Positions 1 to 64,000 of a stretch of DNA of 64,000 bases are shown piece after piece. The translations under genes were made by a program, and so were the position numbers. Every line of letters begins with the position of its first letter. Positions within the stretch are counted from its first letter, which is position 1. Where the stretch lies: NCBI RefSeq assembly GCF_006912135.1, contig NZ_VIRS01000010.1, forward strand, positions 124,001 through 188,000, read 5' to 3'. The stretch is from Cryptosporangium phraense (GTDB taxonomy: Bacteria; Actinomycetota; Actinomycetes; Mycobacteriales; Cryptosporangiaceae). The notes beneath the pieces are model-generated. The model was not told the DNA's origin. It ran no database searches and worked only from the letters and a program-made list of their open reading frames with translations.

Positions 1-1
1 G

Positions 2-745
2 AGGCACACCGCGATCCGGGACGTCACGTTCGACGTCCACGCGGGGGAGTTCGTCAGCGTCGTCGGCCCGACCGGGTGCGGGAAGTCGACGACGCTCGGG
101 CTGATCTCCGGGCTCGCTCCGGCGACGTCCGGGACCGTCGAAGTGGCCGGGGCTCCGGTGCGGGAGATCCCGTCCGGGCTCGGGTACATGTTCCAGCAGG
201 ACGCCGTGCTGCCCTGGCGGACCGTGCTCGACAACGTGGCGGCCGGGCCGCGGTACCGGGGTGCGTCGCGGGCTTCGGCCCGGTCGGCGGCGGGCGAGTG
301 GGTGGCCAAGGTCGGGCTGGCCGGTTTCGAGAAGTACTACCCGCACCAGTTGTCGGGCGGGATGCGCAAGCGGGTCGCGCTGGCCCAGACGCTGGTGAAC
401 GAGCCCGGGATCCTGCTGATGGACGAGCCGTTCGGGGCGCTCGACGTCCAGACCCGGGAGCACATGCAGGACCTGCTGCTCTCGCTGTGGGCCGAGAACC
501 GGGCCGCGGTGGTGTTCGTGACCCACGACCTGACCGAGGCGATCGCGCTGGCCGATCGGGTAGTCGTGATGACGGCCGGGCCGGCGACGGTGAAGGACGT
601 CGTGCCGGTGGGGCTGGAGCGGCCGCGGACGGTCGAAGAGATCCGGCTCGAGGAGTCGTTCCTCGAGGTGTACCGCCGGGTGTGGGACTCGCTGCGTGAA
701 GAGGTCGAGATCACCCGGGCGAGGGGAGCGGCTCGTGTCGCCTGA
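2..745 (+). CDS. ABC transporter ATP-binding protein, SsuB/TauB type (5' partial)
   Basis: This is the cytoplasmic ATPase of an importer for nitrate/sulfonate/taurine-like substrates; 247 codons are visible and the start lies outside the window. All ABC motifs are present in order: Walker A GPTGCGKST, Q-loop around YMFQQDAVLPW (the Q-D-x-L-L/P-W pattern typical of SsuB/TauB ATPases), signature LSGGMRKRVALAQ, Walker B ILLMDEPFGALD and H-loop VFVTHD. Its end overlaps the downstream permease by 11 nt, so the two are translationally coupled. The substrate cannot be read from the ATPase. Confidence 0.9.
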   Translation, partial: RHTAIRDVTFDVHAGEFVSVVGPTGCGKSTTLGLISGLAPATSGTVEVAGAPVREIPSGLGYMFQQDAVLPWRTVLDNVAAGPRYRGASRASARSAAGEWVAKVGLAGFEKYYPHQLSGGMRKRVALAQTLVNEPGILLMDEPFGALDVQTREHMQDLLLSLWAENRAAVVFVTHDLTEAIALADRVVVMTAGPATVKDVVPVGLERPRTVEEIRLEESFLEVYRRVWDSLREEVEITRARGAARVA

Positions 746-1685
746 GACGAGTGCGTCGGCCGGTGCTCCCTCGCCGGCGAAGGCTTCCTCGGCCGGTGCC
801 TCCTCGGCGGCGGGCGCTTCCTCGGGGGCGCCGGACGCCGCCACCGGTGCGGGTCCCGCGTCCGCCACCGGGGCGGTGCCCGGGGCCGCGCGGCGGCGGC
901 ACGCCGTGCGGGTCTGGGGGACGCGCGCCGGGCTGATCGCCGCCTGGCTGCTGAGCTGGGAGCTGTCGGCCCGGTACCTGATCGATCCGTTCTACTACTC
1001 GCAGCCCTCGGCGATCTGGCGCCGGCTGGTCGAGTGGTTCACCGACGGGACCGCGTTCGGCTCGATCTGGCTGCAGATCTGGGTCACGCTCCAGGAGTCG
1101 GTGGCCGGGTTCGTGATCGGCGCGGTCGCCGGTGTCGTGCTCGGCGTCCTGCTCGGACGGAGCCGGTTCCTGGCCGAGGTCTGCGCGCCGTTCATCAAGG
1201 CGGCCAACGCGATCCCCCGGATCGTGCTCGCGTCGCTGTTCGTGATCTGGTTCGGGCTCGGGCTCTCGTCCAAGGTCGCGACCGCGGTCGTGCTGGTGTT
1301 CTTCGCGGTGTTCTTCAACGCGTTCCAGGGCGCCCGCGAGGTCGACAGGACGCTGGTCGACAACGCCCGGATCCTCGGCGCGTCCCCGCGGGCGGTGCTG
1401 CTCACGATCGTGCTGCCGTCCGCGACCTCGTGGATCCTCGCGTCGCTGCACGTCGCGTTCGGGTTCGCGCTGATCGGCGCGGTGGTCGGCGAGTACACCG
1501 GCGCCGACAAGGGCCTCGGCCTGCTGATCAACAACGCCCAGGGCACGTTCGACGCCGCCGGCATCTACGCCGGAATGGTCGTCATCACGGTGATCGCGCT
1601 GCTCGCCGAGTGGCTGCTCACCCGGTTGGAGAGCCGGCTGCTGGCCTGGCGTCCGCCGTCCACCAACGTCGAAACGATCGCGTGA
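735..1685 (+). CDS. ABC transporter permease, SsuC/TauC type
   Basis: This is the inner-membrane permease partner of the preceding ATPase, 316 aa. The GTG start is chosen because GAGGGGAG lies just upstream and it gives a short overlap with the ATPase gene. The first 60 residues are a low-complexity Ala/Ser/Gly/Pro stretch, unusual for the family and probably cytoplasmic. About six membrane segments follow, with the BPD_transp_1 coupling region around the sequence GARECVDR-like 'GAREVDRTLVDNARILGAS', where the permease contacts the ATPase Q-loop. The order ATPase, permease, binding protein supports one uptake operon. Confidence 0.88.
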   Translation: MSPETSASAGAPSPAKASSAGASSAAGASSGAPDAATGAGPASATGAVPGAARRRHAVRVWGTRAGLIAAWLLSWELSARYLIDPFYYSQPSAIWRRLVEWFTDGTAFGSIWLQIWVTLQESVAGFVIGAVAGVVLGVLLGRSRFLAEVCAPFIKAANAIPRIVLASLFVIWFGLGLSSKVATAVVLVFFAVFFNAFQGAREVDRTLVDNARILGASPRAVLLTIVLPSATSWILASLHVAFGFALIGAVVGEYTGADKGLGLLINNAQGTFDAAGIYAGMVVITVIALLAEWLLTRLESRLLAWRPPSTNVETIA

Positions 1686-1696
1686 GGGAGCTCGGG

Positions 1697-2719
1697 ATGC
1701 GTCGAATCATGGCAGTGGCACTGGTGGCGGTCTGCGCGCTGGCCGGGTGCCGGGACTCCCGGGGCGACACCGGTGAATCCGGAGGCCAGGAGCAGGTCAC
1801 GATCATGGTGGGCGGGATAGACAAGGTGATCTACCTGCCGGCCAAGCTCACCGAGTCGCTCGGCTACTTCTCCGACGAGAAGATCGCGGTGAAACTGCTG
1901 ACCGAACCGGCCGGGGCCCAGGCCGAGAACGTGCTGATCGCCGGCGACGTGCAGGGCGTCGTCGGGTTCTACGACCACACGGTGGACCTGCAGACCAAGG
2001 GCAAGTGCGTGCAGAGCGTCGTCCAGTTCGCGGACGTCCCGGGCGAGGCCGAGGTGGCCGCGGCCGACCAGACGCTGACGACGCCGGCCGACTTCAAGGG
2101 CAAGCGGCTCGGCGTCACCAGCCCCGGGTCCTCGACCGACTTCCTCACCCAGGCCCTGGCCGCCCGGGCGAAGCTGACGAAGTCCGACTACACGACCGTG
2201 AAGGCCGGCGCCGGCCAGACGTTCATCGCCGCGATCGAGAACGGCGGGATCGACGCCGGCATGACCACCGACCCGACGATCGCCCGGCTGGTGACCAGCG
2301 GCAAGGGCAAGGTCGTGCTCGACATGCGGACGGAGGAGGGCACCCGGGCCGCGCTCGGCGGTCTCTACCCGGCCAGCTCGCTGTACATGGACTGCGCGTA
2401 CGTGTCGGCGCACAAGCCGACCGTACAGAAGCTGGCCAACGCATTCGTGAAGACGCTGAAGTGGATCGACACGCACTCGGCCGAGGAGATCGCGGCGAAG
2501 ATGCCGAAGCAGTACGCGGCCGACGACCCGACGCTCTACGCGAAGTCGATCAACGACAGCAAGGGCATGTTCACCGCCGACGGCGTGATGGACGCGGACG
2601 GGGCGAAGAACGTGCTCGAGGTGCTGGCGACGTTCTCGCCGAACGTCCAGGGAAAGAAGGACTCGATCGACCTGTCGAAGACGTACACGACGGAGTTCGT
2701 CGAGAAGGCCGCCTCGTAG
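1697..2719 (+). CDS. ABC transporter substrate-binding lipoprotein, SsuA/NMT1-like
   Basis: This is the extracytoplasmic substrate-binding component of the operon, 340 aa. The N-terminus is a lipoprotein signal with lipobox LAGC (Cys18), so it should be anchored to the outer face of the membrane. The mature protein has the NMT1/SsuA pattern: an early segment on a ligand 'kviylPAkltesLGYF', then GDVQGVVGFYDHT and a central hinge containing 'GITSPGSSTDF'-like residues (seen here as GVTSPGSSTDF). The start is 11 nt after the permease stop, with GGGAG ahead of ATG. Possible ligands are sulfonates, taurine, nitrate or a pyrimidine; the sequence does not decide. Confidence 0.88.
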   Translation: MRRIMAVALVAVCALAGCRDSRGDTGESGGQEQVTIMVGGIDKVIYLPAKLTESLGYFSDEKIAVKLLTEPAGAQAENVLIAGDVQGVVGFYDHTVDLQTKGKCVQSVVQFADVPGEAEVAAADQTLTTPADFKGKRLGVTSPGSSTDFLTQALAARAKLTKSDYTTVKAGAGQTFIAAIENGGIDAGMTTDPTIARLVTSGKGKVVLDMRTEEGTRAALGGLYPASSLYMDCAYVSAHKPTVQKLANAFVKTLKWIDTHSAEEIAAKMPKQYAADDPTLYAKSINDSKGMFTADGVMDADGAKNVLEVLATFSPNVQGKKDSIDLSKTYTTEFVEKAAS

Positions 2720-2727
2720 GCAGGTGC

Positions 2728-2763
2728 CTGCTCCTCGGTGCGCTCCCGCGCATCGAGGAGCAG
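2728..2763 (+). terminator. 16-bp hairpin after the SsuABC-type operon
   Basis: The stop codon of the binding protein is followed 8 nt later by a nearly perfect inverted repeat. The stem is CTGCTCCTCGGTGCGC against GCGCATCGAGGAGCAG with one G-T wobble, and the loop is TCCC. There is no T-run afterwards, as is common for factor-independent terminators in high-GC actinobacteria. It is the strongest hairpin I found in the window. Confidence 0.75.
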
Positions 2764-2792
2764 CCGTCCGTCAAAGGACGTGGGCCAGATGT

Positions 2793-2812
2793 GACTCCGA
2801 GGCGGCGGAGTC
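2793..2812. repeat. Small inverted repeat in intergenic region
   Basis: GACTCCG and CGGAGTC form perfect 7-bp arms around a 6-nt loop. A second small dyad, CTCCG-GA-CGGAG, lies at 2824-2835. The AT-rich hexamer between them (TATAGT at about 2815) could be a -10 element for the next gene, but I see no matching -35. The role is unknown. Confidence 0.35.
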
Positions 2813-3001
2813 CATATAGTTACCTCCGGACGGAGCCTTTCGGTCACGGTAGGGTCGCGTTGCGTATACCCGGAGTTGCGCTTGGTGCGCAAGCGACTAA
2901 CGGGTCGTCTGTGCAGGCGGTGTGGCCTGCGCTTTTCCGCTGTTCGTCCAATGTCCTGGGAATCCCGCCGGGGCCGCGACGACCCCCTTACTCTCGGCTG
3001 C

Positions 3002-3454
3002 GTGACGGGTCCTTCGCCGCTATCGCCCACTCCCCAGCACCCCCTCGTGGTGCAGGGACGGTCCGAGCAGATCACGTACGACGGCGCCTGGGTCACGATC
3101 CAAGACCCCGGCCAGCCGAGCCGGCCCGGTGACCGGCGCGCACCGATCGAAGACATCACCGACGTCGAGATCAAGGCCGCGCGCTTCGGTGGACGCCAGG
3201 TCCGCATCGAGTACGCCCGCGGGAGCGACCGGCCGTCGCTGACGGTCGCGTTCAAGGGCAACCAGCAGGAGTCGCTGGCCGTGCTCGTGGCCGCGATCAA
3301 CGCGGCCCGGGACGCGATCCACTCGCCGCGCCCGCCGGTCTCGCCCGCCCCGGCCGACGCCGGGGACGAGCTCCGCCGGCTCTGGCAGCTGGTCCAGCGC
3401 GGCGAGATCAGCCGCGAGCAGTTCGAGGACGCCAAGGGCCGTCTGTTCCGGTGA
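3002..3454 (+). CDS. DUF4429/SHOCT domain protein
   Basis: This is a 150-aa cytoplasmic protein of unknown function. The central part (about residues 15-95) matches the DUF4429 pattern, an opening 'ITYDGAWVTI' strand followed by a basic patch and 'IEDITDVEIKAARFGGRQVRIEY'. The last 30 residues are a SHOCT motif (DELRRLWQLVQRGEISREQFEDAKGRLF), a short helical module found at the ends of many bacterial proteins and thought to mediate oligomerisation. GTG at 3002 is chosen because it begins just before the domain; an in-frame ATG at 2951 would add a non-conserved leader. No clear ribosome-binding site decides between them. Confidence 0.7.
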   Translation: MTGPSPLSPTPQHPLVVQGRSEQITYDGAWVTIQDPGQPSRPGDRRAPIEDITDVEIKAARFGGRQVRIEYARGSDRPSLTVAFKGNQQESLAVLVAAINAARDAIHSPRPPVSPAPADAGDELRRLWQLVQRGEISREQFEDAKGRLFR

Positions 3455-3474
3455 CGGGCGCCGCGGCTCGCGCC

Positions 3475-4653
3475 TCAGGTGACGGGCACCGCGGCGCGCG
3501 GGCTCACCGACGTCGGACGCATGGCGAGCAGTAGCCCGAGCCCGGCGACGCAGAGCACCGCGCAGACGGCGTAGCCGACGCGGTAACCGACCTGCTGGGA
3601 GAGCCCGAGCAGCGGTGCGGCCAGCGTCGACCCGATCGGGAACGCGTTGTTGAACAGCGTGGACGCCCGGCCCGGCTGGCTGGGCAGCAGGTCCTGGAAG
3701 TACGTGATGCCGATGCCGCCGAGCAGCGCGATCCCGGCCGCGTTCAGCACCTGAGCGACCGCGACCTGGCCGGTGCCGGTGGAGATCGCGACCGTCGCGA
3801 AGTAGGCGAACGACACGACCGGCCCGGCCAGGAACAGCGTCCGGACGCCGAGGCGCGACGCCAGCACGCCGAACCCGAGGATCAGCGGCACCTCGAGCAA
3901 CGCGCAGAGGCCGAGCAGCAGACCGGTGTCGCGGACGTCGCCGTGCAGGTCGTGGGCGACGAAGAGCGGCAGCGCCTGCACCGCGAACGTCGCCGCCGCC
4001 TGCACCAGGATCAGCGCGACGACGCTCACCCAGACCACCCGGCCGGACTGATCGGCGCCGGTCGGGGCGTCCGGGTCGTGGGCCGGCGCCGGCCGCGGCT
4101 CGGGCAGCCCGAACGCCGCCACGAGCCCGGCGGCCAGGTAGATCAGCGTCGAGACCCCGAAGATCAGCGTGAAGCCGCCCGCGTCGATGAGCAGCGCGGC
4201 GACGAACGGCCCGGCCACCCACGACACGGAGAGCATCGTCCGGAGCATGCTCGTCGTCATCGCGGCGCGCTCGCCGCGGCCGAACGCGGTGCGCGCGTAC
4301 GCGAAGAGCTGCGGGAGCAGCGCGGTGGAGAGCGCGATCGCGGTCGCGGTGACCAGCAGCAGCACCCAGTAGTTCCGGACGATTGCGCTGATGCCGCAGC
4401 CGGCCGCTCCGGCGGCCGACGTCCCGAGGATCAGCAGGCGACGGACCGGGAACCGGTCGGAGACGCGTCCGAGCAGGCTGGACGCCAGCACGCCGGCGAT
4501 CGGGACGACTAGCAGGAACACCGTGACCAGGGCCGGGGTGGCGTGCACGGCGTCGGTGAGGAACAGTGCCCGGAACGGGAGCGTCATGGCCATCGCGAGG
4601 CCGATCGCGAGGAAGGCGAGGACGAGTGCAGAGAGACGTGGCTGCCGGGTCAC
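3475..4653 (-). CDS. MFS transporter, sugar-efflux (Set)-like
   Basis: This is a 392-aa twelve-helix major facilitator. The length, and the sequence pattern 'FRALFLTDAVHATPALVTVFL' near the first loop, resemble the SetA/SetB sugar-efflux exporters, which have the same length. The loop between helices 2 and 3 carries 'GRVSDRFPVRR', the usual MFS signature. The GTG start gives a short cytoplasmic N-terminus MTRQPRLSALV. It converges on the DUF4429 gene and is divergent from the STAS-HATPase gene. The transported substrate is inferred only by family resemblance. Confidence 0.75.
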   Translation of the reverse strand: MTRQPRLSALVLAFLAIGLAMAMTLPFRALFLTDAVHATPALVTVFLLVVPIAGVLASSLLGRVSDRFPVRRLLILGTSAAGAAGCGISAIVRNYWVLLLVTATAIALSTALLPQLFAYARTAFGRGERAAMTTSMLRTMLSVSWVAGPFVAALLIDAGGFTLIFGVSTLIYLAAGLVAAFGLPEPRPAPAHDPDAPTGADQSGRVVWVSVVALILVQAAATFAVQALPLFVAHDLHGDVRDTGLLLGLCALLEVPLILGFGVLASRLGVRTLFLAGPVVSFAYFATVAISTGTGQVAVAQVLNAAGIALLGGIGITYFQDLLPSQPGRASTLFNNAFPIGSTLAAPLLGLSQQVGYRVGYAVCAVLCVAGLGLLLAMRPTSVSPRAAVPVT

Positions 4654-4744
4654 CGTGCGACCGCTGAGAGTGATAACGGATTCCCAGTAGGACTAGCGAC
4701 AAAAAGATCGGGCACGTCACCATGATGCCGTAGGGGTGACCGAG

Positions 4745-4754
4745 CGTTCGAACG
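4745..4754. repeat. 10-bp palindrome in divergent promoter region
   Basis: CGTTCGAACG is a perfect palindrome lying between the MFS gene and the STAS-HATPase gene. It resembles a short operator, but the half-sites are in the opposite order from an actinobacterial LexA box (GAAC-N4-GTTC), so it should not be read as one. Confidence 0.3.
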
Positions 4755-4812
4755 GCGTACGCCACACCCGTGGACGCTTGCGCTTTCCGGACGAGCGAGG
4801 TGCGATTGAGTC

Positions 4813-5535
4813 GTGGGCGTTTTGTCCTGGACGGTGGAACAGGCCGACCGGCGGACGGTCGTCCGGCTGGACGGCTTCTTCGCGCTGCCCGACGTGCCCT
4901 CGGTACGCGGTGTGCTGCTCAAATGCCTGGCCGAGTGCCCGTCGGCGGTGGTCGTCGACCTCTCCGGCCTGACGGTGAGCGGGCCGACCGTCCTGACCGT
5001 GTTCTCGGCCGTTGTGCGCAGCACGGCGGCCTGGCCGGCCGTGCCGCTCCTGCTGGCCGGGGCCACCGACGAGGTGGCGGCCGCGCTCCGGCGGTCGGGC
5101 GCGGGCGCCGAGCTGCCGATCTTCGGTAGCCTGGCCGACGCGCTGGAGTCCGACGGCGTGCACCTCCGGGCCCGCCTCCGGCTGCACCTGGAGCCCACTG
5201 CGGACGCCCCGGCCGAGGCCCGTCGCCTGGCCATGGACGCCTGCGCGGCCTGGAATCTCGAGCGGCTCAGCCCGGCCGCGGCCGTGGTCGTCACCGAGCT
5301 GGTCGACAACGCGGCCCGGCACGCGGGCACCGCCCTGGAGGTGACGATCGCCTACCGCGGGGCGTATCTGCACCTGTCGGTGACCGACGGGTCGCCCGAG
5401 CCGCCGCGGCTGTCCGCCGAGCCCACCGCCGAGGGCGGCCGGGGTCTGCTGCTGGTCGACTCGTTCGCGTCCGGGTGGGGCGTGCTGCCGGTCCCCGACG
5501 GCAAGGCGATCTGGGCGACGCTCCCCACCCGCTGA
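4813..5535 (+). CDS. Fused STAS domain and anti-sigma-type HATPase
   Basis: This 240-aa protein joins an anti-sigma-antagonist-like STAS domain (about residues 1-95) to an RsbW-type GHKL ATPase (about 110-240). The ATPase has the N box TELVDNAARHAG, a G1-like 'VTDGSPEPP' and a G2 region GRGLLLVDSFASGWGV. In the STAS half, the place where a regulated family member has D-S-S reads VSGPTVL, so the phosphoacceptor serine is missing. Fusion of antagonist and kinase suggests a self-contained switch. Its ATPase half is a close paralogue of the separate protein at 7077. Confidence 0.82.
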   Translation: MGVLSWTVEQADRRTVVRLDGFFALPDVPSVRGVLLKCLAECPSAVVVDLSGLTVSGPTVLTVFSAVVRSTAAWPAVPLLLAGATDEVAAALRRSGAGAELPIFGSLADALESDGVHLRARLRLHLEPTADAPAEARRLAMDACAAWNLERLSPAAAVVVTELVDNAARHAGTALEVTIAYRGAYLHLSVTDGSPEPPRLSAEPTAEGGRGLLLVDSFASGWGVLPVPDGKAIWATLPTR

Positions 5536-5587
5536 GCCCGGGCCGACATCCGGGAGTGTTTCCGGGTTCGGGGGGCATAGCAGGGCG

Positions 5588-6565
5588 GTGAACTCGACCC
5601 TGATCGTGATCGGAGCCTCGGCCGGCGGAGTGGAGGCGCTGGAGAGCCTCGTCGCCGGCCTGCCCGCCGACCTCGACGCGTCCGTGCTGGTCACGGTGCA
5701 CCTGATGCCGACCGTCCGCAGCGCGCTGCCGCAGATCCTCAGCCGGGCCGGCCCGCTGGCCGCCTCACCCGCGGTCGACGGGGCGCCGGTACGGCGGGGC
5801 GAGATCCTGGTGGCGCCGCCGGACCGGCATCTGCTGCTCGAGGGCGGCCACGTCCGGCTGGGCCGCGGGCCCCGGGTGAACCGGCACCGCCCGTCGATCG
5901 ACGTGCTGTTCAGCAGCGCGGCCCGGTGGGCGGACGGCGCGGTCGTGGCCGTCGTACTGTCCGGCGCGCTCGACGACGGAGCCGTGGGCTCGGCGATCGT
6001 CGCCCGGGCCGGCGGGAAGGTGCTGGTGCAGGACCCGGCGGACGCGCGGTTCCCGGAAATGCCACGGGCCGCGCTGGCCGCCGCCCCGTCCGCGACCACC
6101 GTGCCGCTCGCCGGGTTGGCGGCCGCGCTCGCGTCGGCCGCGGCGAGCCGGCCGAAGCCCCGGCCGTCGACGAACGGAGAGGAGCCGGCGATGGCGAGAA
6201 CCATGTCGGAGAGTGACGACCCGCATTTCCTCGCCGCCGACGAGACCCACCTCACCCGGCTCGTCTGCCCGGACTGCCGGGGCTCGCTGGCCGAGATCGA
6301 CCTGCCCACGGTGACGTTCTACCGGTGTCACGTCGGACACCAGTGGTCACCGCAGACGCTCGCGGCCGCGCAGTCGGAGTCGACCGAGGCGTTGCTCTGG
6401 AGCGCGGTGGCCGCGCTGGAGGAGCAGGCCGCGCTGGGCCGTCACCTGGCCGGCGCGAACGGCGACGACGAACTGTCGGCCGATCACCACCGCTCGGCCG
6501 ACCGGGCTACCCAGCTGGTCGCGTTGCTCCGCGGCCAGCTCACCGCCGTACCGGGTCCCCGCTAG
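5588..6565 (+). CDS. CheB-type methylesterase domain with zinc-ribbon tail
   Basis: The 325-aa protein begins directly with a CheB catalytic domain and lacks the receiver domain of classical CheB. The expected Ser-His-Asp triad is visible: Ser11 in GASAGG, His38 in VTVHL and Asp129/130 in LSGALDDG. After a linker, residues of about 226-250 contain CPDC and, further on, YRCHVGHQW, a four-ligand metal-binding ribbon seen in stand-alone actinobacterial CheB-like proteins. No MCP, CheA or CheR gene is near, so the substrate is unlikely to be a chemoreceptor. The stop shares the palindrome CTAG with the convergent STAS gene. Confidence 0.82.
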   Translation: MNSTLIVIGASAGGVEALESLVAGLPADLDASVLVTVHLMPTVRSALPQILSRAGPLAASPAVDGAPVRRGEILVAPPDRHLLLEGGHVRLGRGPRVNRHRPSIDVLFSSAARWADGAVVAVVLSGALDDGAVGSAIVARAGGKVLVQDPADARFPEMPRAALAAAPSATTVPLAGLAAALASAAASRPKPRPSTNGEEPAMARTMSESDDPHFLAADETHLTRLVCPDCRGSLAEIDLPTVTFYRCHVGHQWSPQTLAAAQSESTEALLWSAVAALEEQAALGRHLAGANGDDELSADHHRSADRATQLVALLRGQLTAVPGPR

Positions 6566-6945
6566 TGCGACGCGGGCCCGCGTCCGGCGCGATCGGGCGT
6601 CACCACCGGCATCTCCGGGAGCGCGCCGGTCAGCGAGGTCGCCGACAGGATCCGCCGGAGCGCGTCCGACGGGTTCGCGACGCCGAGCTCGACGCCGTGG
6701 TCGGCGAGCGTCGACCGGGCCCGGAGCAGCGTGGCCAGCCCGCGGGCGTCGACGAAGCGGAGCGCGGCGCAGTCGAGCACCACCAGCCGGGCCGGGCTCG
6801 GCAGCAGCCAATCGACCGCGCTCAGCAGCAACGGGCCGCTCTGCAGGTCGAGCTCGCCGTCGAGCTCCAGGTGAGCACCGTTTCCGGACGTGCGGACCGT
6901 CACGGTGAACGGGGTGAACGCGTCGGAGAAGGAAGCTTCGGGCAT
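6562..6945 (-). CDS. STAS domain anti-anti-sigma-like protein
   Basis: This 127-aa protein is a single STAS domain: an N-terminal 'FTVTVRTSGNGAHLELDGELD' strand pair, then LVVLDCAALRFVDARGLATLL and a C-terminal helix. The usual phosphoacceptor motif D-S-x-G reads DARG, so the serine is alanine and phosphorylation control by an RsbW-like kinase should be lost. The ATG at 6945 has GGAG 7 nt upstream; a longer in-frame start at 7035 would translate three 18-bp tandem repeats and is less likely. It is divergent from the HATPase gene, its natural partner. Confidence 0.82.
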   Translation of the reverse strand: MPEASFSDAFTPFTVTVRTSGNGAHLELDGELDLQSGPLLLSAVDWLLPSPARLVVLDCAALRFVDARGLATLLRARSTLADHGVELGVANPSDALRRILSATSLTGALPEMPVVTPDRAGRGPASH

Positions 6946-6964
6946 CGGGATCTCCGGTCTGTCG

Positions 6965-7018
6965 CGGAGGCGCTGTGCCGGGCGGAGTTGCTGTGCCGAG
7001 CGGAGGCGCTGTGCCGGG
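6965..7018 (-). repeat. Three 18-bp tandem repeats upstream of the STAS gene
   Basis: Three adjacent copies of an 18-bp unit (CGGAGGCGCTGTGCCGGG; the middle copy differs at four bases) occupy the leader between the divergent STAS and HATPase genes. Read in frame with the STAS gene they would give a six-residue repeat rich in Ala, Gln, Leu and Arg. They could tune translation or bind a regulator; copy number may vary between strains. Confidence 0.6.
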
Positions 7019-7076
7019 CTGTTGGCCGAACCCATCGAACAGCGTACGCCTCCGGCGGGCGAGCCTCCAGGCAGCG

Positions 7077-7469
7077 ATGACCGGTCCTCTGCGGGCCTGC
7101 CTGCGCCAGCACCTGCGGCCCACCGCGGACGCCGGGGCCGAGGCCCGTCACCTGGTGCAGGACGCCTGCGTGGCCTGGCACCTGCCGGACGTCAGCGCGG
7201 CCGCGGCCGTGGTCGTCACCGAGCTGGTCGACAACGCGGCCCGGCACGCGGGCACCGACCTGATCGTGACGATCGCCTATCGCGGTGCGTACCTGCACCT
7301 GTCGGTGGAGGACCGATCGCCGGACCTGCCTCGCCTGGGCCGGGGGTCCCCGGGGTTCGCGGCCGACCGGGGGCGGGGCCTGCTGCTGGTGGACTCGTTC
7401 GCCTGCGGGTGGGGCGTGGTGACCGCGCCGGACGGCAAGACGGTCTGGGCGAGTCTGTCGGCCCGCTGA
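7077..7469 (+). CDS. RsbW-like anti-sigma HATPase
   Basis: This 130-aa GHKL ATPase has TELVDNAARHAG (N box), 'VEDRSPDLPRL' and GRGLLLVDSFACGWGV. It is colinear with the second half of the protein at 4813 and shares a 60-bp stretch of identical DNA with it (7198-7257 against 5273-5332). The known role of the family is to bind a sigma factor or a STAS partner and phosphorylate the latter; here the adjacent STAS protein has no serine, so binding alone may be the switch. The ATG at 7077 is chosen at the domain boundary; ribosome-binding sequence is weak. Confidence 0.8.
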   Translation: MTGPLRACLRQHLRPTADAGAEARHLVQDACVAWHLPDVSAAAAVVVTELVDNAARHAGTDLIVTIAYRGAYLHLSVEDRSPDLPRLGRGSPGFAADRGRGLLLVDSFACGWGVVTAPDGKTVWASLSAR

Positions 7470-7470
7470 G

Positions 7471-9744
7471 TCAGTCTTCCTTCGGTGGCGCGAAGCGCCG
7501 TTCGAGGTCGGCGGCCGGCATCGGGCACCCGAACAGGTAGCCCTGGCCGAGGCGGTAGCCGGCCCGGCGGAGCCAGGCCGCCTGCACCCGGGTCTCGATG
7601 CCTTCGGCCACGGCCTCGATGCCGAAGTCGTTGACGAACCCGATCAGGTTCCGGGTGATGATCGCGCCCGCTCCGTCCGCGGTCGGTCCGCTCACGAAGG
7701 ACTTGTCGACCTTGAGGACGTCGACCGGGCAGTCGATGAGCAGGCTGAGCGACGAGTGCCCGGTGCCGAAGTCGTCCAGCGCGACCTTGAGGCCCAGCTT
7801 CCGGAGCGCGGTCAGCTGCGGGATCGCCACGTCGGTGCTGAACACCGCGGTCTCGGTGACCTCGAGAACGAGCGCCCGCGCGTCCACCGTGGTCTCCCGG
7901 ACGACCTTCTCGACCCGCTCGACGAAGTCCGGCTGGGCCAGCTGCCGGGCCGACACGTTGATGCTGATCTTGGTCGGGGCGCGGTCGCCGTAGCGGACCT
8001 GCCAGGCGGCGGCGTGCCGGCAGGCGTGCTCGAGCACCCAGTAGCCGAGCTCGACGATCACCCCGTTGCGCTCGGCCAGCGGCACGAAGACGTCCGGGGA
8101 GACCAGCCCGCGCTCCGGGTGCTGCCAGCGCACGAGCACCTCGGCGCCGACCGTCGCCTCGGTCCGCAGGTCGACGATCGGCTGGAACAGCACGAGCATC
8201 TCCTCCTGGGCCAGCGCGCGGCGCAGGTCGGCGGACAGGTGGGCGGTCTCGTCGGCGGCCCGGTCGAGCGCCGGGTCGAACCAGTGCCGACGGCCGCCGC
8301 CCGCGGCCTTGGCCGCGTACATGGCGACGTCGGCGCGGCGCAGCAGCTCGGGCGGGTCGTCGCCGGTGCGGCTGGTCGCGAGGCCGATGCTGGTGCCGCT
8401 CAGCACGGTCTGCTCGGCGACCTCGACCGGTTCGCGCGTCGCCGCCAGCACCCGCGCGACCAGCGCCTCGACGTCCGGGGCGCCGTCGGCGTCCTCGGGC
8501 ACGGCGATCGCGAACTCGTCTCCGCCGAGCCGGGCGACCAGGCCGTGCCCGCCGACGACGTCGGTCAGCCGGGTGCTGAGCACGGTCAGCAGCGCGTCGC
8601 CGACGCTGTGCCCGAGCCGGTCGTTGACGGTCTTGAAGTCGTCGACGTCGAGCAGGACCAGGTGGAACCGGCGCTGCGCGGCCAGCAGCCCGTCGAGGTG
8701 ACGCTCGAGCAGGGCGCGGTTGGCGATCCCGGTGAGCCCGTCGTGGGTGGCCTGGTACTCGACGGTGGCCAGCAGCCGGTTGTTGTCGCGGAGCGCGAGC
8801 ACCTGGCGGGCGACCACGACCAGGGTAAGCGTCACGGTGACGACCTGCATGATCGTCGTCTCGACCGGGTCGGTGGTGCCGGTGGCCAGCAGCACCGCGG
8901 CGGCGGCGGCGACGGCCAGGTAGGGGAGCAGGCTGACGCGGGGGGAGGGCCGCCGCGGGGCCGCCGCGAGCGGATCCGCCTGTCTTTGACGCACGGCGGC
9001 GAGGTGGATGCCGAACGCGGCCACCGGGGCCGCCACCATGCTGGTCGACAGGTAGGGCCGGGAGATCAGCAGCGGGGCCAGCGCGCCGACCACCGCGCTG
9101 ATCGCGGTGCCGGCGGCCAGCGCGTGCAGGGCCCGCCGGTCGAGGCAGCCCGCGCCCGCGAACGCCACCTTGACGAACGTCGCCACCGACAGCCAGGTGA
9201 GCACGAGGATCGCCAGCATCGCGCCGCCGGAGCCGGTCTCGGTCGCCCAGTCGTCGTGGTTGCGGATCGAGAAGTGCCAGACCAGCGCGGCCACCGTGAC
9301 CAGCACCATGCAGGCGTCGAGGCCGAACCGGATCCAGTCGGCCCGGGTCCGCTGCCAGGGCGGCAGCCGCAGCAGCGCCCACAGGGCCAGCCCGAGCACG
9401 GCCAGGTAGAGCGCGAGCGTGATCGGCCCGAGGCGCTGTGAGGGGGTGCCGGACCCGAGCGCGTCGACGGCGTTGGACAGCGTCGCGGCCGTGAACAGCC
9501 CGCAGGCGAGCGTGAGCTGACGCCAGAACCGCCTGGTCGCGGCGTCGAGCGTGGGGTGATCGGCGAGTCGCCAGCAGGCGTAGCCGGCGAGCAGCGTGGT
9601 GACCGGGAGTGCGATCCAGCCGGCCAGGGGCCGCGTCCAGACGTGGAACAGCCCGGTCGTCACCCAGGCCACGTTGACCGCGACGAGCACGCCGGCCGCG
9701 CGCAGCGGCCAGCGCCCGTCGGGCGGATGCTCCACGTCGGGCAC
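7471..9744 (-). CDS. Membrane GGDEF-EAL protein (c-di-GMP turnover)
   Basis: The first 300 or so residues of this 757-aa protein hold about nine membrane helices and form a MASE-like sensor. A GGDEF domain follows (motif LGGDEF near residue 407), without an RxxD inhibitory site five residues upstream. The EAL domain has its signature as EVL (about residue 535, AEVLVRWQHP), then INVSARQ, LEVTET, DDFGTG and KVDKSFV, so the metal and loop-6 residues are kept. It could make, break or only bind c-di-GMP. The GTG start is preceded by GAGGAGGGG. Its stop is 1 nt from that of the convergent HATPase gene. Confidence 0.88.
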   Translation of the reverse strand: MPDVEHPPDGRWPLRAAGVLVAVNVAWVTTGLFHVWTRPLAGWIALPVTTLLAGYACWRLADHPTLDAATRRFWRQLTLACGLFTAATLSNAVDALGSGTPSQRLGPITLALYLAVLGLALWALLRLPPWQRTRADWIRFGLDACMVLVTVAALVWHFSIRNHDDWATETGSGGAMLAILVLTWLSVATFVKVAFAGAGCLDRRALHALAAGTAISAVVGALAPLLISRPYLSTSMVAAPVAAFGIHLAAVRQRQADPLAAAPRRPSPRVSLLPYLAVAAAAAVLLATGTTDPVETTIMQVVTVTLTLVVVARQVLALRDNNRLLATVEYQATHDGLTGIANRALLERHLDGLLAAQRRFHLVLLDVDDFKTVNDRLGHSVGDALLTVLSTRLTDVVGGHGLVARLGGDEFAIAVPEDADGAPDVEALVARVLAATREPVEVAEQTVLSGTSIGLATSRTGDDPPELLRRADVAMYAAKAAGGGRRHWFDPALDRAADETAHLSADLRRALAQEEMLVLFQPIVDLRTEATVGAEVLVRWQHPERGLVSPDVFVPLAERNGVIVELGYWVLEHACRHAAAWQVRYGDRAPTKISINVSARQLAQPDFVERVEKVVRETTVDARALVLEVTETAVFSTDVAIPQLTALRKLGLKVALDDFGTGHSSLSLLIDCPVDVLKVDKSFVSGPTADGAGAIITRNLIGFVNDFGIEAVAEGIETRVQAAWLRRAGYRLGQGYLFGCPMPAADLERRFAPPKED

Positions 9745-9794
9745 GAACCCCTCCTCGCGCTGGTGGCAGCGTCCGTGACGCTAGTGGACGCTCG

Positions 9795-10597
9795 GTGGTC
9801 GCGGGGGCCGATGGACGCAGGAGAATGGACGGGCCGAAGAGGGTCAGACCCTTCGGGGGAGGCGCAACCATTGGGCTGGTGGGCGGTTCGCACCCGGGGG
9901 CGCCGGTCGTGGGCGCTCAGTTCCACGGCACCTGGGAGATGTACTGGAACGGCACCGCGCCGAACGCGATGTTCACCAAGCACCTGGACACGCTGGCCGC
10001 GCAGGGCGTCCAGATGATCCGCACCGACGTCGGCTGGTCGTCGGGCCAGCTCACGAACGTCGCGCCGGACGCGAACCAGTGGTACCACAAGCCCTGGCTG
10101 ACGTTCCTGGCCCGCACGTACGGCGCGCAGCTGGCCGCGATCGAGGTCTGGAACGAGCCGAACCTGGCCGAGTTCTGCGGCATCGCCGACGCCCACCAGC
10201 GGGCGGTCAAGTACGTGCCGATCCTCCAGGCGTCGTACGCGGCGATCAAGGCCGGCCGGGCCTCGCTGCCGGTGATCTTCGCCGGGCCGAGCCAGACCGA
10301 CGACGGCTTCATCCGCGACTGCTACGACCTCGGGGTCAAGGGCTCCTTCATGCCGGCGATCATCTCGCTGATGGCCGCCCGCGGCGACGGCGCGAAGCCG
10401 ATCTGGTGGACCGAGTTCGGGTTCAGCGTCCACTCCAACGAGGGCATCCCGGCCGGCCAGGTCTGGCTGTTCGGCGTCCCCACAGCTACGGGCACCAGTA
10501 CGGCTTCCGGATGATCGAGCCCGACGGCACGCCCAAGGCCCAGCTCAAGGCCCTGGGCGAGATCCGTCGTCAGTTCGGCGCGAAGCAGAAACTCTAA
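9795..10597 (+). pseudogene. Glycoside hydrolase (GH39/GH5-like) remnant with internal deletions
   Basis: The first frame (9795-10514) reads through the acid/base motif WNEPN and the nucleophile motif WWTEFGFS of a clan-A glycosidase. No signal peptide is present. Between GVKGSF and MPAIISLM about 25 residues that normally carry the H-P-Y strand are missing in frame. After IPAGQVWLFGV the frame shifts, and the expected C-terminal segment (YGHQYGFRMIEPDG and on) continues in another frame to 10597. With two lesions and no secretion signal the gene is most likely non-functional. The end overlaps the convergent PhoD gene by 4 nt. Confidence 0.7.
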
Positions 10598-12150
10598 CGG
10601 CGGTGCGGGTCCAGGGTCGTGGACCAGAGGACCGCGCCGGAGTTGTCGCGGAGGTTCACGGTGAGCTTCCGCGTGTCGGCGGCGATCTTCACCTCGCCGA
10701 AGAACTGGAACTCGGTGCTCGGCGCGGCGTTGGCGACGGTCGGGGCCTTGACGAAGACCTGCTGGGCGCCGAACGTCGTGTCGACCGCGCTGGCCGGGAA
10801 CGCCCCGGCGTGCAGCGGGCCGGACGTGAACTGCCAGAACGGGTTGAAGTCGGAATACGCCGCGCGAGCCGGGTCGAAGTAGTGCGCGGCCGTGTAGTGC
10901 ACGTCGGTCGTGAGCCAGACGACGTTGCGGATGTCGTGCCGCTTGAGGAACGTCAGGATGTCGGCGAACTGGATCTCCCGGCCGAGCGGCTTGCCGTTGT
11001 CACCCTGGGCGATCGCCTCGAAGTTGGCCTGCCCCTGGGTGGTGTCGGTGACCACCTCGGTCAGCGGCATGTCGTTCGAGATGACCTTCCAGGTCGCCGT
11101 CGACGCGGCCAGCTCCCGCTTGAGCCACTCGGCCTGCCTGCGGCCGAGGATCCCGCCGTCGTTGGCCGCCTGCTTGTTCGCCGAGTTCGCGTCCCGGTAC
11201 CAGCGAGCGTCGAGCACGAAGACGTCGAGCAGCGGGCCCTGGTGCAGCACGCGGTAGATCCGGCCCTCGTCGTCGTACTTCGGCGAGATCGGCATGTACT
11301 CGTGCCAGGCCTGCCTGGCCCGCCCCTTGAGGACGTCGACCCGCTTCTCGGTGTACGCCTCGTCGGTCAGGATCTCGCCCGGGTACCAGTTGTTGTGCGT
11401 CTCGTGATCGTCCCACTGGGTGATCAGTGCGACGTCGGCGTAGAACGCGCGCAGGGCGTCGTCCAAGAGGTTGTATTTGTAGTTGCCGCGGTACTCGGCG
11501 AGCGTCTCCGCGACCTTCGCCTTCTCGGGCGTGGTGACGTTGTGCCAGAGGCTGCCGTCCGGCAGCGCCTGGGTCTCCTTGATCGGCCCGTCGCTGTAGA
11601 TGTTGTCGCCGTTGTGGACGAAGAAGTCGGGCTCGAGGGCGCGCATCGCGGAGAAGATGCGGTAGCCACCGCGGGCCTTGTCGATGCCCCAGCCCTGGCC
11701 GGCGAGGTCGCCGGACCACAGGAAGCTGATGTCCCGCGGCCGGGCCGGAGCGGTGCGGAAGTGGCCGACCAGCGGCGCGCTCGCGACCGAGTCGTCGACC
11801 GCGGTGACGCGGTAGTAGATGTCCTGGCCGGAGGGCAGGCCGTGGAGCACGGTCTTGCCGGTGAAGTCGGCCGATCGGCCGAGCGCGGCGCCGGAGATGC
11901 GCCGGGCGCGCCGGAACGACGGATCGCCGGCGATCTCGACGACCATCCGCGAGGCGCGGTCGGCGCGCGTCCAGATCGTGGCCGAGGACGCGGTGACGTC
12001 GCCGGCCTGGAGACCGTGGGTCAGCGTCGGCCGGGAGGAGTGGACCAGCGCGGCCGCGCGACGGGGGAACCCGAGAACCGGGATCGCGGCCAGCGCCGCA
12101 CCGCCGAGGAGGACCGAACGCCGGGGGAGAGCATTCTCGAGGGGAGACAC
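10594..12150 (-). CDS. phoD: PhoD-family alkaline phosphatase, Tat-exported
   Basis: This 518-aa protein is a metal-dependent phosphodiesterase/phosphomonoesterase of the PhoD family. The N-terminus has a twin-arginine signal (PRRSVLLGG followed by a hydrophobic stretch ending in AAA), so it is exported folded. After a PhoD N-terminal beta-domain, the metal-binding motifs appear in order: WSGDLAGQ, HNGDNIYSDG, TQWDDHETHNNW and TTDVHYTAAH. It should release phosphate from esters outside the cell; no Pho box was identified upstream. The start is a GTG. Confidence 0.9.
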   Translation of the reverse strand: MSPLENALPRRSVLLGGAALAAIPVLGFPRRAAALVHSSRPTLTHGLQAGDVTASSATIWTRADRASRMVVEIAGDPSFRRARRISGAALGRSADFTGKTVLHGLPSGQDIYYRVTAVDDSVASAPLVGHFRTAPARPRDISFLWSGDLAGQGWGIDKARGGYRIFSAMRALEPDFFVHNGDNIYSDGPIKETQALPDGSLWHNVTTPEKAKVAETLAEYRGNYKYNLLDDALRAFYADVALITQWDDHETHNNWYPGEILTDEAYTEKRVDVLKGRARQAWHEYMPISPKYDDEGRIYRVLHQGPLLDVFVLDARWYRDANSANKQAANDGGILGRRQAEWLKRELAASTATWKVISNDMPLTEVVTDTTQGQANFEAIAQGDNGKPLGREIQFADILTFLKRHDIRNVVWLTTDVHYTAAHYFDPARAAYSDFNPFWQFTSGPLHAGAFPASAVDTTFGAQQVFVKAPTVANAAPSTEFQFFGEVKIAADTRKLTVNLRDNSGAVLWSTTLDPHRR

Positions 12151-12203
12151 CGGACCTTCGTACCGATCCGGGGCGAACGTTGTATGGCTCCACTATGTCG
12201 TCT

Positions 12204-13154
12204 TCAGGACATTCGCGGGACGGTCTCGGCCAGGATCGACCAGGTCTCCCGGTCGTCGTCGGTGTCGCCGTGGGGGTCGCGGAAGCGGGCCGTGCAGACC
12301 GCGATCTCGGCGAGGTCCCAGCGCAGGCGGTAGAGGTCGAGCAGTTCCGGGCGGAGGACCGTGCCGGTGGCCGCGGCGTACGCGGGGTGCAGCGGTTCGA
12401 GGTTCCACAGGTCGCGCTCGGGCGGGGCGGCGAGCGCGGTGTCCCAGTCGATGAGCAGCCACTGGTCGGTGCGCATCGTGTTGCCGGGGTGGGGTTCGCC
12501 GTGGGTGAGCACGGTCCCCGCGTCCCGGGCCGGCTCGACGAGCGCGTCGTAGCGGGCGAAGGCGCGCCGGATCCCGTCCGCATGGGTCGTGAGCAGGTCG
12601 GCGCTCGCGCGCGCGTACGGGCCGGCGTCCGGATCGATCGGCGCGGTCACCGCGTCGCGGAACGGGATCGCGAAGTCGTCGGTGCGCGCGAGCGCGCGGA
12701 CCTCGGGCGGGGCGCGGTGGACCTGCACCAGCAGGTCGAGCACCGCGTCGCGGTGCGCCGGGGTGAACGGGCCCCAGTCGAAGCGCTCGCCGTCGACGAA
12801 CGGGTAGACCGCGACCGCGAACGGGTCCCCGGCCCGGGTCAGTGGCCCGCCGTCGGACGACGGCTGCGGCGCGACGACGAAGTCCCGCCCGGCGGCGCGC
12901 AGCGCCCGCGCGGCCGAGAGCGCCGCCCGCAGGCGGTCGTAGGCCAGGTCGAGCGGCTCGCCGGTCCGCATCCGGCGGGTGCGGAGGTCGTCGACCGTGA
13001 CGAAGAGTCGGACGCCGTCGGCGCCGGCCGCTTCCCAGTGGTGGCTGCCGAAGCCGACCGGGCGGTAGGCCAGGGTGACCGGGGTGACGCCCCAGCCGGT
13101 GCGGAGGGCCGCGCGCAGCGTGGGCTCGGACAGATCACGGGGCGGGGTGAGCAT
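12204..13154 (-). CDS. APH-fold phosphotransferase
   Basis: The 316-aa protein has the aminoglycoside-phosphotransferase kinase fold. Visible motifs are the catalytic loop THGEPHPGN, in which Glu stands where many relatives have Asp, and the metal-binding LIDWDTA. The opening MLTPPRDLSEPTLRAAL and the overall length resemble spectinomycin-phosphotransferase-like proteins, most of which have no proven drug substrate. It lies 41 nt downstream of arr on the same strand and could be co-transcribed with it. Drug inactivation is possible but unproven; metabolic small-molecule kinase is an alternative. Confidence 0.72.
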   Translation of the reverse strand: MLTPPRDLSEPTLRAALRTGWGVTPVTLAYRPVGFGSHHWEAAGADGVRLFVTVDDLRTRRMRTGEPLDLAYDRLRAALSAARALRAAGRDFVVAPQPSSDGGPLTRAGDPFAVAVYPFVDGERFDWGPFTPAHRDAVLDLLVQVHRAPPEVRALARTDDFAIPFRDAVTAPIDPDAGPYARASADLLTTHADGIRRAFARYDALVEPARDAGTVLTHGEPHPGNTMRTDQWLLIDWDTALAAPPERDLWNLEPLHPAYAAATGTVLRPELLDLYRLRWDLAEIAVCTARFRDPHGDTDDDRETWSILAETVPRMS

Positions 13155-13195
13155 GGGACGACGCTAGGGTCAGGGCGTGGACTTGGCCGGTCGGT

Positions 13196-13645
13196 TCAGT
13201 CCTCGATGACGTCCAGGCCCTGTTCCCGTAGGCGGGCCAGGCTGTCGAGCATCCCCTTCAGCACCTCGGGTGAGTGGCCCTCCCACTCCTCCAGCTCACG
13301 CACCACCCGCAGCGGATCGCGGGTCCGGTACGACTGCGTCGGGTTGCCCGGGAAGCGCTTGTTGGTCACGTTCGGGTCGTCCTCGAACGGGCCGAGCGGC
13401 TCGACGACGTAGATGTGCCCGCGCTCGCCGGTCCCGGCCAGCGCGCTGGCCAGCTCCGCTCCCCAGGCCGCGGTCTCCACCACGGCGGTGAAGTAGATGT
13501 TGTTGGAGATCCGGCCGTCCTGGAAGTTCGAGCCGTACCCGGGCACGAGCTCCGCGCCGGGCTCCAGCACGGCCTTGGTGCCGTGGTAGAACGGCCCATC
13601 GACGTGGGCGTAGTGGTCGTACGTGACCGGCGAATACGTGGACAC
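13196..13645 (-). CDS. arr: Rifamycin NAD-dependent ADP-ribosyltransferase Arr
   Basis: This 149-aa protein transfers ADP-ribose from NAD to the ansa hydroxyl of rifamycins, inactivating them in the cytoplasm. The Arr signature is clear: FYHGTKA (His21), NNIYFTA (Tyr51) and the acidic turn EDDPNVTNKRFPGNPTQSYR near residue 89, corresponding to the His-Tyr-Asp set of characterised Arr enzymes. The start is GTG. It is divergent from the HIT gene with only 20 nt between the start codons. Chromosomal arr genes are common in soil actinobacteria. Confidence 0.93.
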   Translation of the reverse strand: MSTYSPVTYDHYAHVDGPFYHGTKAVLEPGAELVPGYGSNFQDGRISNNIYFTAVVETAAWGAELASALAGTGERGHIYVVEPLGPFEDDPNVTNKRFPGNPTQSYRTRDPLRVVRELEEWEGHSPEVLKGMLDSLARLREQGLDVIED

Positions 13646-13665
13646 GGGGTGAGAGCGTACCGCCC

Positions 13666-14139
13666 ATGGACTGCTACGCCTGCGCGCACAACGCCGGGTT
13701 CGACTCGTTGCCGCCCCGGGAACTGATCGCCGCGGACGAGTGGTGGCGGGTGGCCCACGACTTCTCCGGCGCGCTGCTCGGCTGGCTGGTGCTGGTGCCG
13801 CGGCGTCACGTCACGTCGATCGGCGCGCTGACCGACGACGAGGCCCGCACGCTCGGGACGTGGCAGGTGCGGCTGTCGCGGGCGTTGTCCGAGGTCACCG
13901 GGTGCGAGAAGACGTACGTGATGCAGTTCGCGGAGAAGCCGGGGTTCGCACACGTGCACTTCCACGTCGTTCCGCGCCGGCCGGACCTGCCGCCGGACCG
14001 GCGCGGGCCGGCGGTGTTGCGGTACGCCGACCCGGCGGCGAACGCGCCGCTCACCGACGTCCAGCGCGACGACTGCGCGCTCGCCGTCCGGGCCGCGCTC
14101 GGGGTGGCGGGACCCGGTCAGTGGCGGGTCGGGCGGTAG
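13666..14139 (+). CDS. HIT family nucleotide hydrolase/transferase
   Basis: This 157-aa protein carries the histidine triad AHVHFHVV (His96, His98, His100), the active site of HIT enzymes, which cleave nucleoside phosphoramidates or dinucleotides. An N-terminal CYAC pair could be half of a metal site, as in many HIT proteins. The C-terminus overlaps the convergent DHFR-like gene by 22 nt. The natural substrate is unknown. Confidence 0.85.
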   Translation: MDCYACAHNAGFDSLPPRELIAADEWWRVAHDFSGALLGWLVLVPRRHVTSIGALTDDEARTLGTWQVRLSRALSEVTGCEKTYVMQFAEKPGFAHVHFHVVPRRPDLPPDRRGPAVLRYADPAANAPLTDVQRDDCALAVRAALGVAGPGQWRVGR

Positions 14140-14693
14140 ACGAGCTCCTGCGTCCGGCCGTCCAGCGTGCGCTGTTCGAGCAGCTCCAGGTCGAAGTCGT
14201 CCCACCCGCCGAACACCGGATCCACTCCGGACGCCCCGGTGATCACCGGGAACACCGTCACCTGGATGCGATCGACCAGACCGGCCGCCACCAGCGCCCG
14301 GTTCATCGCCAGGCTGCCGTGCGACCGCAGCGGAACCGGCGACTCCTCCTTGAGCCGGGCGACGACCTCGACCGCGTCGCCGGGCGCGACGGTCGCGTCC
14401 GGCCAGTCGAGCGGACCCTCCAGGGTGCTCGACACGACGGTCGCCGGCAGGTTCCGCATCCGGGTGACCCACGGGTCGCGGACGTCGGAGTCCTCGGTGC
14501 TCTCGGCCAGCATCTGCGCGAACGCCCGGTAGGTGGTGGCGCCGAGCACGATCCGCTGCTCCGGCTCGTACTGCGCGAGCCGGTGGGCCAGCAGCTCGGG
14601 GCCCTGCTTGCCCCAGTAGCCGGTCCAGTCCCCGGTGGCGGCGCCGAAGCCGTCGAGGCTGGTGAAGACGTCGAACGTGTAGGTGGTGGTCAT
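14118..14693 (-). CDS. DHFR-like (RibD C-terminal) reductase 1
   Basis: The 191-aa protein has the dihydrofolate-reductase/RibD fold: 'TYTFDVFTSLDGFGA' at the start, VLGATTYRAF in the centre, and 'LRSHGSLAMNRALVAAGLVDRIQVTVFPVITG' in the NADPH-binding second half. The ATG is preceded by AAGGAGG. Such proteins are very common in actinobacteria, usually next to regulators, and their substrates are unknown. Two more members occur at 17636 and 39608. Confidence 0.83.
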   Translation of the reverse strand: MTTTYTFDVFTSLDGFGAATGDWTGYWGKQGPELLAHRLAQYEPEQRIVLGATTYRAFAQMLAESTEDSDVRDPWVTRMRNLPATVVSSTLEGPLDWPDATVAPGDAVEVVARLKEESPVPLRSHGSLAMNRALVAAGLVDRIQVTVFPVITGASGVDPVFGGWDDFDLELLEQRTLDGRTQELVYRPTRH

Positions 14694-14707
14694 GTCGGCC
14701 TCCTTGT

Positions 14708-14738
14708 CGGTCTCTTCATTACCCCTACGAAGAGACCG
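14708..14738. promoter_or_regulatory. 10-bp inverted repeat between anti-sigma and DHFR-like genes
   Basis: CGGTCTCTTC and GAAGAGACCG pair perfectly across an 11-nt loop. The repeat begins 7 nt after the anti-sigma stop and ends 15 nt before the DHFR-like start, on the leftward reading strand. It can be a terminator for the sigma operon or an operator for the reductase gene. No T-run follows, which slightly favours an operator. Confidence 0.5.
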
Positions 14739-14744
14739 GGCCGA

Positions 14745-15803
14745 CTACGACACCGGAGCCGTACTCCAGGTCGACGGGTCGCTCAGCGTGCCCACCGGCC
14801 GGGCGCTCGCGGTGACCCGTCGGCACTCGGCCCGGTTCGCCGCCTTGGCCGCCGGGGTGTCGGCCGCCGACGAACACTGCACCCCGAGTTCCTGGCCGGT
14901 CCCCAGCGGGATCTGCCACAGGACGGTGTCGGCGAGCACTTCTTCCCGCGCCGGAACCCCGTCGAGCGTCGTGTTCGGCCGGAGCCGGGCGTTCGCGGTG
15001 CCCAGCGAGACCAGGACCGACGGCCGTTCACCGAACACCTTCCCGAACTCGACGACCGCGCTCTGCCCGCGGTCGGGCTGGGAGCCGGTCGTCCGGCGAG
15101 TGTCGACGCCTGCGGTACGCAGGGCGCGCATCCCGGCCGGGTGGCTGATCGTCATCGGCATCGCGAACGGCGTCGGCCGGTCGAGGCGGACCGATCGGGC
15201 TATCCGGGCGGCGACGCCCTGCGGATCGTCGACGCCCTGCACCCTGACCTGCGCGTACGCGCCTTCCGCCCACTCCCAGCGCAGGACGCCGGCCCCGGCC
15301 AGCGCGGTTTTTCGTCCTCCGGGGCTCGCGACCGGCCACCACCGGCCGGGTCGCCCGTCGACGTCCGGCCCGGCGACGCCCTGGCCGATCAGGTCGCCCC
15401 AGGCCGGGAAACCCCCCTTGCGGGGAAGGACGTACACCTCGAAGCCCTGCTTGCCGTCGGCCGAGCCGCCGTCCACGAACTCGGCGGTGACCGCGGCGTT
15501 GCGCAGCTGCTCGGTGAACCCGTCCGGGAGCCAGTCGACCCGCAGCCGGGGCCGGAGCGGATCGAAGTAGGCCGGGGCGGGGGCGAGGGGCGGCGCGGGG
15601 CGAGGCGGGTCGGGGCGGAGCAGCGTCACCAGCCCGAGCGTCAGGATCAGCACGACGGCGGCCGCGGCCGCGGCGGTCAGCCACCGTCCACGCCGGCGCT
15701 GCCGGAGCGCGGTGGCGATGGCCTCGTCGACGTCGACGGACGAGGTCGGCGCCGGTTCGGTCGCGAGCAGGGCGAGCATCGACCGGGTTCGTGCTTCGTT
15801 CAT
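14745..15803 (-). CDS. Probable membrane anti-sigma factor
   Basis: This 352-aa protein has a basic cytoplasmic head of about 40 residues (including TALRQRRRGRW), one membrane helix (about 42-62, rich in Ala, Val and Leu) and an extracytoplasmic domain of some 280 residues that I do not recognise. Its start overlaps the SigE-family sigma gene by 4 nt (ATGA). Gene order, topology and coupling are those of an ECF sigma/anti-sigma pair. There is no HxxxCxxC zinc motif, so it is not a ZAS-type anti-sigma factor. Function is inferred from context. Confidence 0.65.
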   Translation of the reverse strand: MNEARTRSMLALLATEPAPTSSVDVDEAIATALRQRRRGRWLTAAAAAAVVLILTLGLVTLLRPDPPRPAPPLAPAPAYFDPLRPRLRVDWLPDGFTEQLRNAAVTAEFVDGGSADGKQGFEVYVLPRKGGFPAWGDLIGQGVAGPDVDGRPGRWWPVASPGGRKTALAGAGVLRWEWAEGAYAQVRVQGVDDPQGVAARIARSVRLDRPTPFAMPMTISHPAGMRALRTAGVDTRRTTGSQPDRGQSAVVEFGKVFGERPSVLVSLGTANARLRPNTTLDGVPAREEVLADTVLWQIPLGTGQELGVQCSSAADTPAAKAANRAECRRVTASARPVGTLSDPSTWSTAPVS

Positions 15804-16321
15804 CGTTCGCCTCCCGGGCGTACGGAGGCGGGTTCGTCGTCCGGAAGTGCCCGGCGCAGCGCGGCGAGGGCCCGGGAGGTGTGGCTCTTGACGGTTCCGG
15901 CCGAGCAGCCGAGGGCGTCCGCCGTCTGCTCGACCGACAGGTCGGAGTAGTACCGCAGTACGAGCACCGCGCGCTGCCGTGCCGGCAGCGCGGCGAGCGC
16001 CGTGCGCACGGCCACCGCCGAGGCGGCGTCCGGGTCGACGGTCGCGGTCGTGTCGACCGCCGAGTCGACCAGCACCACCCGGCGGGCCCAGCCGGTCCGT
16101 CGCTCGCTGAGGAACACGCGGACGAGTACCGCGCGGGCGTAGGCGTCGCGGTCGGTGGCGGCCGCGACGCGCTCCCAGCGGAGATAGAGCCGGACCATCG
16201 TGCTCTGCACCAGGTCGTCGGCGCGGTGCCAGTCCTGGCTTAGGAGGTGGGCCAGCCGCCGCAGCATCGGCAGGCGTTCCGCGATGTACGCGCGGTAGGC
16301 CTGGTCCGGTTCGTCGGTCAC
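15800..16321 (-). CDS. SigE-family ECF RNA polymerase sigma factor
   Basis: The 173-aa protein has sigma region 2 (about 12-75, 'MLRRLAHLLSQDWHRADDLVQSTMVRLYLRW') and region 4 (about 110-160, 'LPARQRAVLVLRYYSDLSVEQTADALGCSAGTVKSHTSRAL'). This is the pattern of the actinobacterial SigE-family ECF group. The start is GTG. It is the first gene of a two-gene operon with its probable anti-sigma factor. The signal and regulon are unknown. Confidence 0.9.
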   Translation of the reverse strand: MTDEPDQAYRAYIAERLPMLRRLAHLLSQDWHRADDLVQSTMVRLYLRWERVAAATDRDAYARAVLVRVFLSERRTGWARRVVLVDSAVDTTATVDPDAASAVAVRTALAALPARQRAVLVLRYYSDLSVEQTADALGCSAGTVKSHTSRALAALRRALPDDEPASVRPGGER

Positions 16322-16385
16322 CCGTGGCCCTTCGTCGACGGAAGCAACTTCTCCCCTCAGAGGGCGTCGGGTGCCGGTTCGGTTG

Positions 16386-16709
16386 TCACGTTTTTCCGAC
16401 GGGTTCCCGCTCGCCGAGGAAGGCGTCGAGGAGCGCGAACAGCGTGGTGATCGCGTGCCGGTCCTGGCCGGGGGCCAGGTCGGCGGTCCAGCCTTCGGGG
16501 AGCGCGAGGTGCAGGACCTTCCCCGGCCAGGCGTGGTCGCAGTCGCGCCCGCGCCGGGCGGTGAGCCAGTCGTCCCAGCCGGCCAGGACGCGGTGGCCGG
16601 AGTGGGCGTCGTAGCCGAGGAGGAACGCGGTGACGGTGAAGTACGTGACGCGCCCGACGAACATCCCGGGCCGCTTCCCGACCTCGGCGAGGTACGCGCG
16701 GTCGCTCAT
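16386..16709 (-). CDS. Hypothetical protein
   Basis: This is a 107-aa, probably soluble protein that I do not recognise. It begins MSDRAYLAEVGKRPGMFVG, followed by a segment on 'TAFLLGYDAHSGHRVLAGWDDWL' and an acidic C-terminus. The length, codon use and a plausible start support a real gene. It ends 64 nt upstream of the sigma gene on the same strand, and its ATG lies within the CATG that could also start the divergent AraC gene. Confidence 0.6.
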   Translation of the reverse strand: MSDRAYLAEVGKRPGMFVGRVTYFTVTAFLLGYDAHSGHRVLAGWDDWLTARRGRDCDHAWPGKVLHLALPEGWTADLAPGQDRHAITTLFALLDAFLGEREPVGKT

Positions 16710-16728
16710 GTCGACGAGACTAGGGCCC

Positions 16729-17568
16729 GTGGAGTACCTGTCCCGAGTGCCCCGGCCGCCGTTGAACGCGCTGATCGACGACCTCTACTACCTCGACGGC
16801 TCGCCGCCGTACGCGCGGCTGATGCTGCCGCCGATGCCGGCCGCGTTGCTCATCGTCAACCTCGGCGCGCCGTTCCGGATCCGGGCCGGCACCGAGGACG
16901 AGGCCGCCGAGTACGCCGACGGGTGCGTCATCACCACCCCCACCCGGGCGGTGGACTTCGGCTACCCGGCGCGGACCCGGTCCGTCGGCGTGCACGTCAG
17001 GCCGTGGGGGCTGGCGCCGCTCCTGCCGCTGCCCGCGGCCGAGCTGCGCGACCGGCCGGTGACGCTCGAGCAGGTGTGGGGCCGTCCGGCCGTGGCCGCG
17101 CTGCGCGACCGCCTGGCCGAGGCGGACGGGCCGTCCGCGATGCTCACCGTGCTCGAGGACGAGCTGAGACGCCGGCTGCACCGCACCGACGGCCTCGGGC
17201 TGGTCGGCCACGCGAGCCGGGTCATCGCGGCCACGAGCGGCTCGGTGGCGATCGGCGACCTGACCACGGCCGCCGGGGTCAGCAGCACCCACCTGGCCCA
17301 GCGGTTCAAGGAGCTCGTCGGCGTGACGCCGAAGCGGCTGGCCCGCACCTACCGCTTCGCCGCCGCCGTGTTCGCGCTCGATCCGGCCGGGCCGGTCGAC
17401 TGGGGCGCGCTGGCCGGCGCCGCCGGGTACTTCGACCAGGCCCACTTCGGACACGAGTTCCGCGACTTCACCGGGCTCACGCCGACCCGGTACGTCGAGG
17501 TCCGGCGGCGGTTCCTCCGCGAGCACCCCGGCCACGTCTTCGACGGCTGGCCGCTGCCGGTCGATTGA
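16729..17568 (+). CDS. AraC family transcriptional regulator
   Basis: This 279-aa regulator has an N-terminal ligand-sensing part with the 'DGCVITTPTRAVDFGYPARTRSVGVHVRPWG' pattern and a C-terminal AraC double helix-turn-helix (about 180-265), ending in GYFDQAHFGHEFRDFTGLTPTRY. GTG at 16729 is chosen because the sensing domain begins there; ATG at 16708 would overlap the start of the divergent gene in one CATG. It may regulate the DHFR-like gene that follows. Confidence 0.85.
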   Translation: MEYLSRVPRPPLNALIDDLYYLDGSPPYARLMLPPMPAALLIVNLGAPFRIRAGTEDEAAEYADGCVITTPTRAVDFGYPARTRSVGVHVRPWGLAPLLPLPAAELRDRPVTLEQVWGRPAVAALRDRLAEADGPSAMLTVLEDELRRRLHRTDGLGLVGHASRVIAATSGSVAIGDLTTAAGVSSTHLAQRFKELVGVTPKRLARTYRFAAAVFALDPAGPVDWGALAGAAGYFDQAHFGHEFRDFTGLTPTRYVEVRRRFLREHPGHVFDGWPLPVD

Positions 17569-17601
17569 TTTCCTACAAGAGCGCCGTCACCCGGCCCGCT
17601 A

Positions 17602-17622
17602 GTTTCGGGGCATCCCCGAAAC
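17602..17622. promoter_or_regulatory. Perfect inverted repeat upstream of DHFR-like gene 2
   Basis: GTTTCGGGG and CCCCGAAAC form perfect 9-bp arms around CAT, directly ahead of the GAAGGAG ribosome-binding site. The position suggests either an operator or an mRNA hairpin that affects translation start. It could also end transcription of the AraC gene, whose stop is 34 nt earlier, but no T-run follows. Confidence 0.55.
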
Positions 17623-17635
17623 GAAGGAGAGCTCC

Positions 17636-18217
17636 GTGGGCACGGTGGTCCTGTACGGCTCGGTGTCGGTCGACGGCTTCATCGCCGACGAGGACGACCA
17701 GCCCGGCCCGTTGTTCGACTGGCTGTCCCGCGGCACGATTCCCCTGGACGACAGCGGCTACGTGACCGTGTCGCAGGCCTCCTACGACTACGTCCGGCCG
17801 TACTGGGACGGGATCGGCGTGACGATCACCGGCCGGCACGTCTTCGACCTCACCGACGGCTGGGACGGCAAGCCGCCGAGCGGCATCGACCACGTGGTCG
17901 TCGTGACCCACCGGCCGGCTCCCGAGGGCTGGAATCCGGAAGCGCCGTTCCACTTCGTCGACGGCGTCGAGGCGGCGGTCGCCCTGGCCCAGGAGCTCGC
18001 CGGGGACCGGCTGGTCGAGATCGCGGCCGGAGACGTCGGTGGCCAGGCGCTGGCCGCGGGCCTGGTCGACGAGGTGCGCATGGACGTCGCGCCGGTCGTG
18101 TTCGGCTCCGGCAAGCGCTTCTTCGGCGCGGTCGACGCCCAGCACCTGCTGGACGACCCGGACGTGGCGATCCCGGCCGACCGCGTGCTGCACCTGCGCT
18201 ACCGCGTGCGCCGCTGA
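17636..18217 (+). CDS. DHFR-like (RibD C-terminal) reductase 2
   Basis: This 193-aa reductase-fold protein starts 'MGTVVLYGSVSVDGFIAD' and has GVTITGRHVFD in the centre and 'IAAGDVGGQALAAGLVDEVRMDVAPVVFGSGKRFF' at the nucleotide-binding end. The GTG start follows a clear GAAGGAG. The gene lies between an AraC regulator and a convergent ArsR regulator. Substrate unknown. Confidence 0.85.
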   Translation: MGTVVLYGSVSVDGFIADEDDQPGPLFDWLSRGTIPLDDSGYVTVSQASYDYVRPYWDGIGVTITGRHVFDLTDGWDGKPPSGIDHVVVVTHRPAPEGWNPEAPFHFVDGVEAAVALAQELAGDRLVEIAAGDVGGQALAAGLVDEVRMDVAPVVFGSGKRFFGAVDAQHLLDDPDVAIPADRVLHLRYRVRR

Positions 18218-18535
18218 TCAGTCCCGGCCGAGGACCGCCGAGAGCAGGCCCGGGAAGCGCTTCTCCAGATCCTCGCGCCGGACCGTGATCGTGCGGCCCC
18301 GGCCCTCGACCACGGTCCTGGTCAGGCCGGCTTCGCGGAGCATCCGGAAGTGGTGGGAGACGGTCGGCGGCGTGATGTCGAGGTCGGCGCACCACGTGTT
18401 CGCGCTGCAGTCGAACGGCTCCGGGCCCCGGTACATCGCGGTCATCATCGTCCGCCGGGCCGGGTCGGCCAGCGCGCCCAGGATCGCGGTCAGGTCGAGG
18501 TCGTCCACCGACGGCTCCGGCAGCGTCCGAGACAT
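18218..18535 (-). CDS. ArsR family repressor
   Basis: The 105-aa winged-helix repressor has 'ALADPARRTMM' at the first helix and DITPPTVSHHFRMLREAGL as the recognition helix. I see no obvious metal-binding cysteine pair in the recognition helix; the two cysteines (FDCSANTWC) sit just before it, so metal or thiol sensing remains possible. It is divergent from the MFS exporter at 18590 and probably represses it through the operator between them. Its stop abuts that of the DHFR-like gene. Confidence 0.87.
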   Translation of the reverse strand: MSRTLPEPSVDDLDLTAILGALADPARRTMMTAMYRGPEPFDCSANTWCADLDITPPTVSHHFRMLREAGLTRTVVEGRGRTITVRREDLEKRFPGLLSAVLGRD

Positions 18536-18550
18536 GCACCCTCCGCTAAG

Positions 18551-18570
18551 ACTTTGACGTCCGTCGAAGT
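18551..18570. promoter_or_regulatory. Candidate ArsR operator
   Basis: ACTTTGACGT and CCGTCGAAGT are dyad-related with 8 of 10 positions matching, in the 54-nt gap between the divergent arsR-like and MFS genes. A second dyad, ATTCGA-N6-TCGAAT, lies at 18593-18610 over the MFS start codon region. ArsR proteins commonly bind such 12-2-12-like sites between divergent genes. Confidence 0.5.
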
Positions 18571-18589
18571 CCAGCCTAGCGTAGCCCCC

Positions 18590-19756
18590 ATGATTCGACC
18601 GTCATCGAATTCCGGGCTGACGCTGCGGCTCGCCCTGCTGGCCGTCGGCACGTTCGTCCTCGGCATGGACGGGTTCGTGCTCGCCGGCCTGCTGCCCGAC
18701 GTCGCCCGGGATCTGGACGTCAGCGTGGCCCAGGCGGGTCAGCTGACCACGGCCTTCGCCGTCACCTACGCGATCGGGTCACCGGTGATAGCGACCGCGA
18801 CCGGTCGCCTCGACCGGCGCATCGTGCTGGGCGCCGGGATGGCGGTCTTCCTGGTCGGGATGGCCGCGCAAGCGGCCGGGCCGAACTATCCGGTCGTGCT
18901 GGCCGGGCGGATCCTCTCCGGCCTCGGGGCGGCCGGTTTCCAGGCGAACGCGTTCGCGGTCGCCGGCGTGCTGTCGCCGCCGGAACGGCGGGCCCGGTCG
19001 CTGGCGGTCGTGGGCGCCGGGGCGAGCCTGGCGACGGTGGCCGGGGTGCCGTTCGGGGTGCTCGTCGGGCAGCAGGTCGGCTGGCGGGCGGCGATGTGGG
19101 TGATCGCCGGGCTGGCCGCGGTGGCGGCGCTGCTGACCGCGCTGCTCCCGGCCGTGCGGTTGCCGTCGGCGACGCTGGGCGAGCGGGTCCGGTTGCTGGC
19201 CACCCCGGCGATGCTGTTTCTGCTGCTCGGTACCTCGCTGCAGCTGGTGCCGCAGTTCATGGTGATCAGCTACGTCGCGCCGATCCTGGGAGCGTCGGGC
19301 TCGTCGGTGGTGGTGGCGCTGGTCGTGTTCGGGGTGGCGTTCTTCGCCGGGAACCGGGTGGTGGGGGCGCTGGCCGATCGGTGGGGCGGGTTGCGGGTGA
19401 TCGCGGCCGGGTTGAGCGTGACCGCGTTGTCGACGGTCGGGCTGTGGGCGGCCCGGCCGCACCTGGCCGCGGCGATGGTCGCGCTGGTGGCGCTGGGGCT
19501 GGTCGGGTCGTGGCAGGTCACCCCGCAGCAGACCCGGGTGTTCGCGGCCGGTGGGCCGGCCGCGACCGTGGCGCTGGGGCTGAACGGGTCGATGATCTAC
19601 GTCGGGAGTGGGGTCGGGGCGGCGCTGGGCGGGGGAGTCGTGGCGTCGGCCGGCGTGTCGTGGGTGCCGCTGGTGGCGGCCGCCGTCGCCGTGCTCGCGC
19701 TCATGTTCACCCTGGTGACGGCCCCGGAGCGGCAGCCCGCGCTCGCGTCAGCCTGA
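18590..19756 (+). CDS. MFS transporter, AraJ/Cmx-like
   Basis: This 388-aa twelve-helix exporter resembles the drug:proton antiporters of the AraJ/CmlR group: 'LAVGTFVLGMDGFVLAGLLP' in helix 1, 'ATGRLDRR' in the 2-3 loop and GRILSGLGAAGFQANAFAVA in helix 4. ATG at 18590 fits helix 1 and leaves room for the promoter. Its neighbour ArsR probably controls it. It may export a chloramphenicol-like or sugar-like compound; the sequence does not tell. Confidence 0.82.
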   Translation: MIRPSSNSGLTLRLALLAVGTFVLGMDGFVLAGLLPDVARDLDVSVAQAGQLTTAFAVTYAIGSPVIATATGRLDRRIVLGAGMAVFLVGMAAQAAGPNYPVVLAGRILSGLGAAGFQANAFAVAGVLSPPERRARSLAVVGAGASLATVAGVPFGVLVGQQVGWRAAMWVIAGLAAVAALLTALLPAVRLPSATLGERVRLLATPAMLFLLLGTSLQLVPQFMVISYVAPILGASGSSVVVALVVFGVAFFAGNRVVGALADRWGGLRVIAAGLSVTALSTVGLWAARPHLAAAMVALVALGLVGSWQVTPQQTRVFAAGGPAATVALGLNGSMIYVGSGVGAALGGGVVASAGVSWVPLVAAAVAVLALMFTLVTAPERQPALASA

Positions 19757-20024
19757 CCGTTCGAGCGCGTGTTTCCGGGCCGCGGCGGCCTGCTGCTCGT
19801 CGTCGGCCGCCTGGGCTGCCGCCTGCGCGGCGCTGAGGCGCTCGTCCGCGTCGCGGACGCGCTGCAACCTCGCATGCACCTCCGCGCGCGAGAAGCGCGC
19901 TGCCGCGTGCTCCCGCGCGATCCGCGTCTCGATCTCCGGCCCGCGTTCGTCACCGCCGCCCGGGCCGACGCTGCCGCCCGGGCCGCCTCGCGAAACGCCG
20001 GACCGCCTCCGCGTACTCGCTCAT
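19748..20024 (-). pseudogene. Small coiled-coil gene with a frameshift
   Basis: From an ATG at 20024 the leftward strand reads MSEYAEAVRRFARRPG and then hits a stop near 19950. In the frame shifted by one base the sequence continues as a charged helical protein (EIETRIAREHAAARF..., then ...RVRDADERLSAAQAAAQAADDEQQ...) down to TGA at 19748-19750, which overlaps the end of the convergent MFS gene. The length 277 nt is one base over a multiple of three, so a single indel in the G/C run near 19955-19975 would rejoin them. It is either a decayed gene or a sequencing error. Confidence 0.5.
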
Positions 20025-20126
20025 CCGAACATCCCTGCCCTCGGGCCCGGTCTCCGGGCGTCGGCGACCATCCGGATGATCCCGCCCCCGACGTCCCTCC
20101 CCGTAGCCTCGGGCCCGGGGGAGGCG

Positions 20127-20753
20127 ATGATGCTGAGCGATCATCAACGGCTGGTACTCCGTGCGTGGTACCGCGCGCGTTTTCGCGTGCCGGCGACCCA
20201 TTCCACGCCCAACTTCGCCGACGTGTCCGCGGCGCTGGAGCGATTGCTGGACGCCGGTCGCGCCCGGATGGACGGCGACACTCTCGTCGTCGACAGCGAC
20301 GCCGTCTCCGACATCCCTCCGCCCGGCACCTACGGCGAACCCGGTCGTTGGCGCGCGGGCGAGCTCCTTCCCCGAGCCTTCGTCGACGTACCCGGGCTGG
20401 CGGCGATCGACGAACAGGTCGCCCGGGCGGTGCTCTCGCCGGTGCAGGCCGAGCAGGTCATCGCCGACCTTCTCGATCTGAATCCCGAGGCGACCCGCCG
20501 ACTCTCGCGCGAGACCCGCCAGGCGCTGCCGCGCCCGACCCGGCTGGCCACGCCACCGGCGCCGGACACCGTGCTGATCCGGGTGCCCGCCTCCGGGCCG
20601 GTCGGCTACCACACCGACGGCGCCGACGGGCTCATCGGGCGCACCCTGAACTTCGACGGCGTCAGCGGTGTGATCCTGCGGGCGACGCCGGCCGCCTTCG
20701 GCGACGCCATCGACCTGACCGTGCAATTCCCCCGAACGATCACGTTCGCCTGA
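20127..20753 (+). CDS. Hypothetical protein
   Basis: This 208-aa protein is not one I recognise. It starts at the first of two adjacent ATG codons behind GGGGGAGG. Residues 1-60 look like a winged-helix module (SDHQRLVLRAWYRARF, then an alpha-helix and a short beta hairpin 'MDGDTLVVDSDAV'), and a later helical stretch (ARAVLSPVQAEQVIADLLDL) is followed by a beta-rich end. No membrane segments or signal peptide are seen. Codon use matches its neighbours. Confidence 0.65.
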   Translation: MMLSDHQRLVLRAWYRARFRVPATHSTPNFADVSAALERLLDAGRARMDGDTLVVDSDAVSDIPPPGTYGEPGRWRAGELLPRAFVDVPGLAAIDEQVARAVLSPVQAEQVIADLLDLNPEATRRLSRETRQALPRPTRLATPPAPDTVLIRVPASGPVGYHTDGADGLIGRTLNFDGVSGVILRATPAAFGDAIDLTVQFPRTITFA

Positions 20754-20823
20754 ATGAGCGACCGACCGGGAGTCCAGCACCGCCGCCGAGGGCCGCGGGT
20801 CACGCCCTCGGCGGCGCGAAACG

Positions 20824-21243
20824 TCACCCCGCGACCCACGGGCCGACGCCGGTGACCCGCTCCACCCGGTACCTCACGAGGTACCCCGGTCCCCGCGGCG
20901 CCGGGAACGTCGACGTCGGTGACATGTAGATCTTCGTCAGCCGGTCGAGCAGCTCCCACGCCTCGTCGCCGTGCTCGATCGACGCCCGGGCCTTCACCAC
21001 CGCATACGGGTTGAGGAACGTGGCCGGGTCCCGCGGCGCGGTGAACGACAGCGTCACGCGCGGGTCGCGGTCGATGTTGCGCAGCTTGGCGTACCAGGAC
21101 ATGTGCCCGCTCACGACGTCGTCGCCGTCGAGGCCGATCCAGATGACGCTGACCTGCGGACTGCCGTCGGCGTTGATCGTCGCGAGGTGGGTCAGCGGCC
21201 CGGACTCGATCAGGCCGCGCAATTCGGGCGGGAGAGCGCTCAT
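20824..21243 (-). CDS. PPOX-class (pyridoxamine oxidase fold) F420/FMN enzyme
   Basis: This 139-aa split-barrel protein has the actinobacterial PPOX-class pattern: 'GPLTHLATINADGSPQVSVIWIGLDGDDVVSGH' in the first half and 'KLRNIDRDPRVTLSFTA' in the second. Family members bind F420 or FMN and reduce small molecules or act in cofactor handling. The start is divergent from the hydrolase gene, with 22 nt between the two. Confidence 0.85.
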   Translation of the reverse strand: MSALPPELRGLIESGPLTHLATINADGSPQVSVIWIGLDGDDVVSGHMSWYAKLRNIDRDPRVTLSFTAPRDPATFLNPYAVVKARASIEHGDEAWELLDRLTKIYMSPTSTFPAPRGPGYLVRYRVERVTGVGPWVAG

Positions 21244-21265
21244 GCGCTCAGCGTAAATTCACGGT

Positions 21266-22135
21266 ATGACGATCCTGTCACTACCCGACGGCCGCTCCCT
21301 CGAGTACCTCGTCGACGGTCCCGCGGACGGCCTCCCGCTCGTGCTCCACAACGGCACGCCCTCGGCCGCCTCCCTCTACCCGCCGATCGTCACGGCCGCC
21401 GCCCGGCACGGCCTGCGCGTCGTGACGACGAGCCGCCCCGGCTACGCCGGGTCCACGCCCCAGCCCGGCCGCACGGTCGCGTCGGTCGCCGCCGACGTGA
21501 CCGCGCTGCTCGACGCGCTCGGCGCCGACCGCTTCCTGACCGTCGGCTGGTCCGGCGGCGGTCCGCACGCGCTGGCCTGCGCGACGCTCCTGCCCGGACG
21601 CTGCGCGGCCGCCGCGACGATCGCCGGCGTCGCACCGTACGACGCCGAGGGCCTGGACTGGTCGGCCGGCATGGGCGCGGAGAACGTCGAGGAGTTCGGG
21701 GCGGCCGTCGCCGGACCCGAGCCCCTGTCCGCCTACCTCGAGTCCCAGGTGCCCGCGCTGGCCGGCGTCCGCGGCGACCAGGTCGCGGCCGCGCTCGGCG
21801 ACCTGGTCAGCGAGGTCGACACGAACGCCCTCACCGACGCGTTCGCCGACTACACGGCGGGCATGTTCCGCGCCGCGGTGTCGAGCGGCATCGCCGGCTG
21901 GCGCGACGACGACCTCGCGTTCGTCCGGGACTGGGGCTTCGACCTGGCGGACGTCGAGACGCCGGTCGCGATCTGGCAGGGCGCCCAGGACCGGATGGTC
22001 CCGTTCGACCACGGCCGCTGGCTCGCCGCCCACGTCCCCGGCGCGACCGTCCACCTCGACGAGGCCGAGGGGCACCTCTCGCTGGTGATCACCGCGTTCG
22101 ACGACATCGTGGCCGACCTGGCCACCCACCGATGA
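21266..22135 (+). CDS. Alpha/beta hydrolase
   Basis: The 289-aa protein has the alpha/beta-hydrolase fold with nucleophile elbow GWSGGG and a C-terminal histidine in EGHLSL; an acid follows IWQGAQDRMVP. The oxyanion segment LHNGTPSA replaces the more common HG-G-x pattern. Its stop overlaps the start of the LLM oxidoreductase (ATGA), so both are made together, which suggests successive steps on one substrate. Confidence 0.87.
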   Translation: MTILSLPDGRSLEYLVDGPADGLPLVLHNGTPSAASLYPPIVTAAARHGLRVVTTSRPGYAGSTPQPGRTVASVAADVTALLDALGADRFLTVGWSGGGPHALACATLLPGRCAAAATIAGVAPYDAEGLDWSAGMGAENVEEFGAAVAGPEPLSAYLESQVPALAGVRGDQVAAALGDLVSEVDTNALTDAFADYTAGMFRAAVSSGIAGWRDDDLAFVRDWGFDLADVETPVAIWQGAQDRMVPFDHGRWLAAHVPGATVHLDEAEGHLSLVITAFDDIVADLATHR

Positions 22136-23193
22136 CCCACCTCTGGTACGTCCCGAACGAGGCCGACGCCGGTCACCGCGGCGACGAGAAGACCGCGGAC
22201 CACAACAGCCTCGACACGCTCACCGAGCACGCCCGGCTGATCGAGGACACCGGCTGGGACGGCGCGCTGATCGGCACCGGCTGGGGCCGGCCCGACACGT
22301 TCACGGTCGCCACCGCGCTGGCCGCCCGCACGACGACGTTCCGCCCGCTGATCGCGGTCCGGCCCGGCTACTGGCACCCGGCCCGGTTCGCGTCGGCCGC
22401 CGCGACGCTCGATCACCTCTCGGGCGGCCGGGTGCTCGTCAACGTCGTCTCCGGAGAAGACAGTCCGGCGGCCTACGGGGATCAACCGGTCGACCGGGCG
22501 GCGCGCTACGCGCGCACGGGCGAGTTCCTCCGGATCGTGCGGAAGCTCTGGACCGAGGAGGACGTGACGGTGACCGGGGAGCACTACCGGGTCACCGGCT
22601 CCACCCTGGCCCAGCGTCCGGCCGCACCCCCGCCGTTCTTCTTCGGCGGCGCGTCCCCGGAGGCCGAGCGGGTCGCGGCGGCGGAGGCCGACGTGCAGCT
22701 GTTCTGGGGTGAGCCGCTCGACGACGTCCGCGACCGCATCGCCCGGCTGCGCCGCCTGTCCGACGAGGTCGGCCGCCGGCACGCCCCGCTGGAGTTCGGT
22801 CTCCGGGTCACGACGGTCGTCCGCGACACGTCCGACGAGGCCTGGGCCGACGCGCACGCGCGGGTCGACGCGATGGCCGCGGGCACCGTGGCCCGGGACA
22901 AGGACTGGCAGGCCGCCGTGGGCCAGCAGCGGCTGCTCGGCCTGGCCGAGCGCGGCGAGGTCCTCGACGGGAACCTCTACACCGCGCCCGGCCGCTACGG
23001 CGCCGCCGGCGCCGGCACGACCTGGCTGGTCGGCTCGGCCGACGAGGTCGCCCGGTCGCTGCGCCGCTACCAGGACCTGGGCATCCGGCACTTCATCCTG
23101 TCCGACACCCCGTACCGGCGCGAGGTGCGTCGCCAGGGCCGAAACCTGTTGCCGCTGCTCAGGCGTTCGTCAGCGGCAGCCCCGGCGGGTTGA
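22132..23193 (+). CDS. LLM-class flavin oxidoreductase, SsuD-like
   Basis: This 353-aa protein has the bacterial luciferase fold of FMNH2-dependent alkanesulfonate monooxygenases: 'DGALIGTGWGRPDTFTVATALAARTTTFRPLIAVRPGYWHPA', then LDHLSGGRVLVNVVSG and FFGGASPEAERVAA. In SsuD-type enzymes these regions hold the flavin and the sulfonate. It converges with the amino-acid-type ABC operon and overlaps it by 35 nt. Oxidative release of sulfite from an imported organosulfur compound is the likely role, inferred from context. Confidence 0.85.
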   Translation: MTHLWYVPNEADAGHRGDEKTADHNSLDTLTEHARLIEDTGWDGALIGTGWGRPDTFTVATALAARTTTFRPLIAVRPGYWHPARFASAAATLDHLSGGRVLVNVVSGEDSPAAYGDQPVDRAARYARTGEFLRIVRKLWTEEDVTVTGEHYRVTGSTLAQRPAAPPPFFFGGASPEAERVAAAEADVQLFWGEPLDDVRDRIARLRRLSDEVGRRHAPLEFGLRVTTVVRDTSDEAWADAHARVDAMAAGTVARDKDWQAAVGQQRLLGLAERGEVLDGNLYTAPGRYGAAGAGTTWLVGSADEVARSLRRYQDLGIRHFILSDTPYRREVRRQGRNLLPLLRRSSAAAPAG

Positions 23194-24151
23194 TCTCGGC
23201 CTTGGTCACCGACTCGTCGGTGAGGTTCCAGGCCGCCAGCAGCTTCTGGTACTGGCCGTTGTCGATCAGGTAGTTGATCGCCGCGGCGATCGGTTTGATC
23301 AGCCCGTTGTCCTTCTTCGTCGTCGCGCAGATCAACCCCTGCAGGGTTTCGCCGGCGCCGGAGAACTGGCCGGCGCTGCGGGTCGCGGTGGGGCTGCCCT
23401 TGGACTGCGTGGCCCGGTAGGCGACCGACGGGTTCGGCGCGAAGTACGCGTCGATCTTGCCGGACTTCAGCGCCAGCGCGACCGCGTTGTGGTCGGCGAA
23501 CCGCTTCACGGTCAGCGTCTTGCCCTGGGCCTTCAGCTTGTTCTGCCACTCCAGCAGGATCTTCTCCTGGTTGGTGCCGGAGTCGACGGCGACGATCAGC
23601 CCGGCCAGGTTCTGGTACTTGCCGTCGAAGTTCCAGGTGCTCTTGGCCTGCACCTCGAACGCCAGGTTGTCCTTGCGGTAGCAGGCGAAGTCGTACTTCT
23701 CCTTGCGCTTCTCGGTGTCGGTGATGTTCGAGAAGCCCGCGGTGTTCTTCCCGCTGTCGATGCCGACGAACAGGTTGTCCCAGGTGGCGTTGGCCAGCTG
23801 CGGCTTCAGGCCGAGAACGGCGGCGACCAGGCGTCCGAGGTCGGGTTCGGAGCCGGTCGGCGTCTTCTGGTCCGAGCCGATGTAGCCGAGCGGCGGCGAC
23901 CCGGACGGCAGGAACCCGAGGCCGATCGTGAACGTCCCGCCGTCCCGGATCGCCGCCGGGAGTTGGGCGCGGATCGCGTCGACCTGCGGCACGGACAGCG
24001 TGACCTCCTGGGCCGCTCCGTTGGAGAGCGCCCCGATGGCGACCTTGCCGGGGCCGACGTCTGCGGTTTCGGAGCCGGCGGTGCTGGAGCAGGCGGTCAG
24101 AACGGCGGCGGCGAGCACCGCGACGACGGCCAGGCGGCTGATTTTGGGCAT
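23159..24151 (-). CDS. Amino-acid-type ABC substrate-binding lipoprotein
   Basis: The 330-aa lipoprotein has lipobox LTAC (Cys21) and a family-3 (SBP_bac_3) binding domain: 'FTIGLGFLPSGSPPLGYIGSDQKT', 'GSEPDLGRLVAAVLGLK', and near the C-terminus 'LIKPIAAAINYLIDNGQYQKLLAAWNL'. GAGGAG lies before the ATG. It is the last gene of a permease-ATPase-binding protein operon read leftwards, 29 nt after the ATPase. The ligand is probably a cystine-like or other amino-acid-like sulfur compound. Confidence 0.87.
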   Translation of the reverse strand: MPKISRLAVVAVLAAAVLTACSSTAGSETADVGPGKVAIGALSNGAAQEVTLSVPQVDAIRAQLPAAIRDGGTFTIGLGFLPSGSPPLGYIGSDQKTPTGSEPDLGRLVAAVLGLKPQLANATWDNLFVGIDSGKNTAGFSNITDTEKRKEKYDFACYRKDNLAFEVQAKSTWNFDGKYQNLAGLIVAVDSGTNQEKILLEWQNKLKAQGKTLTVKRFADHNAVALALKSGKIDAYFAPNPSVAYRATQSKGSPTATRSAGQFSGAGETLQGLICATTKKDNGLIKPIAAAINYLIDNGQYQKLLAAWNLTDESVTKAEINPPGLPLTNA

Positions 24152-24180
24152 GCGTCTCCTCAGGAACGACGTGGGCGCGC

Positions 24181-24960
24181 TTACAGGACCCGGCTCAGGA
24201 ATTCCCGGGTGCGGGGATGACGGGGGGCGTCGAGCACCTCGGCCGGTGGGCCCTGCTCGACGATCCGTCCGTGGTCGAGCAGGACGACGACGTCGGCGAC
24301 CTCGCGGGCGAACCCGATCTCGTGGGTGACGACGATCATCGTGGTGCCGGTCGCGGCGAGGTCCTTGATCACCGCGAGCACCTCGCCGACCAGCTCCGGG
24401 TCGAGCGCCGACGTCGGTTCGTCGAACAGCAGGACGCCCGGCCGCAGGGCCAGCGCCCGGGCGATCGCGACCCGCTGCTGCTGCCCGCCGGAGAGTTGGC
24501 GCGGGTAGGCGTCGGCCTTGTCGGAGAGGCCGACCCGGGCCAGCAGGTCGCGGGCCAGCGCGTCCGCCTCGGTCTTGGACAGCGCGCCGGTCGCGACCGG
24601 CGCGGAGGCGACGTTGTGCCGGACGGTCAGGTTCGGGAACAGGTTGAAGTTCTGGAACACGAACCCGATCCGGCGGCGCTGCCGCCGGATCTCCCTCTCC
24701 GGCAGCTCGCGCAGGCGGTCCCGGTGCCGGCCGTCGGGAATGCGGCGGACGCCGATCAGCTCGCCGTTCAGGCTGACGTGACCGACGTCGAGTTTCTCCA
24801 GGTGGTTGATCGCCCGGAGCAACGTGGACTTGCCCGACCCCGACGGCCCGAGGATGACCGCGACCTGACCGGGCTCGACGGTCAGATCGACGCCGTCGAG
24901 GACGTGGTGGGTGCCGTACCACTTGTGGGCGTCGACGATCTCGACACCGGCCGCGGTCAT
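24181..24960 (-). CDS. Amino-acid-type ABC ATP-binding protein
   Basis: This 259-aa ATPase belongs to the polar-amino-acid (GlnQ/HisP) family. Motifs: Walker A GPSGSGKST, Q-loop VFQNFNLFPNLT, signature LSGGQQQRVAIARALA, Walker B VLLFDEPTSALDPE and H-loop VVTHEIGFAREVADVV. An insert of about 20 basic residues (RRIPDGRHRDRLRELPEREIRRQRRR) before the Q-loop is typical of this subgroup. Its ATG overlaps the permease stop by 4 nt. Confidence 0.93.
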   Translation of the reverse strand: MTAAGVEIVDAHKWYGTHHVLDGVDLTVEPGQVAVILGPSGSGKSTLLRAINHLEKLDVGHVSLNGELIGVRRIPDGRHRDRLRELPEREIRRQRRRIGFVFQNFNLFPNLTVRHNVASAPVATGALSKTEADALARDLLARVGLSDKADAYPRQLSGGQQQRVAIARALALRPGVLLFDEPTSALDPELVGEVLAVIKDLAATGTTMIVVTHEIGFAREVADVVVLLDHGRIVEQGPPAEVLDAPRHPRTREFLSRVL

Positions 24961-25847
24961 CGGGTGGCCCCGCGGGCGTAGAACCGCTCGACGTAGTACT
25001 GCACGATCGAGATGAGGCTGATCAGGATCAGGTACCAGACGGTCGCGACCATCAGCAGCGGGACGATGTCGCCGGGGTAGGTGCTGCCCAGCGACTCGAC
25101 CGAGCCGAACAGGTCGAGCAGCGACACGTAGTAGACCAGCGACGTGCCCTTGACCAGCCCGATCAGCAGGTTCACGTAGGGCGGGACGATCGCGCGCAGG
25201 GCCTGCGGGAACACGATGCGCCGGAACTGGTAGTGGCGTGGGAGCCCGAGCGCCGACGCGGCCTCGTGCTGGCCCTGGTCGACCGAGAGGAAGCCGCCGC
25301 GGACCACCTCGGCGGCGAACGCGGACTCGTTCAGGCTGATGCCGACGATCGCGATCACGATGTCGGTGGCCAGTCGCTGCCCGTCGAAGCTGACCAGGGC
25401 CGGTCCGAACGGGACGCCGAGGCTGAGCGTCCGGTAGAGCGCGCCGACGTTGTAGAGGAGCAGCAGCAGCACGATCAGCGGGATCGAGCGGAACAGCCAG
25501 ATGTAGGCCCAGCTCACGGCCTTGAGCACGGGGTTGCCCGACAGCCGCATCAGCGCCAGCACGATGCCGAAGGCCAGCGCGATCACCGCGCTCCAGGCCG
25601 AGACCTCGAGCGTGATCACCAGCCCGTCGAGGATGACCGGCCGGAAGAACCAGTAGCCGAAGCGGTCCCACTGGAAGAACTCGTTGGTGGCCAGCCCGTG
25701 CAGCACCTGCGCGACCACGACCAGCACGATCGCGGTGAGGACCCACCGGCCCGGCCGCCGGTACGGCAGCACGCGCTGCGCGGCCGGTGGCCGGGGATCG
25801 GCGGCGGCGGACGGATCGGCCACCGATGTGGACAGTATTTCGGGCAT
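24957..25847 (-). CDS. Amino-acid-type ABC permease
   Basis: The 296-aa permease has the HisM/GlnP arrangement: a first helix, then 'DGLVITLEVSAWSAVIALAFGIVLALMRLS', the family segment WLFRSIPLIVLLLLLYN, and the EAA loop 'GQHEAASALGLPRHYQFRRIVFPQALR'. An extended basic N-terminus of about 30 residues precedes helix 1. A good promoter lies 30-60 nt upstream. It is the first gene of the operon with the ATPase and binding protein. Confidence 0.92.
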   Translation of the reverse strand: MPEILSTSVADPSAAADPRPPAAQRVLPYRRPGRWVLTAIVLVVVAQVLHGLATNEFFQWDRFGYWFFRPVILDGLVITLEVSAWSAVIALAFGIVLALMRLSGNPVLKAVSWAYIWLFRSIPLIVLLLLLYNVGALYRTLSLGVPFGPALVSFDGQRLATDIVIAIVGISLNESAFAAEVVRGGFLSVDQGQHEAASALGLPRHYQFRRIVFPQALRAIVPPYVNLLIGLVKGTSLVYYVSLLDLFGSVESLGSTYPGDIVPLLMVATVWYLILISLISIVQYYVERFYARGATR

Positions 25848-25880
25848 GGCGCCTGCTCTCCGGGCGTCGACTGAGGATTA

Positions 25881-25910
25881 GTCATAGCCAGGAGAGGTGA
25901 TACCTGTCAA
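25881..25910 (-). promoter_or_regulatory. Sigma-70-like promoter of the amino-acid-type ABC operon
   Basis: On the leftward strand TTGACA (25910-25905) and TATGAC (25886-25881) are separated by 18 nt, close to the housekeeping consensus and very AT-rich for this genome. It sits 33 nt upstream of the permease start, between it and the gap stop, and so separates the operon from gap. Confidence 0.65.
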
Positions 25911-25930
25911 TACCTACCGGATAACTAGGG

Positions 25931-26926
25931 TTAGTGTGCCAGTAGTTCCAGTGTGTCGATGACGCGGTTGGAGAAGCCCCACTCGTTGTCGTACCAGGCG
26001 ACGACCTTGACGTGCCGTCCGTCCACCCGGGTGAGCGCGGAGTCGAAGATCGACGACGCCGGGTTGCCGGTGATGTCGGAGGAGACCAGCGCGTCCTCGG
26101 AGTACTCGAGGATCCCGGCGAGCGGGCCGGCCGCTGCGTTCCGATACGCCGCCAGCACCTCGTCGCGCGTGACGTCGGCGCGGACCACCGTGTTCAGCTC
26201 GACGATCGACCCGACCGGTACCGGCACCCGGATCGAGTCGCCGGACAGCTTGCCGTCCAGGCCCGGCAGCACGAGCCCGATCGCCTTCGCGGCTCCGGTC
26301 GTCGTCGGCACGATGTTGATCCCGGCCGCGCGGGCCCGGCGCGGGTCGCGGTGCGGGCCGTCCTGCAGGTTCTGCTCCTGTGTGTACGCGTGCACGGTGG
26401 TCATGAATCCGTGCTCGATACCGGCCAGGTCGTCGAGGACCTTGGCCAGCGGGGCGAGCGCGTTCGTCGTGCAGGAGGCGTTCGAGATGATCGTGTGCGC
26501 GGTCGGGTCGTACGCGTCGGTGTTCACGCCGTAGGCCAGCGTCACGTCGGCGCCGTCGGAGGGGGCGCCGACCAGCACGCGCCTGGCTCCGGCGTCCAGG
26601 TGGGCGCGGGCCGCCTTCGCGGACGTGAACCGGCCGGTGGCCTCGAGGACCACGTCGACCTGTAGGTCCTTCCAGGGGAGAAGGGCCGGGTCGCGCTCGG
26701 CCAGGACCGTGATGCGGCGGCCGTCGACGACGAGGGCGTCGCCCTCGGCCTCGACCGGCCGGCCCAGCCGGCCCGCGGTCGAGTCGAAGGCGAGCAGCCG
26801 CGCCAGCGCGGCCGGTTCGGTCAGATCGTTCACGGCGACGACGTCGAGCTTGCTGTCGCGCTCCAGCAGGGCGCGGAGGACGTTGCGGCCGATCCGCCCG
26901 AATCCGTTGATCGCGATTTTCGTCAT
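25931..26926 (-). CDS. gap: Glyceraldehyde-3-phosphate dehydrogenase, type I
   Basis: This 331-aa glycolytic enzyme oxidises glyceraldehyde-3-phosphate with NAD and phosphate. The nucleotide fold starts INGFGRIGRNVLRALLE, the specificity residue region is VVAVNDLTEP, and the catalytic Cys152 lies in SNASCTTN. Instead of the common NCLAP, the next residues are ALAPLAKVL. The C-terminal YDNEWGFSNRVIDTLELL is typical of the family. ATG at 26926 places the nucleotide fold at the N-terminus. No other glycolytic gene is adjacent. Confidence 0.95.
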   Translation of the reverse strand: MTKIAINGFGRIGRNVLRALLERDSKLDVVAVNDLTEPAALARLLAFDSTAGRLGRPVEAEGDALVVDGRRITVLAERDPALLPWKDLQVDVVLEATGRFTSAKAARAHLDAGARRVLVGAPSDGADVTLAYGVNTDAYDPTAHTIISNASCTTNALAPLAKVLDDLAGIEHGFMTTVHAYTQEQNLQDGPHRDPRRARAAGINIVPTTTGAAKAIGLVLPGLDGKLSGDSIRVPVPVGSIVELNTVVRADVTRDEVLAAYRNAAAGPLAGILEYSEDALVSSDITGNPASSIFDSALTRVDGRHVKVVAWYDNEWGFSNRVIDTLELLAH

Positions 26927-27417
26927 GGCACCAGCGTCGGTGGTTCGGGGTTCGCCCGGCAGTGGCGAGAGCGCCACGGTTCGAAAGGATCTCGCCTGGG
27001 GTCTGTTCCGTGACTCGGTGACCGGCGCGGTGGGATGCGGATACGGCTCGTGGGAGCCGCGCCTGAGCGGCGGCGGCACCCGCCGCTGGGCCCGGGGGCT
27101 CCACGTGTCCGGGGCGTTCAGATCGCTGCGGTCGCGGGTGAGGCGCCCCGGGAACGCCCTGAGCGGGTGGTCGCGGAGGAGGCTCGTGGGCCTCTGTCGA
27201 CGGACCGCGCTGCGGCGCCGCGGACTCGCGGCGACGGTTCCGGAGCGCTCTGACCAGGTAGCGCGGCCAGCGCCGCACGAACCCGGTGCGGCGAGGTCAT
27301 CGAGCATCTCGATCACCAGCGTCCACGTCGGCCGGTGACCTTCCGCGTCCGGAACAACCGGCCCCGCCACCGGACCGCACCGGGCGCTCGGCGGCGGTTC
27401 CGGCCGGCGGGCGGGGG
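26927..27417. other. 491-nt gap without a convincing gene
   Basis: Short open frames exist on both strands but none has a domain, a good start or the codon pattern of its neighbours. The stretch holds several hairpins: GTGGCG-AGAG-CGCCAC at 26962-26977 and AGCGGCGG-N6-CCGCCGCT at 27066-27087. The part near gap should contain its promoter and leader. On the leftward strand a frame near 27300-27370 (PTWTLVIEMLDDLAAPGS) looks protein-like and could be a gene fragment. Confidence 0.4.
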
Positions 27418-28368
27418 CTACGTCTTGAAGGTGCGGCGGTATTCGCTGGGGGTGGTGCCGAGGATCTGGCGGAAGTGCAGGCGGAGGTTGGTGCCGGTTC
27501 CGAGGCCGACGTCGGCGGCGATCTGCTCGATGCCCCGCTCCGAGCGTTCGAGCAGCTCACGAGCGAGATCGACGCGAGCGCGCAGCACCCACTGCATCGG
27601 CGTGTACCCGGTCTCCTCGAGGAACCGGCGGGAGAACGTGCGAGCCGACACCTTCGCGTTCGCGGCCAGCCGATCCAGCGTGAGGTCGTCACCCAGGTGG
27701 TGCAGCGCCCACTCGCGGGTCGCCGCGAACTGCTCCCCGCGCGCCTGGGGCACCGACCGCGGCACGTACTGGGCCTGGCCACCGCTGCGGTAGGGCGCCG
27801 CGACCAGCCGCCGGGCCGTGTGGTTGGACGCGGCGACCCCGAGGTCGCTGCGCAGCACGTGCAGGCACAGGTCGATCCCGGAAGCGGCTCCGGCCGACGT
27901 CAGCACGGTCTTCTCGTCGACGAACAGCACGTTCTCGTCGACTTTGATCCGTGGGTACTTCGTGGCCAGCGCCCGGGTGTAGTGCCAGTGGGTCGTCGCG
28001 CGCCTACCGTCGAGCAGGCCGGTCGCGGCGAGCGCGAACGCGCCGGTGGAGATCGCGGCCAGCCGGGCCCCGCGGTCGTGGGCCGCCCGGAGCGCGTCGA
28101 GCACGGAAGCCGGCGGGACCTCCTGGTCGGGCCGCCGGTAACCGGGGACGAAGACGATGTCGGCCCAGGTCAGCGCCTCCAGGCCGTGGGCCACGTGGTA
28201 CGAGAGCCCGTCGCCGCCGGTGATTGGCCCCGGCCGGACGCCGCAGACCCGGACCTCGTACGGCATGCTCGGCCGGGTCGAGAACACCTGCGCCGGGATG
28301 CCGACGTCGAGCGGCTTCGCGCCGTCGAGCACGAGCACCGCGACCCGGCGGTGGCGAGAGGCGGACAC
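27418..28368 (-). CDS. GlxA-type transcriptional regulator (DJ-1/PfpI + AraC)
   Basis: This 316-aa regulator joins a DJ-1/PfpI-like domain (about 5-185) to an AraC double helix-turn-helix (about 215-312, ending TNLRLHFRQILGTTPSEYRRTF). Where many relatives have a cysteine in the nucleophile elbow (x-C-T-G-A-F), this one reads ISTGAFALAATGLLDGRRATTHW, so it is likely to be a sensor and not an enzyme. GTG start. It follows the antiporter by 32 nt on the same strand. Confidence 0.87.
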   Translation of the reverse strand: MSASRHRRVAVLVLDGAKPLDVGIPAQVFSTRPSMPYEVRVCGVRPGPITGGDGLSYHVAHGLEALTWADIVFVPGYRRPDQEVPPASVLDALRAAHDRGARLAAISTGAFALAATGLLDGRRATTHWHYTRALATKYPRIKVDENVLFVDEKTVLTSAGAASGIDLCLHVLRSDLGVAASNHTARRLVAAPYRSGGQAQYVPRSVPQARGEQFAATREWALHHLGDDLTLDRLAANAKVSARTFSRRFLEETGYTPMQWVLRARVDLARELLERSERGIEQIAADVGLGTGTNLRLHFRQILGTTPSEYRRTFKT

Positions 28369-28400
28369 CAGCCCACCCTACGAGCGCCCTCGCCCGACGC

Positions 28401-29981
28401 TCAGGACGGGCGGCGGCGGCTGACGTGCGACTTCTCGACGTCCAGGTCGGCCTGGATCTGACGCAGGACGTCGTCGTCGATCTCGTTCTCGTCGCGGAGC
28501 CGGACGATCATCGCGTGCTTCTCGGCCACCAGCGCCAGCCGCAGGTCGACGTACTGGGCCTGGGCGTCCGAGGCGGAGCGGTCGTCGGCGTCGTCGGTCT
28601 GGCCGGCCCGCAGGGCCCGCAGGTGGCGGTCGTATTCCGTGCGGACCTCGTCGACGACCGCATCCGACGTGTGCAGACGGGCCACCACCTGCGGAAACGC
28701 ATCCAAGGCGGCCTGTACCGCGGCGATCTCGGCCCGGCGGAGCTCGCCGGCGCCGTCCGGGGTCAGCCCCGACCAGCGGACGACGCCGGGCAGCAGCGGC
28801 GCCTGCACGAGCAGCGTCACCGCGATCACCCCGGCGGTGGCGAACACGATCAGATCCCGGTCGGGGAACGGCGAGCCGTTGGTGAGCGTCTCCGGGACGG
28901 CCAGCGCCGCGGCCAGCGACACCGCGCCCCGGAAGCCGGCGGCGGCCAGGACGGTCCGCGGGCGGGCGGTCATCCGCAGCCGGCGCTGCTTCGGCCGGTG
29001 GTCGAGCAGCCGGATCACGTACGGGCTGGTGAAGAAGAACGCGAACCGGGCCAGCACCACGGCCGCCGACACGGCCAGCACCGCGATCAGCCCCCGGGCC
29101 AGCCCGGTGCTGGTCAGGCCGCTCACCGCGCCGTGGATCTCGATGCCGATCAGCACGAACAGCGCACCGTTGAGCAGCGAGGTCACGAACGTCATCACGG
29201 TGTGCACGTGCTCCCGGGCGTCGGCCGGGAACGAGCGGGGAGAGACCTGGCTGACCCACAGGCCACTGACGACGACGGCCAGCACGCCGGAGGCGTGCAC
29301 CTGCTCGGCCAGCAGGTACGCCCCCAGGGGCGTGACGAGGGCCAGCAGGTTGTGCTGGGCCGGATCGCGCAGACGGCGGCGGACCAGCAGGCTGACCCAG
29401 GTCACCAGCGCACCGACGGCGATGCCGCCGCCGTAGGCGAGGCCGAACATCTCGCCGAGCCGGGGGACGCTGAAGTGCTCCTCGCCGACCGTCACCGCGA
29501 CCGCGAGCGCGTAGATGACCAGCGCGGTGCCGTCGTTGACCAGGCTCTCGGCCCGCATCATCGTCGCAACCCGCCGGGGCAGCCCGCGGCCGAGGACGCC
29601 GACCGCGGTCGCGTCGGTCGGGGCGACGGCGGCGCCGAGCACCCAGGCCGGGCCCCAGGGCACGCCGAACAGGTGGGCGGTCACCGCGACCAGGGCCGCG
29701 GTCGCGGCGACCAGCACCGTGCTGGTCAGCACGATGATCCGCTGGTTGACCCGGATCTCGCGGAGCGAGGAGGTGAACGCCTCCCAGTACAGCAGCACCG
29801 GCAGGAACAGCAGCAGGACGACGTCCGGCGGCAGCTCGATCTCGCGCAGCGGAGGCAGGAAACCGAGCAGCACCCCGCCGACGAGCAGCACGGCGGGCGG
29901 GGCCACCCGGATCCGGCGGGCCACGTAGTTGCAGACCAGGATCGCCAGGCCGACCGCGACGAGAAGCTCCAGGGCAGTCAT
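28401..29981 (-). CDS. Na+/H+ antiporter, CPA1 family
   Basis: The 526-aa protein has about twelve membrane helices (1-410) and a charged cytoplasmic tail. The CPA1 ion-binding motif is visible as ESLVNDGTALV, with the earlier 'AVAPTDATAVGVLGRGLP' on the unwound helix. It should exchange Na+ or K+ for protons and regulate cytoplasmic pH. It starts only 19 nt after the allophanate hydrolase stop and may be co-transcribed with the guanidine/urea operon, whose activity releases ammonia. Confidence 0.9.
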   Translation of the reverse strand: MTALELLVAVGLAILVCNYVARRIRVAPPAVLLVGGVLLGFLPPLREIELPPDVVLLLFLPVLLYWEAFTSSLREIRVNQRIIVLTSTVLVAATAALVAVTAHLFGVPWGPAWVLGAAVAPTDATAVGVLGRGLPRRVATMMRAESLVNDGTALVIYALAVAVTVGEEHFSVPRLGEMFGLAYGGGIAVGALVTWVSLLVRRRLRDPAQHNLLALVTPLGAYLLAEQVHASGVLAVVVSGLWVSQVSPRSFPADAREHVHTVMTFVTSLLNGALFVLIGIEIHGAVSGLTSTGLARGLIAVLAVSAAVVLARFAFFFTSPYVIRLLDHRPKQRRLRMTARPRTVLAAAGFRGAVSLAAALAVPETLTNGSPFPDRDLIVFATAGVIAVTLLVQAPLLPGVVRWSGLTPDGAGELRRAEIAAVQAALDAFPQVVARLHTSDAVVDEVRTEYDRHLRALRAGQTDDADDRSASDAQAQYVDLRLALVAEKHAMIVRLRDENEIDDDVLRQIQADLDVEKSHVSRRRPS

Positions 29982-30000
29982 CAGGTCGGGAGGCTACCGG

Positions 30001-31671
30001 TCAGCCGGGGGAGAGCGCCGGGTCGACCGTCCTCGCGGCCAGAGCGGACGGCCAGGACCCGTGCGCGGTGATGTCCTCGGCGGTCTCCGTCGCGATCGCC
30101 TCGGTGAGGAAGCCGCGGACGGTCCGGCCGTCGGCCAGCGTCACCGTGCCGATCGTCATCGGCCGGGGGAGCCCGGCGACGAACGCGCCGAAGCCGGACG
30201 CCGAGAGCCGCCAGACCTCGCCGGCGATCGACGCGCCACCGGCCGCGCGGAGCAGGCCGGGCTTCGGGGGGACCGTGTCCAGCGCGTAGAGCCGGTAGTC
30301 GGGGGTGGTCTCGGCCCGGCCGACGCACGAGCCGCCGGCCGCGACCAGCTCGTGGTTCAGCGGATGACCCGACAGGTGGGCGCCCACGACGAACAGCTCC
30401 ACCGGCGGGTCGGCCAGCAGCTGCGCGAGCGACGCCAGCGTGCGGTCGCTGAACGCCGGTCCGGTGAGCATGACGCCGAACGGCAGCCCGTCTACCACGC
30501 CGGCCGGGACGGCCAGCGAGGCCAGGTCCAGCAGGTTCGCGAAGTTCGTGTAGCGGCCCATCCGGGCGTTCGCGCCGACCGGGTCCTCGGCGACCTGGGC
30601 CAGCGTCGGGTGCCAGGTCGTGGTCGGGGTCAGCAGCGCGGTGGTGCCGGCCAGGGCGGCCCGGCCGGCCGCGCCCAGTTCGTCCAGGCGCTGCTGGTCG
30701 CGGAAGACGTCGGCGGCGGTGAAGCGGGTGCCGCCGAGGATGATGCCGGCGACGGTCGGGTCGAGGTCGGTGCCGATGAGGTGTTGGTGGGCGGTGATGT
30801 GGTCGCCGACTCCGGCGGTCCGTTCGGCGACGAACGCGCCCTCGTAGAGCAGCGCGGCCGCCCGCAGGAGCGGGGTGACGTCCACCTCGACGATCTCGAC
30901 GCCGGCGGCCCGGAACCGGCCGACGACGTCCGCGAACGCCGAGGCCCACCCGTCGGCCAGCCCCTCGAGATGCTCGGCGGTCGGGATCGCGAGCCGATGA
31001 ACTCCCTCGACGGACGACGGCGGGGAGTCCGGGCGGGCCAGCGGGTCCAGGCCGTCCGGGCCGCTGAGCAGCTCGATCGTCCGCCGGGCCAGGCGCAGGT
31101 CCCGGGCGAACACCGTGACGCAGTCCAGGCTCCGGCAGGCCGGGACGACCCCGGTCGTCGGGATCAGGCCCTTCGTGGGCTTCACGCCGACCAGCCCGTT
31201 CAGCGCGGCCGGCACCCGGCCGCTGCCCGCGGTGTCGGTGCCCAGCGCCAGGTCGACCAGCCCCAGTGCGACGGCCACCGCCGACCCCGAGCTCGATCCG
31301 CCGGAGATCCGGGAGGCGTCGAACGCGTTGCGCACCGCCCCGTACGGGCTGCGGGTGCCGACCAGACCGGTCGCGAACTGGTCGAGGTTCGTCACGCCGA
31401 GGATCAGCGCCCCGGCCGCCCGCAGCCGCGCGACCGCGGTCGCGTCCACCGCCGGGGTGTAGGCGTAGGACGGCGCGGCCGCGGTGGTCGGCAGCCCGGC
31501 GACGTCGATGTTGCCCTTGACCGCGGCGAGCAACCCGGCCAGCGGCAGCGACGGATCGATCGTCGCCGCCTCGGCCAGCACCTCGTCCAGCGGACGCAGC
31601 GCGATCCACACCTCCGGACGATCGACCTCGGCGATCCGCGCGTACGCGGCCCGGACTCGATCGCCGATCAC
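30001..31671 (-). CDS. atzF: Allophanate hydrolase
   Basis: This 556-aa amidase-signature enzyme splits allophanate into two ammonia and two CO2. The triad is Lys52 (AAVKGN), cis-Ser127 (SGGSSSGSA) and Ser150 (GTDTAGSGRVPAA). After residue 420 or so comes the C-terminal domain of AtzF/DUR1 proteins (PPVELFVVGAHLSGHPLNHEL, then DYRLYALDTVPPKPGL and 'GEVWRLS'). Its GTG overlaps the carboxylase stop by 4 nt. It is the last enzyme of the four-gene carboxylase operon. Confidence 0.94.
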   Translation of the reverse strand: MIGDRVRAAYARIAEVDRPEVWIALRPLDEVLAEAATIDPSLPLAGLLAAVKGNIDVAGLPTTAAAPSYAYTPAVDATAVARLRAAGALILGVTNLDQFATGLVGTRSPYGAVRNAFDASRISGGSSSGSAVAVALGLVDLALGTDTAGSGRVPAALNGLVGVKPTKGLIPTTGVVPACRSLDCVTVFARDLRLARRTIELLSGPDGLDPLARPDSPPSSVEGVHRLAIPTAEHLEGLADGWASAFADVVGRFRAAGVEIVEVDVTPLLRAAALLYEGAFVAERTAGVGDHITAHQHLIGTDLDPTVAGIILGGTRFTAADVFRDQQRLDELGAAGRAALAGTTALLTPTTTWHPTLAQVAEDPVGANARMGRYTNFANLLDLASLAVPAGVVDGLPFGVMLTGPAFSDRTLASLAQLLADPPVELFVVGAHLSGHPLNHELVAAGGSCVGRAETTPDYRLYALDTVPPKPGLLRAAGGASIAGEVWRLSASGFGAFVAGLPRPMTIGTVTLADGRTVRGFLTEAIATETAEDITAHGSWPSALAARTVDPALSPG

Positions 31672-34600
31672 GCCGCCACCTCCGAGTGCACCCGCACCGC
31701 GAACAGCACCTGACCGGCCGACACCGAGTCACCGGGCGTCACGTAGATGTCCACGACCTCACCGTCCGACGGTGCCATCACCGGCGTCTCCATCTTCATC
31801 GCCTCCAGCGCCAGGATCCGTTCCCCATCGTGGACGACGTCGCCGGGCCGGGCCGAGACCTGCCAGACCGTCGCGCCGAACGGTGCGGTGACCGCGATCG
31901 CCCCCTCCGGAACCGTGACCGGGGCGACCGCCGCCGCCGGAGCCGGTTCCGGCCGCACGTCGAACTCCCCGGACGCGTGCCAGCGCGCCTTCTCGGCCGC
32001 GAACGCCTCCGCTTGCCGGGCCCGGAACCCGGCGATGGAGTCCGCGTGAGCGTCCAGAAAGGCCTGGTGGGAAGCGAGGGAGAACGAGCCGTCGGAGGTC
32101 TCGAACGAGCCCCGGCCGGCGTCGGTCTCGGCCCGCAGGTCGAGCAGTTCCTCGGCCGTCACCGGATACCACTCGATGCGGTCGAAGAACCGCAGCGCCC
32201 AGGGCCGGTCGGTGAACAGGCCGCCGCGCCGGAAGCGGTTCCAGACCTGCACCGTGCGGCCGACGAACTGGTAGCCGCCCGGCCCCTCCATGCCGTAGAT
32301 GCACAGGTAGGCGCCGCCGATGCCGACCGAGTTCTCGGCCGTCCAGGTGCGGGCCGGGTTGTACTTGGTCGTGACCAGCCGGTGCCGGGGGTCCAGCGGC
32401 GTGGCGACCGGCGCGCCCAGGTAGACGTCGCCGAGCCCGAGCACCAGGTACTGCGCGTCGAACACGGTCCGGTACACGTCGTCGACCGAGGACAGGCCGT
32501 TGATCCGGCGGATGAACTCGATGTTCCAGGGCGTCCAGGGCGCGTCGTCGCGGACCCCCGCCATGTACCGCTCGATCGCCAGCCGGGTGGCCGGGTCGTC
32601 CCAGGACAGCGGCAGGCGCACCCGCCGGGACGGCACGACGAGGTCTTCCGGCAGCCCGTCGTCCAGCTCCTGCAGCAGGCCGGTCAACCGGCTCGCGCGC
32701 CCCTCGGTGTGGACCTGGAGCGACCGGATCCCGGGCGTGAGGTCGAGGATCCCTTCCGGCCGGGCCGCCTCCAGCGCGGTCATCAGCGCGTGCACCCGCA
32801 TCCGGAGGCCGAGGTCGAGGACCTGGTCGCCGTACTCGATCAGCAGGTTGTCGTCGCCGTCGCGCCGGTAGGTGACCGACGGCCGGCCCGGCTGCGCCGG
32901 GACCCGCGCCAGAACTCCGTCGTCCCCGTCCCCGGTCGCTCCGACCAGCGTCGGGGCCGCCGCAACCGCTTCGCGGACGCGGACGAAACGGACGGTGTCC
33001 CCGGGGCGCAGCTGGCCGACCTTCCACAGCTCCCCGCTGGCGACGACGGCCGGGCAGACGAATCCGCCCAGGCTGGGACCGTCGGGCCCGAGGATGATCG
33101 GGGTGTCGCCGGTGAAGTCGATCGCGCCCACCGCGTAGGGCGTGTCGTGGATGTTCGACGGGTGCAGACCGGCCTCGCCGCCGTCGCTGCGGGCCCACTC
33201 CGGCCGGGGTCCGAGCAGGCGGACGCCGGTCCGTGCCGAGTTGAGGTGGACCTCGTAGTCGGTGGCGTAGAACGTGTCGAGAGCCGCGCGGGTGAAGAAC
33301 TCGGGCGCCGCGTGCGGGCCCTCGGTGACGCCGATCCGCCAGGTGTGGGTGTAGTCCGGGGGACGGATCCTGGGTTCGGCCGGTCCGGCCGCCAGCGTGC
33401 CGATCCGCAGCACGTCGCCGGCGTTCAGCGCGCGTCCGCCGTGGCCGCCGAAGCCGCCGAGCGTGAACGTCGAGGCGCTGCCCAGGTAGTCCGGGACGTC
33501 GATCCCGCCGCGGACGGCGACGGCCAGGCGCAGCCCCGGCCCGGGAGCGGTTCCGATGGCCAGCACCCCTCCGGCGGGCATCGGAACCGGCTCCCACATC
33601 GGCACCGGTGCGCCGTCGAGCGTCACCGGGGCCGGCGCGCCGGCGACGCAGACGGTCGTCTCCACCGAGAACCGCAGCGTCGGGCCGGTGGCCGTCACCT
33701 CCAGTCCGGGCGCCCCCTCGGGGTTGCCGACGGCCCGGTTCGCGGCCCGCAGCGACACCGGGTCGAACGGCCCCGACGGCGGCACCCCGACCTGCCAATA
33801 CCCGAGCCGGCCGGGCAGGTCCTGCACGGTGGTGAGCGCGCCGGGCTGGAGCACGTCGATCCGGGGCTCGGGGTCGGCGGTGACGTCCAGGGTGGACGTC
33901 GAGTGGGTGGCCGCGCGCAGCGGGGTGCCGTCGGCGAGGGCCCGGAGCAGGCCCAGGTTGGTGACGACCCCGTCGATGCGGGTGCCGCCGAGCGCGCGCG
34001 AGAGCCGGTCGAGGGCCGCGTCGCGGTCGGGTCCGGCGGCGACGATCTTCGCGAGCATCGGGTCGTAGTGCGGCGTCACCTCCAGGCCGGTCTCGATCCA
34101 GCCGTCGACCCGCACGTCGTCCGGGAACTGTGCCCGCGTGACCAGGCCGGTGGAGGGCGCGTTGTTCTTGTCCGGGTCCTCGGCGTACACCCGGGCCTCC
34201 ACCGCGACCCCGGCCGGCTCCCACGTCCGCGCGAAGAGCTCGTCCAGCGCGTCGCCCCGGGCCAGGCGCAGCATCGCGTCCACCAGATCGACGCCGTAGG
34301 CGAGTTCGGTCACCGGGTGCTCGACCTGCAGCCGGGTGTTGACCTCGAGGAACGAGGCCTCCTCCCGGACCGGGTCGTAGACGAACTCGACGGTCCCGGC
34401 CGACCGGTACCGGACGGACGCGGCCAGGGCCGCGGCGCTGTCCGCGATCGACGCGCGGACCGCGTCCGGGAGCGACGGCGCCGGAGCCTCCTCGATCACC
34501 TTCTGGTTGCGCCGCTGGAGCGAGCAGTCGCGGTCGCCGATCACCGCGATCCGCCCGGCCCCGTCGCCGAACAGCTGCACCTCGACGTGGCGGGCCGGTC

Positions 34601-35204
34601 GCACCAGGCGCTCCAGGAACACCCCGGCGCTGCCGAACGCGGCCGCGGCCTGCCGGGCCACCCGGTCGTAGGCCGCGCGCACCTCGGGCAGCGTGGTGCA
34701 GGCCTGCATCCCGATCCCGCCGCCACCTCCGGTGGCCTTCACCATGACCGGCAGCCCGATCGTCTCGGCCGCGGCCACGGCCTCCTCGGCCGACGCCAGC
34801 AGCCCGGTTCCCGCCATCAGGGGGACGCCCGCCCGCGCGGCCAGTTCGCGGGCGGTGTGTTTGCGGCCGAAGACCTCGATCTGCTCCGGGGTCGGGCCGA
34901 CGAACGCGAGCCCGGCGTCCTCGCAGGCCCGGGCGAACGAGACGTTCTCGGAGAGGAAGCCGTAGCCGGGGTGGATCGCGGTCGCGCCGGTCGCCGCGGC
35001 GGCCTCGAGGATCGCGTCGGTGCGCAGGTAGGAGTCGCGCGCCGGGGCCGGGCCGAGCCGGACCGCACGGTCGGCCTCCCGGACGTGCGGGGCGGCCCGG
35101 TCGGCGTCGGAGTAGACCGCGACCGTGCTGAGGCCCAGCGCGTGGGCCGACCGGATGATCCGCCGGGCGATCTCGCCCCGGTTGGCGATCAGCAGCGTGC
35201 TCAC
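31668..35204 (-). CDS. Biotin-dependent urea/guanidine carboxylase
   Basis: This 1178-aa enzyme has a biotin carboxylase part (1-450; IANRGEIARRI, ATP-binding GGGGGIGMQ, EVNTRLQVEHPVTE), a carboxyltransferase part with KipA/KipI-like modules (about 470-1000; TVQDLPGRLGYWQVGVPPSGPFD and later NPARTWTAENSVGIGG), and a biotinyl domain whose Lys1137 lies in EAMKMETPV. It carboxylates urea or guanidine at the expense of ATP. The neighbouring DUF1989 pair favours guanidine. GTG start, 4-nt overlap with the upstream gene. Confidence 0.93.
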   Translation of the reverse strand: MSTLLIANRGEIARRIIRSAHALGLSTVAVYSDADRAAPHVREADRAVRLGPAPARDSYLRTDAILEAAAATGATAIHPGYGFLSENVSFARACEDAGLAFVGPTPEQIEVFGRKHTARELAARAGVPLMAGTGLLASAEEAVAAAETIGLPVMVKATGGGGGIGMQACTTLPEVRAAYDRVARQAAAAFGSAGVFLERLVRPARHVEVQLFGDGAGRIAVIGDRDCSLQRRNQKVIEEAPAPSLPDAVRASIADSAAALAASVRYRSAGTVEFVYDPVREEASFLEVNTRLQVEHPVTELAYGVDLVDAMLRLARGDALDELFARTWEPAGVAVEARVYAEDPDKNNAPSTGLVTRAQFPDDVRVDGWIETGLEVTPHYDPMLAKIVAAGPDRDAALDRLSRALGGTRIDGVVTNLGLLRALADGTPLRAATHSTSTLDVTADPEPRIDVLQPGALTTVQDLPGRLGYWQVGVPPSGPFDPVSLRAANRAVGNPEGAPGLEVTATGPTLRFSVETTVCVAGAPAPVTLDGAPVPMWEPVPMPAGGVLAIGTAPGPGLRLAVAVRGGIDVPDYLGSASTFTLGGFGGHGGRALNAGDVLRIGTLAAGPAEPRIRPPDYTHTWRIGVTEGPHAAPEFFTRAALDTFYATDYEVHLNSARTGVRLLGPRPEWARSDGGEAGLHPSNIHDTPYAVGAIDFTGDTPIILGPDGPSLGGFVCPAVVASGELWKVGQLRPGDTVRFVRVREAVAAAPTLVGATGDGDDGVLARVPAQPGRPSVTYRRDGDDNLLIEYGDQVLDLGLRMRVHALMTALEAARPEGILDLTPGIRSLQVHTEGRASRLTGLLQELDDGLPEDLVVPSRRVRLPLSWDDPATRLAIERYMAGVRDDAPWTPWNIEFIRRINGLSSVDDVYRTVFDAQYLVLGLGDVYLGAPVATPLDPRHRLVTTKYNPARTWTAENSVGIGGAYLCIYGMEGPGGYQFVGRTVQVWNRFRRGGLFTDRPWALRFFDRIEWYPVTAEELLDLRAETDAGRGSFETSDGSFSLASHQAFLDAHADSIAGFRARQAEAFAAEKARWHASGEFDVRPEPAPAAAVAPVTVPEGAIAVTAPFGATVWQVSARPGDVVHDGERILALEAMKMETPVMAPSDGEVVDIYVTPGDSVSAGQVLFAVRVHSEVAA

Positions 35205-35827
35205 GGCGCGGTGACGATCATGCGCAGGGGGGTGGGATCGAAGTCGTTGCACGGGTTGTTCATCTGGGGGCAGTTGCTCACCAGCACGAGCACGTCCACG
35301 TCGGCCCGGATCGCGACCCGCTTGCCGGGCCCGGAGATCCCGTCGACGATGCCCAGCGTGCCGTCGGCCTCGACCGGAACGTTCATGAACCAGTTCAGGT
35401 TCGAGACGACGTCCCGGGCGCCGAGGCCGTGCCGGGCCGCCTCGGCCAGGAAGTTCTCCCGGCAGCCGTGCTGGTGGGCGGTGTGGTGGCCGTACCGGAG
35501 CGTGTTCGACTCCTTGCCGCAGGCCCCGCCGATCGTGTCCTGCCGGGCCACCTCGTTGCCGACCACGGTCATCAGCGGGTTGCCGTACTGGCTGCGCAGC
35601 ACCGTGCCCTCCCGCACGTAGGCGTTGCCCTGCCAGGTCAGCGTGTCCGGGACGCTGTACCGCTCGGTGCGGTCGGCGTCGGCGTAGATCAGGCAGTCGG
35701 CGGACTGGTTGCCGCCGACGTCGACGATCGTCAGCACGTGCCCGGCGGCGACGACGGCCGACCACGGGGCGCGGGGCTCGACGTGGTCGTCGCGGACGAG
35801 TTCTCCGGGGATGAGCGCGCCGGTCAT
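35201..35827 (-). CDS. DUF1989 protein, urea-carboxylase-associated 2 (CgdB/CgdA-type)
   Basis: This 208-aa protein has the DUF1989 fold with GHVLTIVDVGGNQSADCLIY, 'GACGKESNTLRYGHHTAHQHGCRENFL' (a cluster of Cys and His that can bind metal) and NLNWFMNVPVEADG. In Pseudomonas, two such proteins form carboxyguanidine deiminase, which turns carboxyguanidine into allophanate and ammonia. Overlaps of 4 nt on both sides place it in the operon core. Confidence 0.9.
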   Translation of the reverse strand: MTGALIPGELVRDDHVEPRAPWSAVVAAGHVLTIVDVGGNQSADCLIYADADRTERYSVPDTLTWQGNAYVREGTVLRSQYGNPLMTVVGNEVARQDTIGGACGKESNTLRYGHHTAHQHGCRENFLAEAARHGLGARDVVSNLNWFMNVPVEADGTLGIVDGISGPGKRVAIRADVDVLVLVSNCPQMNNPCNDFDPTPLRMIVTAP

Positions 35828-36645
35828 AGTCCTCGGGCCTCCGCGTAGTCGACCGTGTTCAGGTAGGCCCGGTGCGTCTCCGGGGTGGTGGCGTCGTCCG
35901 GGCGGGTCGGCGTCGCTCTCCAGGCGTGCACGCGCAACGGGCCGACCGTGAACGCCGCGCGCGGGTCGAGCGGGTGGGCCGTGTTGGCGATCAGGACGAT
36001 CAGCGGCAGCTCGGCGAGCAGGTCGACCTCGGCCGGTCCGGCGCTGCCGAGCCAGCGGAAGCTCCCGTCCTCCTCGACCCGGACGCCCTGGAAGAACGAG
36101 ACGCTCGGCGGGAGGTCCCGCGGGGTCAGGTCGTGCTTGGCCGCGGCCAGCGTGAACAGTGCCCGTCCGGACGGGCTGGGCCCCTCGGGTGCGGCGTCGC
36201 CGTACTTCCGCTCGTTCCAGGCGTCGGACGACGTCCCGCAGAACGCGTCGTGCCGGGCGGACGTGTCGGCGACGATCGTGGCCAGCACGCGGCCGTCGCC
36301 GGAGAGCAGTGGGTGCCCGGCGCCGAGGTAGGCCTGCCAGGGGATCTTCTGGGTGTCGGCGACGTTGAGCCGTTCCCACGGGGCGACCGCGGAGTGGACG
36401 AGGACGTGCGCGCAGGCGTCGCCGGTGACGTCGGTGAGCCGGATCCGGGTGCCGCGGGCCACGACCTTCGACGTGTAGCCGCCCGGCGCGACGGTCTCGG
36501 CCCAGGTGAGCGTGGTGGGGTCGATGCCCGGCGGGACGAACGGCGAGGTCGAGGCGGGCAGGTAGGGCATCCAGTCCGCGCTCGTGCCGCCCTGGGCGCG
36601 GGCGTCGTCGCGGGCGGCGAACACAGTGGACGTATCGCGGGTCAT
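35824..36645 (-). CDS. DUF1989 protein, urea-carboxylase-associated 1 (CgdA/CgdB-type)
   Basis: The 273-aa partner DUF1989 protein has GTRIRLTDVTGDACAHVLVHSA, 'DTSARHDAFCGTSSDAWNERKYGD' and 'SVSFFQGVRVEEDGSFRW'. As in the partner, a Cys/His set lies in the middle. It is the first gene of the operon and its ATG follows the operator by 12 nt, leaving little leader. It overlaps the second DUF1989 gene by 4 nt, which fits equal production of both subunits. Confidence 0.9.
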   Translation of the reverse strand: MTRDTSTVFAARDDARAQGGTSADWMPYLPASTSPFVPPGIDPTTLTWAETVAPGGYTSKVVARGTRIRLTDVTGDACAHVLVHSAVAPWERLNVADTQKIPWQAYLGAGHPLLSGDGRVLATIVADTSARHDAFCGTSSDAWNERKYGDAAPEGPSPSGRALFTLAAAKHDLTPRDLPPSVSFFQGVRVEEDGSFRWLGSAGPAEVDLLAELPLIVLIANTAHPLDPRAAFTVGPLRVHAWRATPTRPDDATTPETHRAYLNTVDYAEARGL

Positions 36646-36657
36646 GCGGCGCCCCCA

Positions 36658-36687
36658 GGTGATTTCTGTCGACTGACAGAAATCACC
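36658..36687. promoter_or_regulatory. Perfect 13-bp inverted-repeat operator of the carboxylase operon
   Basis: GGTGATTTCTGTC and GACAGAAATCACC form perfect 13-bp arms with the spacer GACT. The repeat ends 12 nt before the start of the first operon gene, so a bound repressor would cover the transcription start region. A degenerate copy with the same spacing lies upstream of the APC permease. The TetR gene lies between the two sites. No ykkC riboswitch sequence is present here. Confidence 0.8.
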
Positions 36688-36796
36688 CTGCGGTCCGGTC
36701 GTTTCGCGGGCGTTTCCCGGTTGCTACGTTCCCGGGCCCGCGGTTGGTGGGTGGGCGCGCGGTTTCGCGGTTCGGCGGGCGCGGGGCGGCGCCGGG

Positions 36797-37465
36797 TCAG
36801 ACGGGGGTGGCCGCTGGGGTGAGGGCGGCCAGCAGGGCCGCGCCGTCGGCGGCGGCGTCGGCGGCGGCCGGGCCGGTGAGGCCGGCGATGCCCAGGCAGG
36901 TGCGGGCGATCTCGTCGGCCAGGCCGGGCCGCGGTGCCAGCGTGGTCACCATCTCGACGACGTGCAGGCACGCGGAGCCCAGGACGTCGGCCCCGGCCGG
37001 GGCGGTGGCTGAGGCGGCTCCGGCCAGCTCCGAGTACGTGGTGAGCAACTGGGCGCGGTGCGCGCGGAACGACGCGAAAGCGGGCGCCGTCCGCACTTCC
37101 GGAGCCATGTAGAGCGTGGCCACTCCCAGCGGCCCGGCCTGCAGCGTGCCGACGTCCCGGACCGCCAGCGCGTACAGCGCCCCCGCCGCCGACGGAGCCG
37201 CGGCCCGGATCGCGTCGACCAGGTCGAGCGTCGGACGCACCGAGGCCTCGAGCAGCTCCAGCAGGATCTCGTCCTTGCCCGGGAAGTAGTAGTACAGCGA
37301 GGCCTGCCGGACGCCGACCCGCTCGGCGATCGCCCGGGTGGACGTCGCCGCGAACCCGGACTCGCCGAACAGCGCCGCGGCCGCGTCGAGGATTTCCTGC
37401 CGGGGCGTCCGGCCGGAGTCCTGGGACCCGCGCGCCCGCGGACGCCCGGCGCGGTTGGTACTCAC
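36797..37465 (-). CDS. TetR family regulator of the carboxylase/permease genes
   Basis: This 222-aa repressor has an N-terminal helix-turn-helix (about 22-70; ILDAAAALFGESGFAATSTRAIAERVGVRQASLYYYFPGKDEIL split over the usual three helices) and a helical ligand domain. It lies between the carboxylase operon and the divergent permease, and each target carries a 24-30 bp dyad near its start. The ligand may be guanidine, urea or a product; this is inference. GTG start. Confidence 0.88.
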   Translation of the reverse strand: MSTNRAGRPRARGSQDSGRTPRQEILDAAAALFGESGFAATSTRAIAERVGVRQASLYYYFPGKDEILLELLEASVRPTLDLVDAIRAAAPSAAGALYALAVRDVGTLQAGPLGVATLYMAPEVRTAPAFASFRAHRAQLLTTYSELAGAASATAPAGADVLGSACLHVVEMVTTLAPRPGLADEIARTCLGIAGLTGPAAADAAADGAALLAALTPAATPV

Positions 37466-37554
37466 AGGGGGAATGCTGCCACGGGCCCCCGGTCATCGGG
37501 ATTTAACCGGCCGGGGACGTCGCGTGGAACACACCCGCCCCACGCTCAGGGCCA

Positions 37555-37578
37555 AATACCTGTCGCCCGACAGAAATC
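37555..37578. promoter_or_regulatory. Second copy of the TetR-type operator, upstream of the permease
   Basis: The left arm AATACCTGTC and the right arm GACAGAAATC flank a 4-nt spacer (GCCC). The right arm is identical to ten bases of the site at 36658 and the left arm matches at seven of ten. It ends 17 nt before the permease start, almost the same distance as the first site from its gene. Confidence 0.68.
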
Positions 37579-37595
37579 GGCCCGGAGGTGGAGTC

Positions 37596-39146
37596 GTGAG
37601 CACTACCACGACGACGAGAAGCTCGACCGGCTACGAGCAGGAGCTGCACCGGGGAGTCGGCACGTTCGCGTCGTTCGCCGCCGGCTTCTCGTTCGTCTCG
37701 ATCCTGACCACGGTGTTCCAGCTGTTCGGCCTGGGCTTCCTGCTCGGTGGCGCGTCGTTCTTCTGGGCCTGGCCGGCGGTGTTCGTCGGCCAGTTGTTCG
37801 TCGCGCTGTGCTTCGCCGAGCTGGCCGGGCGATGGCCGGTGTCGGGCGCGATCTTCCAGTGGTCGAGCCGGTTGGCCGGTACGTCCTGGGGCTGGTTCAC
37901 CGGCTGGATCATGATCGTCGGACAGATCCTGACCGTGGCCGTCGCCGCGATCGCGATCCAGGCCGTGCTGCCGGCCATCTGGTCGGGCTTCCAGCTGGTG
38001 GGCGGCTCGGACGCCGACCCGTCGATCCTGTCGGAGACCGGCGCGAAGAACGCGGTCGTGCTCGGCATCATCCTGCTGGCGATCACGACGCTGGTGAACA
38101 TCCTCGGGATCCGGCAGATGGCCGCGACGACCAGCGTCGGCGTCGCGGTCGAGATCGTCGGGGTGGTGATCCTGATCGGAGTGTTGTTCGCGCTGTCCGA
38201 GCGTGGCCCGTCGGTGGTGCTGCACACCACCGGCTGGGAGGGGACCGGCAACTACTTCTTCGCCTGGCTGGCGTCGTCGCTGATGGCCGCGTACGTGATG
38301 GTCGGGTTCGACTCGGCCGGCGAGCTGGCCGAGGAGACCCACTCGCCGCGCAAGACGACCCCGAAGACGATCATCCGGGCGTTGACCACGTCGGGCCTGG
38401 GCGGCGGGCTGCTGATCCTGGGCGCGCTGATGGCCGCGCCGAGCCTCACCGACGGCAACCTGTCGTCGCTCGGCCTGTCGTGGGTGATCACCGAGCGGCT
38501 CGGCGACGTGTTCGGCCGCCTGCTGCTGTGCTGCGTCGCGGTCGCGGTCTTCGCCTGCACGCTCGCGGTGCAGACGTCCGGCGCCCGGATGACGTACTCG
38601 ATGGCCCGCGAGGGCGCGCTGCCGTTCTCGAAGGCGCTGGCCCGGGTCTCACCCCGCACCGGCACGCCGGTGATCACGTCGATCGTGGTCGGCGTGGGCG
38701 CGGCCGTGGCGCTCGCGGTCAACGTCAACTCGACGACGATCTTCACCGCGCTCTCCAGCATCTGCATCGCGATGCTCTACATCGCCTATCTCGGCGTCAC
38801 GCTGCCGCTGCTCGTCGTCCGGATCAAGCACCGGAACACCGACCACTTCCCGGCCGGCCACGACGAGGACGGCAAGCCGCTGTTCTCGATGGGCCGCTTC
38901 GGCATCCCGGTGAACGTCGCCGCGGTGATCTACCAGGCGATCATGATCGTCAACCTGATGTGGCCGCGGCCGGAGATCTACGACCTGTCCACCGACGGGA
39001 ACTGGCTGCTCCAGTACAGCGCGGTGCTGTTCGTCGGGGCGGTCGTCGCGGTGGGAGCCGCCTACTTCGGCTGGAAGCGACTGCACCACCGCATCGACCT
39101 GCCGCACATCCCGCACACCCACCTGGTGGCGGAGGACGCCGCCTAG
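37596..39146 (+). CDS. APC-superfamily permease, urea-carboxylase-region type
   Basis: This 516-aa permease has about twelve membrane helices and the APC pattern: GTFASFAAGFSFVSILTTVFQLF in helix 1, 'CFAELAGRWPVSGAIFQWSSRLAG' after helix 2 and 'VGFDSAGELAEETHSPRKTTPKTI' before helix 7. Permeases of this type are known next to urea-carboxylase clusters. GTG at 37596 follows GGAGG and places the operator just upstream. It probably imports the nitrogen compound used by the operon. Confidence 0.9.
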   Translation: MSTTTTTRSSTGYEQELHRGVGTFASFAAGFSFVSILTTVFQLFGLGFLLGGASFFWAWPAVFVGQLFVALCFAELAGRWPVSGAIFQWSSRLAGTSWGWFTGWIMIVGQILTVAVAAIAIQAVLPAIWSGFQLVGGSDADPSILSETGAKNAVVLGIILLAITTLVNILGIRQMAATTSVGVAVEIVGVVILIGVLFALSERGPSVVLHTTGWEGTGNYFFAWLASSLMAAYVMVGFDSAGELAEETHSPRKTTPKTIIRALTTSGLGGGLLILGALMAAPSLTDGNLSSLGLSWVITERLGDVFGRLLLCCVAVAVFACTLAVQTSGARMTYSMAREGALPFSKALARVSPRTGTPVITSIVVGVGAAVALAVNVNSTTIFTALSSICIAMLYIAYLGVTLPLLVVRIKHRNTDHFPAGHDEDGKPLFSMGRFGIPVNVAAVIYQAIMIVNLMWPRPEIYDLSTDGNWLLQYSAVLFVGAVVAVGAAYFGWKRLHHRIDLPHIPHTHLVAEDAA

Positions 39147-39520
39147 GGCTGGACCCGCAGCGGCGGCCACGACTCCGGGCCGATCTTGCCGTCGACGTCC
39201 AGGTCGTAGCCCCAGCCGCTGTTCATGTCGGCCTGGAACCGCCGGGCCGCGGACTGCGAGTTGGGGCCGAAGACGCCGTCGATCGTGCCGGGGTTGTAGC
39301 CGTAGTGCTTGAGCAGGCACTGGGCCTCGATCCCGGCCGACGACACCCCGGTCGTCGAGGGCTGCACGGTCGTGCCGGAGTAGTAGCCGGCCTGCCAGTA
39401 GCCGAACGTGTTACGCGAGTAGTGGCAGGTGTAGGCGGCCGCGGCCGGGCTCGCGGGCAGCACGGCGATCCCCCCGCCGAGGGCGAGGGTCAGGGCGGCT
39501 ACAGCGATGCGCTTACGCAT
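39143..39520 (-). CDS. Secreted peptidoglycan-binding domain protein
   Basis: The 125-aa protein has a Sec signal peptide (MRKRIAVAALTLALGGGIAVL..., cleavage near residue 29) and a PG_binding_1 domain in the second half: 'SSAGIEAQCLLKHYGYNPGTIDGVFGPNSQSAARRFQADMN' with the end 'DVDGKIGPESW'. Two cysteines in the mature part may form a disulfide. It has no catalytic domain of its own. Its stop shares CTAG with the convergent permease. Confidence 0.87.
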   Translation of the reverse strand: MRKRIAVAALTLALGGGIAVLPASPAAAAYTCHYSRNTFGYWQAGYYSGTTVQPSTTGVSSAGIEAQCLLKHYGYNPGTIDGVFGPNSQSAARRFQADMNSGWGYDLDVDGKIGPESWPPLRVQP

Positions 39521-39607
39521 GAGGTGTCACTCCAGCTCTGTTCCGCCGCGTCGAGTGACGCGGCGGGACGAGCCTCCGATATCGGTCTTGCGTAAATCTT
39601 GCGGGTT

Positions 39608-40162
39608 TCAGACGGCTCGCTGCAGGACCGTCAGCGTCGTCACGTCGGTCAGTTCGGCGGAGGTGAACCGGAAGTCGGCCGGTTTGCCCTCGGCAAACAG
39701 ACGGTCGCCGGTCCCGGCGACGGTCGGGAACGTGAGCAGGCGGTACTCGTCGACGAGGTCCGCGGCGGCGAGCGCGTGCACCAGGCTCAGGCTCCCGATC
39801 ACGACGACGTTCCGGCGCGCGCGTTCGGCGGCGGCCCAGGCGATCGCGTCGCCCTCGATCGCCTCGGAGTTCGACCAGGCGGACGCGTCGATGCCGGTCC
39901 GGGTGGCGACGCCTTTGGGGGTGGCGTTCATGACCTTGGCGAAGTCGCTGTCCCGGGACGGCCAGAGCCGGGCGAACGCCTCCCAGGTGCGCCGCCCGTA
40001 GAGCTGGACGTCGGTGCGGTCGGCGACGCGGAACTTGTCGTCGCTGACCGGGCCCTGGCCGAACTTGAACGCCCAGCCGCCGTAGCTGGTGCCCTCGAGG
40101 CCGGCCGGGTCGGAGGCCACGCCGTCGAGCGTGACGAACGAGACAACGATGATGGCGCCCAT
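39608..40162 (-). CDS. DHFR-like (RibD C-terminal) reductase 3
   Basis: This 184-aa member starts 'MGAIIVVSFVTLDGVASDPAG', has VQLYGRRTWEAFARLWP in the centre and VVVIGSLSLVHALAAADLVDEYRLLTFPTVAGTGDRLF at the nucleotide-binding end (shown in two parts of the same strand-helix unit). It is divergent from the sigma-70 factor gene, a pairing common in actinobacteria. Substrate unknown. Confidence 0.83.
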   Translation of the reverse strand: MGAIIVVSFVTLDGVASDPAGLEGTSYGGWAFKFGQGPVSDDKFRVADRTDVQLYGRRTWEAFARLWPSRDSDFAKVMNATPKGVATRTGIDASAWSNSEAIEGDAIAWAAAERARRNVVVIGSLSLVHALAAADLVDEYRLLTFPTVAGTGDRLFAEGKPADFRFTSAELTDVTTLTVLQRAV

Positions 40163-40234
40163 CGCGGGCTCCTTTCGGTAGTCGCTGTCCCCACATACCG
40201 GCGGCGGACGGGAAACTCATCTACGCTCCGCCGC

Positions 40235-41143
40235 GTGGATCAGTTCGAGCCCTACCGGGGTGACCTGCTGGCGCACTGCTACCGGATGCTCGGGTCGTTC
40301 CACGAGGCCGAAGACCTGGTGCAGGAGACGCTGCTGCGGGCCTGGAAGTCGGCCGACCGGTACGACCCGGCGAAGGCGTCGGTGCGCACGTGGCTGCACC
40401 GGATCGCCACCAACGTCTGCCTGACCGCGCTCGAGGGGCGGGCCCGGCGTCCACTCCCGAGCGGGCTCGGGCCGGCCGGCGACGACCCCCAGGTCCCGCT
40501 CACCCCGAGCGTCGACGTGCCGTGGTTGCAGCCGTTCCCGGACGTCCGCCTGGGGGACCCGGCCGACGCGGCGGTGCAGCGGGCCGGGCTGCGGCTGGCG
40601 CTGGTCGCGGCGCTGCAGGTGCTGCCGGCCAGGCAGCGCGCGGCGCTCGTGCTGCGGGAGGTGCTCCAGTTGCCCGCGGCCGAGGTCGCGGACGCGCTCG
40701 ACACGTCGGTGGCGTCGGTGAACAGCAGCCTGCAGCGGGCCCGGGCCGCCTTGGCCGCGGCCGGTCCCTCGATCGAGCGGCTGCGCGAGCCGGCCGATCC
40801 GGACGAGCGGGCCGTCGTGGAGCGGTACCTGACCGCGTTCGAGGACGCCGACGTCCCGGCGCTGACCCGGCTGCTCGCCGATGACGTGGTGCTGGAGATG
40901 CCGCCGGTGGCGCTGTGGCTGCGTGGGCGGGTGCACTTCGGCGAGTTCATGGAGCGGGTGTTCGCGATGCGCGGGAATGGGTGGCGGGCGGTGCCGGTGG
41001 GGGCCAATGGGGGGCCGGGGTTCGTGGCGTACGCGCCGGGCGGTGGGGCGCATTCGGTTCAGGTGTTCGAGGTGCGGGGTGGGTTGATCCGGTCGTGCGT
41101 GACGTTCGTCGATCCGTCGTTGGTCGGGATGTTCGGGCTGTGA
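40235..41143 (+). CDS. Sigma-70 family factor with SnoaL-like C-terminus
   Basis: The 302-aa protein has region 2 (LLAHCYRMLGSFHEAEDLVQETLLRAWKS), the linker 'VPWLQPFPDVRLGDPADAAVQ', region 4 (LPARQRAALVLREVLQLPAAEVADALDTSVASVNSSLQRARAAL) and a C-terminal SnoaL-like domain (about 190-302). This is the TIGR02960/SigG-like group, in which the extra domain is thought to control activity, replacing a separate anti-sigma factor. GTG start. No promoter was resolved. Confidence 0.87.
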   Translation: MDQFEPYRGDLLAHCYRMLGSFHEAEDLVQETLLRAWKSADRYDPAKASVRTWLHRIATNVCLTALEGRARRPLPSGLGPAGDDPQVPLTPSVDVPWLQPFPDVRLGDPADAAVQRAGLRLALVAALQVLPARQRAALVLREVLQLPAAEVADALDTSVASVNSSLQRARAALAAAGPSIERLREPADPDERAVVERYLTAFEDADVPALTRLLADDVVLEMPPVALWLRGRVHFGEFMERVFAMRGNGWRAVPVGANGGPGFVAYAPGGGAHSVQVFEVRGGLIRSCVTFVDPSLVGMFGL

Positions 41144-41960
41144 GGTGTTGGCGGCGGAGCTTGCTGCTCTGGGTGAAGATCGGGCGTTGAGCAGCGAACA
41201 TGATCTCGCCCCCGGCTGGGTAGGGGTCCGACATTGGCGCCGAGGCCGGGAGCTTCTCCTGCGGCGACTTGGCCTCGGTGGCCGCCTCCTCGGCGGCGTA
41301 TCGGAGCGCGCCGTCCGGCCCAGGGAGCGGCGGAAGCCTGCCGACCCCGCCGCCCGCGGGCAGTATGGACACTGGAGCGACACCCGGTCGAGCTGCCCTC
41401 TGCGGCCCAGAGAAACCAACCTCCGGCGGCGGAGACGGGGCGACCGGTCGCGGAGACCGTGACCTCGCCGAAGACGGCCGGGCGAGCGGCGACGCACCTA
41501 CCCGGCCGAGCCGGCAGGCGCCCGCCCGCCCCGACGGGCAGGCGCCCGCCCGCCCCGACGGGCGGGCTGGCTGGTCGCGGATGACCGCCGGATCGGTCCG
41601 CGCATCGCGGCCAACACCCGTGGATCGGCCAGTTCGGCAAAGTCGTACCGCGCGGGTGCCGACCCCCGCACACCTACCGGCGCCGCGACCGGCGCCGCGA
41701 CCGCCGCGACCGCCGCTGCGGCCGGCGCCGGGGTCGGCGCACGGCAACGGCGGTCACCCGCCGAGATCCCTCCGCAACCGGCGCCAGCACTCGGAGCCAC
41801 CCGCCGACGCGGCGCCGTCCCGGCTCCGGACATGCCGGGCAGCGCATGCGGCTCGCCTCGGCGGCGAGCAAGCAGTCGCCGGCCGAGGTCGCCGGCGGTG
41901 AGCCGGGGCGGCGCGCGGCCGGGCTCACCGGGGAGACCGGCCGCGCGGAGGAGAATCAGG
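41144..41960. other. 817-nt gap of low-complexity DNA
   Basis: No open frame here has a recognisable domain; all are rich in Arg, Pro, Ala and Gly because of skewed GC. The stretch contains two 24-bp tandem copies at 41512-41559 (CGGCAGGCGCCCGCCCGC... core) and short GCGACCGGCGCC-type repeats at 41679-41735. On the leftward strand a frame ending near 41500 holds RYDFAELADPRVLAAMRG, which looks protein-like and could be the remains of a gene. I see no promoter or RNA gene. Confidence 0.45.
41512..41559. repeat. Two 24-bp direct repeats
   Basis: Two adjacent 24-bp copies differ at one base and a third copy starts and breaks off. The unit contains the G/C-only core CAGGCGCCCGCCCGC. There are no spacers, so it is not a CRISPR array. 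Slippage in a non-coding region is the simplest explanation. Confidence 0.6.
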
Positions 41961-42455
41961 TCAGGCTGGGTTCTCCGCGGTGGCGGTGAGGACCGCTCGG
42001 CCGAGGATGTGACCGGCGATCGTGAAGCCGAGCAGCGCCGGGGTGGCGTCGGCCGGGACGCCGATGTGCTCGACGTCCAAGGCGTGCACCACGACGAAGT
42101 AGCGGTGCGGCCCGTGCCCGGCCGGCGGCGCGGCCCCGACGAACTGCGCCAGCCGGGCATCGTTCGGCAACTGGTAGGCGCCGGCCGGGAGCGCCGAGCC
42201 GGTCTCGTCGCCCGCGCCCTCGGGCAGGGACGTCACCGAGGCCGGCACGTCGGCCACGGCCCAGTGCCAGAACCCGGAGCCGGTCGGCGCGTCCGGGTCG
42301 TACATCGTGACCGCGTAGCTCTTCGTGCCGTCCGGGGCTCCGGACCAGCTCAGCTCCGGCGACACGTTGTGCTCGAGCGGGAGCTCGGCGCCCATCGTCG
42401 AGCTGGTGACGGTGAAAGTGGCCGCCTCGGGGAGGCGGGCGAAGGGGTCGTTCAC
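41961..42455 (-). CDS. PEBP-family (YbhB/YbcL) protein
   Basis: The 164-aa cytoplasmic protein has the phosphatidylethanolamine-binding protein motifs: 'VTMYDPDAPTGSGFWHWAVADVP' with the DPDAP and H-W residues of the anion pocket, and 'GAAPPAGHGPHRYFVVVHAL'. Bacterial members may bind small phosphate-like ligands or influence kinases. It is divergent from the GntR gene with a palindrome between them. Confidence 0.9.
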   Translation of the reverse strand: MNDPFARLPEAATFTVTSSTMGAELPLEHNVSPELSWSGAPDGTKSYAVTMYDPDAPTGSGFWHWAVADVPASVTSLPEGAGDETGSALPAGAYQLPNDARLAQFVGAAPPAGHGPHRYFVVVHALDVEHIGVPADATPALLGFTIAGHILGRAVLTATAENPA

Positions 42456-42495
42456 GTCGGATCCTTCCAGGGGTGCGATGCGATCGACTGTAACA

Positions 42496-42513
42496 CTAAT
42501 AATCGATTATCAG
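42496..42513. promoter_or_regulatory. Palindromic operator candidate between PEBP and GntR genes
   Basis: CTAATAATCGATTATCAG is an 18-bp dyad with a single mismatched pair; the core ATAATCGATTAT (42499-42510) is a perfect palindrome and strikingly AT-rich for this genome. It lies in the 81-nt divergent gap, 24 nt before the GntR start, a usual position for an autoregulatory FCD-family operator. Confidence 0.62.
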
Positions 42514-42536
42514 CTCCATGGTCTATTGTGAGGACC

Positions 42537-43160
42537 ATGACGCTGTCGGGCCGGGTGTACGCCGCACTGCGGGACGCGATCCTGCTGGGCGACTTCGCCC
42601 CCGAGGAGGCACTCAAGCCGCAAGAGCTCGCGCACCGGCACGGCGTCAGCCTCGCGGTGGTGCGCGAGGCCCTCGTCCGGCTGGTCGGGGACGGTCTCGC
42701 GGACCGGCTGCCGAATCGCGGCTTCGCGGTCCCGAGCCAGTCCGACCGGCGCTGGCAGGAGATCGCCGAAGCCCGCCGCACGATCGAACCGGCCGCGTTC
42801 CGGCTGGCCATCGAGCGGGGCGACCTCGACTGGGAGACGCGGGTCCGCGCGACCCACCACCGGCTGACCCGCACGCCGACGTTCGACGGCGACCGGGTGA
42901 GCGTCGAGTGGTCCGACGCCCACCGCGAGTTCCACCGCGCGCTGCTCGAGGGCTGCGGCAACACCGTGCTGCTGGACGCGTTCGACCGGCTCTGGCTGGC
43001 CGCCGAGCTGGCCCGGCGCTGGTCGGCCCACGGCAACCCGCGCCGGGACGCCGACGCGGAGCACCGGGCCCTGGAAGAGGCCGCGCTGGCCCGGGACGCC
43101 GACACCGCCGCCCGCCTACTGAACCAGCACCTGGCCGCAACTGCCGCCGCCCTGACCTAG
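42537..43160 (+). CDS. GntR family (FCD) transcriptional regulator
   Basis: The 207-aa regulator has a winged helix (about 1-65; VYAALRDAILLGDFAPEEALKPQELAHRHGVSLAVVREALVRL) and an FCD ligand domain with metal-binding-type residues in EWSDAHREFHRALLEGCGN and 'ADAEHRALEEAALARD'. ATG at 42537 follows GTGAGGACC, a weak ribosome-binding site. It probably binds the palindrome just upstream and controls the divergent PEBP gene. Confidence 0.87.
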   Translation: MTLSGRVYAALRDAILLGDFAPEEALKPQELAHRHGVSLAVVREALVRLVGDGLADRLPNRGFAVPSQSDRRWQEIAEARRTIEPAAFRLAIERGDLDWETRVRATHHRLTRTPTFDGDRVSVEWSDAHREFHRALLEGCGNTVLLDAFDRLWLAAELARRWSAHGNPRRDADAEHRALEEAALARDADTAARLLNQHLAATAAALT

Positions 43161-43191
43161 GGCCTCTCCGCGATTCGCTGAGAAACGGGGC

Positions 43192-43875
43192 TCATTCCGA
43201 GCCCCACGAGCCCGGAAAGCCGTCGAACTGTGCGCCGGGCCGGGCGCCCAGCCCCGCCTCCCGGGCCCGGACGATCGCGGACGGCCGGTCCGCCACCCGG
43301 AGCTTGGCCAGGATCGCCGACACGTTGTTCCGGACCGTCTTCTCGGACAGGCCCAACCGCCGGGCGATGTCCGGATTGGCCCGGCCCTGGGCCAGCAGGT
43401 CGAGGACGTCCCGCTCGCGGGCGCTGAGCTCCGGGAACGGGTGCGGCTCCTGCCTGGTCGCGGCGAGCAGGCCGGTCAGCCGGTCGGCGATGCCCGCACC
43501 GAACAGCACCTGCCCGGACGCGGCCGCCTTGACCGCGGTGGCGATCTCGTCCGGAGCCGCGCCCTTGAGCAGGTAGCCGCGGGCCCCGGCGCGGAGCGTC
43601 GCCAGCAGAGACGTGTCGTCCTCGACCATCGTCAGTACGAGCACGGCGACGCCGGGCATCTCGGCGACGATCCGCCGGGTCGCGTCGACGCCGGTCAGGC
43701 CGGGCATCCGCAGGTCCATCAGCAGGACGTCGGGCGCGATCGACCGGCAGAGCTCGACCGCCGCGGCGCCGTCGCTCGCCTCGCCGGCGAACTCGAGGCC
43801 GGCGCTGTCCTCGATCAGCCCGCGGAGACCGGCCCGGAACATCGGGTGGTCGTCCGCGACCGCGACCCGGATCAC
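43192..43875 (-). CDS. NarL/LuxR-type response regulator
   Basis: The 227-aa regulator has a receiver domain (acid pocket Asp8-Asp9, phosphoacceptor Asp54 in LLMDLRMPG, Lys in YLLKGAAP) and a C-terminal LuxR helix-turn-helix (ELSARERDVLDLLAQGRANPDIARRLGLSEKTVRNNVSAIL). Its GTG overlaps the kinase stop by 4 nt. Together with the kinase and the membrane protein upstream it forms a three-gene leftward operon. Confidence 0.93.
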   Translation of the reverse strand: MIRVAVADDHPMFRAGLRGLIEDSAGLEFAGEASDGAAAVELCRSIAPDVLLMDLRMPGLTGVDATRRIVAEMPGVAVLVLTMVEDDTSLLATLRAGARGYLLKGAAPDEIATAVKAAASGQVLFGAGIADRLTGLLAATRQEPHPFPELSARERDVLDLLAQGRANPDIARRLGLSEKTVRNNVSAILAKLRVADRPSAIVRAREAGLGARPGAQFDGFPGSWGSE

Positions 43876-45974
43876 GGCGGCCCGCCGACCGGGAGAACCG
43901 CCCGGACGGTCGTCCCGGACGGCTCCCGCCTGCTCAGCGTGAGCGCACCACCCAGCTCGGCCGCCCGCTCCCGCATCGACGTGATCCCGATCCCGGCCCG
44001 GTAGCCGTCGGGCAGGCCGGCCCCCTCGTCCTCGACCACCACGTGCAGCGCGCCGTTGAGCTCGAGGCTCACCCGGCAGGTCCGGGCACCCGAGTGGCGG
44101 AGCGCGTTCGTCATCGCCTCCAGCGCGATCCGGTAAGCCGCGACCTCGACCGCGGCCGGCAGGTCACCGTCCACCGTGCCCACGACCCGGACGTCGCCCA
44201 GCGCCCGGGCGTGCTCGCCGATCGCGGCGACCAGGCCGAGCTCGTCGAGCGCGGGCGGGCGGAGCCCGTAGACCAGCCGTCGCACGTCGTCGACCGCGTC
44301 CCGGACCTGGGCCGTGAGCTGCTCGAGCTGCGCGCTCGCGGCGTCCGGATCGGCGGCGACCTTGCCGCGGGCGCGGTGCAGCCCGAGCGCCACCCCGGCC
44401 AGCGCCGGGCCCAGGCCGTCGTGCAGGTCGTTGCGCAGCCGGCGGCGCTCCTCCTCGGTGGCGGCGACCAGCCGCTCCCGGGAACGGCTCAGCTCCTCGC
44501 CCAGCCGGACCGCGTGGGCCACCGACGCGACCTGCCGGGAGACCTCGGTCAGCAGCTCCCGCTCGGACAGCGTCAGGTGGCGCTCCGGCCCGCTGGTGAT
44601 CCGCAGCCGCCCGATCGCCTCCCCGGCGAACACGAGCGGCAACTCCAGCACTTCGTCCGCGTCCGAATTCCCGTCCGAATTCCCGTCCGGACTCCCGTCC
44701 GAATTCCCGTCCGGACTCCCGTCCGAATTCCCGTCCGGATCCGCGACCGCGGCCGTCGGCCTCCGGCCGGCCTCGGCCACGCGGCGGCCGTGGACCTCGA
44801 CCGCGACGTGCTGCAGCCGCAGCACGTCGCGCACGACCTGCGCTGCCCCGGACAGCATCTGCGCCGCGTCCGCCGCGCCCGCGAGGCGTTCGCCGAGGCG
44901 GCGCAGCGCGCCGCCGGGATCGTCGCGGTACCCGAAGACCAGCCGGTTGACGACGTGCTGGAGCAGCTGCCGCCCGGGCAGCGCCACCAGCACCGCGATC
45001 CCGACCGCGAGCGGTCCCGCGGCCGGTTCCGCGACGGTCCCGACGACCGCCGCCACCCCGACGTAGACGAGCACGACGACGATCGTGAGCCCGGCGTAGA
45101 CGGCGGCCCGCCCGACGACGGTCCGGACGTCGAGCAGCCCGTACCGCCGGATCGCGATCCAGCAGGTGATCGCCACCGCGAGCATCCCGCCCGACTCCAG
45201 CGGCGCCGCGTACACGTCGGCGCCGTCCCCGCCGACGCTGACGAAGACGATGCAGGCCCACCAGGCCGCCGCGCAGGCCCAGGCGGCCGGCAGCACCAGC
45301 CCGATCGCCGGGTCCCGCCGGGCCCGGTACCGCAGCGTCACCGCGATCGCCGAGAGCGTCGACAGCGGCGCGACCAGGACGATCGCCACCACGAACGCCT
45401 CCGCGACCGCCCCGGCCGCGCCGGGCAGCGCGGTCGGATTGGCGTGCCCGGGAAAGTCGATCAGCTCGGTGCCGAACACCGTCCAGATCGTCAGCGAGAC
45501 CAGCACGCCGACGTCGGCCACCAGCACCGGCCACCACCACCGCGACGGCAGCCGCCCGGTCGGGAACAGCAGCAGCCCGACGGTCGGGATCAGCGCCACC
45601 CCGGGCACCCAGGGCCACCCGTCGAGCCACCCGGCCCACGGCGCCCACTGTGCCCACGGTGCGCCGGTCGCGAACCCGGCCGACGCCCACCGGTACGCCC
45701 CGGTGGCCAGCGGCAGGCACACGCCGGACGCGAGCAGCACCCACCCGAGGCCGTGCCGGGCCCGCACCGCCGCCGCGCCGACCAGCGCCACCGGCACGAA
45801 CGTCGCCGCGATCAGCCCACTGGCCACGGTCAGCGGCGTCGGGTGCCAGGCCAGCGTCAGCAGCAGGGCGGCCGCGCCGAACACGGCGCTGCCGCCCACC
45901 GCGAGGCGGGCGGCGGCGTTACGCAGATCGAGGGCCCCCACGCCCGCTGATTCTCCGCCGGACGCGGACGCCAC
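43872..45974 (-). CDS. Sensor histidine kinase (HisKA_3) with membrane sensor and GAF-like region
   Basis: The 700-aa kinase has about ten membrane helices (1-330), a GAF-like part (about 345-490), a HisKA_3 helix with His518 in RNDLHDGLGPALAG, and a HATPase domain at the C-terminus (NALRHSGA, DEGAGLPDGYRAGIGITSMRERA). The GAF-like part is interrupted by a hydrophilic 4-residue repeat (DGNS/DGSP) encoded by the 12-bp DNA repeat at 44661. GTG start. It should phosphorylate the adjacent response regulator. Confidence 0.9.
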   Translation of the reverse strand: MASASGGESAGVGALDLRNAAARLAVGGSAVFGAAALLLTLAWHPTPLTVASGLIAATFVPVALVGAAAVRARHGLGWVLLASGVCLPLATGAYRWASAGFATGAPWAQWAPWAGWLDGWPWVPGVALIPTVGLLLFPTGRLPSRWWWPVLVADVGVLVSLTIWTVFGTELIDFPGHANPTALPGAAGAVAEAFVVAIVLVAPLSTLSAIAVTLRYRARRDPAIGLVLPAAWACAAAWWACIVFVSVGGDGADVYAAPLESGGMLAVAITCWIAIRRYGLLDVRTVVGRAAVYAGLTIVVVLVYVGVAAVVGTVAEPAAGPLAVGIAVLVALPGRQLLQHVVNRLVFGYRDDPGGALRRLGERLAGAADAAQMLSGAAQVVRDVLRLQHVAVEVHGRRVAEAGRRPTAAVADPDGNSDGSPDGNSDGSPDGNSDGNSDADEVLELPLVFAGEAIGRLRITSGPERHLTLSERELLTEVSRQVASVAHAVRLGEELSRSRERLVAATEEERRRLRNDLHDGLGPALAGVALGLHRARGKVAADPDAASAQLEQLTAQVRDAVDDVRRLVYGLRPPALDELGLVAAIGEHARALGDVRVVGTVDGDLPAAVEVAAYRIALEAMTNALRHSGARTCRVSLELNGALHVVVEDEGAGLPDGYRAGIGITSMRERAAELGGALTLSRREPSGTTVRAVLPVGGPP
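44661..44744 (-). repeat. 12-bp tandem repeat inside the histidine kinase gene
   Basis: Six copies of a 12-bp unit stand in a row (GTCCGAATTCCC in four, GTCCGGACTCCC in two) and a seventh degenerate copy follows. In frame they encode Gly-Asn-Ser-Asp and Gly-Ser-Pro-Asp units, a flexible acidic linker in the kinase. A unit of 12 bp keeps the frame, so copy number could change without destroying the protein. Confidence 0.9.
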
Positions 45975-45975
45975 G

Positions 45976-46635
45976 TCAGCGTCCGGACGACGGAACCGCA
46001 GCGACGTCCGGCGTGCTGACCAGGCCCGTCCGGTCAGGACGCACCCGGGTCAGCGCCCGGGCGCAGGCCCCGAACGCGGCCAGGAGCAGCAGGTAGCCGA
46101 CGATCGTCACCGCTTTCACGCCGGCCGCGGTGCCGGCGACCTCGAGGAACGGGTACAGCGCGAGGCAGGCTCCGGCCCACCGGGGAACCTGCCCGGCCCG
46201 CCACAGCGCGATGCCCAGCACCAGCAGGCCCAGGACGTGCCCGAGCAGGAACACCGCCGTGCTCGCGGCCACCACCGGAGCCTCGGTGTAGGCCTGGATC
46301 GACGCCCCCGGAATCCCGGCCGCGTACATCGCGTCCGGCGCCAGCACGTAGGCGATCCCCAGCACGGTGGTGCCCGCGGTGACCGCCGTCGCGATCCGGC
46401 CGAGCCGCGACCCGGCGAAGCTCCCGGCGACCAGCACGGCCGGCACGAAGAACAGGATCAGCAGGTCGAGCCAGGCGGCCGCGTCCATCCGCCCCGGCGC
46501 CGCGGCCGCCGCGGCCACGTTGTCGGTCACCGAGCCGCCGCTGTTCACCGGCGTCACGACGAACTGCACCAGCTGGCCGAGCGATCCCAGGGCCAGGTAC
46601 ACCACCCCGGCGACGACGATCCGTCCGCGCTCCAT
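45976..46635 (-). CDS. DUF4386-like integral membrane protein
   Basis: The 219-aa protein has six predicted membrane helices and little soluble sequence (GRIVVAGVVYLALGSLGQLVQFVV at the start, 'AWLDLLILFFVPAVLVAGSFAGSRLGR' next). Length and pattern resemble DUF4386 proteins. It ends 1 nt before the kinase start and is the first gene of the two-component operon, so it may be an accessory sensor. Function unknown. Confidence 0.7.
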   Translation of the reverse strand: MERGRIVVAGVVYLALGSLGQLVQFVVTPVNSGGSVTDNVAAAAAAPGRMDAAAWLDLLILFFVPAVLVAGSFAGSRLGRIATAVTAGTTVLGIAYVLAPDAMYAAGIPGASIQAYTEAPVVAASTAVFLLGHVLGLLVLGIALWRAGQVPRWAGACLALYPFLEVAGTAAGVKAVTIVGYLLLLAAFGACARALTRVRPDRTGLVSTPDVAAVPSSGR

Positions 46636-46676
46636 GTCTGTCTCCTCTTCCGTTCGGATGGGGACGAGACTCCGGG

Positions 46677-46722
46677 CGGGACGTCCCGGTCACCAGACGC
46701 AGATGTCCCGGCCCGGCCGGGA
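46677..46722. promoter_or_regulatory. Two palindromes in the DUF4386-LysR divergent gap
   Basis: CGGGACGTCCCG (46677-46688) is a perfect 12-bp palindrome. TCCCGGCC-C-GGCCGGGA (46706-46722) has perfect 8-bp arms. Both contain GTCCCGG and lie between the leftward two-component operon and the rightward LysR gene. They may bind the response regulator or LysR, but half of this could be chance in GC-rich DNA. Confidence 0.4.
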
Positions 46723-46771
46723 TTCACCTTCCGTTGGTTCGTGGGGCACACCCACCCGCGAGGCTGGGATC

Positions 46772-47653
46772 GTGGAATTGCGTCAGGTCTCGTCGTTCCT
46801 CGCCCTGGCCGAGGAGCTGCACTTCGGACGGGCGGCCGAGAAGCTGCACCTCTCTCAGCCGTCGCTCAGCCAGCACCTGCAGAAGCTCGAGCGACATGTC
46901 GGCGTCCAGCTCGTCGCGCGCAGCTCGCACAGCGTCCGGCTGACCCCGGCCGGGGAGGCGTTCCGGCGGGAGTGCGTGCGGCTGCTCGCGCAGGCCGACC
47001 TCGCGGTCGAGGCGGCTCGCTGGGCCGGGTCGGGCGCCACCGGGCACCTCCGGATCAGCTTCAACTACCCGGCCGGCCAGCGGATCCTGGCCCCGACGCT
47101 CACGCTGCTGCGCGAGCGCCATCCCGCGGTGCGCACCTCGCTGCTCCCGCGGGGCAGCCTTGCGCAGCTCTCCGAGCTGCGCGAGGGGCGCGTCGACCTC
47201 GCGCTGGTGTTCGGCGCCGTCGACGAGGACGGCCTCCAGCAGCGGCCGATCTTCACGCTGCCGGTGGTCGGTATCTGCGCGAGCGACCATCCGCTGGCCA
47301 CCGGCGCACCGGTCCGCTGGCCCGAGCTGTCGCGGTACCGCTGCCTGCTACCGAGCCGGGCCGTGAGCCCGGCGATGCACGACGCGATCCTCTCGGCGGC
47401 CCGGCTGAACGGCATCGACCTCTCCGGCACCGAGGTCTTCGACGACGGCGACGCCGCGGTGGTGCTGGTCGCGAGCCAGCCGCTGGTGATCTTCACGTCC
47501 GAGGCCCGGGCCGAGTCGGTGGCCGTGACCGGGCTTTCCACGCTGTCGTTCGTCGACCCGGTCCCGCAGGTCACCGTGCACGCGATCTGGCGTGACGACA
47601 ATCCCAATCCGGCCGTCTCGCTGTTCCTGGAACTGCTCGACCTCGCGCGATAA
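46772..47653 (+). CDS. LysR family transcriptional regulator
   Basis: The 293-aa regulator has an N-terminal helix-turn-helix (1-60; ELRQVSSFLALAEELHFGRAAEKLHLSQPSLSQHLQKLE) and a LysR substrate domain (about 90-290; 'GHLRISFNYPAGQRILAPTLTLLRERHPAV'). GTG at 46772 gives the standard LysR N-terminus. It lies upstream of the broken MBL gene and the sugar ABC operon on the same strand. The effector is unknown. Confidence 0.9.
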   Translation: MELRQVSSFLALAEELHFGRAAEKLHLSQPSLSQHLQKLERHVGVQLVARSSHSVRLTPAGEAFRRECVRLLAQADLAVEAARWAGSGATGHLRISFNYPAGQRILAPTLTLLRERHPAVRTSLLPRGSLAQLSELREGRVDLALVFGAVDEDGLQQRPIFTLPVVGICASDHPLATGAPVRWPELSRYRCLLPSRAVSPAMHDAILSAARLNGIDLSGTEVFDDGDAAVVLVASQPLVIFTSEARAESVAVTGLSTLSFVDPVPQVTVHAIWRDDNPNPAVSLFLELLDLAR

Positions 47654-47720
47654 CGGACGCCGATCGCGCGATCGGCAGATCGTCGTTGCCGCCCCCGGAC
47701 GGCCGCACCACGGTGAACCC

Positions 47721-48406
47721 GTGAACCTCACGATCCTCGGCAACCGGGCGGGCATGCCGGCCAACGGCCAGCCCAGCTCCGGTTACCTGGTCACCACCGA
47801 CGACGCGATGGTGCTGCTCGACTGCGGTCCCGGCGTCGCGACCGCGCTGAGCGCGATCACGACCCCCGATCAGCTCTCCGCGATCGTCGTCAGCCACCTC
47901 CACCTCGACCACTGCTACGACGTGCTCCCGCTCGGGAAGTCGCTGCTGGCCCGGGCCTTGCCGTCCCCGGACGTCGAAATACCGAGCGTTCCGCTGTACG
48001 TACCGGTCGGGGCCACCGACGTGCTGAGGACGCTCGCGGACCTGTTCCGGATCCCGACGCTGCCGATCCTCGACCGGGCCTTCGACCTCGCGTTCGACGT
48101 CCGGGAGTACCGCCCGGGCGACCGGATGACGGTCGCCGACCTCGAGATCAGCCTGACCGGACTCCGGCACAGCGCGCCGAACTGCTGGCCGAGGCCTCGC
48201 TGCTGACCCCCGACCGGACGGCCCACGGTCACCTGTGCGCGACCGACGCGGCCCAGGCCGCCCAGACCGCCGGCGCGAAGTCGCTGGTGCTGACCCACTT
48301 CCCGACGGCCGACCCGGCCTGGTTGCACGCCCGCTGCGACGAGGCGCGGGCGGTCTTCTCCGGTGACGTCCACCTGGCCCAGCCGGGCCAGACCCTCGCG
48401 ATCTGA
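47721..48406 (+). pseudogene. MBL-fold hydrolase with internal deletion and frameshift
   Basis: The first frame opens with VNLTILGNRAGMPANGQPS and has the metallo-beta-lactamase motif SHLHLDH, then runs out of frame after GLRHSAPN. The expected end (AELLAEASLLTPDRTAHGHLCATDAAQAA..., SLVLTHFPTADPAW..., FSGDVHLAQPGQT) follows in another frame to TGA at 48404-48406. About 40 residues that should hold the metal-binding Asp strand are missing at 48165-48185. The length 686 nt is not a multiple of three. It is likely non-functional; the sugar-binding protein gene follows after 10 nt. Confidence 0.78.
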
Positions 48407-48416
48407 GAGGCTGACC

Positions 48417-49706
48417 GTGAAGCGCTTGCTCTCGGTTGCGGTGACCGCCTGCCTGCTCGCCACCGTCGGCGCGTGCGGCAACTCCGACGACTCCTCCGAC
48501 GGTCCGATCACGCTGTCGTTCCTCTCCTACAACTACGGCACTCCGGACGTCGGGGGAGAAGGCACCCAGCAGCTGATCGACGCGTTCGAGAAGTCCCACC
48601 CGGACATCACGATCGCCCCCCAGGGCGTCCCGGTCGCGGACACGCTCACCCGGGTCCGGTCGCGCACCGCGGCCGGCGACCCGCCGGACGTCGCCCAGAT
48701 CGGGTGGAGCAAGGTCGCGGCGGCCTACCGCGGCCTGCCGCTCACCCCCGTACAGGACATTCCGACGGCGGACGAGTGGCGGAGCGCGACCGCGGGCCTG
48801 TCCCAGCCGCTCCTCCGAGCGGTCGAGCACGAGGGCAAGGTCGCCGCGATGCCGTACACGTTGTCGACGCCGACGCTGTTCTACAACGCGGACCTGTTCC
48901 GGAAGGCCGGGCTCGATCCCGCGAAGCCGCCCGCGACGATCGCCGAGGCACAGCGCGCCGGCCTGGCCCTCGTCCGGATCGGGGCGTCCGGGGTCTACTT
49001 CGACATCGCCGGGGCGTCCAAGTCGGATTTTCTGACGCAATCGGTGGTCGCCGCCAACGGCGGGAGCGTGGCGACGCCCGACGGACGCGTGACGTTCGAC
49101 CAGCCGGCCGCGGTCGAGGCGCTGACCGCGGTGCAGCAACTCACGACGTCGGGGGCGCAGCCAGCGGTGGCCGAGGCGGACGCGATCGCCGCATTCAAGG
49201 CCGGGAAGCTCGGCGCGCTCGTGACCAGCACCGCGCTGCTGGCCGGCCTCGAAGAGGCGGCGAACGGCCACTTCGAGCTACGGACCGGCGGAATGCCGGG
49301 GTTCGCCGGCAAGCCGGTCCGGACGACGTTCTCCGGCGCGGGCCTGGTCGTGCTGGCGAAGGACGACGCGCACAAACAGGCCGCCTGGGAGTTCATCAAG
49401 TTCCTGACCAGCGCCGAGGGCTACACGATCATCACGTCGAAGATCGGCTATCTGCCGCTGCGCCCGGACCTGGTGAAGGATCCGAGGTACCTGGGCCCGT
49501 ACTTCGCGAAGGACCCGCGGATCGGGCCGGCGCTCGATCAGCTCGAGACCGTCCGCCCGTACACGTTCTTCGACGGACCGCAGGCCGACCGGGCCGTGGC
49601 CACGCTGCAGGACGACGCGGTCGCGCCGATCGTGCTGCGGGGCGCCGACCCGGCGAGCACGCTGGCCGAGGTCGCGGCCCAGGTGCGATCGATGACCGGC
49701 CGGTGA
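48417..49706 (+). CDS. Sugar ABC transporter substrate-binding lipoprotein
   Basis: This 429-aa family-1 (SBP_bac_1) binding protein has a lipoprotein signal with Cys20 (TVGAC). The mature part shows 'GEGTQQLIDAFEKSHPDITIAPQGVP', 'RSRTAAGDPPDVAQIGWSKV' and near the end 'AAWEFIKFLTSAEGYTIITSKIGYLPLR', typical of carbohydrate or glycerol-3-phosphate binders. The GTG follows GAGAGG. Two permease genes follow with overlaps; no ATPase is encoded, so a shared MsiK-type ATPase is likely. Confidence 0.92.
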   Translation: MKRLLSVAVTACLLATVGACGNSDDSSDGPITLSFLSYNYGTPDVGGEGTQQLIDAFEKSHPDITIAPQGVPVADTLTRVRSRTAAGDPPDVAQIGWSKVAAAYRGLPLTPVQDIPTADEWRSATAGLSQPLLRAVEHEGKVAAMPYTLSTPTLFYNADLFRKAGLDPAKPPATIAEAQRAGLALVRIGASGVYFDIAGASKSDFLTQSVVAANGGSVATPDGRVTFDQPAAVEALTAVQQLTTSGAQPAVAEADAIAAFKAGKLGALVTSTALLAGLEEAANGHFELRTGGMPGFAGKPVRTTFSGAGLVVLAKDDAHKQAAWEFIKFLTSAEGYTIITSKIGYLPLRPDLVKDPRYLGPYFAKDPRIGPALDQLETVRPYTFFDGPQADRAVATLQDDAVAPIVLRGADPASTLAEVAAQVRSMTGR

Positions 49707-50521
49707 GAGACCGGCTGTACCTGGTCCCGTTCGGCGCGGCGATGCTGATCTGGGTCTACGGGCCACTGGTCGCGACCGTCGTGATCTCGTTCCTGACCTG
49801 GGACCTGTCGTCGGGGCCGCAGGAGTTCGCAGGGGCGGCGAACTACCGGGCCCTGCTCGGGGACGCCGACTTCGGCACCGCGGCCGGCCAGACCGTGCTG
49901 TACGCGGCCGGTCTCCTGGTGACCTCGATCGTGCTGCCGCTGTATCTGGCCGTCGCCCTGTGGCGGCGGCCGGGCCGGGCGGCGTTCGTCTACCGGTGCC
50001 TGCTGTTCGTGCCGATGGTGCTGGCGCCGGTGGCGACCGCGATCTCCTGGCAGTTCGTGCTGAACCCGCTGGTCGGGATCCTGGGCTTCCGGAACTGGCT
50101 GGGCGATCCGTCGACTGCGCTGGCGACGATCGTCGTGATCACCTCCGGCAAGCTGATCGCGCTGAACACGCTGCTGCTCAGCGCGGCGCTGACGTCCGTG
50201 GACGGCGACACGGTGGAGGCGGCCCGGATCGACGGGGCGTCGGAGGGGCGGATCACCCGGCGGATCGTCGTGCCGCAGGTGGGGCGGACGCTGGTGCTGC
50301 TCGGGATGCTCACCGTGGTGTACGCGGGGCAGTGGTCGTTCACGAACATCGCGGTGCTGACCCAGGGCGGGCCGTCGCACTCGACCGACAACGTCTACTA
50401 CCGGCTGTACACGTACGGGTTTCAGTACTTCGACCTGGGTGGGGCGTCGGCCGGGTCGGTGCTGGTGGTCTGCGCGCTGGCCATTCCGCTCGCGGTCGGG
50501 GCGGTGGTACGCCGTGGGTAG
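49703..50521 (+). CDS. Sugar ABC permease, MalF/UgpA type
   Basis: The 272-aa permease has six membrane helices and the EAA loop 'VDGDTVEAARIDGASEGRITRRIVVPQVG'. It has 'ATAISWQFVLNPLVGILGFRNWLGDP', common in UgpA-like proteins. GTG overlaps the binding-protein stop by 4 nt (GTGA) and the next permease by 8 nt. Confidence 0.9.
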   Translation: MRDRLYLVPFGAAMLIWVYGPLVATVVISFLTWDLSSGPQEFAGAANYRALLGDADFGTAAGQTVLYAAGLLVTSIVLPLYLAVALWRRPGRAAFVYRCLLFVPMVLAPVATAISWQFVLNPLVGILGFRNWLGDPSTALATIVVITSGKLIALNTLLLSAALTSVDGDTVEAARIDGASEGRITRRIVVPQVGRTLVLLGMLTVVYAGQWSFTNIAVLTQGGPSHSTDNVYYRLYTYGFQYFDLGGASAGSVLVVCALAIPLAVGAVVRRG

Positions 50522-51314
50522 GAGAGCGGCCTGGCACGCCGCGCTGATCGCGGCGAGCGTCGTGCTGCTCGGGCCAGTGGTCCTGGCCGTGCTGGCCTCG
50601 TTCAAGACCCCGTCGTCGCTGTTCGAGGCGAACCCGCTGCCGGTGCACCCGACGCTGGGCAACTACACCGCCGCGGTCGCGCGGTTCCCGCTCGGCCGGC
50701 TGCTGGTGAACACGGCCGTGACGTCGGCCGGGGTGATGCTGGCCCAGCTCGTCGTGGCCGTGCCGGCGGCGTACGGGGTGGTCCGTTTCTCCGGGCGCGC
50801 CGGCCGGCTCGTCCTCGCGGCGGGGTCGCTCTCGGTCGTCGTGCCGGTGCAGGCGTACCTCGTGCCCCAGTTCCTGATGGTCTCGGAGCTGGGGTGGCAG
50901 AACACGTTCGCCGGGATGATCGTGCCGCAGCTCTCCGGCGCCGGAATCGCGCTGCTGCTCCTGCACCAGCACCTGCGGGCGATTCCCCCGTCGCTCGGGG
51001 AGGCGGCCGCGCTCGACGGGGCGAGCAGCCTGCAGACGCTCTGGTACGTGGTGCTGCCCCTGCTGCGGCCGACGCTCGTCGCGGTCGGGATCCTGGTGTT
51101 CATCACGACGTGGAACGAGTACCTGTGGCCGTTGCTGAGCGCGCCGGGGCTCGGCACCGTGCAGACCGGGCTGGCGCTGTTCGGGAACACCGAGGGGGCG
51201 AACCCCGGGCCGTTGCTGGCCGCGGCGACGCTCGCCACGCTGCCGGTGCTGGCCGGGTACGTGGTGGCGGCCCGGCGTGTCACGAACGCGTTCATGCACG
51301 CCGGGCTGCACTGA
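50514..51314 (+). CDS. Sugar ABC permease, MalG/UgpE type
   Basis: The 266-aa permease has six membrane helices and the EAA loop 'AIPPSLGEAAALDGASSLQTLWYVVLPLLRPTL', followed by TTWNEYLWPLL, a sequence typical of MalG-type subunits. GTG at 50514 gives a short cytoplasmic head. The gene ends 3 nt from the stop of the convergent citrate synthase gene. Confidence 0.9.
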   Translation: MGRRAAWHAALIAASVVLLGPVVLAVLASFKTPSSLFEANPLPVHPTLGNYTAAVARFPLGRLLVNTAVTSAGVMLAQLVVAVPAAYGVVRFSGRAGRLVLAAGSLSVVVPVQAYLVPQFLMVSELGWQNTFAGMIVPQLSGAGIALLLLHQHLRAIPPSLGEAAALDGASSLQTLWYVVLPLLRPTLVAVGILVFITTWNEYLWPLLSAPGLGTVQTGLALFGNTEGANPGPLLAAATLATLPVLAGYVVAARRVTNAFMHAGLH

Positions 51315-51317
51315 CGG

Positions 51318-52628
<1,311 letters not shown>

Positions 52629-52821
52629 GGGTCCTCCCGGAAGATGGTGTCGAGCGGGCCGGCGCCGAACACCGGACTAATCGACGATCGGTGTCCAGAG
52701 TTGCAGGTCGGGGGCGGACCGGGCCATATCCGGGTGCTCAGGTGTGATCGGCGCCGCATTCGGGAACTCGCGGCGGTCTACTGTGGTCGGTCAAGGCCGC
52801 GCGCTTTCCGTCCGTAAATAT

Positions 52822-52851
52822 CCCGGCGCGACCGAATTCGGCCGCGCCGGG
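52822..52851 (-). terminator. GC-rich hairpin after the SDR gene
   Basis: CCCGGCGCG and CGCGCCGGG form perfect 9-bp arms; between them CCGAATTCGG is itself a palindrome, so a long stem with one mismatch can form. It begins 13 nt after the SDR stop in the direction of transcription. No T-run is present. It may also separate the SDR gene from the gltA promoter. Confidence 0.65.
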
Positions 52852-52864
52852 TCTGGCACCGGGA

Positions 52865-53602
52865 TCACCTCGACGCGAGCCACTCCCGGTACGTCGTCTT
52901 CGCGATCACCGCGTCGGCCGGAGCGACGATCGCGTCGCCCCGGACGGCCGCGAACAGGCCCGCGGTGTCGTCGGTCACCACGGTGCGGGCGTCGCCGCGC
53001 GCGGCCAGCGTGATCCGGCCCAGCTCGTCCAGGCCGAACACCTCCGGACCGGCGACGTTCCGGACGCCGTTCAGCGGAGCGCCCTCGCTGACGTCGGCCA
53101 CCGCGGCGGCGACGTCGGCCGAGGCCATCGGCTGGATCCGGGTGGCCGGGAGCCGTACGGTCGTCTCGTCCGACGTCCACGACATCGTCGGCTCGACGAA
53201 CTCGAAGAACTGCGTCGCACGCACGATCGAATACGGCACCGGCCCGGCCGCCAGGAGCTCCTCCTGCAGCACCTTGGCCCGGTAGTAGACCAGGTCCGGC
53301 ACCAGGTCGACGCCCACGATCGAGAGGATCACCGCGTGCCCGACGCCCGCGGTGCCCGCGGCCGCCAGCAGGTTCTCCATCGTCGTCCGGAAGAACGCCG
53401 GGGACGCGTCGTCGAACGTCGGCGAGTTGGTGAGGTTGACGACGACGTCGGCGCCGGTCAGCGCCTCGGCCGGCCCCTGCCCGGTGAGCAGGTCGACCCC
53501 GCTGGACGGCGACAGCGGCACGGCCTCGTGCCCGCGGGTGGTCAACAGCGCCACGACCTGCGACCCGATCAGCCCGGTCCCGCCGACAACTGCGATCTTC
53601 AT
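52865..53602 (-). CDS. NmrA/NAD(P)-binding atypical SDR protein
   Basis: The 245-aa protein has a Rossmann fold with the NAD(P) motif VVGGTGLIGSQVV at the N-terminus, 'GADVVVNLTNSPTFDD' and 'AVILSIVGVD'. The pattern is that of NmrA-like SDR proteins, which often lack the catalytic Tyr-Lys pair and sense redox state; here YYRAKVLQEELL may keep Tyr and Lys. ATG at 53602 puts the nucleotide motif at the start. It is divergent from the CHASE-GGDEF gene. Confidence 0.87.
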   Translation of the reverse strand: MKIAVVGGTGLIGSQVVALLTTRGHEAVPLSPSSGVDLLTGQGPAEALTGADVVVNLTNSPTFDDASPAFFRTTMENLLAAAGTAGVGHAVILSIVGVDLVPDLVYYRAKVLQEELLAAGPVPYSIVRATQFFEFVEPTMSWTSDETTVRLPATRIQPMASADVAAAVADVSEGAPLNGVRNVAGPEVFGLDELGRITLAARGDARTVVTDDTAGLFAAVRGDAIVAPADAVIAKTTYREWLASR

Positions 53603-53690
53603 GATTCCGGCCTTCCGTGAGTAGAGCTTCCGGGAACGAGGACCGGACACCGGCCCCGGTTGTGACAGATCCGTCAACGTCGGCCTGCCG

Positions 53691-55289
53691 GTGCCGATCA
53701 GGGAGCACGTGGGGAAGCGCGGACGGGCCGGGGTGGCGCTGGTCGCTGCCGTGCTCCTGGCCGGGTGCCTCGTCACCTACGCGGCCTTCGACGCCGTCGA
53801 CCGGGCCGAGAACCGGTACGCCGGGCAGGTCATGGACCGCTACGCCGACGAGGTGTCGGCCGCGGTCGACGACCGGGTCCAGCGCTACTCCGAGACGCTG
53901 CAGGGCCTCGCGTCGGCGGTCGGGGCCCAGTCCGACCTGCGCCGCGAGGACTACACCAAGATCACCGCCGGCCTGGACAGCTGGCTGTCGGGCGCGGCCG
54001 GCATCGGGTTCGCGGTGCCCGCCACCGCCGCCGACCTACCCGCCGTGCAGCGGACCTGGCGGGCCCATGGCGCCACCGGGCTCACGCTCCGGCCGTCGCC
54101 CGGCGTCGACCGGCACGTCTTCGTCGTCTTCGAACGTACGCTCGACGGACGCTCGGACATCGCCGGCCTCGACCTGGCCCAGCGGGCCGAGCCGGCCGAG
54201 GCGCTGCGCGAAGCGCAGCAGACCTCCGGGTTCACGATCAGCCCGGCCTACCACCTGCTCCGCGACCGGGCCCTCCCGGCCCGGGTCCAGCAGAACTCGC
54301 TGCTGTTCTGCGTGCCGGTCTACCGCGGGCTGGGCTCCGACGATCCGGACGTGTTCGTCGGCTGGATCACGATGCCGGTCCGCGGACAGGACTTCCTGAC
54401 CAAGACGCTCAGCGACCGCGGCCAGGGCGCCGTCCAGGCCCGGCTCGCCCAGGTCGGGGCCGGCTCGCCGGTGCTCGCGAGCGTGTCCCCGGGCGTCCGC
54501 GTGCACGACGACGACCTCGTCCGACGTCGGACCGTCGTCGTCGGTCAACAGCGGTGGGAGCTGACGACGTGGCCGACCTCCCGGCTGCTGGCCGCCACCG
54601 ACCGGGGCATGAGCCGGTTCACGCTCGCCGCGGGAGCGGCGCTGACGCTCATGCTGGCGGTCATGACCGGCGTACTGGCCGGTAGCCGGAGCCGGGCGCT
54701 GCAGCAGGTCGACCAGGCCACCGCGGCGCTGCGCCTCGACATCACCCGGCGCAAGCACGTCGAAGCTCAGCTGCGCGAACGCGAGCGGGAGCTGCACCAC
54801 CTGGCGTTCCACGACCCGCTGACCGGCCTGGCCAACCGGACGCTGTTCTACGACCGGCTCATCCACGCGCTGGACACCCATGCCCGCAACGGCGGCCTGG
54901 TCGGGGTGCTGTTCGTCGACCTCGACGGGTTCAAGCAGGTCAACGACCGGCTCGGGCATGCGGCCGGCGACGTCGTGCTGCTCGAGGTGGCCGAGCGCCT
55001 GCGGACCGGCCTGCGGGCCGTCGACACGGTCGCCCGGTTCGGCGGCGACGAGTTCGCGATCCTGCTCGAGGGCCTGACGACGCCGGTCAACGCGCGGACG
55101 GCGGCCGAGCGCGTGATCGCCGACGTCCAGGCGCCGATCCTGATCGACGGGGCCCCGGCGCACGTCTCGGCCAGCATCGGGATCGCGATCGGCGGCCCCG
55201 GAGACGACGCCGACGACCTGATCCGGGAGGCCGACGCGGCGATGTACGAGGCCAAGAGCGCCGGCAAGAACTGCTACGTCGAGGCGTGA
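53691..55289 (+). CDS. CHASE-domain diguanylate cyclase (GGDEF)
   Basis: The 532-aa protein has a membrane helix (about 14-32), an extracytoplasmic CHASE domain (about 45-285), a second helix (about 305-325) and a GGDEF domain (about 370-530) with FGGDEF intact. The inhibitory I-site RxxD is present as RAVD five residues before GGDEF, so product inhibition by c-di-GMP is expected. There is no EAL part. The GTG at 53691 has no clear ribosome-binding site; GTG at 53709, behind GGGAG, is an alternative. Its end overlaps the convergent RDD gene by 16 nt. Confidence 0.9.
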   Translation: MPIREHVGKRGRAGVALVAAVLLAGCLVTYAAFDAVDRAENRYAGQVMDRYADEVSAAVDDRVQRYSETLQGLASAVGAQSDLRREDYTKITAGLDSWLSGAAGIGFAVPATAADLPAVQRTWRAHGATGLTLRPSPGVDRHVFVVFERTLDGRSDIAGLDLAQRAEPAEALREAQQTSGFTISPAYHLLRDRALPARVQQNSLLFCVPVYRGLGSDDPDVFVGWITMPVRGQDFLTKTLSDRGQGAVQARLAQVGAGSPVLASVSPGVRVHDDDLVRRRTVVVGQQRWELTTWPTSRLLAATDRGMSRFTLAAGAALTLMLAVMTGVLAGSRSRALQQVDQATAALRLDITRRKHVEAQLRERERELHHLAFHDPLTGLANRTLFYDRLIHALDTHARNGGLVGVLFVDLDGFKQVNDRLGHAAGDVVLLEVAERLRTGLRAVDTVARFGGDEFAILLEGLTTPVNARTAAERVIADVQAPILIDGAPAHVSASIGIAIGGPGDDADDLIREADAAMYEAKSAGKNCYVEA

Positions 55290-55684
55290 AGCAGCGTATC
55301 GGCGACCTTGTCGTGCAGGCCCTGGCGGCGCGGGTCGTTGACCATGACGAGGACCACCAGCACCAGGATCATCGGGATCACGATGCTGACGAGCAAAAAC
55401 GCCTCGCGGGTGAACGCGCGCCCGACGGTGAGCGGGGTGCCGTCGGCCCGGGTGACGCGCAGGCCGAACAGCCGCTTGCCGGCCGTGGCGCCACGGGGGA
55501 GCACCAGCCAGCCGACGGTCCAGGCGGCCAGCAGGGCCGCTTCGATCCAGGACCCGGTGAGCCGGGTGATCGCCAACGTCACGCCGAGCCACACCCCGAG
55601 GTCGACGGCCCGGGCTCCGGCCCGGCGCACCAGGGGGACCGGCTGGTGGGCCGGGACGACCTCGACCCATTCGATTTGGTGCAC
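55274..55684 (-). CDS. RDD family membrane protein
   Basis: The protein has the RDD pattern: 'PLVRRAGARAVDLGVWLGV' in the first helix, then 'WLVLPRGATAGKRLFGLRVTRADG' and 'LHDKVADTLL' at the end. There are three membrane segments. GTG at 55684 gives 136 aa and avoids overlap with the divergent enzyme gene; ATG at 55756 would overlap its start in one CATG. Function unknown; some RDD proteins move small ions. Confidence 0.75.
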   Translation of the reverse strand: MHQIEWVEVVPAHQPVPLVRRAGARAVDLGVWLGVTLAITRLTGSWIEAALLAAWTVGWLVLPRGATAGKRLFGLRVTRADGTPLTVGRAFTREAFLLVSIVIPMILVLVVLVMVNDPRRQGLHDKVADTLLHAST

Positions 55685-55754
55685 ACGACCCACACGACCG
55701 CGACCCCGCGTCGGTTCAGGTTTGCCCGGCGGCAGGATCGGTATTCGAACACCC

Positions 55755-57521
55755 ATGGGACGGATCGCTGCCGAAGTGCTCATCGAACGACTGGCCGAGT
55801 GGGGCGTGGACACGGTCTACGGGCTGCCCGGCGACGGGATCAACGGGATCATGGAGGGGCTGCGGCGCCACTCCGACCGGATCCGGTTCGTGCTGGTGCA
55901 CCACGAGGAGGCGGCGGCGTTCATGGCCACCGCCCACGCCAAGGCGACCGGCAAGCTCGGCGTGTGTCTGGCCACGTCCGGCCCGGGCGGGATCCACCTG
56001 CTCAACGGCCTCTACGACGCCAAGCTCGACCATGCGCCGGTGCTGGCGATCACCGGGCTGCAGGAGACCAGCGTGCTGGGCAGCGGCTACCAGCAGGAGG
56101 TCGCGCTCGACCAGCTCTACACCGACGTCGCCGAGTACAACCTCGTCGTCAACAACCCGGCCCAGCTGCCCGGCGTGGTCGACAACGCGATCCGGGCCGC
56201 GTACGCGCGCCGGGGCGTCGCGCACCTGACGTTCCCGAACGACGTCCAGGTGGCCGACGCGGACGCGGACCCGTACGCGCACGTGGCCCCGGCGAACCCG
56301 CCGGCGTCGGCGCCGATCTTCCTGCCGTCCCCCGGGCATCCCCGCGACGCCGACCTGAAAGCGGCGGCCGAGGTGCTCAACGCGGCGGCGAAGCCGGCGA
56401 TCCTGGCCGGCGCGGGTGCGCTGCACGCCCGGGCCGAGGTCCTCGCAGTCGCGGACGCGCTCGGCGCCCCGGTGATCAAGACGCTGCCCGGCAAGGCCGT
56501 GATCCCGGACGACTCGGAGTACGCGGTCGGCGGCATCGGCCTGCTCGGCACCCGGCCCGGCGAGGAGCTGGTCGAGGACTGCGACACGCTGCTGATGGTC
56601 GGCACGAACTTCCCGTACACCAAGCACCTGCCCGAACCCGGCAAGGTTCGCGTCGTCCAGATCGAGGCGGACCCGATGCGGGCCGGAGCCCGCCTCCCGA
56701 CCGAGGTGCCGATGATCGGCGACGCGGCCGAGGGGCTGGCCGCGCTCCTCCCGCTGCTGTCCCGCCGGGAGGACCGCGGGCACCTGGAGAAGTACCGCAG
56801 GAAGATGGACTCCTGGCGGGAGGACATGGCCGCGCTGGAGAACCCGGAGCGCTCGCCGATCGCCCCGCAGTACGCGGTCGGGGTGATCGACGACCTGGCG
56901 ACCGACGACGCGATCCTGACCTGCGACTCCGGCACGGTCGCGACCTGGGCGGCCCGGCACTGGACGATCCGCGACCGGCGCGAGTTCTACCTCTCCGGCA
57001 ACCTCGCGACGATGGCGGTCGGCCTGCCGTACGCGAACGCGCTGCAGCACGCCTACCCGGGACGGCAGGTCATCGCCTACGTCGGCGACGGCGGGTTCGC
57101 GATGCTGATGGCCGAGTTCCTCACCGCCGTGCAGCACCGGCTGCCGGTCAAGGTCGTGATCAACAACAACAACGCGCTCGGCCAGATCCTCTGGGAGCAG
57201 ATGATCCTCGGCTTCCCCGAGCACGGCGTCCGGTACCCGCGTCCGGAGGGCGACTTCGCCGCCTGGGCCTCCGCCTGCGGCGGCTACGGCCGGAAGGTGA
57301 CGGCCGGTTCCGACCTCCGCGAGGCGGTCGCGGAGGCTTTCGCGTTCGACGGTCCGGCCCTGGTCGATGTGGACGTCAACCCGGACGAGCCTCCGCTGCC
57401 GGGCAAGGTGGGGTACGAGCAGGCGTCGAAGTTCGCGCAGGCCTGGCTCAAGGGGCAGCCGAACAAGATCGCGACCGCCACGACGCTGTTCAAGGACAAG
57501 ATCAGTCAGCTGGGGAAATAG
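55755..57521 (+). CDS. Thiamine-diphosphate enzyme, pyruvate oxidase/decarboxylase-like
   Basis: This 588-aa protein has the three domains of the acetohydroxyacid synthase/pyruvate oxidase family. The catalytic Glu is in VHHEEAAAFMA, the FAD/nucleotide domain in the middle reads PAILAGAGALHARAEVLAV, and the ThDP-Mg motif is GDGGFAMLMAEF with the Asn ligand in NNNNALGQ. It is closest in pattern to stand-alone pyruvate oxidase (PoxB-like) proteins that give acetate and CO2, but no membrane-binding tail is obvious. No partner subunit is adjacent. Confidence 0.86.
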   Translation: MGRIAAEVLIERLAEWGVDTVYGLPGDGINGIMEGLRRHSDRIRFVLVHHEEAAAFMATAHAKATGKLGVCLATSGPGGIHLLNGLYDAKLDHAPVLAITGLQETSVLGSGYQQEVALDQLYTDVAEYNLVVNNPAQLPGVVDNAIRAAYARRGVAHLTFPNDVQVADADADPYAHVAPANPPASAPIFLPSPGHPRDADLKAAAEVLNAAAKPAILAGAGALHARAEVLAVADALGAPVIKTLPGKAVIPDDSEYAVGGIGLLGTRPGEELVEDCDTLLMVGTNFPYTKHLPEPGKVRVVQIEADPMRAGARLPTEVPMIGDAAEGLAALLPLLSRREDRGHLEKYRRKMDSWREDMAALENPERSPIAPQYAVGVIDDLATDDAILTCDSGTVATWAARHWTIRDRREFYLSGNLATMAVGLPYANALQHAYPGRQVIAYVGDGGFAMLMAEFLTAVQHRLPVKVVINNNNALGQILWEQMILGFPEHGVRYPRPEGDFAAWASACGGYGRKVTAGSDLREAVAEAFAFDGPALVDVDVNPDEPPLPGKVGYEQASKFAQAWLKGQPNKIATATTLFKDKISQLGK

Positions 57522-57557
57522 CTGGCGGATGCCGCTCGGCGAGGCGAGGGAGACATC

Positions 57558-57998
57558 GTGGTGGTGTTGCGGTCGTTCGTAGTCGGGGTGGTGACCGGGG
57601 GGCGGTCGATGACCGGGCTGGCGGCCGCGGCCGGGTCCGGCGGGGACGGGCTGCCGAAGCCCCTGGCCTGGCTGGCCGGCGGCGGGCGCAGGGCGGTGCT
57701 GCTCGGGGCGCTGGGGGAGATCGTCGCGGACAAGCTGCCGGGAACGCCGAGCCGGCTGGCCCCGCCGGCGCTGGCCGGGCGGGTCGTGGTCGGGGCGGTC
57801 GCCGGGTTGCTGGTGGCGTCGCGGGCCGGGCGGAACCCGGTGGTGCCGGTGCTGGTCGCCGGGGCCGGTGCGGTCGCGGGCAGCGTGGCGGGGGCTCGGT
57901 GGCGCGCGTATGCCGCCGACCGGGGCTGGCCCGCGGTGCCGGCCGCGCTGGCCGAGGATCTCGCCGTCGTGACCCTGGCCGCCACCGTCCGCCGCTGA
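57558..57998 (+). CDS. DUF4126-like membrane protein
   Basis: The 146-aa protein has a pattern like DUF4126: VVLRSFVVGVVTGGRSMTGLAAAA, 'VLLGALGEIVADKLPGTPSRL' and 'ARWRAYAADRG', with three to four hydrophobic segments. GTG start. It follows the thiamine-diphosphate enzyme by 36 nt on the same strand and may be in its operon. Function unknown. Confidence 0.75.
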   Translation: MVVLRSFVVGVVTGGRSMTGLAAAAGSGGDGLPKPLAWLAGGGRRAVLLGALGEIVADKLPGTPSRLAPPALAGRVVVGAVAGLLVASRAGRNPVVPVLVAGAGAVAGSVAGARWRAYAADRGWPAVPAALAEDLAVVTLAATVRR

Positions 57999-58010
57999 CT
58001 CTCCTCTCGC

Positions 58011-58040
58011 CGAGCCGAGCCGAGCCGAGCCGAGCCGAGC
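58011..58040. repeat. Six copies of the 5-bp unit CGAGC
   Basis: The microsatellite CGAGC is repeated six times without interruption just after the DUF4126 stop. A hairpin (CCGCGGG-CCAC-CCCGCGG, 58051-58068) follows. Together they may end transcription, and the repeat may vary in number between strains. Confidence 0.8.
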
Positions 58041-58050
58041 CGCGCCGCGG

Positions 58051-58068
58051 CCGCGGGCCACCCCGCGG
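58051..58068 (+). terminator. Hairpin downstream of the DUF4126 gene
   Basis: CCGCGGG and CCCGCGG form a perfect 7-bp stem with a CCAC loop, extendable by flanking GGCCG/CGGCC-like bases. It lies 53 nt after the stop, behind the pentanucleotide repeat. No T-run is seen. Confidence 0.45.
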
Positions 58069-58128
58069 CTCGGCCGCGGGCGACGCGGGTCGGGGTTATC
58101 GGGTGGCGGGCGTGGCTAGGGTCGGGGC

Positions 58129-58401
58129 ATGGGCGAATTCGTTCCGGCCGGTTTCGATCCTCCGTCCGCGCTCGTCACCGACGACTTCCGCCTCGAGCCA
58201 CTCGACGACCAGCACAACGAACGCGACTACGACGCCTGGACGTCCAGCGTGGACTTCATCCACGCCCTTCCCGGCTTCGAGACCTGGAAATGGCCGAAGC
58301 CGATGAGCCGCGCCGAACTCGATCGGCCACTGTACGAGGCCGTGGCCCGCTGGCTCGAACAGTCCTGGCCGTTCGCCGAACTCGTCTACGCGCCCCGATG
58401 A
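58129..58401 (+). pseudogene. Acetyltransferase-like protein with in-frame internal deletion
   Basis: The 90-aa product starts MGEFVPAGFDPPSALVTDDF and ends RAELDRPLYEAVARWLEQSWPFAELVYAPR. These are the beginning and the end of a GNAT-like actinobacterial protein of about 190 residues. The middle, which should hold the acetyl-CoA-binding strand and loop, is absent; the joint lies near 58302-58312. The frame is kept, so a short protein can still be made, and its stop overlaps the methyltransferase start by 4 nt. Confidence 0.65.
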
Positions 58402-59171
58402 GCCCCCGGACAGCCGACGGCAGCGCCGGGGACGCCGACTACGGACGCATCGGCGGCGCGTACTCCACCTACCGACGCCCCGACCCGAGGATCGCCGCCG
58501 CGATCGAGCACGCGCTCGGCCCGGCCCGGACCGTCCTCAACGTGGGCGCGGGCGCCGGGTCGTACGAGCCGGCCGGCCGGAGCGTCACGCCGGTCGAGCC
58601 GTCGGCCTCGATGCGCGCCCAGCGGCCGCCGACGCTGGCCCCGGCGATCGACGCGGTCGCCGAGCACCTCCCGTTCGCCGACGACGCGTTCGACGCGGCG
58701 ATGACCACGTTCAGCGTCCACCAGTGGAGCGACCCGGCGGCCGGCCTCCGCGAGCTGCGCCGGGTCACCCGCGGTCCGGTCGCGGTCCTGACCAGCGACC
58801 CGGCCCTCCTCGACCGCTTCTGGCTGGCCGACTACGCCCCCGAGGTGATCCGGACCGAGGCCCGGCGGTACCCGCCGATCGACACGTTCCGGTCCGTGCT
58901 GGGCGACGTCGAGGTCGTGCCGGTCCCCATCCCGCTCGACTGCACCGACGGCTTCAACGAGGCCTACTACGGACGTCCGGAGATGCTGCTCGACCCGCTG
59001 GCCCGCTCGTCCTGCTCGGCCTGGGGTTTCGTGGACGACGTGACCGCGGGCGGATACGTGGCTCGTCTGACGTCGGCCTTGGAGGAGGGGACGTGGGACC
59101 GCGACCTCGGCCACCTACGGACCCAGCCGACGTTCGAGGGCTCGCTCGTCCTCGTCCTGAGCCCGGCTTGA
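58398..59171 (+). CDS. Class I SAM-dependent methyltransferase
   Basis: This 257-aa protein has the UbiE/methyltransferase-11 pattern: motif I 'TVLNVGAGAGSYEPAG', an acidic residue after strand 2 (VEPS), motif post-I 'AEHLPFADDAFDAAMTTFSVHQWSDP' and 'LRELRRVTRGPVAVLT'. It should methylate a small molecule; the target is unknown. ATG overlaps the remnant's stop (ATGA). Confidence 0.88.
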   Translation: MSPRTADGSAGDADYGRIGGAYSTYRRPDPRIAAAIEHALGPARTVLNVGAGAGSYEPAGRSVTPVEPSASMRAQRPPTLAPAIDAVAEHLPFADDAFDAAMTTFSVHQWSDPAAGLRELRRVTRGPVAVLTSDPALLDRFWLADYAPEVIRTEARRYPPIDTFRSVLGDVEVVPVPIPLDCTDGFNEAYYGRPEMLLDPLARSSCSAWGFVDDVTAGGYVARLTSALEEGTWDRDLGHLRTQPTFEGSLVLVLSPA

Positions 59172-59812
59172 GGTCGCAGGTCCTCGCAGAGGTCGCGGCC
59201 GACCTGGCCGCGCAGCACCCCGGCCACCCACTGCGAGTCGGCATCGACGGCGTCTGCGGCGCGGGCAAGACGACGTTCGCTCGGGAACTCCGGGACGCGG
59301 TCGAGACGGCCGGCCGCCCGGCGGTGCACGTCGACTCGGACGGGTTCCACCATGTGCGCGCACGCCGCTACCGACAGGGCCGGACCTCGGCGCGCGGCTA
59401 TTACGAGGACGCCTACGACTTCGACGGTCTCGTGGCCCGGGTGCTCGAACCGCTCGGGCCGGGCGGCTCGCGGGAGTACGCGACCAGGATCCACGACCTG
59501 CGGTCGGACGAGGTCGTCACCGGCGAGACCGCGCGCTGCCCGGTGGACGCCGTTGTGCTGTTCGACGCGACCTTCCTCCAGCGCGACGGGCTGCGCGCAT
59601 GCTGGGACGAGGTGATCTACCTGCAGTCCGACGAGGCTGCGGCGACCGCCCGGGGCATCGCGCGCGACGGGTTGCCGGCCGAGGCCTACGCGACCCGGTA
59701 CCTGGCCGCGTGCCGTCTCTACCTGGCCGAACAGCGGCCGGCCGAGCGGGCGTCGATCGTCGTCGAGCACACCGACCCGGCCGCGCCGAGGATCACGGTA
59801 CGGCGACGCTGA
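59168..59812 (+). CDS. P-loop uridine kinase-like protein
   Basis: The 214-aa protein has Walker A GIDGVCGAGKTTFARELRD, then 'VDSDGFHHVRARRYRQG', and 'ARGYYEDAYDFDGLVARVLEPL', as in uridine kinase/phosphoribulokinase-like enzymes. An arginine-rich C-terminus follows. The only suitable start is TTG at 59168, overlapping the methyltransferase stop (TTGA). Its end overlaps the convergent molbindin gene by 20 nt. Substrate unknown. Confidence 0.78.
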   Translation: MRSQVLAEVAADLAAQHPGHPLRVGIDGVCGAGKTTFARELRDAVETAGRPAVHVDSDGFHHVRARRYRQGRTSARGYYEDAYDFDGLVARVLEPLGPGGSREYATRIHDLRSDEVVTGETARCPVDAVVLFDATFLQRDGLRACWDEVIYLQSDEAAATARGIARDGLPAEAYATRYLAACRLYLAEQRPAERASIVVEHTDPAAPRITVRRR

Positions 59813-60215
59813 CCTCGGTCGACTTCACCAGGGCGGTCACGCTCGCGCCGGCGGTCAGGGCGAGGTCCTCGGCGCCGTCGCGGGTGATCGCGGCGGTCAG
59901 CAGGCTGCCGTCGCCGAGCGTGATCTTCACGGTCGTCATCACCGCGCCGTGGTCGACGTCGGCGACGACGCCGGGCAGCTGGTTGCGGATGCTGATGCCG
60001 GACACCGGCCCGGTGGCCACCGCGACCTCGGTCGACTTGATCAGGACGTGCACGTCGGCGCCCTCGGCCAGGCCCAGCTCCTCGACCGCCTCGCCGGTGA
60101 TCGCGGCCGTGATCTCGGGTCCGGACGCGAGCCGGACCTTGACCGTGCTCATGACCTCGCCCACGGCGACGGCGCTGACCGTCCCGGCGAACTGATTCCG
60201 AATGCTCAGACGCAT
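59793..60215 (-). CDS. Tandem Mop-domain molybdate-binding protein (molbindin)
   Basis: The 140-aa protein is two Mop/TOBE domains in tandem: MRLSIRNQFAGTVSAVAVGEVMSTVKV..., and from about residue 75 'ISIRNQLPGVVADVDHGAVMTTVKI'. Each repeats S-I-R-N-Q and the K-S-T-E-V turn that binds molybdate or tungstate. It should store or buffer molybdate in the cytoplasm. No modABC transporter is adjacent. Confidence 0.92.
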   Translation of the reverse strand: MRLSIRNQFAGTVSAVAVGEVMSTVKVRLASGPEITAAITGEAVEELGLAEGADVHVLIKSTEVAVATGPVSGISIRNQLPGVVADVDHGAVMTTVKITLGDGSLLTAAITRDGAEDLALTAGASVTALVKSTEVSVAVP

Positions 60216-60295
60216 ACCGGATGCTAACCCGACCTTCGCCCGAGACTCCGGACCTCGCTGCCGAGGCGACTCGCCAGGTATGTGAGGCTTACTGA

Positions 60296-64000
<3,705 letters not shown>

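What the first reader, a model, noticed from the sequence alone, without database searches (positions are those of the whole stretch)
30001..39146. Carboxylase cluster reads as guanidine, not urea, catabolism
The operon holds two DUF1989 proteins (UAAP1, UAAP2), the carboxylase and allophanate hydrolase, all with 4-nt overlaps. Established work in Pseudomonas shows that such DUF1989 pairs form carboxyguanidine deiminase (CgdAB), which turns carboxyguanidine into allophanate. The pathway guanidine, carboxyguanidine, allophanate, ammonia then fits all four genes, whereas urea carboxylase would not need DUF1989 proteins. The divergent APC permease is a likely uptake route.
Basis: partly seen in the sequence, partly recalled or inferred. 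Interest (0 to 1): 0.72.

Follow-up and report, generated by a model that had tools for sequence, protein, structure and literature searches.

The report
AmtR-controlled guanidine-degradation gene cluster
A soil-type actinobacterium carries a gene set annotated for urea use that, by its active-site signature and partner genes, almost certainly breaks down guanidine for nitrogen, and it is probably controlled by AmtR, a known regulator whose chemical signal has never been found.

Summary
UAAP1, UAAP2, the biotin carboxylase and allophanate hydrolase sit head to tail on the minus strand with three 4-nt overlaps; an APC permease diverges. The carboxylase has Asp at the position (K. lactis 1330; here D696) that is Asp in guanidine and Asn in urea carboxylases. 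A named counter-example behaves as predicted: a Salmonella plasmid cluster with urea transporter genes and no DUF1989 has Asn, while nine DUF1989-bearing clusters have Asp. The pathway itself is known. The same box precedes the first cluster gene in nearly all relatives tested. This AmtR regulon has been described as urea catabolism; urea and amino acids failed to release AmtR, and no effector is known. The signature says the regulon is for guanidine, so guanidine, carboxyguanidine or allophanate are candidate effectors. No guanidine riboswitch is in the window; the genome has one elsewhere, before an SMR exporter gene. No enzyme activity was shown here.

The parts
35824..36645 (-). UAAP1, DUF1989 protein, predicted carboxyguanidine deiminase subunit without the conserved Cys/His cluster
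   Evidence: TIGR03425 275.8 bits; the C103/H115/H120/C122 cluster of UAAP2 is not kept in UAAP1, C136 varies
35201..35827 (-). UAAP2, DUF1989 protein, predicted catalytic carboxyguanidine deiminase subunit
   Evidence: TIGR03424 308 bits; C103, H115, H120, C122, C186, C193 invariant in 77 sequences; distant match to solved DUF1989 3oru
31668..35204 (-). Biotin-dependent guanidine carboxylase (BC, CT, BCCP domains), annotated as urea carboxylase
   Evidence: TIGR02712 1742.7 bits; K. lactis urea carboxylase 3va7/5i8i best structure matches
33117..33119 (-). Codon GAC for Asp696, the guanidine/urea discriminating position
   Evidence: Aligned to K. lactis N1330; codon
32427..32429 (-). Codon for Asp926, conserved in both carboxylase types
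   Evidence: Equivalent to K. lactis 1584; invariant in 81 sequences
30001..31671 (-). Allophanate hydrolase (amidase plus AH_C domain)
   Evidence: TIGR02713 654 bits, PF21986 150.8 bits; 4gyr/4gys
36797..37465 (-). amtR, TetR-family repressor
   Evidence: Best structures are AmtR of M. smegmatis (5e57, 105.7 bits) and C. glutamicum (5dxz/5dy0/5dy1, about 102 bits); first non-AmtR 48.3 bits; next best homologue in own genome 61 bits
36660..36685 (.). AmtR box 1, TGATTTCTGTC-AGTC-GACAGAAATCA, 14 nt before UAAP1
   Evidence: only perfect TTTCTGTCN4GACAGAAA in the 8.46 Mb genome; unchanged in a same-genus genome while flanks differ
37557..37576 (.). AmtR box 2, TACCTGTCGCCCGACAGAAA, in the amtR/permease divergent promoter region
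36701..36727 (-). Possible GlnR site GTAGC-n6-GAAAC-n6-GAAAC upstream of AmtR box 1
   Evidence: Two 7/8 matches in 11-nt phase; the GGGAAACG and GCGAAACG parts kept in the same-genus genome; weak statistics
37596..39146 (+). APC-family permease, predicted importer
   Evidence: TIGR03428 best match, below cut-off

Best explanation
The cluster is a guanidine-assimilation operon under AmtR. The APC permease imports guanidine (inferred). The biotin carboxylase makes carboxyguanidine at the cost of ATP; the UAAP1/UAAP2 pair (CgdAB) deiminates it to allophanate; allophanate hydrolase releases CO2 and two ammonia (inferred by homology; active-site signature shown). AmtR represses both the enzyme operon and the divergent permease/amtR promoter through two palindromic boxes (sites and conservation shown, binding inferred). 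Derepression may be by a pathway compound and activation under nitrogen starvation by GlnR (both inferred).
For: Asp696 and Asp926 signature (criterion). Asp in 80 of 81 aligned carboxylases from related loci plus window. In the plasmid-collection control Asn occurs only in the cluster without DUF1989. Urease gene elsewhere in the genome, so urea has its own route. The genome also carries a guanidine-III riboswitch (41.2 bits, over cut-off) 15 nt before an SMR gene. AmtR identity. AmtR boxes here match the S. avermitilis consensus TAtCTGTCa-n2-cGACAGATAT (PMC8864220) and precede the permease in 53 of 55 loci, or UAAP1 where it leads. M. smegmatis AmtR binds in front of the same gene set (PMC4222082).
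Against: No activity data. One relative with the whole cluster has Asn at 696 (L083, codon AAC). The permease score is under the family cut-off. AmtR in C. glutamicum is thought to answer to GlnK, not to a small molecule. The 80 loci are biased to close relatives, many from Microbacteriaceae.
Confidence: 0.88

Rival explanations
1. Urea catabolism: the carboxylase acts on urea and the UAAPs are accessory, as the family names and the M. smegmatis AmtR literature say.
For: Names in TIGR02712, TIGR03424/5; the AmtR regulon is called urea metabolism.
Against: Asp, not Asn, at 696. A plasmid cluster with urtABCD and Asn has no UAAPs. Urea did not release M. smegmatis AmtR. The genome has urease.
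Confidence: 0.06
2. The true substrate is a substituted guanidine or another amidine (for example methylguanidine), with guanidine only a side substrate.
For: Guanidine-carboxylase operons can be widened to methylguanidine by extra enzymes (PMC12508155). The permease type differs from the ABC importers of proteobacterial clusters.
Against: No extra enzyme genes lie inside the operon. D696 and neighbouring residues are as in guanidine-type enzymes.
Confidence: 0.06

Closest known systems
Guanidine carboxylase pathway (guanidine carboxylase, CgdAB, AtzF) of Pseudomonas, Raoultella, Vreelandella
   Same: Same four enzymes, same signature residues as the published criterion, similar gene order
   Different: APC permease instead of ABC importer; no guanidine riboswitch found at the operon; AmtR with two operators instead
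AmtR regulon of M. smegmatis and S. avermitilis (permease, urf1, urf2, urea carboxylase, amidase)
   Same: Same regulator family, same box, same gene set; C. michiganensis, one of the ten species in that study, is in my locus set with Asp (L036, L038)
   Different: Described there as putative urea catabolism; here two separate boxes because amtR lies between permease and UAAP1
Urea carboxylase/allophanate hydrolase of yeast (K. lactis urea amidolyase) and of the Salmonella plasmid cluster L136
   Same: Same domain architecture and ATP/biotin chemistry
   Different: Asn instead of Asp at the discriminating position; no DUF1989 in L136, which has urea transporter genes next door
Ammonia-oxidiser guanidine loci with an APC permease (PMC11410670)
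   Same: APC-type permease next to guanidine-degrading genes
   Different: Those are described under guanidine-I riboswitches

Membership tests
Guanidine carboxylase | TIGR02712 over cut-off with BC, CT, BCCP domains | tested here: met
   1742.7 bits against 1303.85; Pfam domains
Guanidine carboxylase | Asp at K. lactis 1330 and Asp at 1584 | tested here: met
   D696, D926
Guanidine carboxylase | Higher catalytic efficiency on guanidine than urea | not testable with these tools
   needs enzyme assay
Urea carboxylase | Asn at K. lactis 1330 | tested here: not met
   Asp696
Carboxyguanidine deiminase CgdAB | Two distinct DUF1989 proteins matching TIGR03424 and TIGR03425, next to the carboxylase | tested here: met
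   308 and 275.8 bits, both over cut-off
Carboxyguanidine deiminase CgdAB | Place in the CgdA/CgdB clades of a DUF1989 tree | not tested
   no tree was built; family models used instead
Allophanate hydrolase AtzF | Amidase plus AH_C domain, TIGR02713 over cut-off | tested here: met
   654 bits against 511; PF21986
AmtR | Closest to characterised AmtR proteins among TetR regulators | tested here: met
   the six best chains, all AmtR of M. smegmatis or C. glutamicum or entries so named, at 90-106 bits, next 48
AmtR | AmtR box in front of target genes | tested here: met
   two boxes, conserved in relatives
AmtR | Binds its box and represses the downstream genes | not testable with these tools
   needs gel shift and expression data
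Guanidine-riboswitch-controlled operon | Guanidine riboswitch known to Rfam at the operon | tested here: not met
   no Rfam match in window, nor at E<=1 around the promoters

The most novel reading that the evidence does not exclude
In actinobacteria outside Corynebacterium, AmtR is a guanidine-pathway sensor: guanidine, carboxyguanidine or allophanate is its missing effector, and it does by protein what guanidine riboswitches do elsewhere, while in this genome a guanidine-III riboswitch handles export.
Probability: 0.35. Interest if true: 0.72.

Novelty: new member of a known kind. Interest (0 to 1): 0.5.

Why it matters
The pathway is known, but the cluster ties two separate literatures together. 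AmtR's local regulon has been read as urea catabolism, and no small molecule that frees AmtR from DNA is known (PMC8864220); urea and amino acids were tried in M. smegmatis and failed (PMC4222082). No paper in the searched open library holds both AmtR and guanidine. If the regulon serves guanidine, the effector question can be tested at once with a gel shift.

Tried and rejected
Riboswitch control of the operon: no Rfam match in the window at gathering score, none at E<=1 in 36500-37700, none in six related loci apart from a tRNA; guanidine-III hits in 17 of 50 related genomes lie at coordinates or contig numbers that do not match the cluster loci; guanidine-I hits were all below gathering score and also elsewhere. 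A third AmtR-box-like site in the genome (C27:89330, 2 mismatches) lies inside a Wzz/chain-length-type ORF, so probably chance. GlnR site: suggestive only, a best score of 7 of 8 or more arises in about 5% of shuffles of the other promoter region. The primary paper on CgdAB (PMC8184117) was not held, so its criterion was taken from PMC11410670. Phmmer of UAAP1 found no solved structure.

Full report
What is there. On the minus strand run amtR (37465-36797), a 151-nt gap, UAAP1, UAAP2, the carboxylase and allophanate hydrolase, the last four joined by three 4-nt overlaps. The APC permease diverges from amtR across 130 nt. Family models agree with every name, with the permease below its curated cut-off. 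The carboxylase is the only full-length member of its family in an 8.46 Mb genome.

Guanidine or urea. The published criterion is Asp for guanidine and not for urea at K. lactis position 1330 (Asn in urea carboxylases), with Asp also required at 1584 (PMC11410670; see also PMC12186494). In the alignment to the solved K. lactis enzyme, N1330 falls on D696, codon GAC at 33117-33119, and 1584 falls on D926. Of 81 aligned carboxylases, 80 have Asp at 696 and all have Asp at 926. The one exception, L083, has a complete cluster but Asn (codon AAC), in a metagenome-assembled genome.

Ten clusters were taken from plasmid-collection records. Nine have UAAP1 and UAAP2 and Asp. The tenth, on a Salmonella plasmid, has atzF, the carboxylase, a GntR gene and urtABCD, no DUF1989 gene, and Asn. 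The two full-length Asn enzymes met in the order-level search also had no DUF1989 within the short flanks held. This is a small sample but goes the predicted way.

DUF1989 pair. UAAP2 keeps C103, H115, H120, C122, C186 and C193 in all 77 sequences, and C103, H115 and C122 line up with a solved DUF1989 protein. UAAP1 lacks that cluster, so UAAP2 is the likely catalytic subunit. This is inference.

The regulator. The TetR protein is AmtR: its six best solved relatives, at 90-106 bits, are AmtR proteins (M. smegmatis 5e57; the C. glutamicum structures 5dxz, 5dy0, 5dy1, attributed to C. glutamicum AmtR from my own knowledge; 5mqq and 6gy3 so named), with 48 bits for the next. A perfect 11-nt inverted repeat, TGATTTCTGTC-AGTC-GACAGAAATCA, lies 14 nt before UAAP1 and a second copy with two changes in the core lies between amtR and the permease. 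In the whole genome the 20-mer pattern occurs perfectly once and with two mismatches twice, one of these inside an unrelated ORF; the reversed control pattern gave none. The reported AmtR consensus of S. avermitilis and others, TAtCTGTCa-n2-cGACAGATAT, is the same motif (PMC8864220). In a same-genus genome with the same arrangement (L124) box 1 is unchanged while the flanks differ.

Relatives. Of 80 loci from named genomes, 76 carry an AmtR-like gene by the cluster. The relaxed box CTRTCN4GAYAG lies within 220 nt upstream of 53 of 55 permease genes, and upstream of UAAP1 in 19 loci, mostly those where UAAP1 leads; only 83 matches occur in 1.69 Mb. With the stricter pattern, 24 sites reach 14 of 16 against none in first-order Markov sequence. 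The box follows whichever gene comes first. The loci are not independent: many are Curtobacterium, Microbacterium and Agreia, and the search kept the best 80 of 164.

What was known. The AmtR link to this gene set in actinobacteria was found in 2013: in M. smegmatis AmtR represses and binds upstream of the permease gene, controls only this small regulon, and GlnR gives the nitrogen response; urea and amino acids up to 5 mM did not release it (PMC4222082). At that time the functions of urf1, urf2, the carboxylase and the amidase were called highly speculative. The carboxyguanidine deiminase work came in 2020 (reference in PMC11410670). I found no paper in the open library that joins AmtR and guanidine; subscription papers, including the 2016 AmtR structure paper and the 2013 S. 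avermitilis paper, were not searchable.

Guanidine elsewhere in the genome. A guanidine-III riboswitch (41.2 bits, gathering score 36) sits 15 nt before an SMR gene on another contig, and urease is present. So this organism has a riboswitch for guanidine export (inferred from the gene family) and AmtR for guanidine use.

Most likely working. Imported guanidine is carboxylated, deiminated to allophanate and hydrolysed, giving three ammonia. AmtR holds both promoters off. A pathway compound is the natural candidate to free it, and a GlnR-like site with two GAAAC halves upstream of box 1 would add nitrogen control (weak). The chemistry is inferred from families and one residue; the operator and its conservation are shown; binding and effector are not.

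A side finding. In order-level relatives a separate clade has a carboxyltransferase-only protein with Met at the 696 position (IMLSGD for IDFTGD) beside DUF1989 and, in most, allophanate hydrolase genes, in eight genomes; another has carboxyltransferase-only proteins with Asp. In the five such loci held with about 9 kb flanks (L126-L130) no biotin carboxylase or biotin carrier domain was found. Their substrate is open.

Noticed in passing
L128, L129, L130, L141-L148, L169: A clade of carboxyltransferase-only homologues with Met at the guanidine/urea discriminating position (HPSN.HDSAYPVGGIMLSGDTP), beside DUF1989 and mostly allophanate hydrolase and APC permease genes but without biotin carboxylase or biotin carrier domain nearby. 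A possible third substrate class or a subunit that uses a carboxylase in trans.
   Followed up: partly
L126, L127, L149, L150, L152-L154, L157, L170: Carboxyltransferase-only proteins with Asp at the same position next to UAAP1/UAAP2, in L126 and L127 also near an AmtR-like gene; no biotin carboxylase domain within about 9 kb in L126/L127.
   Followed up: partly
L010:1501-1566 (G000:C27:34376-34441): Guanidine-III riboswitch directly before an SMR exporter gene in the same genome as the window.
   Followed up: partly
L083:10001-13600: Only relative with the full AmtR/UAAP cluster but Asn (AAC) at the discriminating position; a natural switch or a sequence error.
   Followed up: no
L048, L052-L055, L067, L089 at about 7360-7580: Extra AmtR-box-like site (mostly TTTCTGTTGCTTGACAGAAA) beyond the 3' end of the divergent amtR in Microbacterium, near genes not identified here; possible further AmtR target.
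   Followed up: no
window 28401-29981: Na+/H+ antiporter gene (TIGR00831, 364 bits) starting about 20 nt after allophanate hydrolase on the same strand; may be co-transcribed.
   Followed up: no

Follow-up and report, generated by a model that had tools for sequence, protein, structure and literature searches.

Genes and features of the locus

In the window, the whole 64-kb stretch of DNA that was analysed, a four-gene operon and a TetR-family regulator gene are read on the minus strand, a permease gene is read divergently, and palindromes lie before the operon and before the permease. The features, by position in the window, are as follows.

30001..31671, minus strand: allophanate hydrolase, with a 4-nt overlap with the carboxylase (NF006043, 712 bits; PF01425, PF21986)
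31668..35204, minus strand: urea/guanidine carboxylase (TIGR02712, 1740 bits, cut-off 1304)
35201..35827, minus strand: UAAP2, DUF1989 protein, carboxyguanidine deiminase subunit, with a 4-nt overlap with UAAP1 (TIGR03424, 308 bits, cut-off 284.7)
35824..36645, minus strand: UAAP1, DUF1989 protein, carboxyguanidine deiminase subunit (TIGR03425, 275.8 bits, cut-off 206)
36658..36687, no strand: operator 1, GGTGATTTCTGTC-GACT-GACAGAAATCACC, 13-nt arms 100% complementary, 4-nt spacer
36701..36727, minus strand: candidate GlnR site GTAGC-n6-GAAAC-n6-GAAAC, predicted, 13 bp upstream of operator 1
36797..37465, minus strand: AmtR-type TetR-family repressor P0001, 222 aa (PF00440; PDB and fold matches)
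37555..37578, no strand: operator 2, AATACCTGTC-GCCC-GACAGAAATC, 17 nt before the permease GTG
37596..39146, plus strand: APC-family permease of the 'urea carboxylase system' type, GTG start at 37596 (TIGR03428, PF13520)

The operon runs in the order UAAP1, UAAP2, carboxylase and allophanate hydrolase, each neighbouring pair sharing 4 nt, and all four proteins exceed the cut-offs of their curated families (TIGR03425, TIGR03424, TIGR02712 and NF006043). The start of the carboxylase is taken as the GTG that overlaps the UAAP2 stop, a codon choice that we infer from the overlap. The permease matched TIGR03428 with E=1.5e-194 at 647 bits, which is under the model cut-off of 740; it is likely a guanidine importer, import itself being what we infer for it. 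Schneider et al. reportedly identified in 2020 the DUF1989 pair UAAP1/UAAP2 as carboxyguanidine deiminase, and both subunits adjoin the carboxylase and allophanate hydrolase genes here. Guanidine is broken down by the carboxylase, the carboxyguanidine deiminase and the allophanate hydrolase in that order (PMC12186494), and by analogy with this enzymology the gene set is one for the degradation of guanidine.

Guanidine carboxylases carry an aspartate where urea carboxylases carry an asparagine (PMC12186494). In the window carboxylase, D693 aligns with Asn 1330 of the Kluyveromyces lactis urea enzyme, the putative specificity position, and Asp stands there in 117 of 121 carboxylase relatives. 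This Asp backs guanidine use as a supportive point only, since the identity of the aligned position with the published one is assumed and three diverged actinobacterial enzymes (L173, L174 and L155) have Met at this place, guanidine-I riboswitches preceding two of the three. The carboxylase of another locus, L043, has the urea-like Asn, and its operon still holds both deiminase genes, AmtR and a box with the exact core.

Operators, regulator and their conservation

The initial annotation had described a perfect 13-bp inverted repeat, its arms 4 nt apart, 12 nt ahead of the operon start, a second, degenerate copy 17 nt before the permease, and a TetR gene between the two. Coordinates and sequence agree with the first statement, operator 1 lying 12 nt from the ATG of UAAP1 (start 36645, minus), and the coordinates likewise place the TetR gene (36797-37465, minus) between operators 1 and 2. 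The second site also stands where it had been put, whereas its description as degenerate holds only relative to site 1 and is misleading, because operator 2 fits the family consensus better: with a weight matrix built from 55 related operators it scored 30.9 bits against 22.6 bits for operator 1, the next-best position in the window reaching 12.7. As it sits in the divergent region between the TetR gene and the permease, operator 2 could also serve autoregulation.

Both sites are rare. A search for GATTTCTGTCN4GACAGAAATC with at most 3 mismatches gave 2 matches in the 64-kb window and 0 in 100 shuffles of it, and over the 8.46-Mb genome operators 1 and 2 were again the only matches; they are also the only exact genomic matches to the wider pattern TWYCTGTCN4GACAGRWA. 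A 1-mismatch match considered as a third genomic operator (G000:C27:89330-89349) falls inside a polysaccharide-biosynthesis tyrosine kinase-like reading frame and was judged to be due to chance. In a genome of the same genus (G012, locus L177) operator 1 is identical at all 30 bases including the spacer, in surrounding intergenic DNA that has diverged, and the core of operator 2 is kept with a different spacer.

The N-terminal helix-turn-helix domain of the regulator was matched by PF00440 (67.2 bits, cut-off 24, E=1e-18), while the NCBIfam names available for TetR proteins (ScbR, RutR and others) all fell far under their cut-offs. The best PDB sequence match was 5E57, the M. smegmatis AmtR (E=2.6e-29); AmtR chains from M. 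smegmatis and C. glutamicum spanned E values of 1.9e-24 to 2.6e-29, so that even the weakest of them beat the next TetR protein (1e-11) by more than 12 orders of magnitude. The AlphaFold model, for which 43 relatives were supplied, had a mean pLDDT of 92.7, and in a Foldseek search with it AmtR chains filled the top 14 places. By sequence and by fold, the window TetR protein is an AmtR-type repressor.

The conservation of the operators was analysed in 80 clusters with a related UAAP2, at loci of up to 14.6 kb. The exact core CTGTCN4GACAG was found in 55 of the 80, once per locus and just before the first gene, and a near match occupied the same place in 19 more; with 3 clusters left out as unassessable, their contigs beginning at UAAP1, the box precedes the first gene in 74/77. 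That first gene is the permease, or UAAP1 where the TetR gene is divergent, and the consensus of the related operators is ATACCTGTC-N4-GACAGGTAT. The remaining boxless clusters (L060, L068 and L113) also have no adjacent AmtR gene. AmtR is linked here to the permease-urf1-urf2-carboxylase-amidase cluster, and this linkage is kept in relatives.

A separate class-wide sample of 394 genomes contained 44 loci with a UAAP2 over cut-off, and the box was present at 39 of these, four of them weak (10.5-12.2 bits); the matrix control on these loci, lenient in that the top six positions were removed, gave no score above 8 bits beyond the six best positions per locus. The repeats are thus kept beside these genes in both samples. 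The five boxless loci comprised those of G365 and G316, which have guanidine-I upstream, L154 and L159, which have no carboxylase gene, and L155, on a 5-kb contig. L189, an AmtR locus of the same order that lies outside the 44, showed no box by the weight matrix.

Several further arrangements were seen. L060 and L068 (both Jiangella), L154 and L159 have UAAP1, UAAP2 and allophanate hydrolase, with carboxylase, AmtR and box absent. Family f14 (L021 1341-1364; L187 8356-8379) seems to rely on a shifted dyad, AATTTCGATC-N4-GACCGAAATT, beside its AmtR gene, possibly reflecting a change of operator specificity. Three loci of one genus of the same order (g9; L184, L185 and L186) hold AmtR genes with their own TTTCTGTC-N4-GACAGAAA boxes and no guanidine genes within 15-16 kb.

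The proposal that a shared operator places the operon and the divergent permease under one TetR protein is supported by the rarity of the operators, by their conservation and by the match of the regulator to the AmtR family, and, by analogy with its relatives, AmtR-type repression of both units through operators 1 and 2 is very probable. A dimer of the window AmtR would bind operator 1, immediately ahead of where ribosomes bind for the UAAP1-UAAP2-carboxylase-allophanate hydrolase operon, and operator 2, in the gap that separates the amtR gene from the permease, and would keep the enzymes, the importer and probably itself at a low level until an inducer supplied by import or metabolism released it. 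The likeliest inducer would be guanidinium, with an intermediate of the pathway as the second choice. Upstream, a GlnR-like activator site would add control by nitrogen starvation; repression, binding, autoregulation and the GlnR input are all carried over from relatives.

For this last input, predicted sites resembling the GlnR box gTnAC-n6-GaAAC agree at 7/8 positions before the operon (36712-36727) and at 6/8 before the permease, and the GAAAC-n6-GAAAC part of the candidate site is kept in G012. GlnR-like half-site pairs upstream of the AmtR box agree at 8/8 in 23 of 74 regions of relatives, compared with approximately none in shuffles. Since such pairs occur far above chance in relatives and a 7/8 candidate is present here, an input from nitrogen starvation is likely.

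Guanidine riboswitches and the history of the locus

No match was found by Rfam in the 64-kb window at gathering thresholds, and at E≤10 the intergenic regions gave nothing meaningful and no guanidine class. Guanidine-I and -II were without a match anywhere in the genome, and no guanidine-I, -II or -III aptamer was found before the operon or the permease. The covariance models thus agree with the initial annotation that the locus has no ykkC riboswitch. Riboswitch control is usual for the pathway elsewhere (PMC12186494), but the chance that such an element controls this operon and was missed is close to nil, as the same models pick up guanidine-I upstream of two clusters, those of G365 and G316, and guanidine-III at another place in this genome; on the strength of these searches it was rejected. 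Hardly more probable is the reading of the palindromes as RNA or terminator hairpins instead of operators. Site 1 does follow the stop codon of the TetR gene and could form a hairpin in RNA, but the palindromes match the published AmtR site, they have no Rfam match, and the motif precedes the first gene across differing layouts, among them those in which it stands ahead of the permease and no gene runs into it. A terminator at site 1 was rejected because no T run follows it and because the motif is wrongly placed for a terminator in relatives.

The riboswitch operons of G365 and G316 have neither AmtR nor box, and the carboxylases of these two actinobacterial guanidine-I loci are of a diverged type, 48-51% identical. 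In the class-wide sample, guanidine-I was found at 0/39 boxed loci; that both riboswitches should fall by chance among the 5 boxless of 44 loci has a probability of 10/946, or ~0.011 (Fisher's exact test). When the search for riboswitch control was widened to the phylum, only three more clusters came in from beyond the class (L202, L203 and L204), and in these neither AmtR or box nor guanidine-I was found. The split is therefore not simply one between AmtR and riboswitch, and a further type of control exists outside the class.

Guanidine-III scored above cut-off in 27 of 47 genomes, this one included, and none was found at UAAP2 operons in the 47-genome set. In the present genome it lies at G000:C27:34376-34441, directly before a gene for a SugE/Gdx-type SMR exporter (riboswitch and gene together, L190 2377-2771), which is followed in L190 by an adenosine deaminase gene; an exporter of this type was also found beside guanidine-III in 5/5 other loci examined. 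The earlier suggestion of a protein sensor in place of a riboswitch accordingly holds for this operon and does not extend to the genome as a whole, and guanidine export under RNA control and guanidine use under protein control appear to coexist in the cell. In Kineococcus indalonis (L037 13332-13631) guanidine-III and its SMR exporter are convergent with, and adjoin, the AmtR-guanidine operon.

Trees were used to follow the descent of the parts. In those of the TetR protein, the carboxylase and UAAP2, the sequences from the window and from its same-genus partner fall beside Kineococcus (support 100/99, 100/99 and 88/85), whereas in the permease tree the pair falls with other species of the genus and Actinoplanes relatives (100/100), far from Kineococcus. 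The other species of the genus have a single operon with the permease first, AmtR last and one box. Judged from these phylogenies, the locus (window 30001-39146; compared with L177, L175, L176 and L037) is a mosaic of a Kineococcus-like operon with its AmtR and a genus-native permease, and a horizontal replacement beside the resident permease is likely. The split layout and the second operator would follow from a catabolic operon, together with AmtR, having been placed beside the resident permease.

Candidate inducers and relation to known AmtR systems

Among 99 AmtR relatives, residues D104, Y119, E123, R137 and Y144 of the ligand-binding domain are invariant, whereas corynebacterial AmtRs have Glu, Ile/Thr or a gap, and Phe at 104, 123 and 144. 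As a lead taken from the alignment, the retention of D104, E123 and Y144 would fit a cation-binding pocket where guanidine is used; the invariant residues could also be structural rather than ligand contacts. Sensing of guanidine by AmtR is plausible. A guanidine-linked input is favoured because the operon holds both deiminase subunits and because M. smegmatis AmtR bound as before in the presence of urea or amino acids at 0.5-5 mM (PMC4222082). We put guanidine itself as the AmtR ligand here at slightly short of an even chance. Held more tentatively still is the wider proposal, that in these actinobacteria AmtR is a transcription factor that senses guanidinium, which would make it the first guanidine switch made of protein; it would serve import and breakdown while the guanidine-III riboswitch of the same cell runs export.

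TetR repressors of catabolic operons often answer to an intermediate, and the inducer could be another small molecule, namely allophanate, carboxyguanidine, urea or a substituted guanidine. L043, with its Asn where 117 relatives have Asp, keeps AmtR and box, which fits a signal common to the breakdown of urea and guanidine. Against urea and amino acids stands their failure with M. smegmatis AmtR; for allophanate and carboxyguanidine as AmtR effectors no test was found in the accessible literature. An inducer of this kind is rather unlikely, if a serious contender. Distinctly less probable is that AmtR is not a small-molecule sensor at all, adenylylated GlnK releasing it and the operon reading nitrogen status. 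The AmtR of C. glutamicum, a true homologue, is believed to be released by GlnK and has no known small effector (PMC8864220), but D104, E123 and Y144 are retained by the AmtRs that go with these operons and not by the corynebacterial proteins, and the regulon here consists of two sites at one locus as opposed to dozens. Guanidine remains the preferred candidate among these.

If guanidine is the trigger, AmtR would be the first protein to act as a switch for guanidine, whose sensors known to date are all RNA switches, and one cell would use RNA for guanidine export and a protein for guanidine use. Transcription factors that bind guanidine are named in a 2025 review as a possible discovery of future work. 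As effectors of AmtR, urea and amino acids had failed in 2013 (PMC4222082), in a test that dates from when the AmtR targets were thought to serve urea. No test of guanidine as an AmtR effector, and no link of the AmtR 'urea' operon to guanidine, was found in a literature search confined largely to open-access papers, so that absence is not proof. Taken together, the work on AmtR and that on guanidine point to a candidate sensor for which the operator and the structure of a homologue (5E57) are known and the proposed ligand is cheap.

The shared-operator wiring is not new. Jessberger et al. (2013) reported that in ten actinobacteria amtR occurs together with precisely this set of genes, and that M. 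smegmatis AmtR binds upstream of the permease gene, represses the set, then called 'urea' genes, and is autoregulated, nitrogen control of the set depending on GlnR (PMC4222082). A consensus had also been published: the 22-bp sequence TAtCTGTCa-n2-cGACAGATAT is given for Streptomyces and relatives by Chen et al. (2013), as cited in PMC8864220. Core, spacing and symmetry of this S. avermitilis-type consensus are as in both operators here; the outer arm of operator 1 differs, TTTCTGTC/GACAGAAA in place of TATCTGTC/GACAGATA, and the same arm variant is found in other actinobacterial clusters.

Of the known systems, that of M. smegmatis MSMEG_4300 (5E57; regulon msmeg_2184-2189) is the closest, being the best match in both sequence and fold. 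Its targets are alike (permease, urf1, urf2, 'urea carboxylase' and amidase) and form a small local regulon with GlnR input; in M. smegmatis, however, amtR is remote from its targets, whereas here it lies inside the locus between two operators with the permease divergent. The C. glutamicum AmtR (5DXZ, 5DY0, 5MQQ) is a homologous TetR protein with a like fold, but it is a global, GlnK-released regulator of more than 30 genes with the site CTAT-N6-ATAG, and it differs at D104, E123 and Y144. With the operons behind guanidine-I and -II riboswitches the locus has the pathway in common (carboxylase, carboxyguanidine deiminase, allophanate hydrolase and importer; PMC12186494), and in contrast to their control by RNA it carries AmtR and its box.
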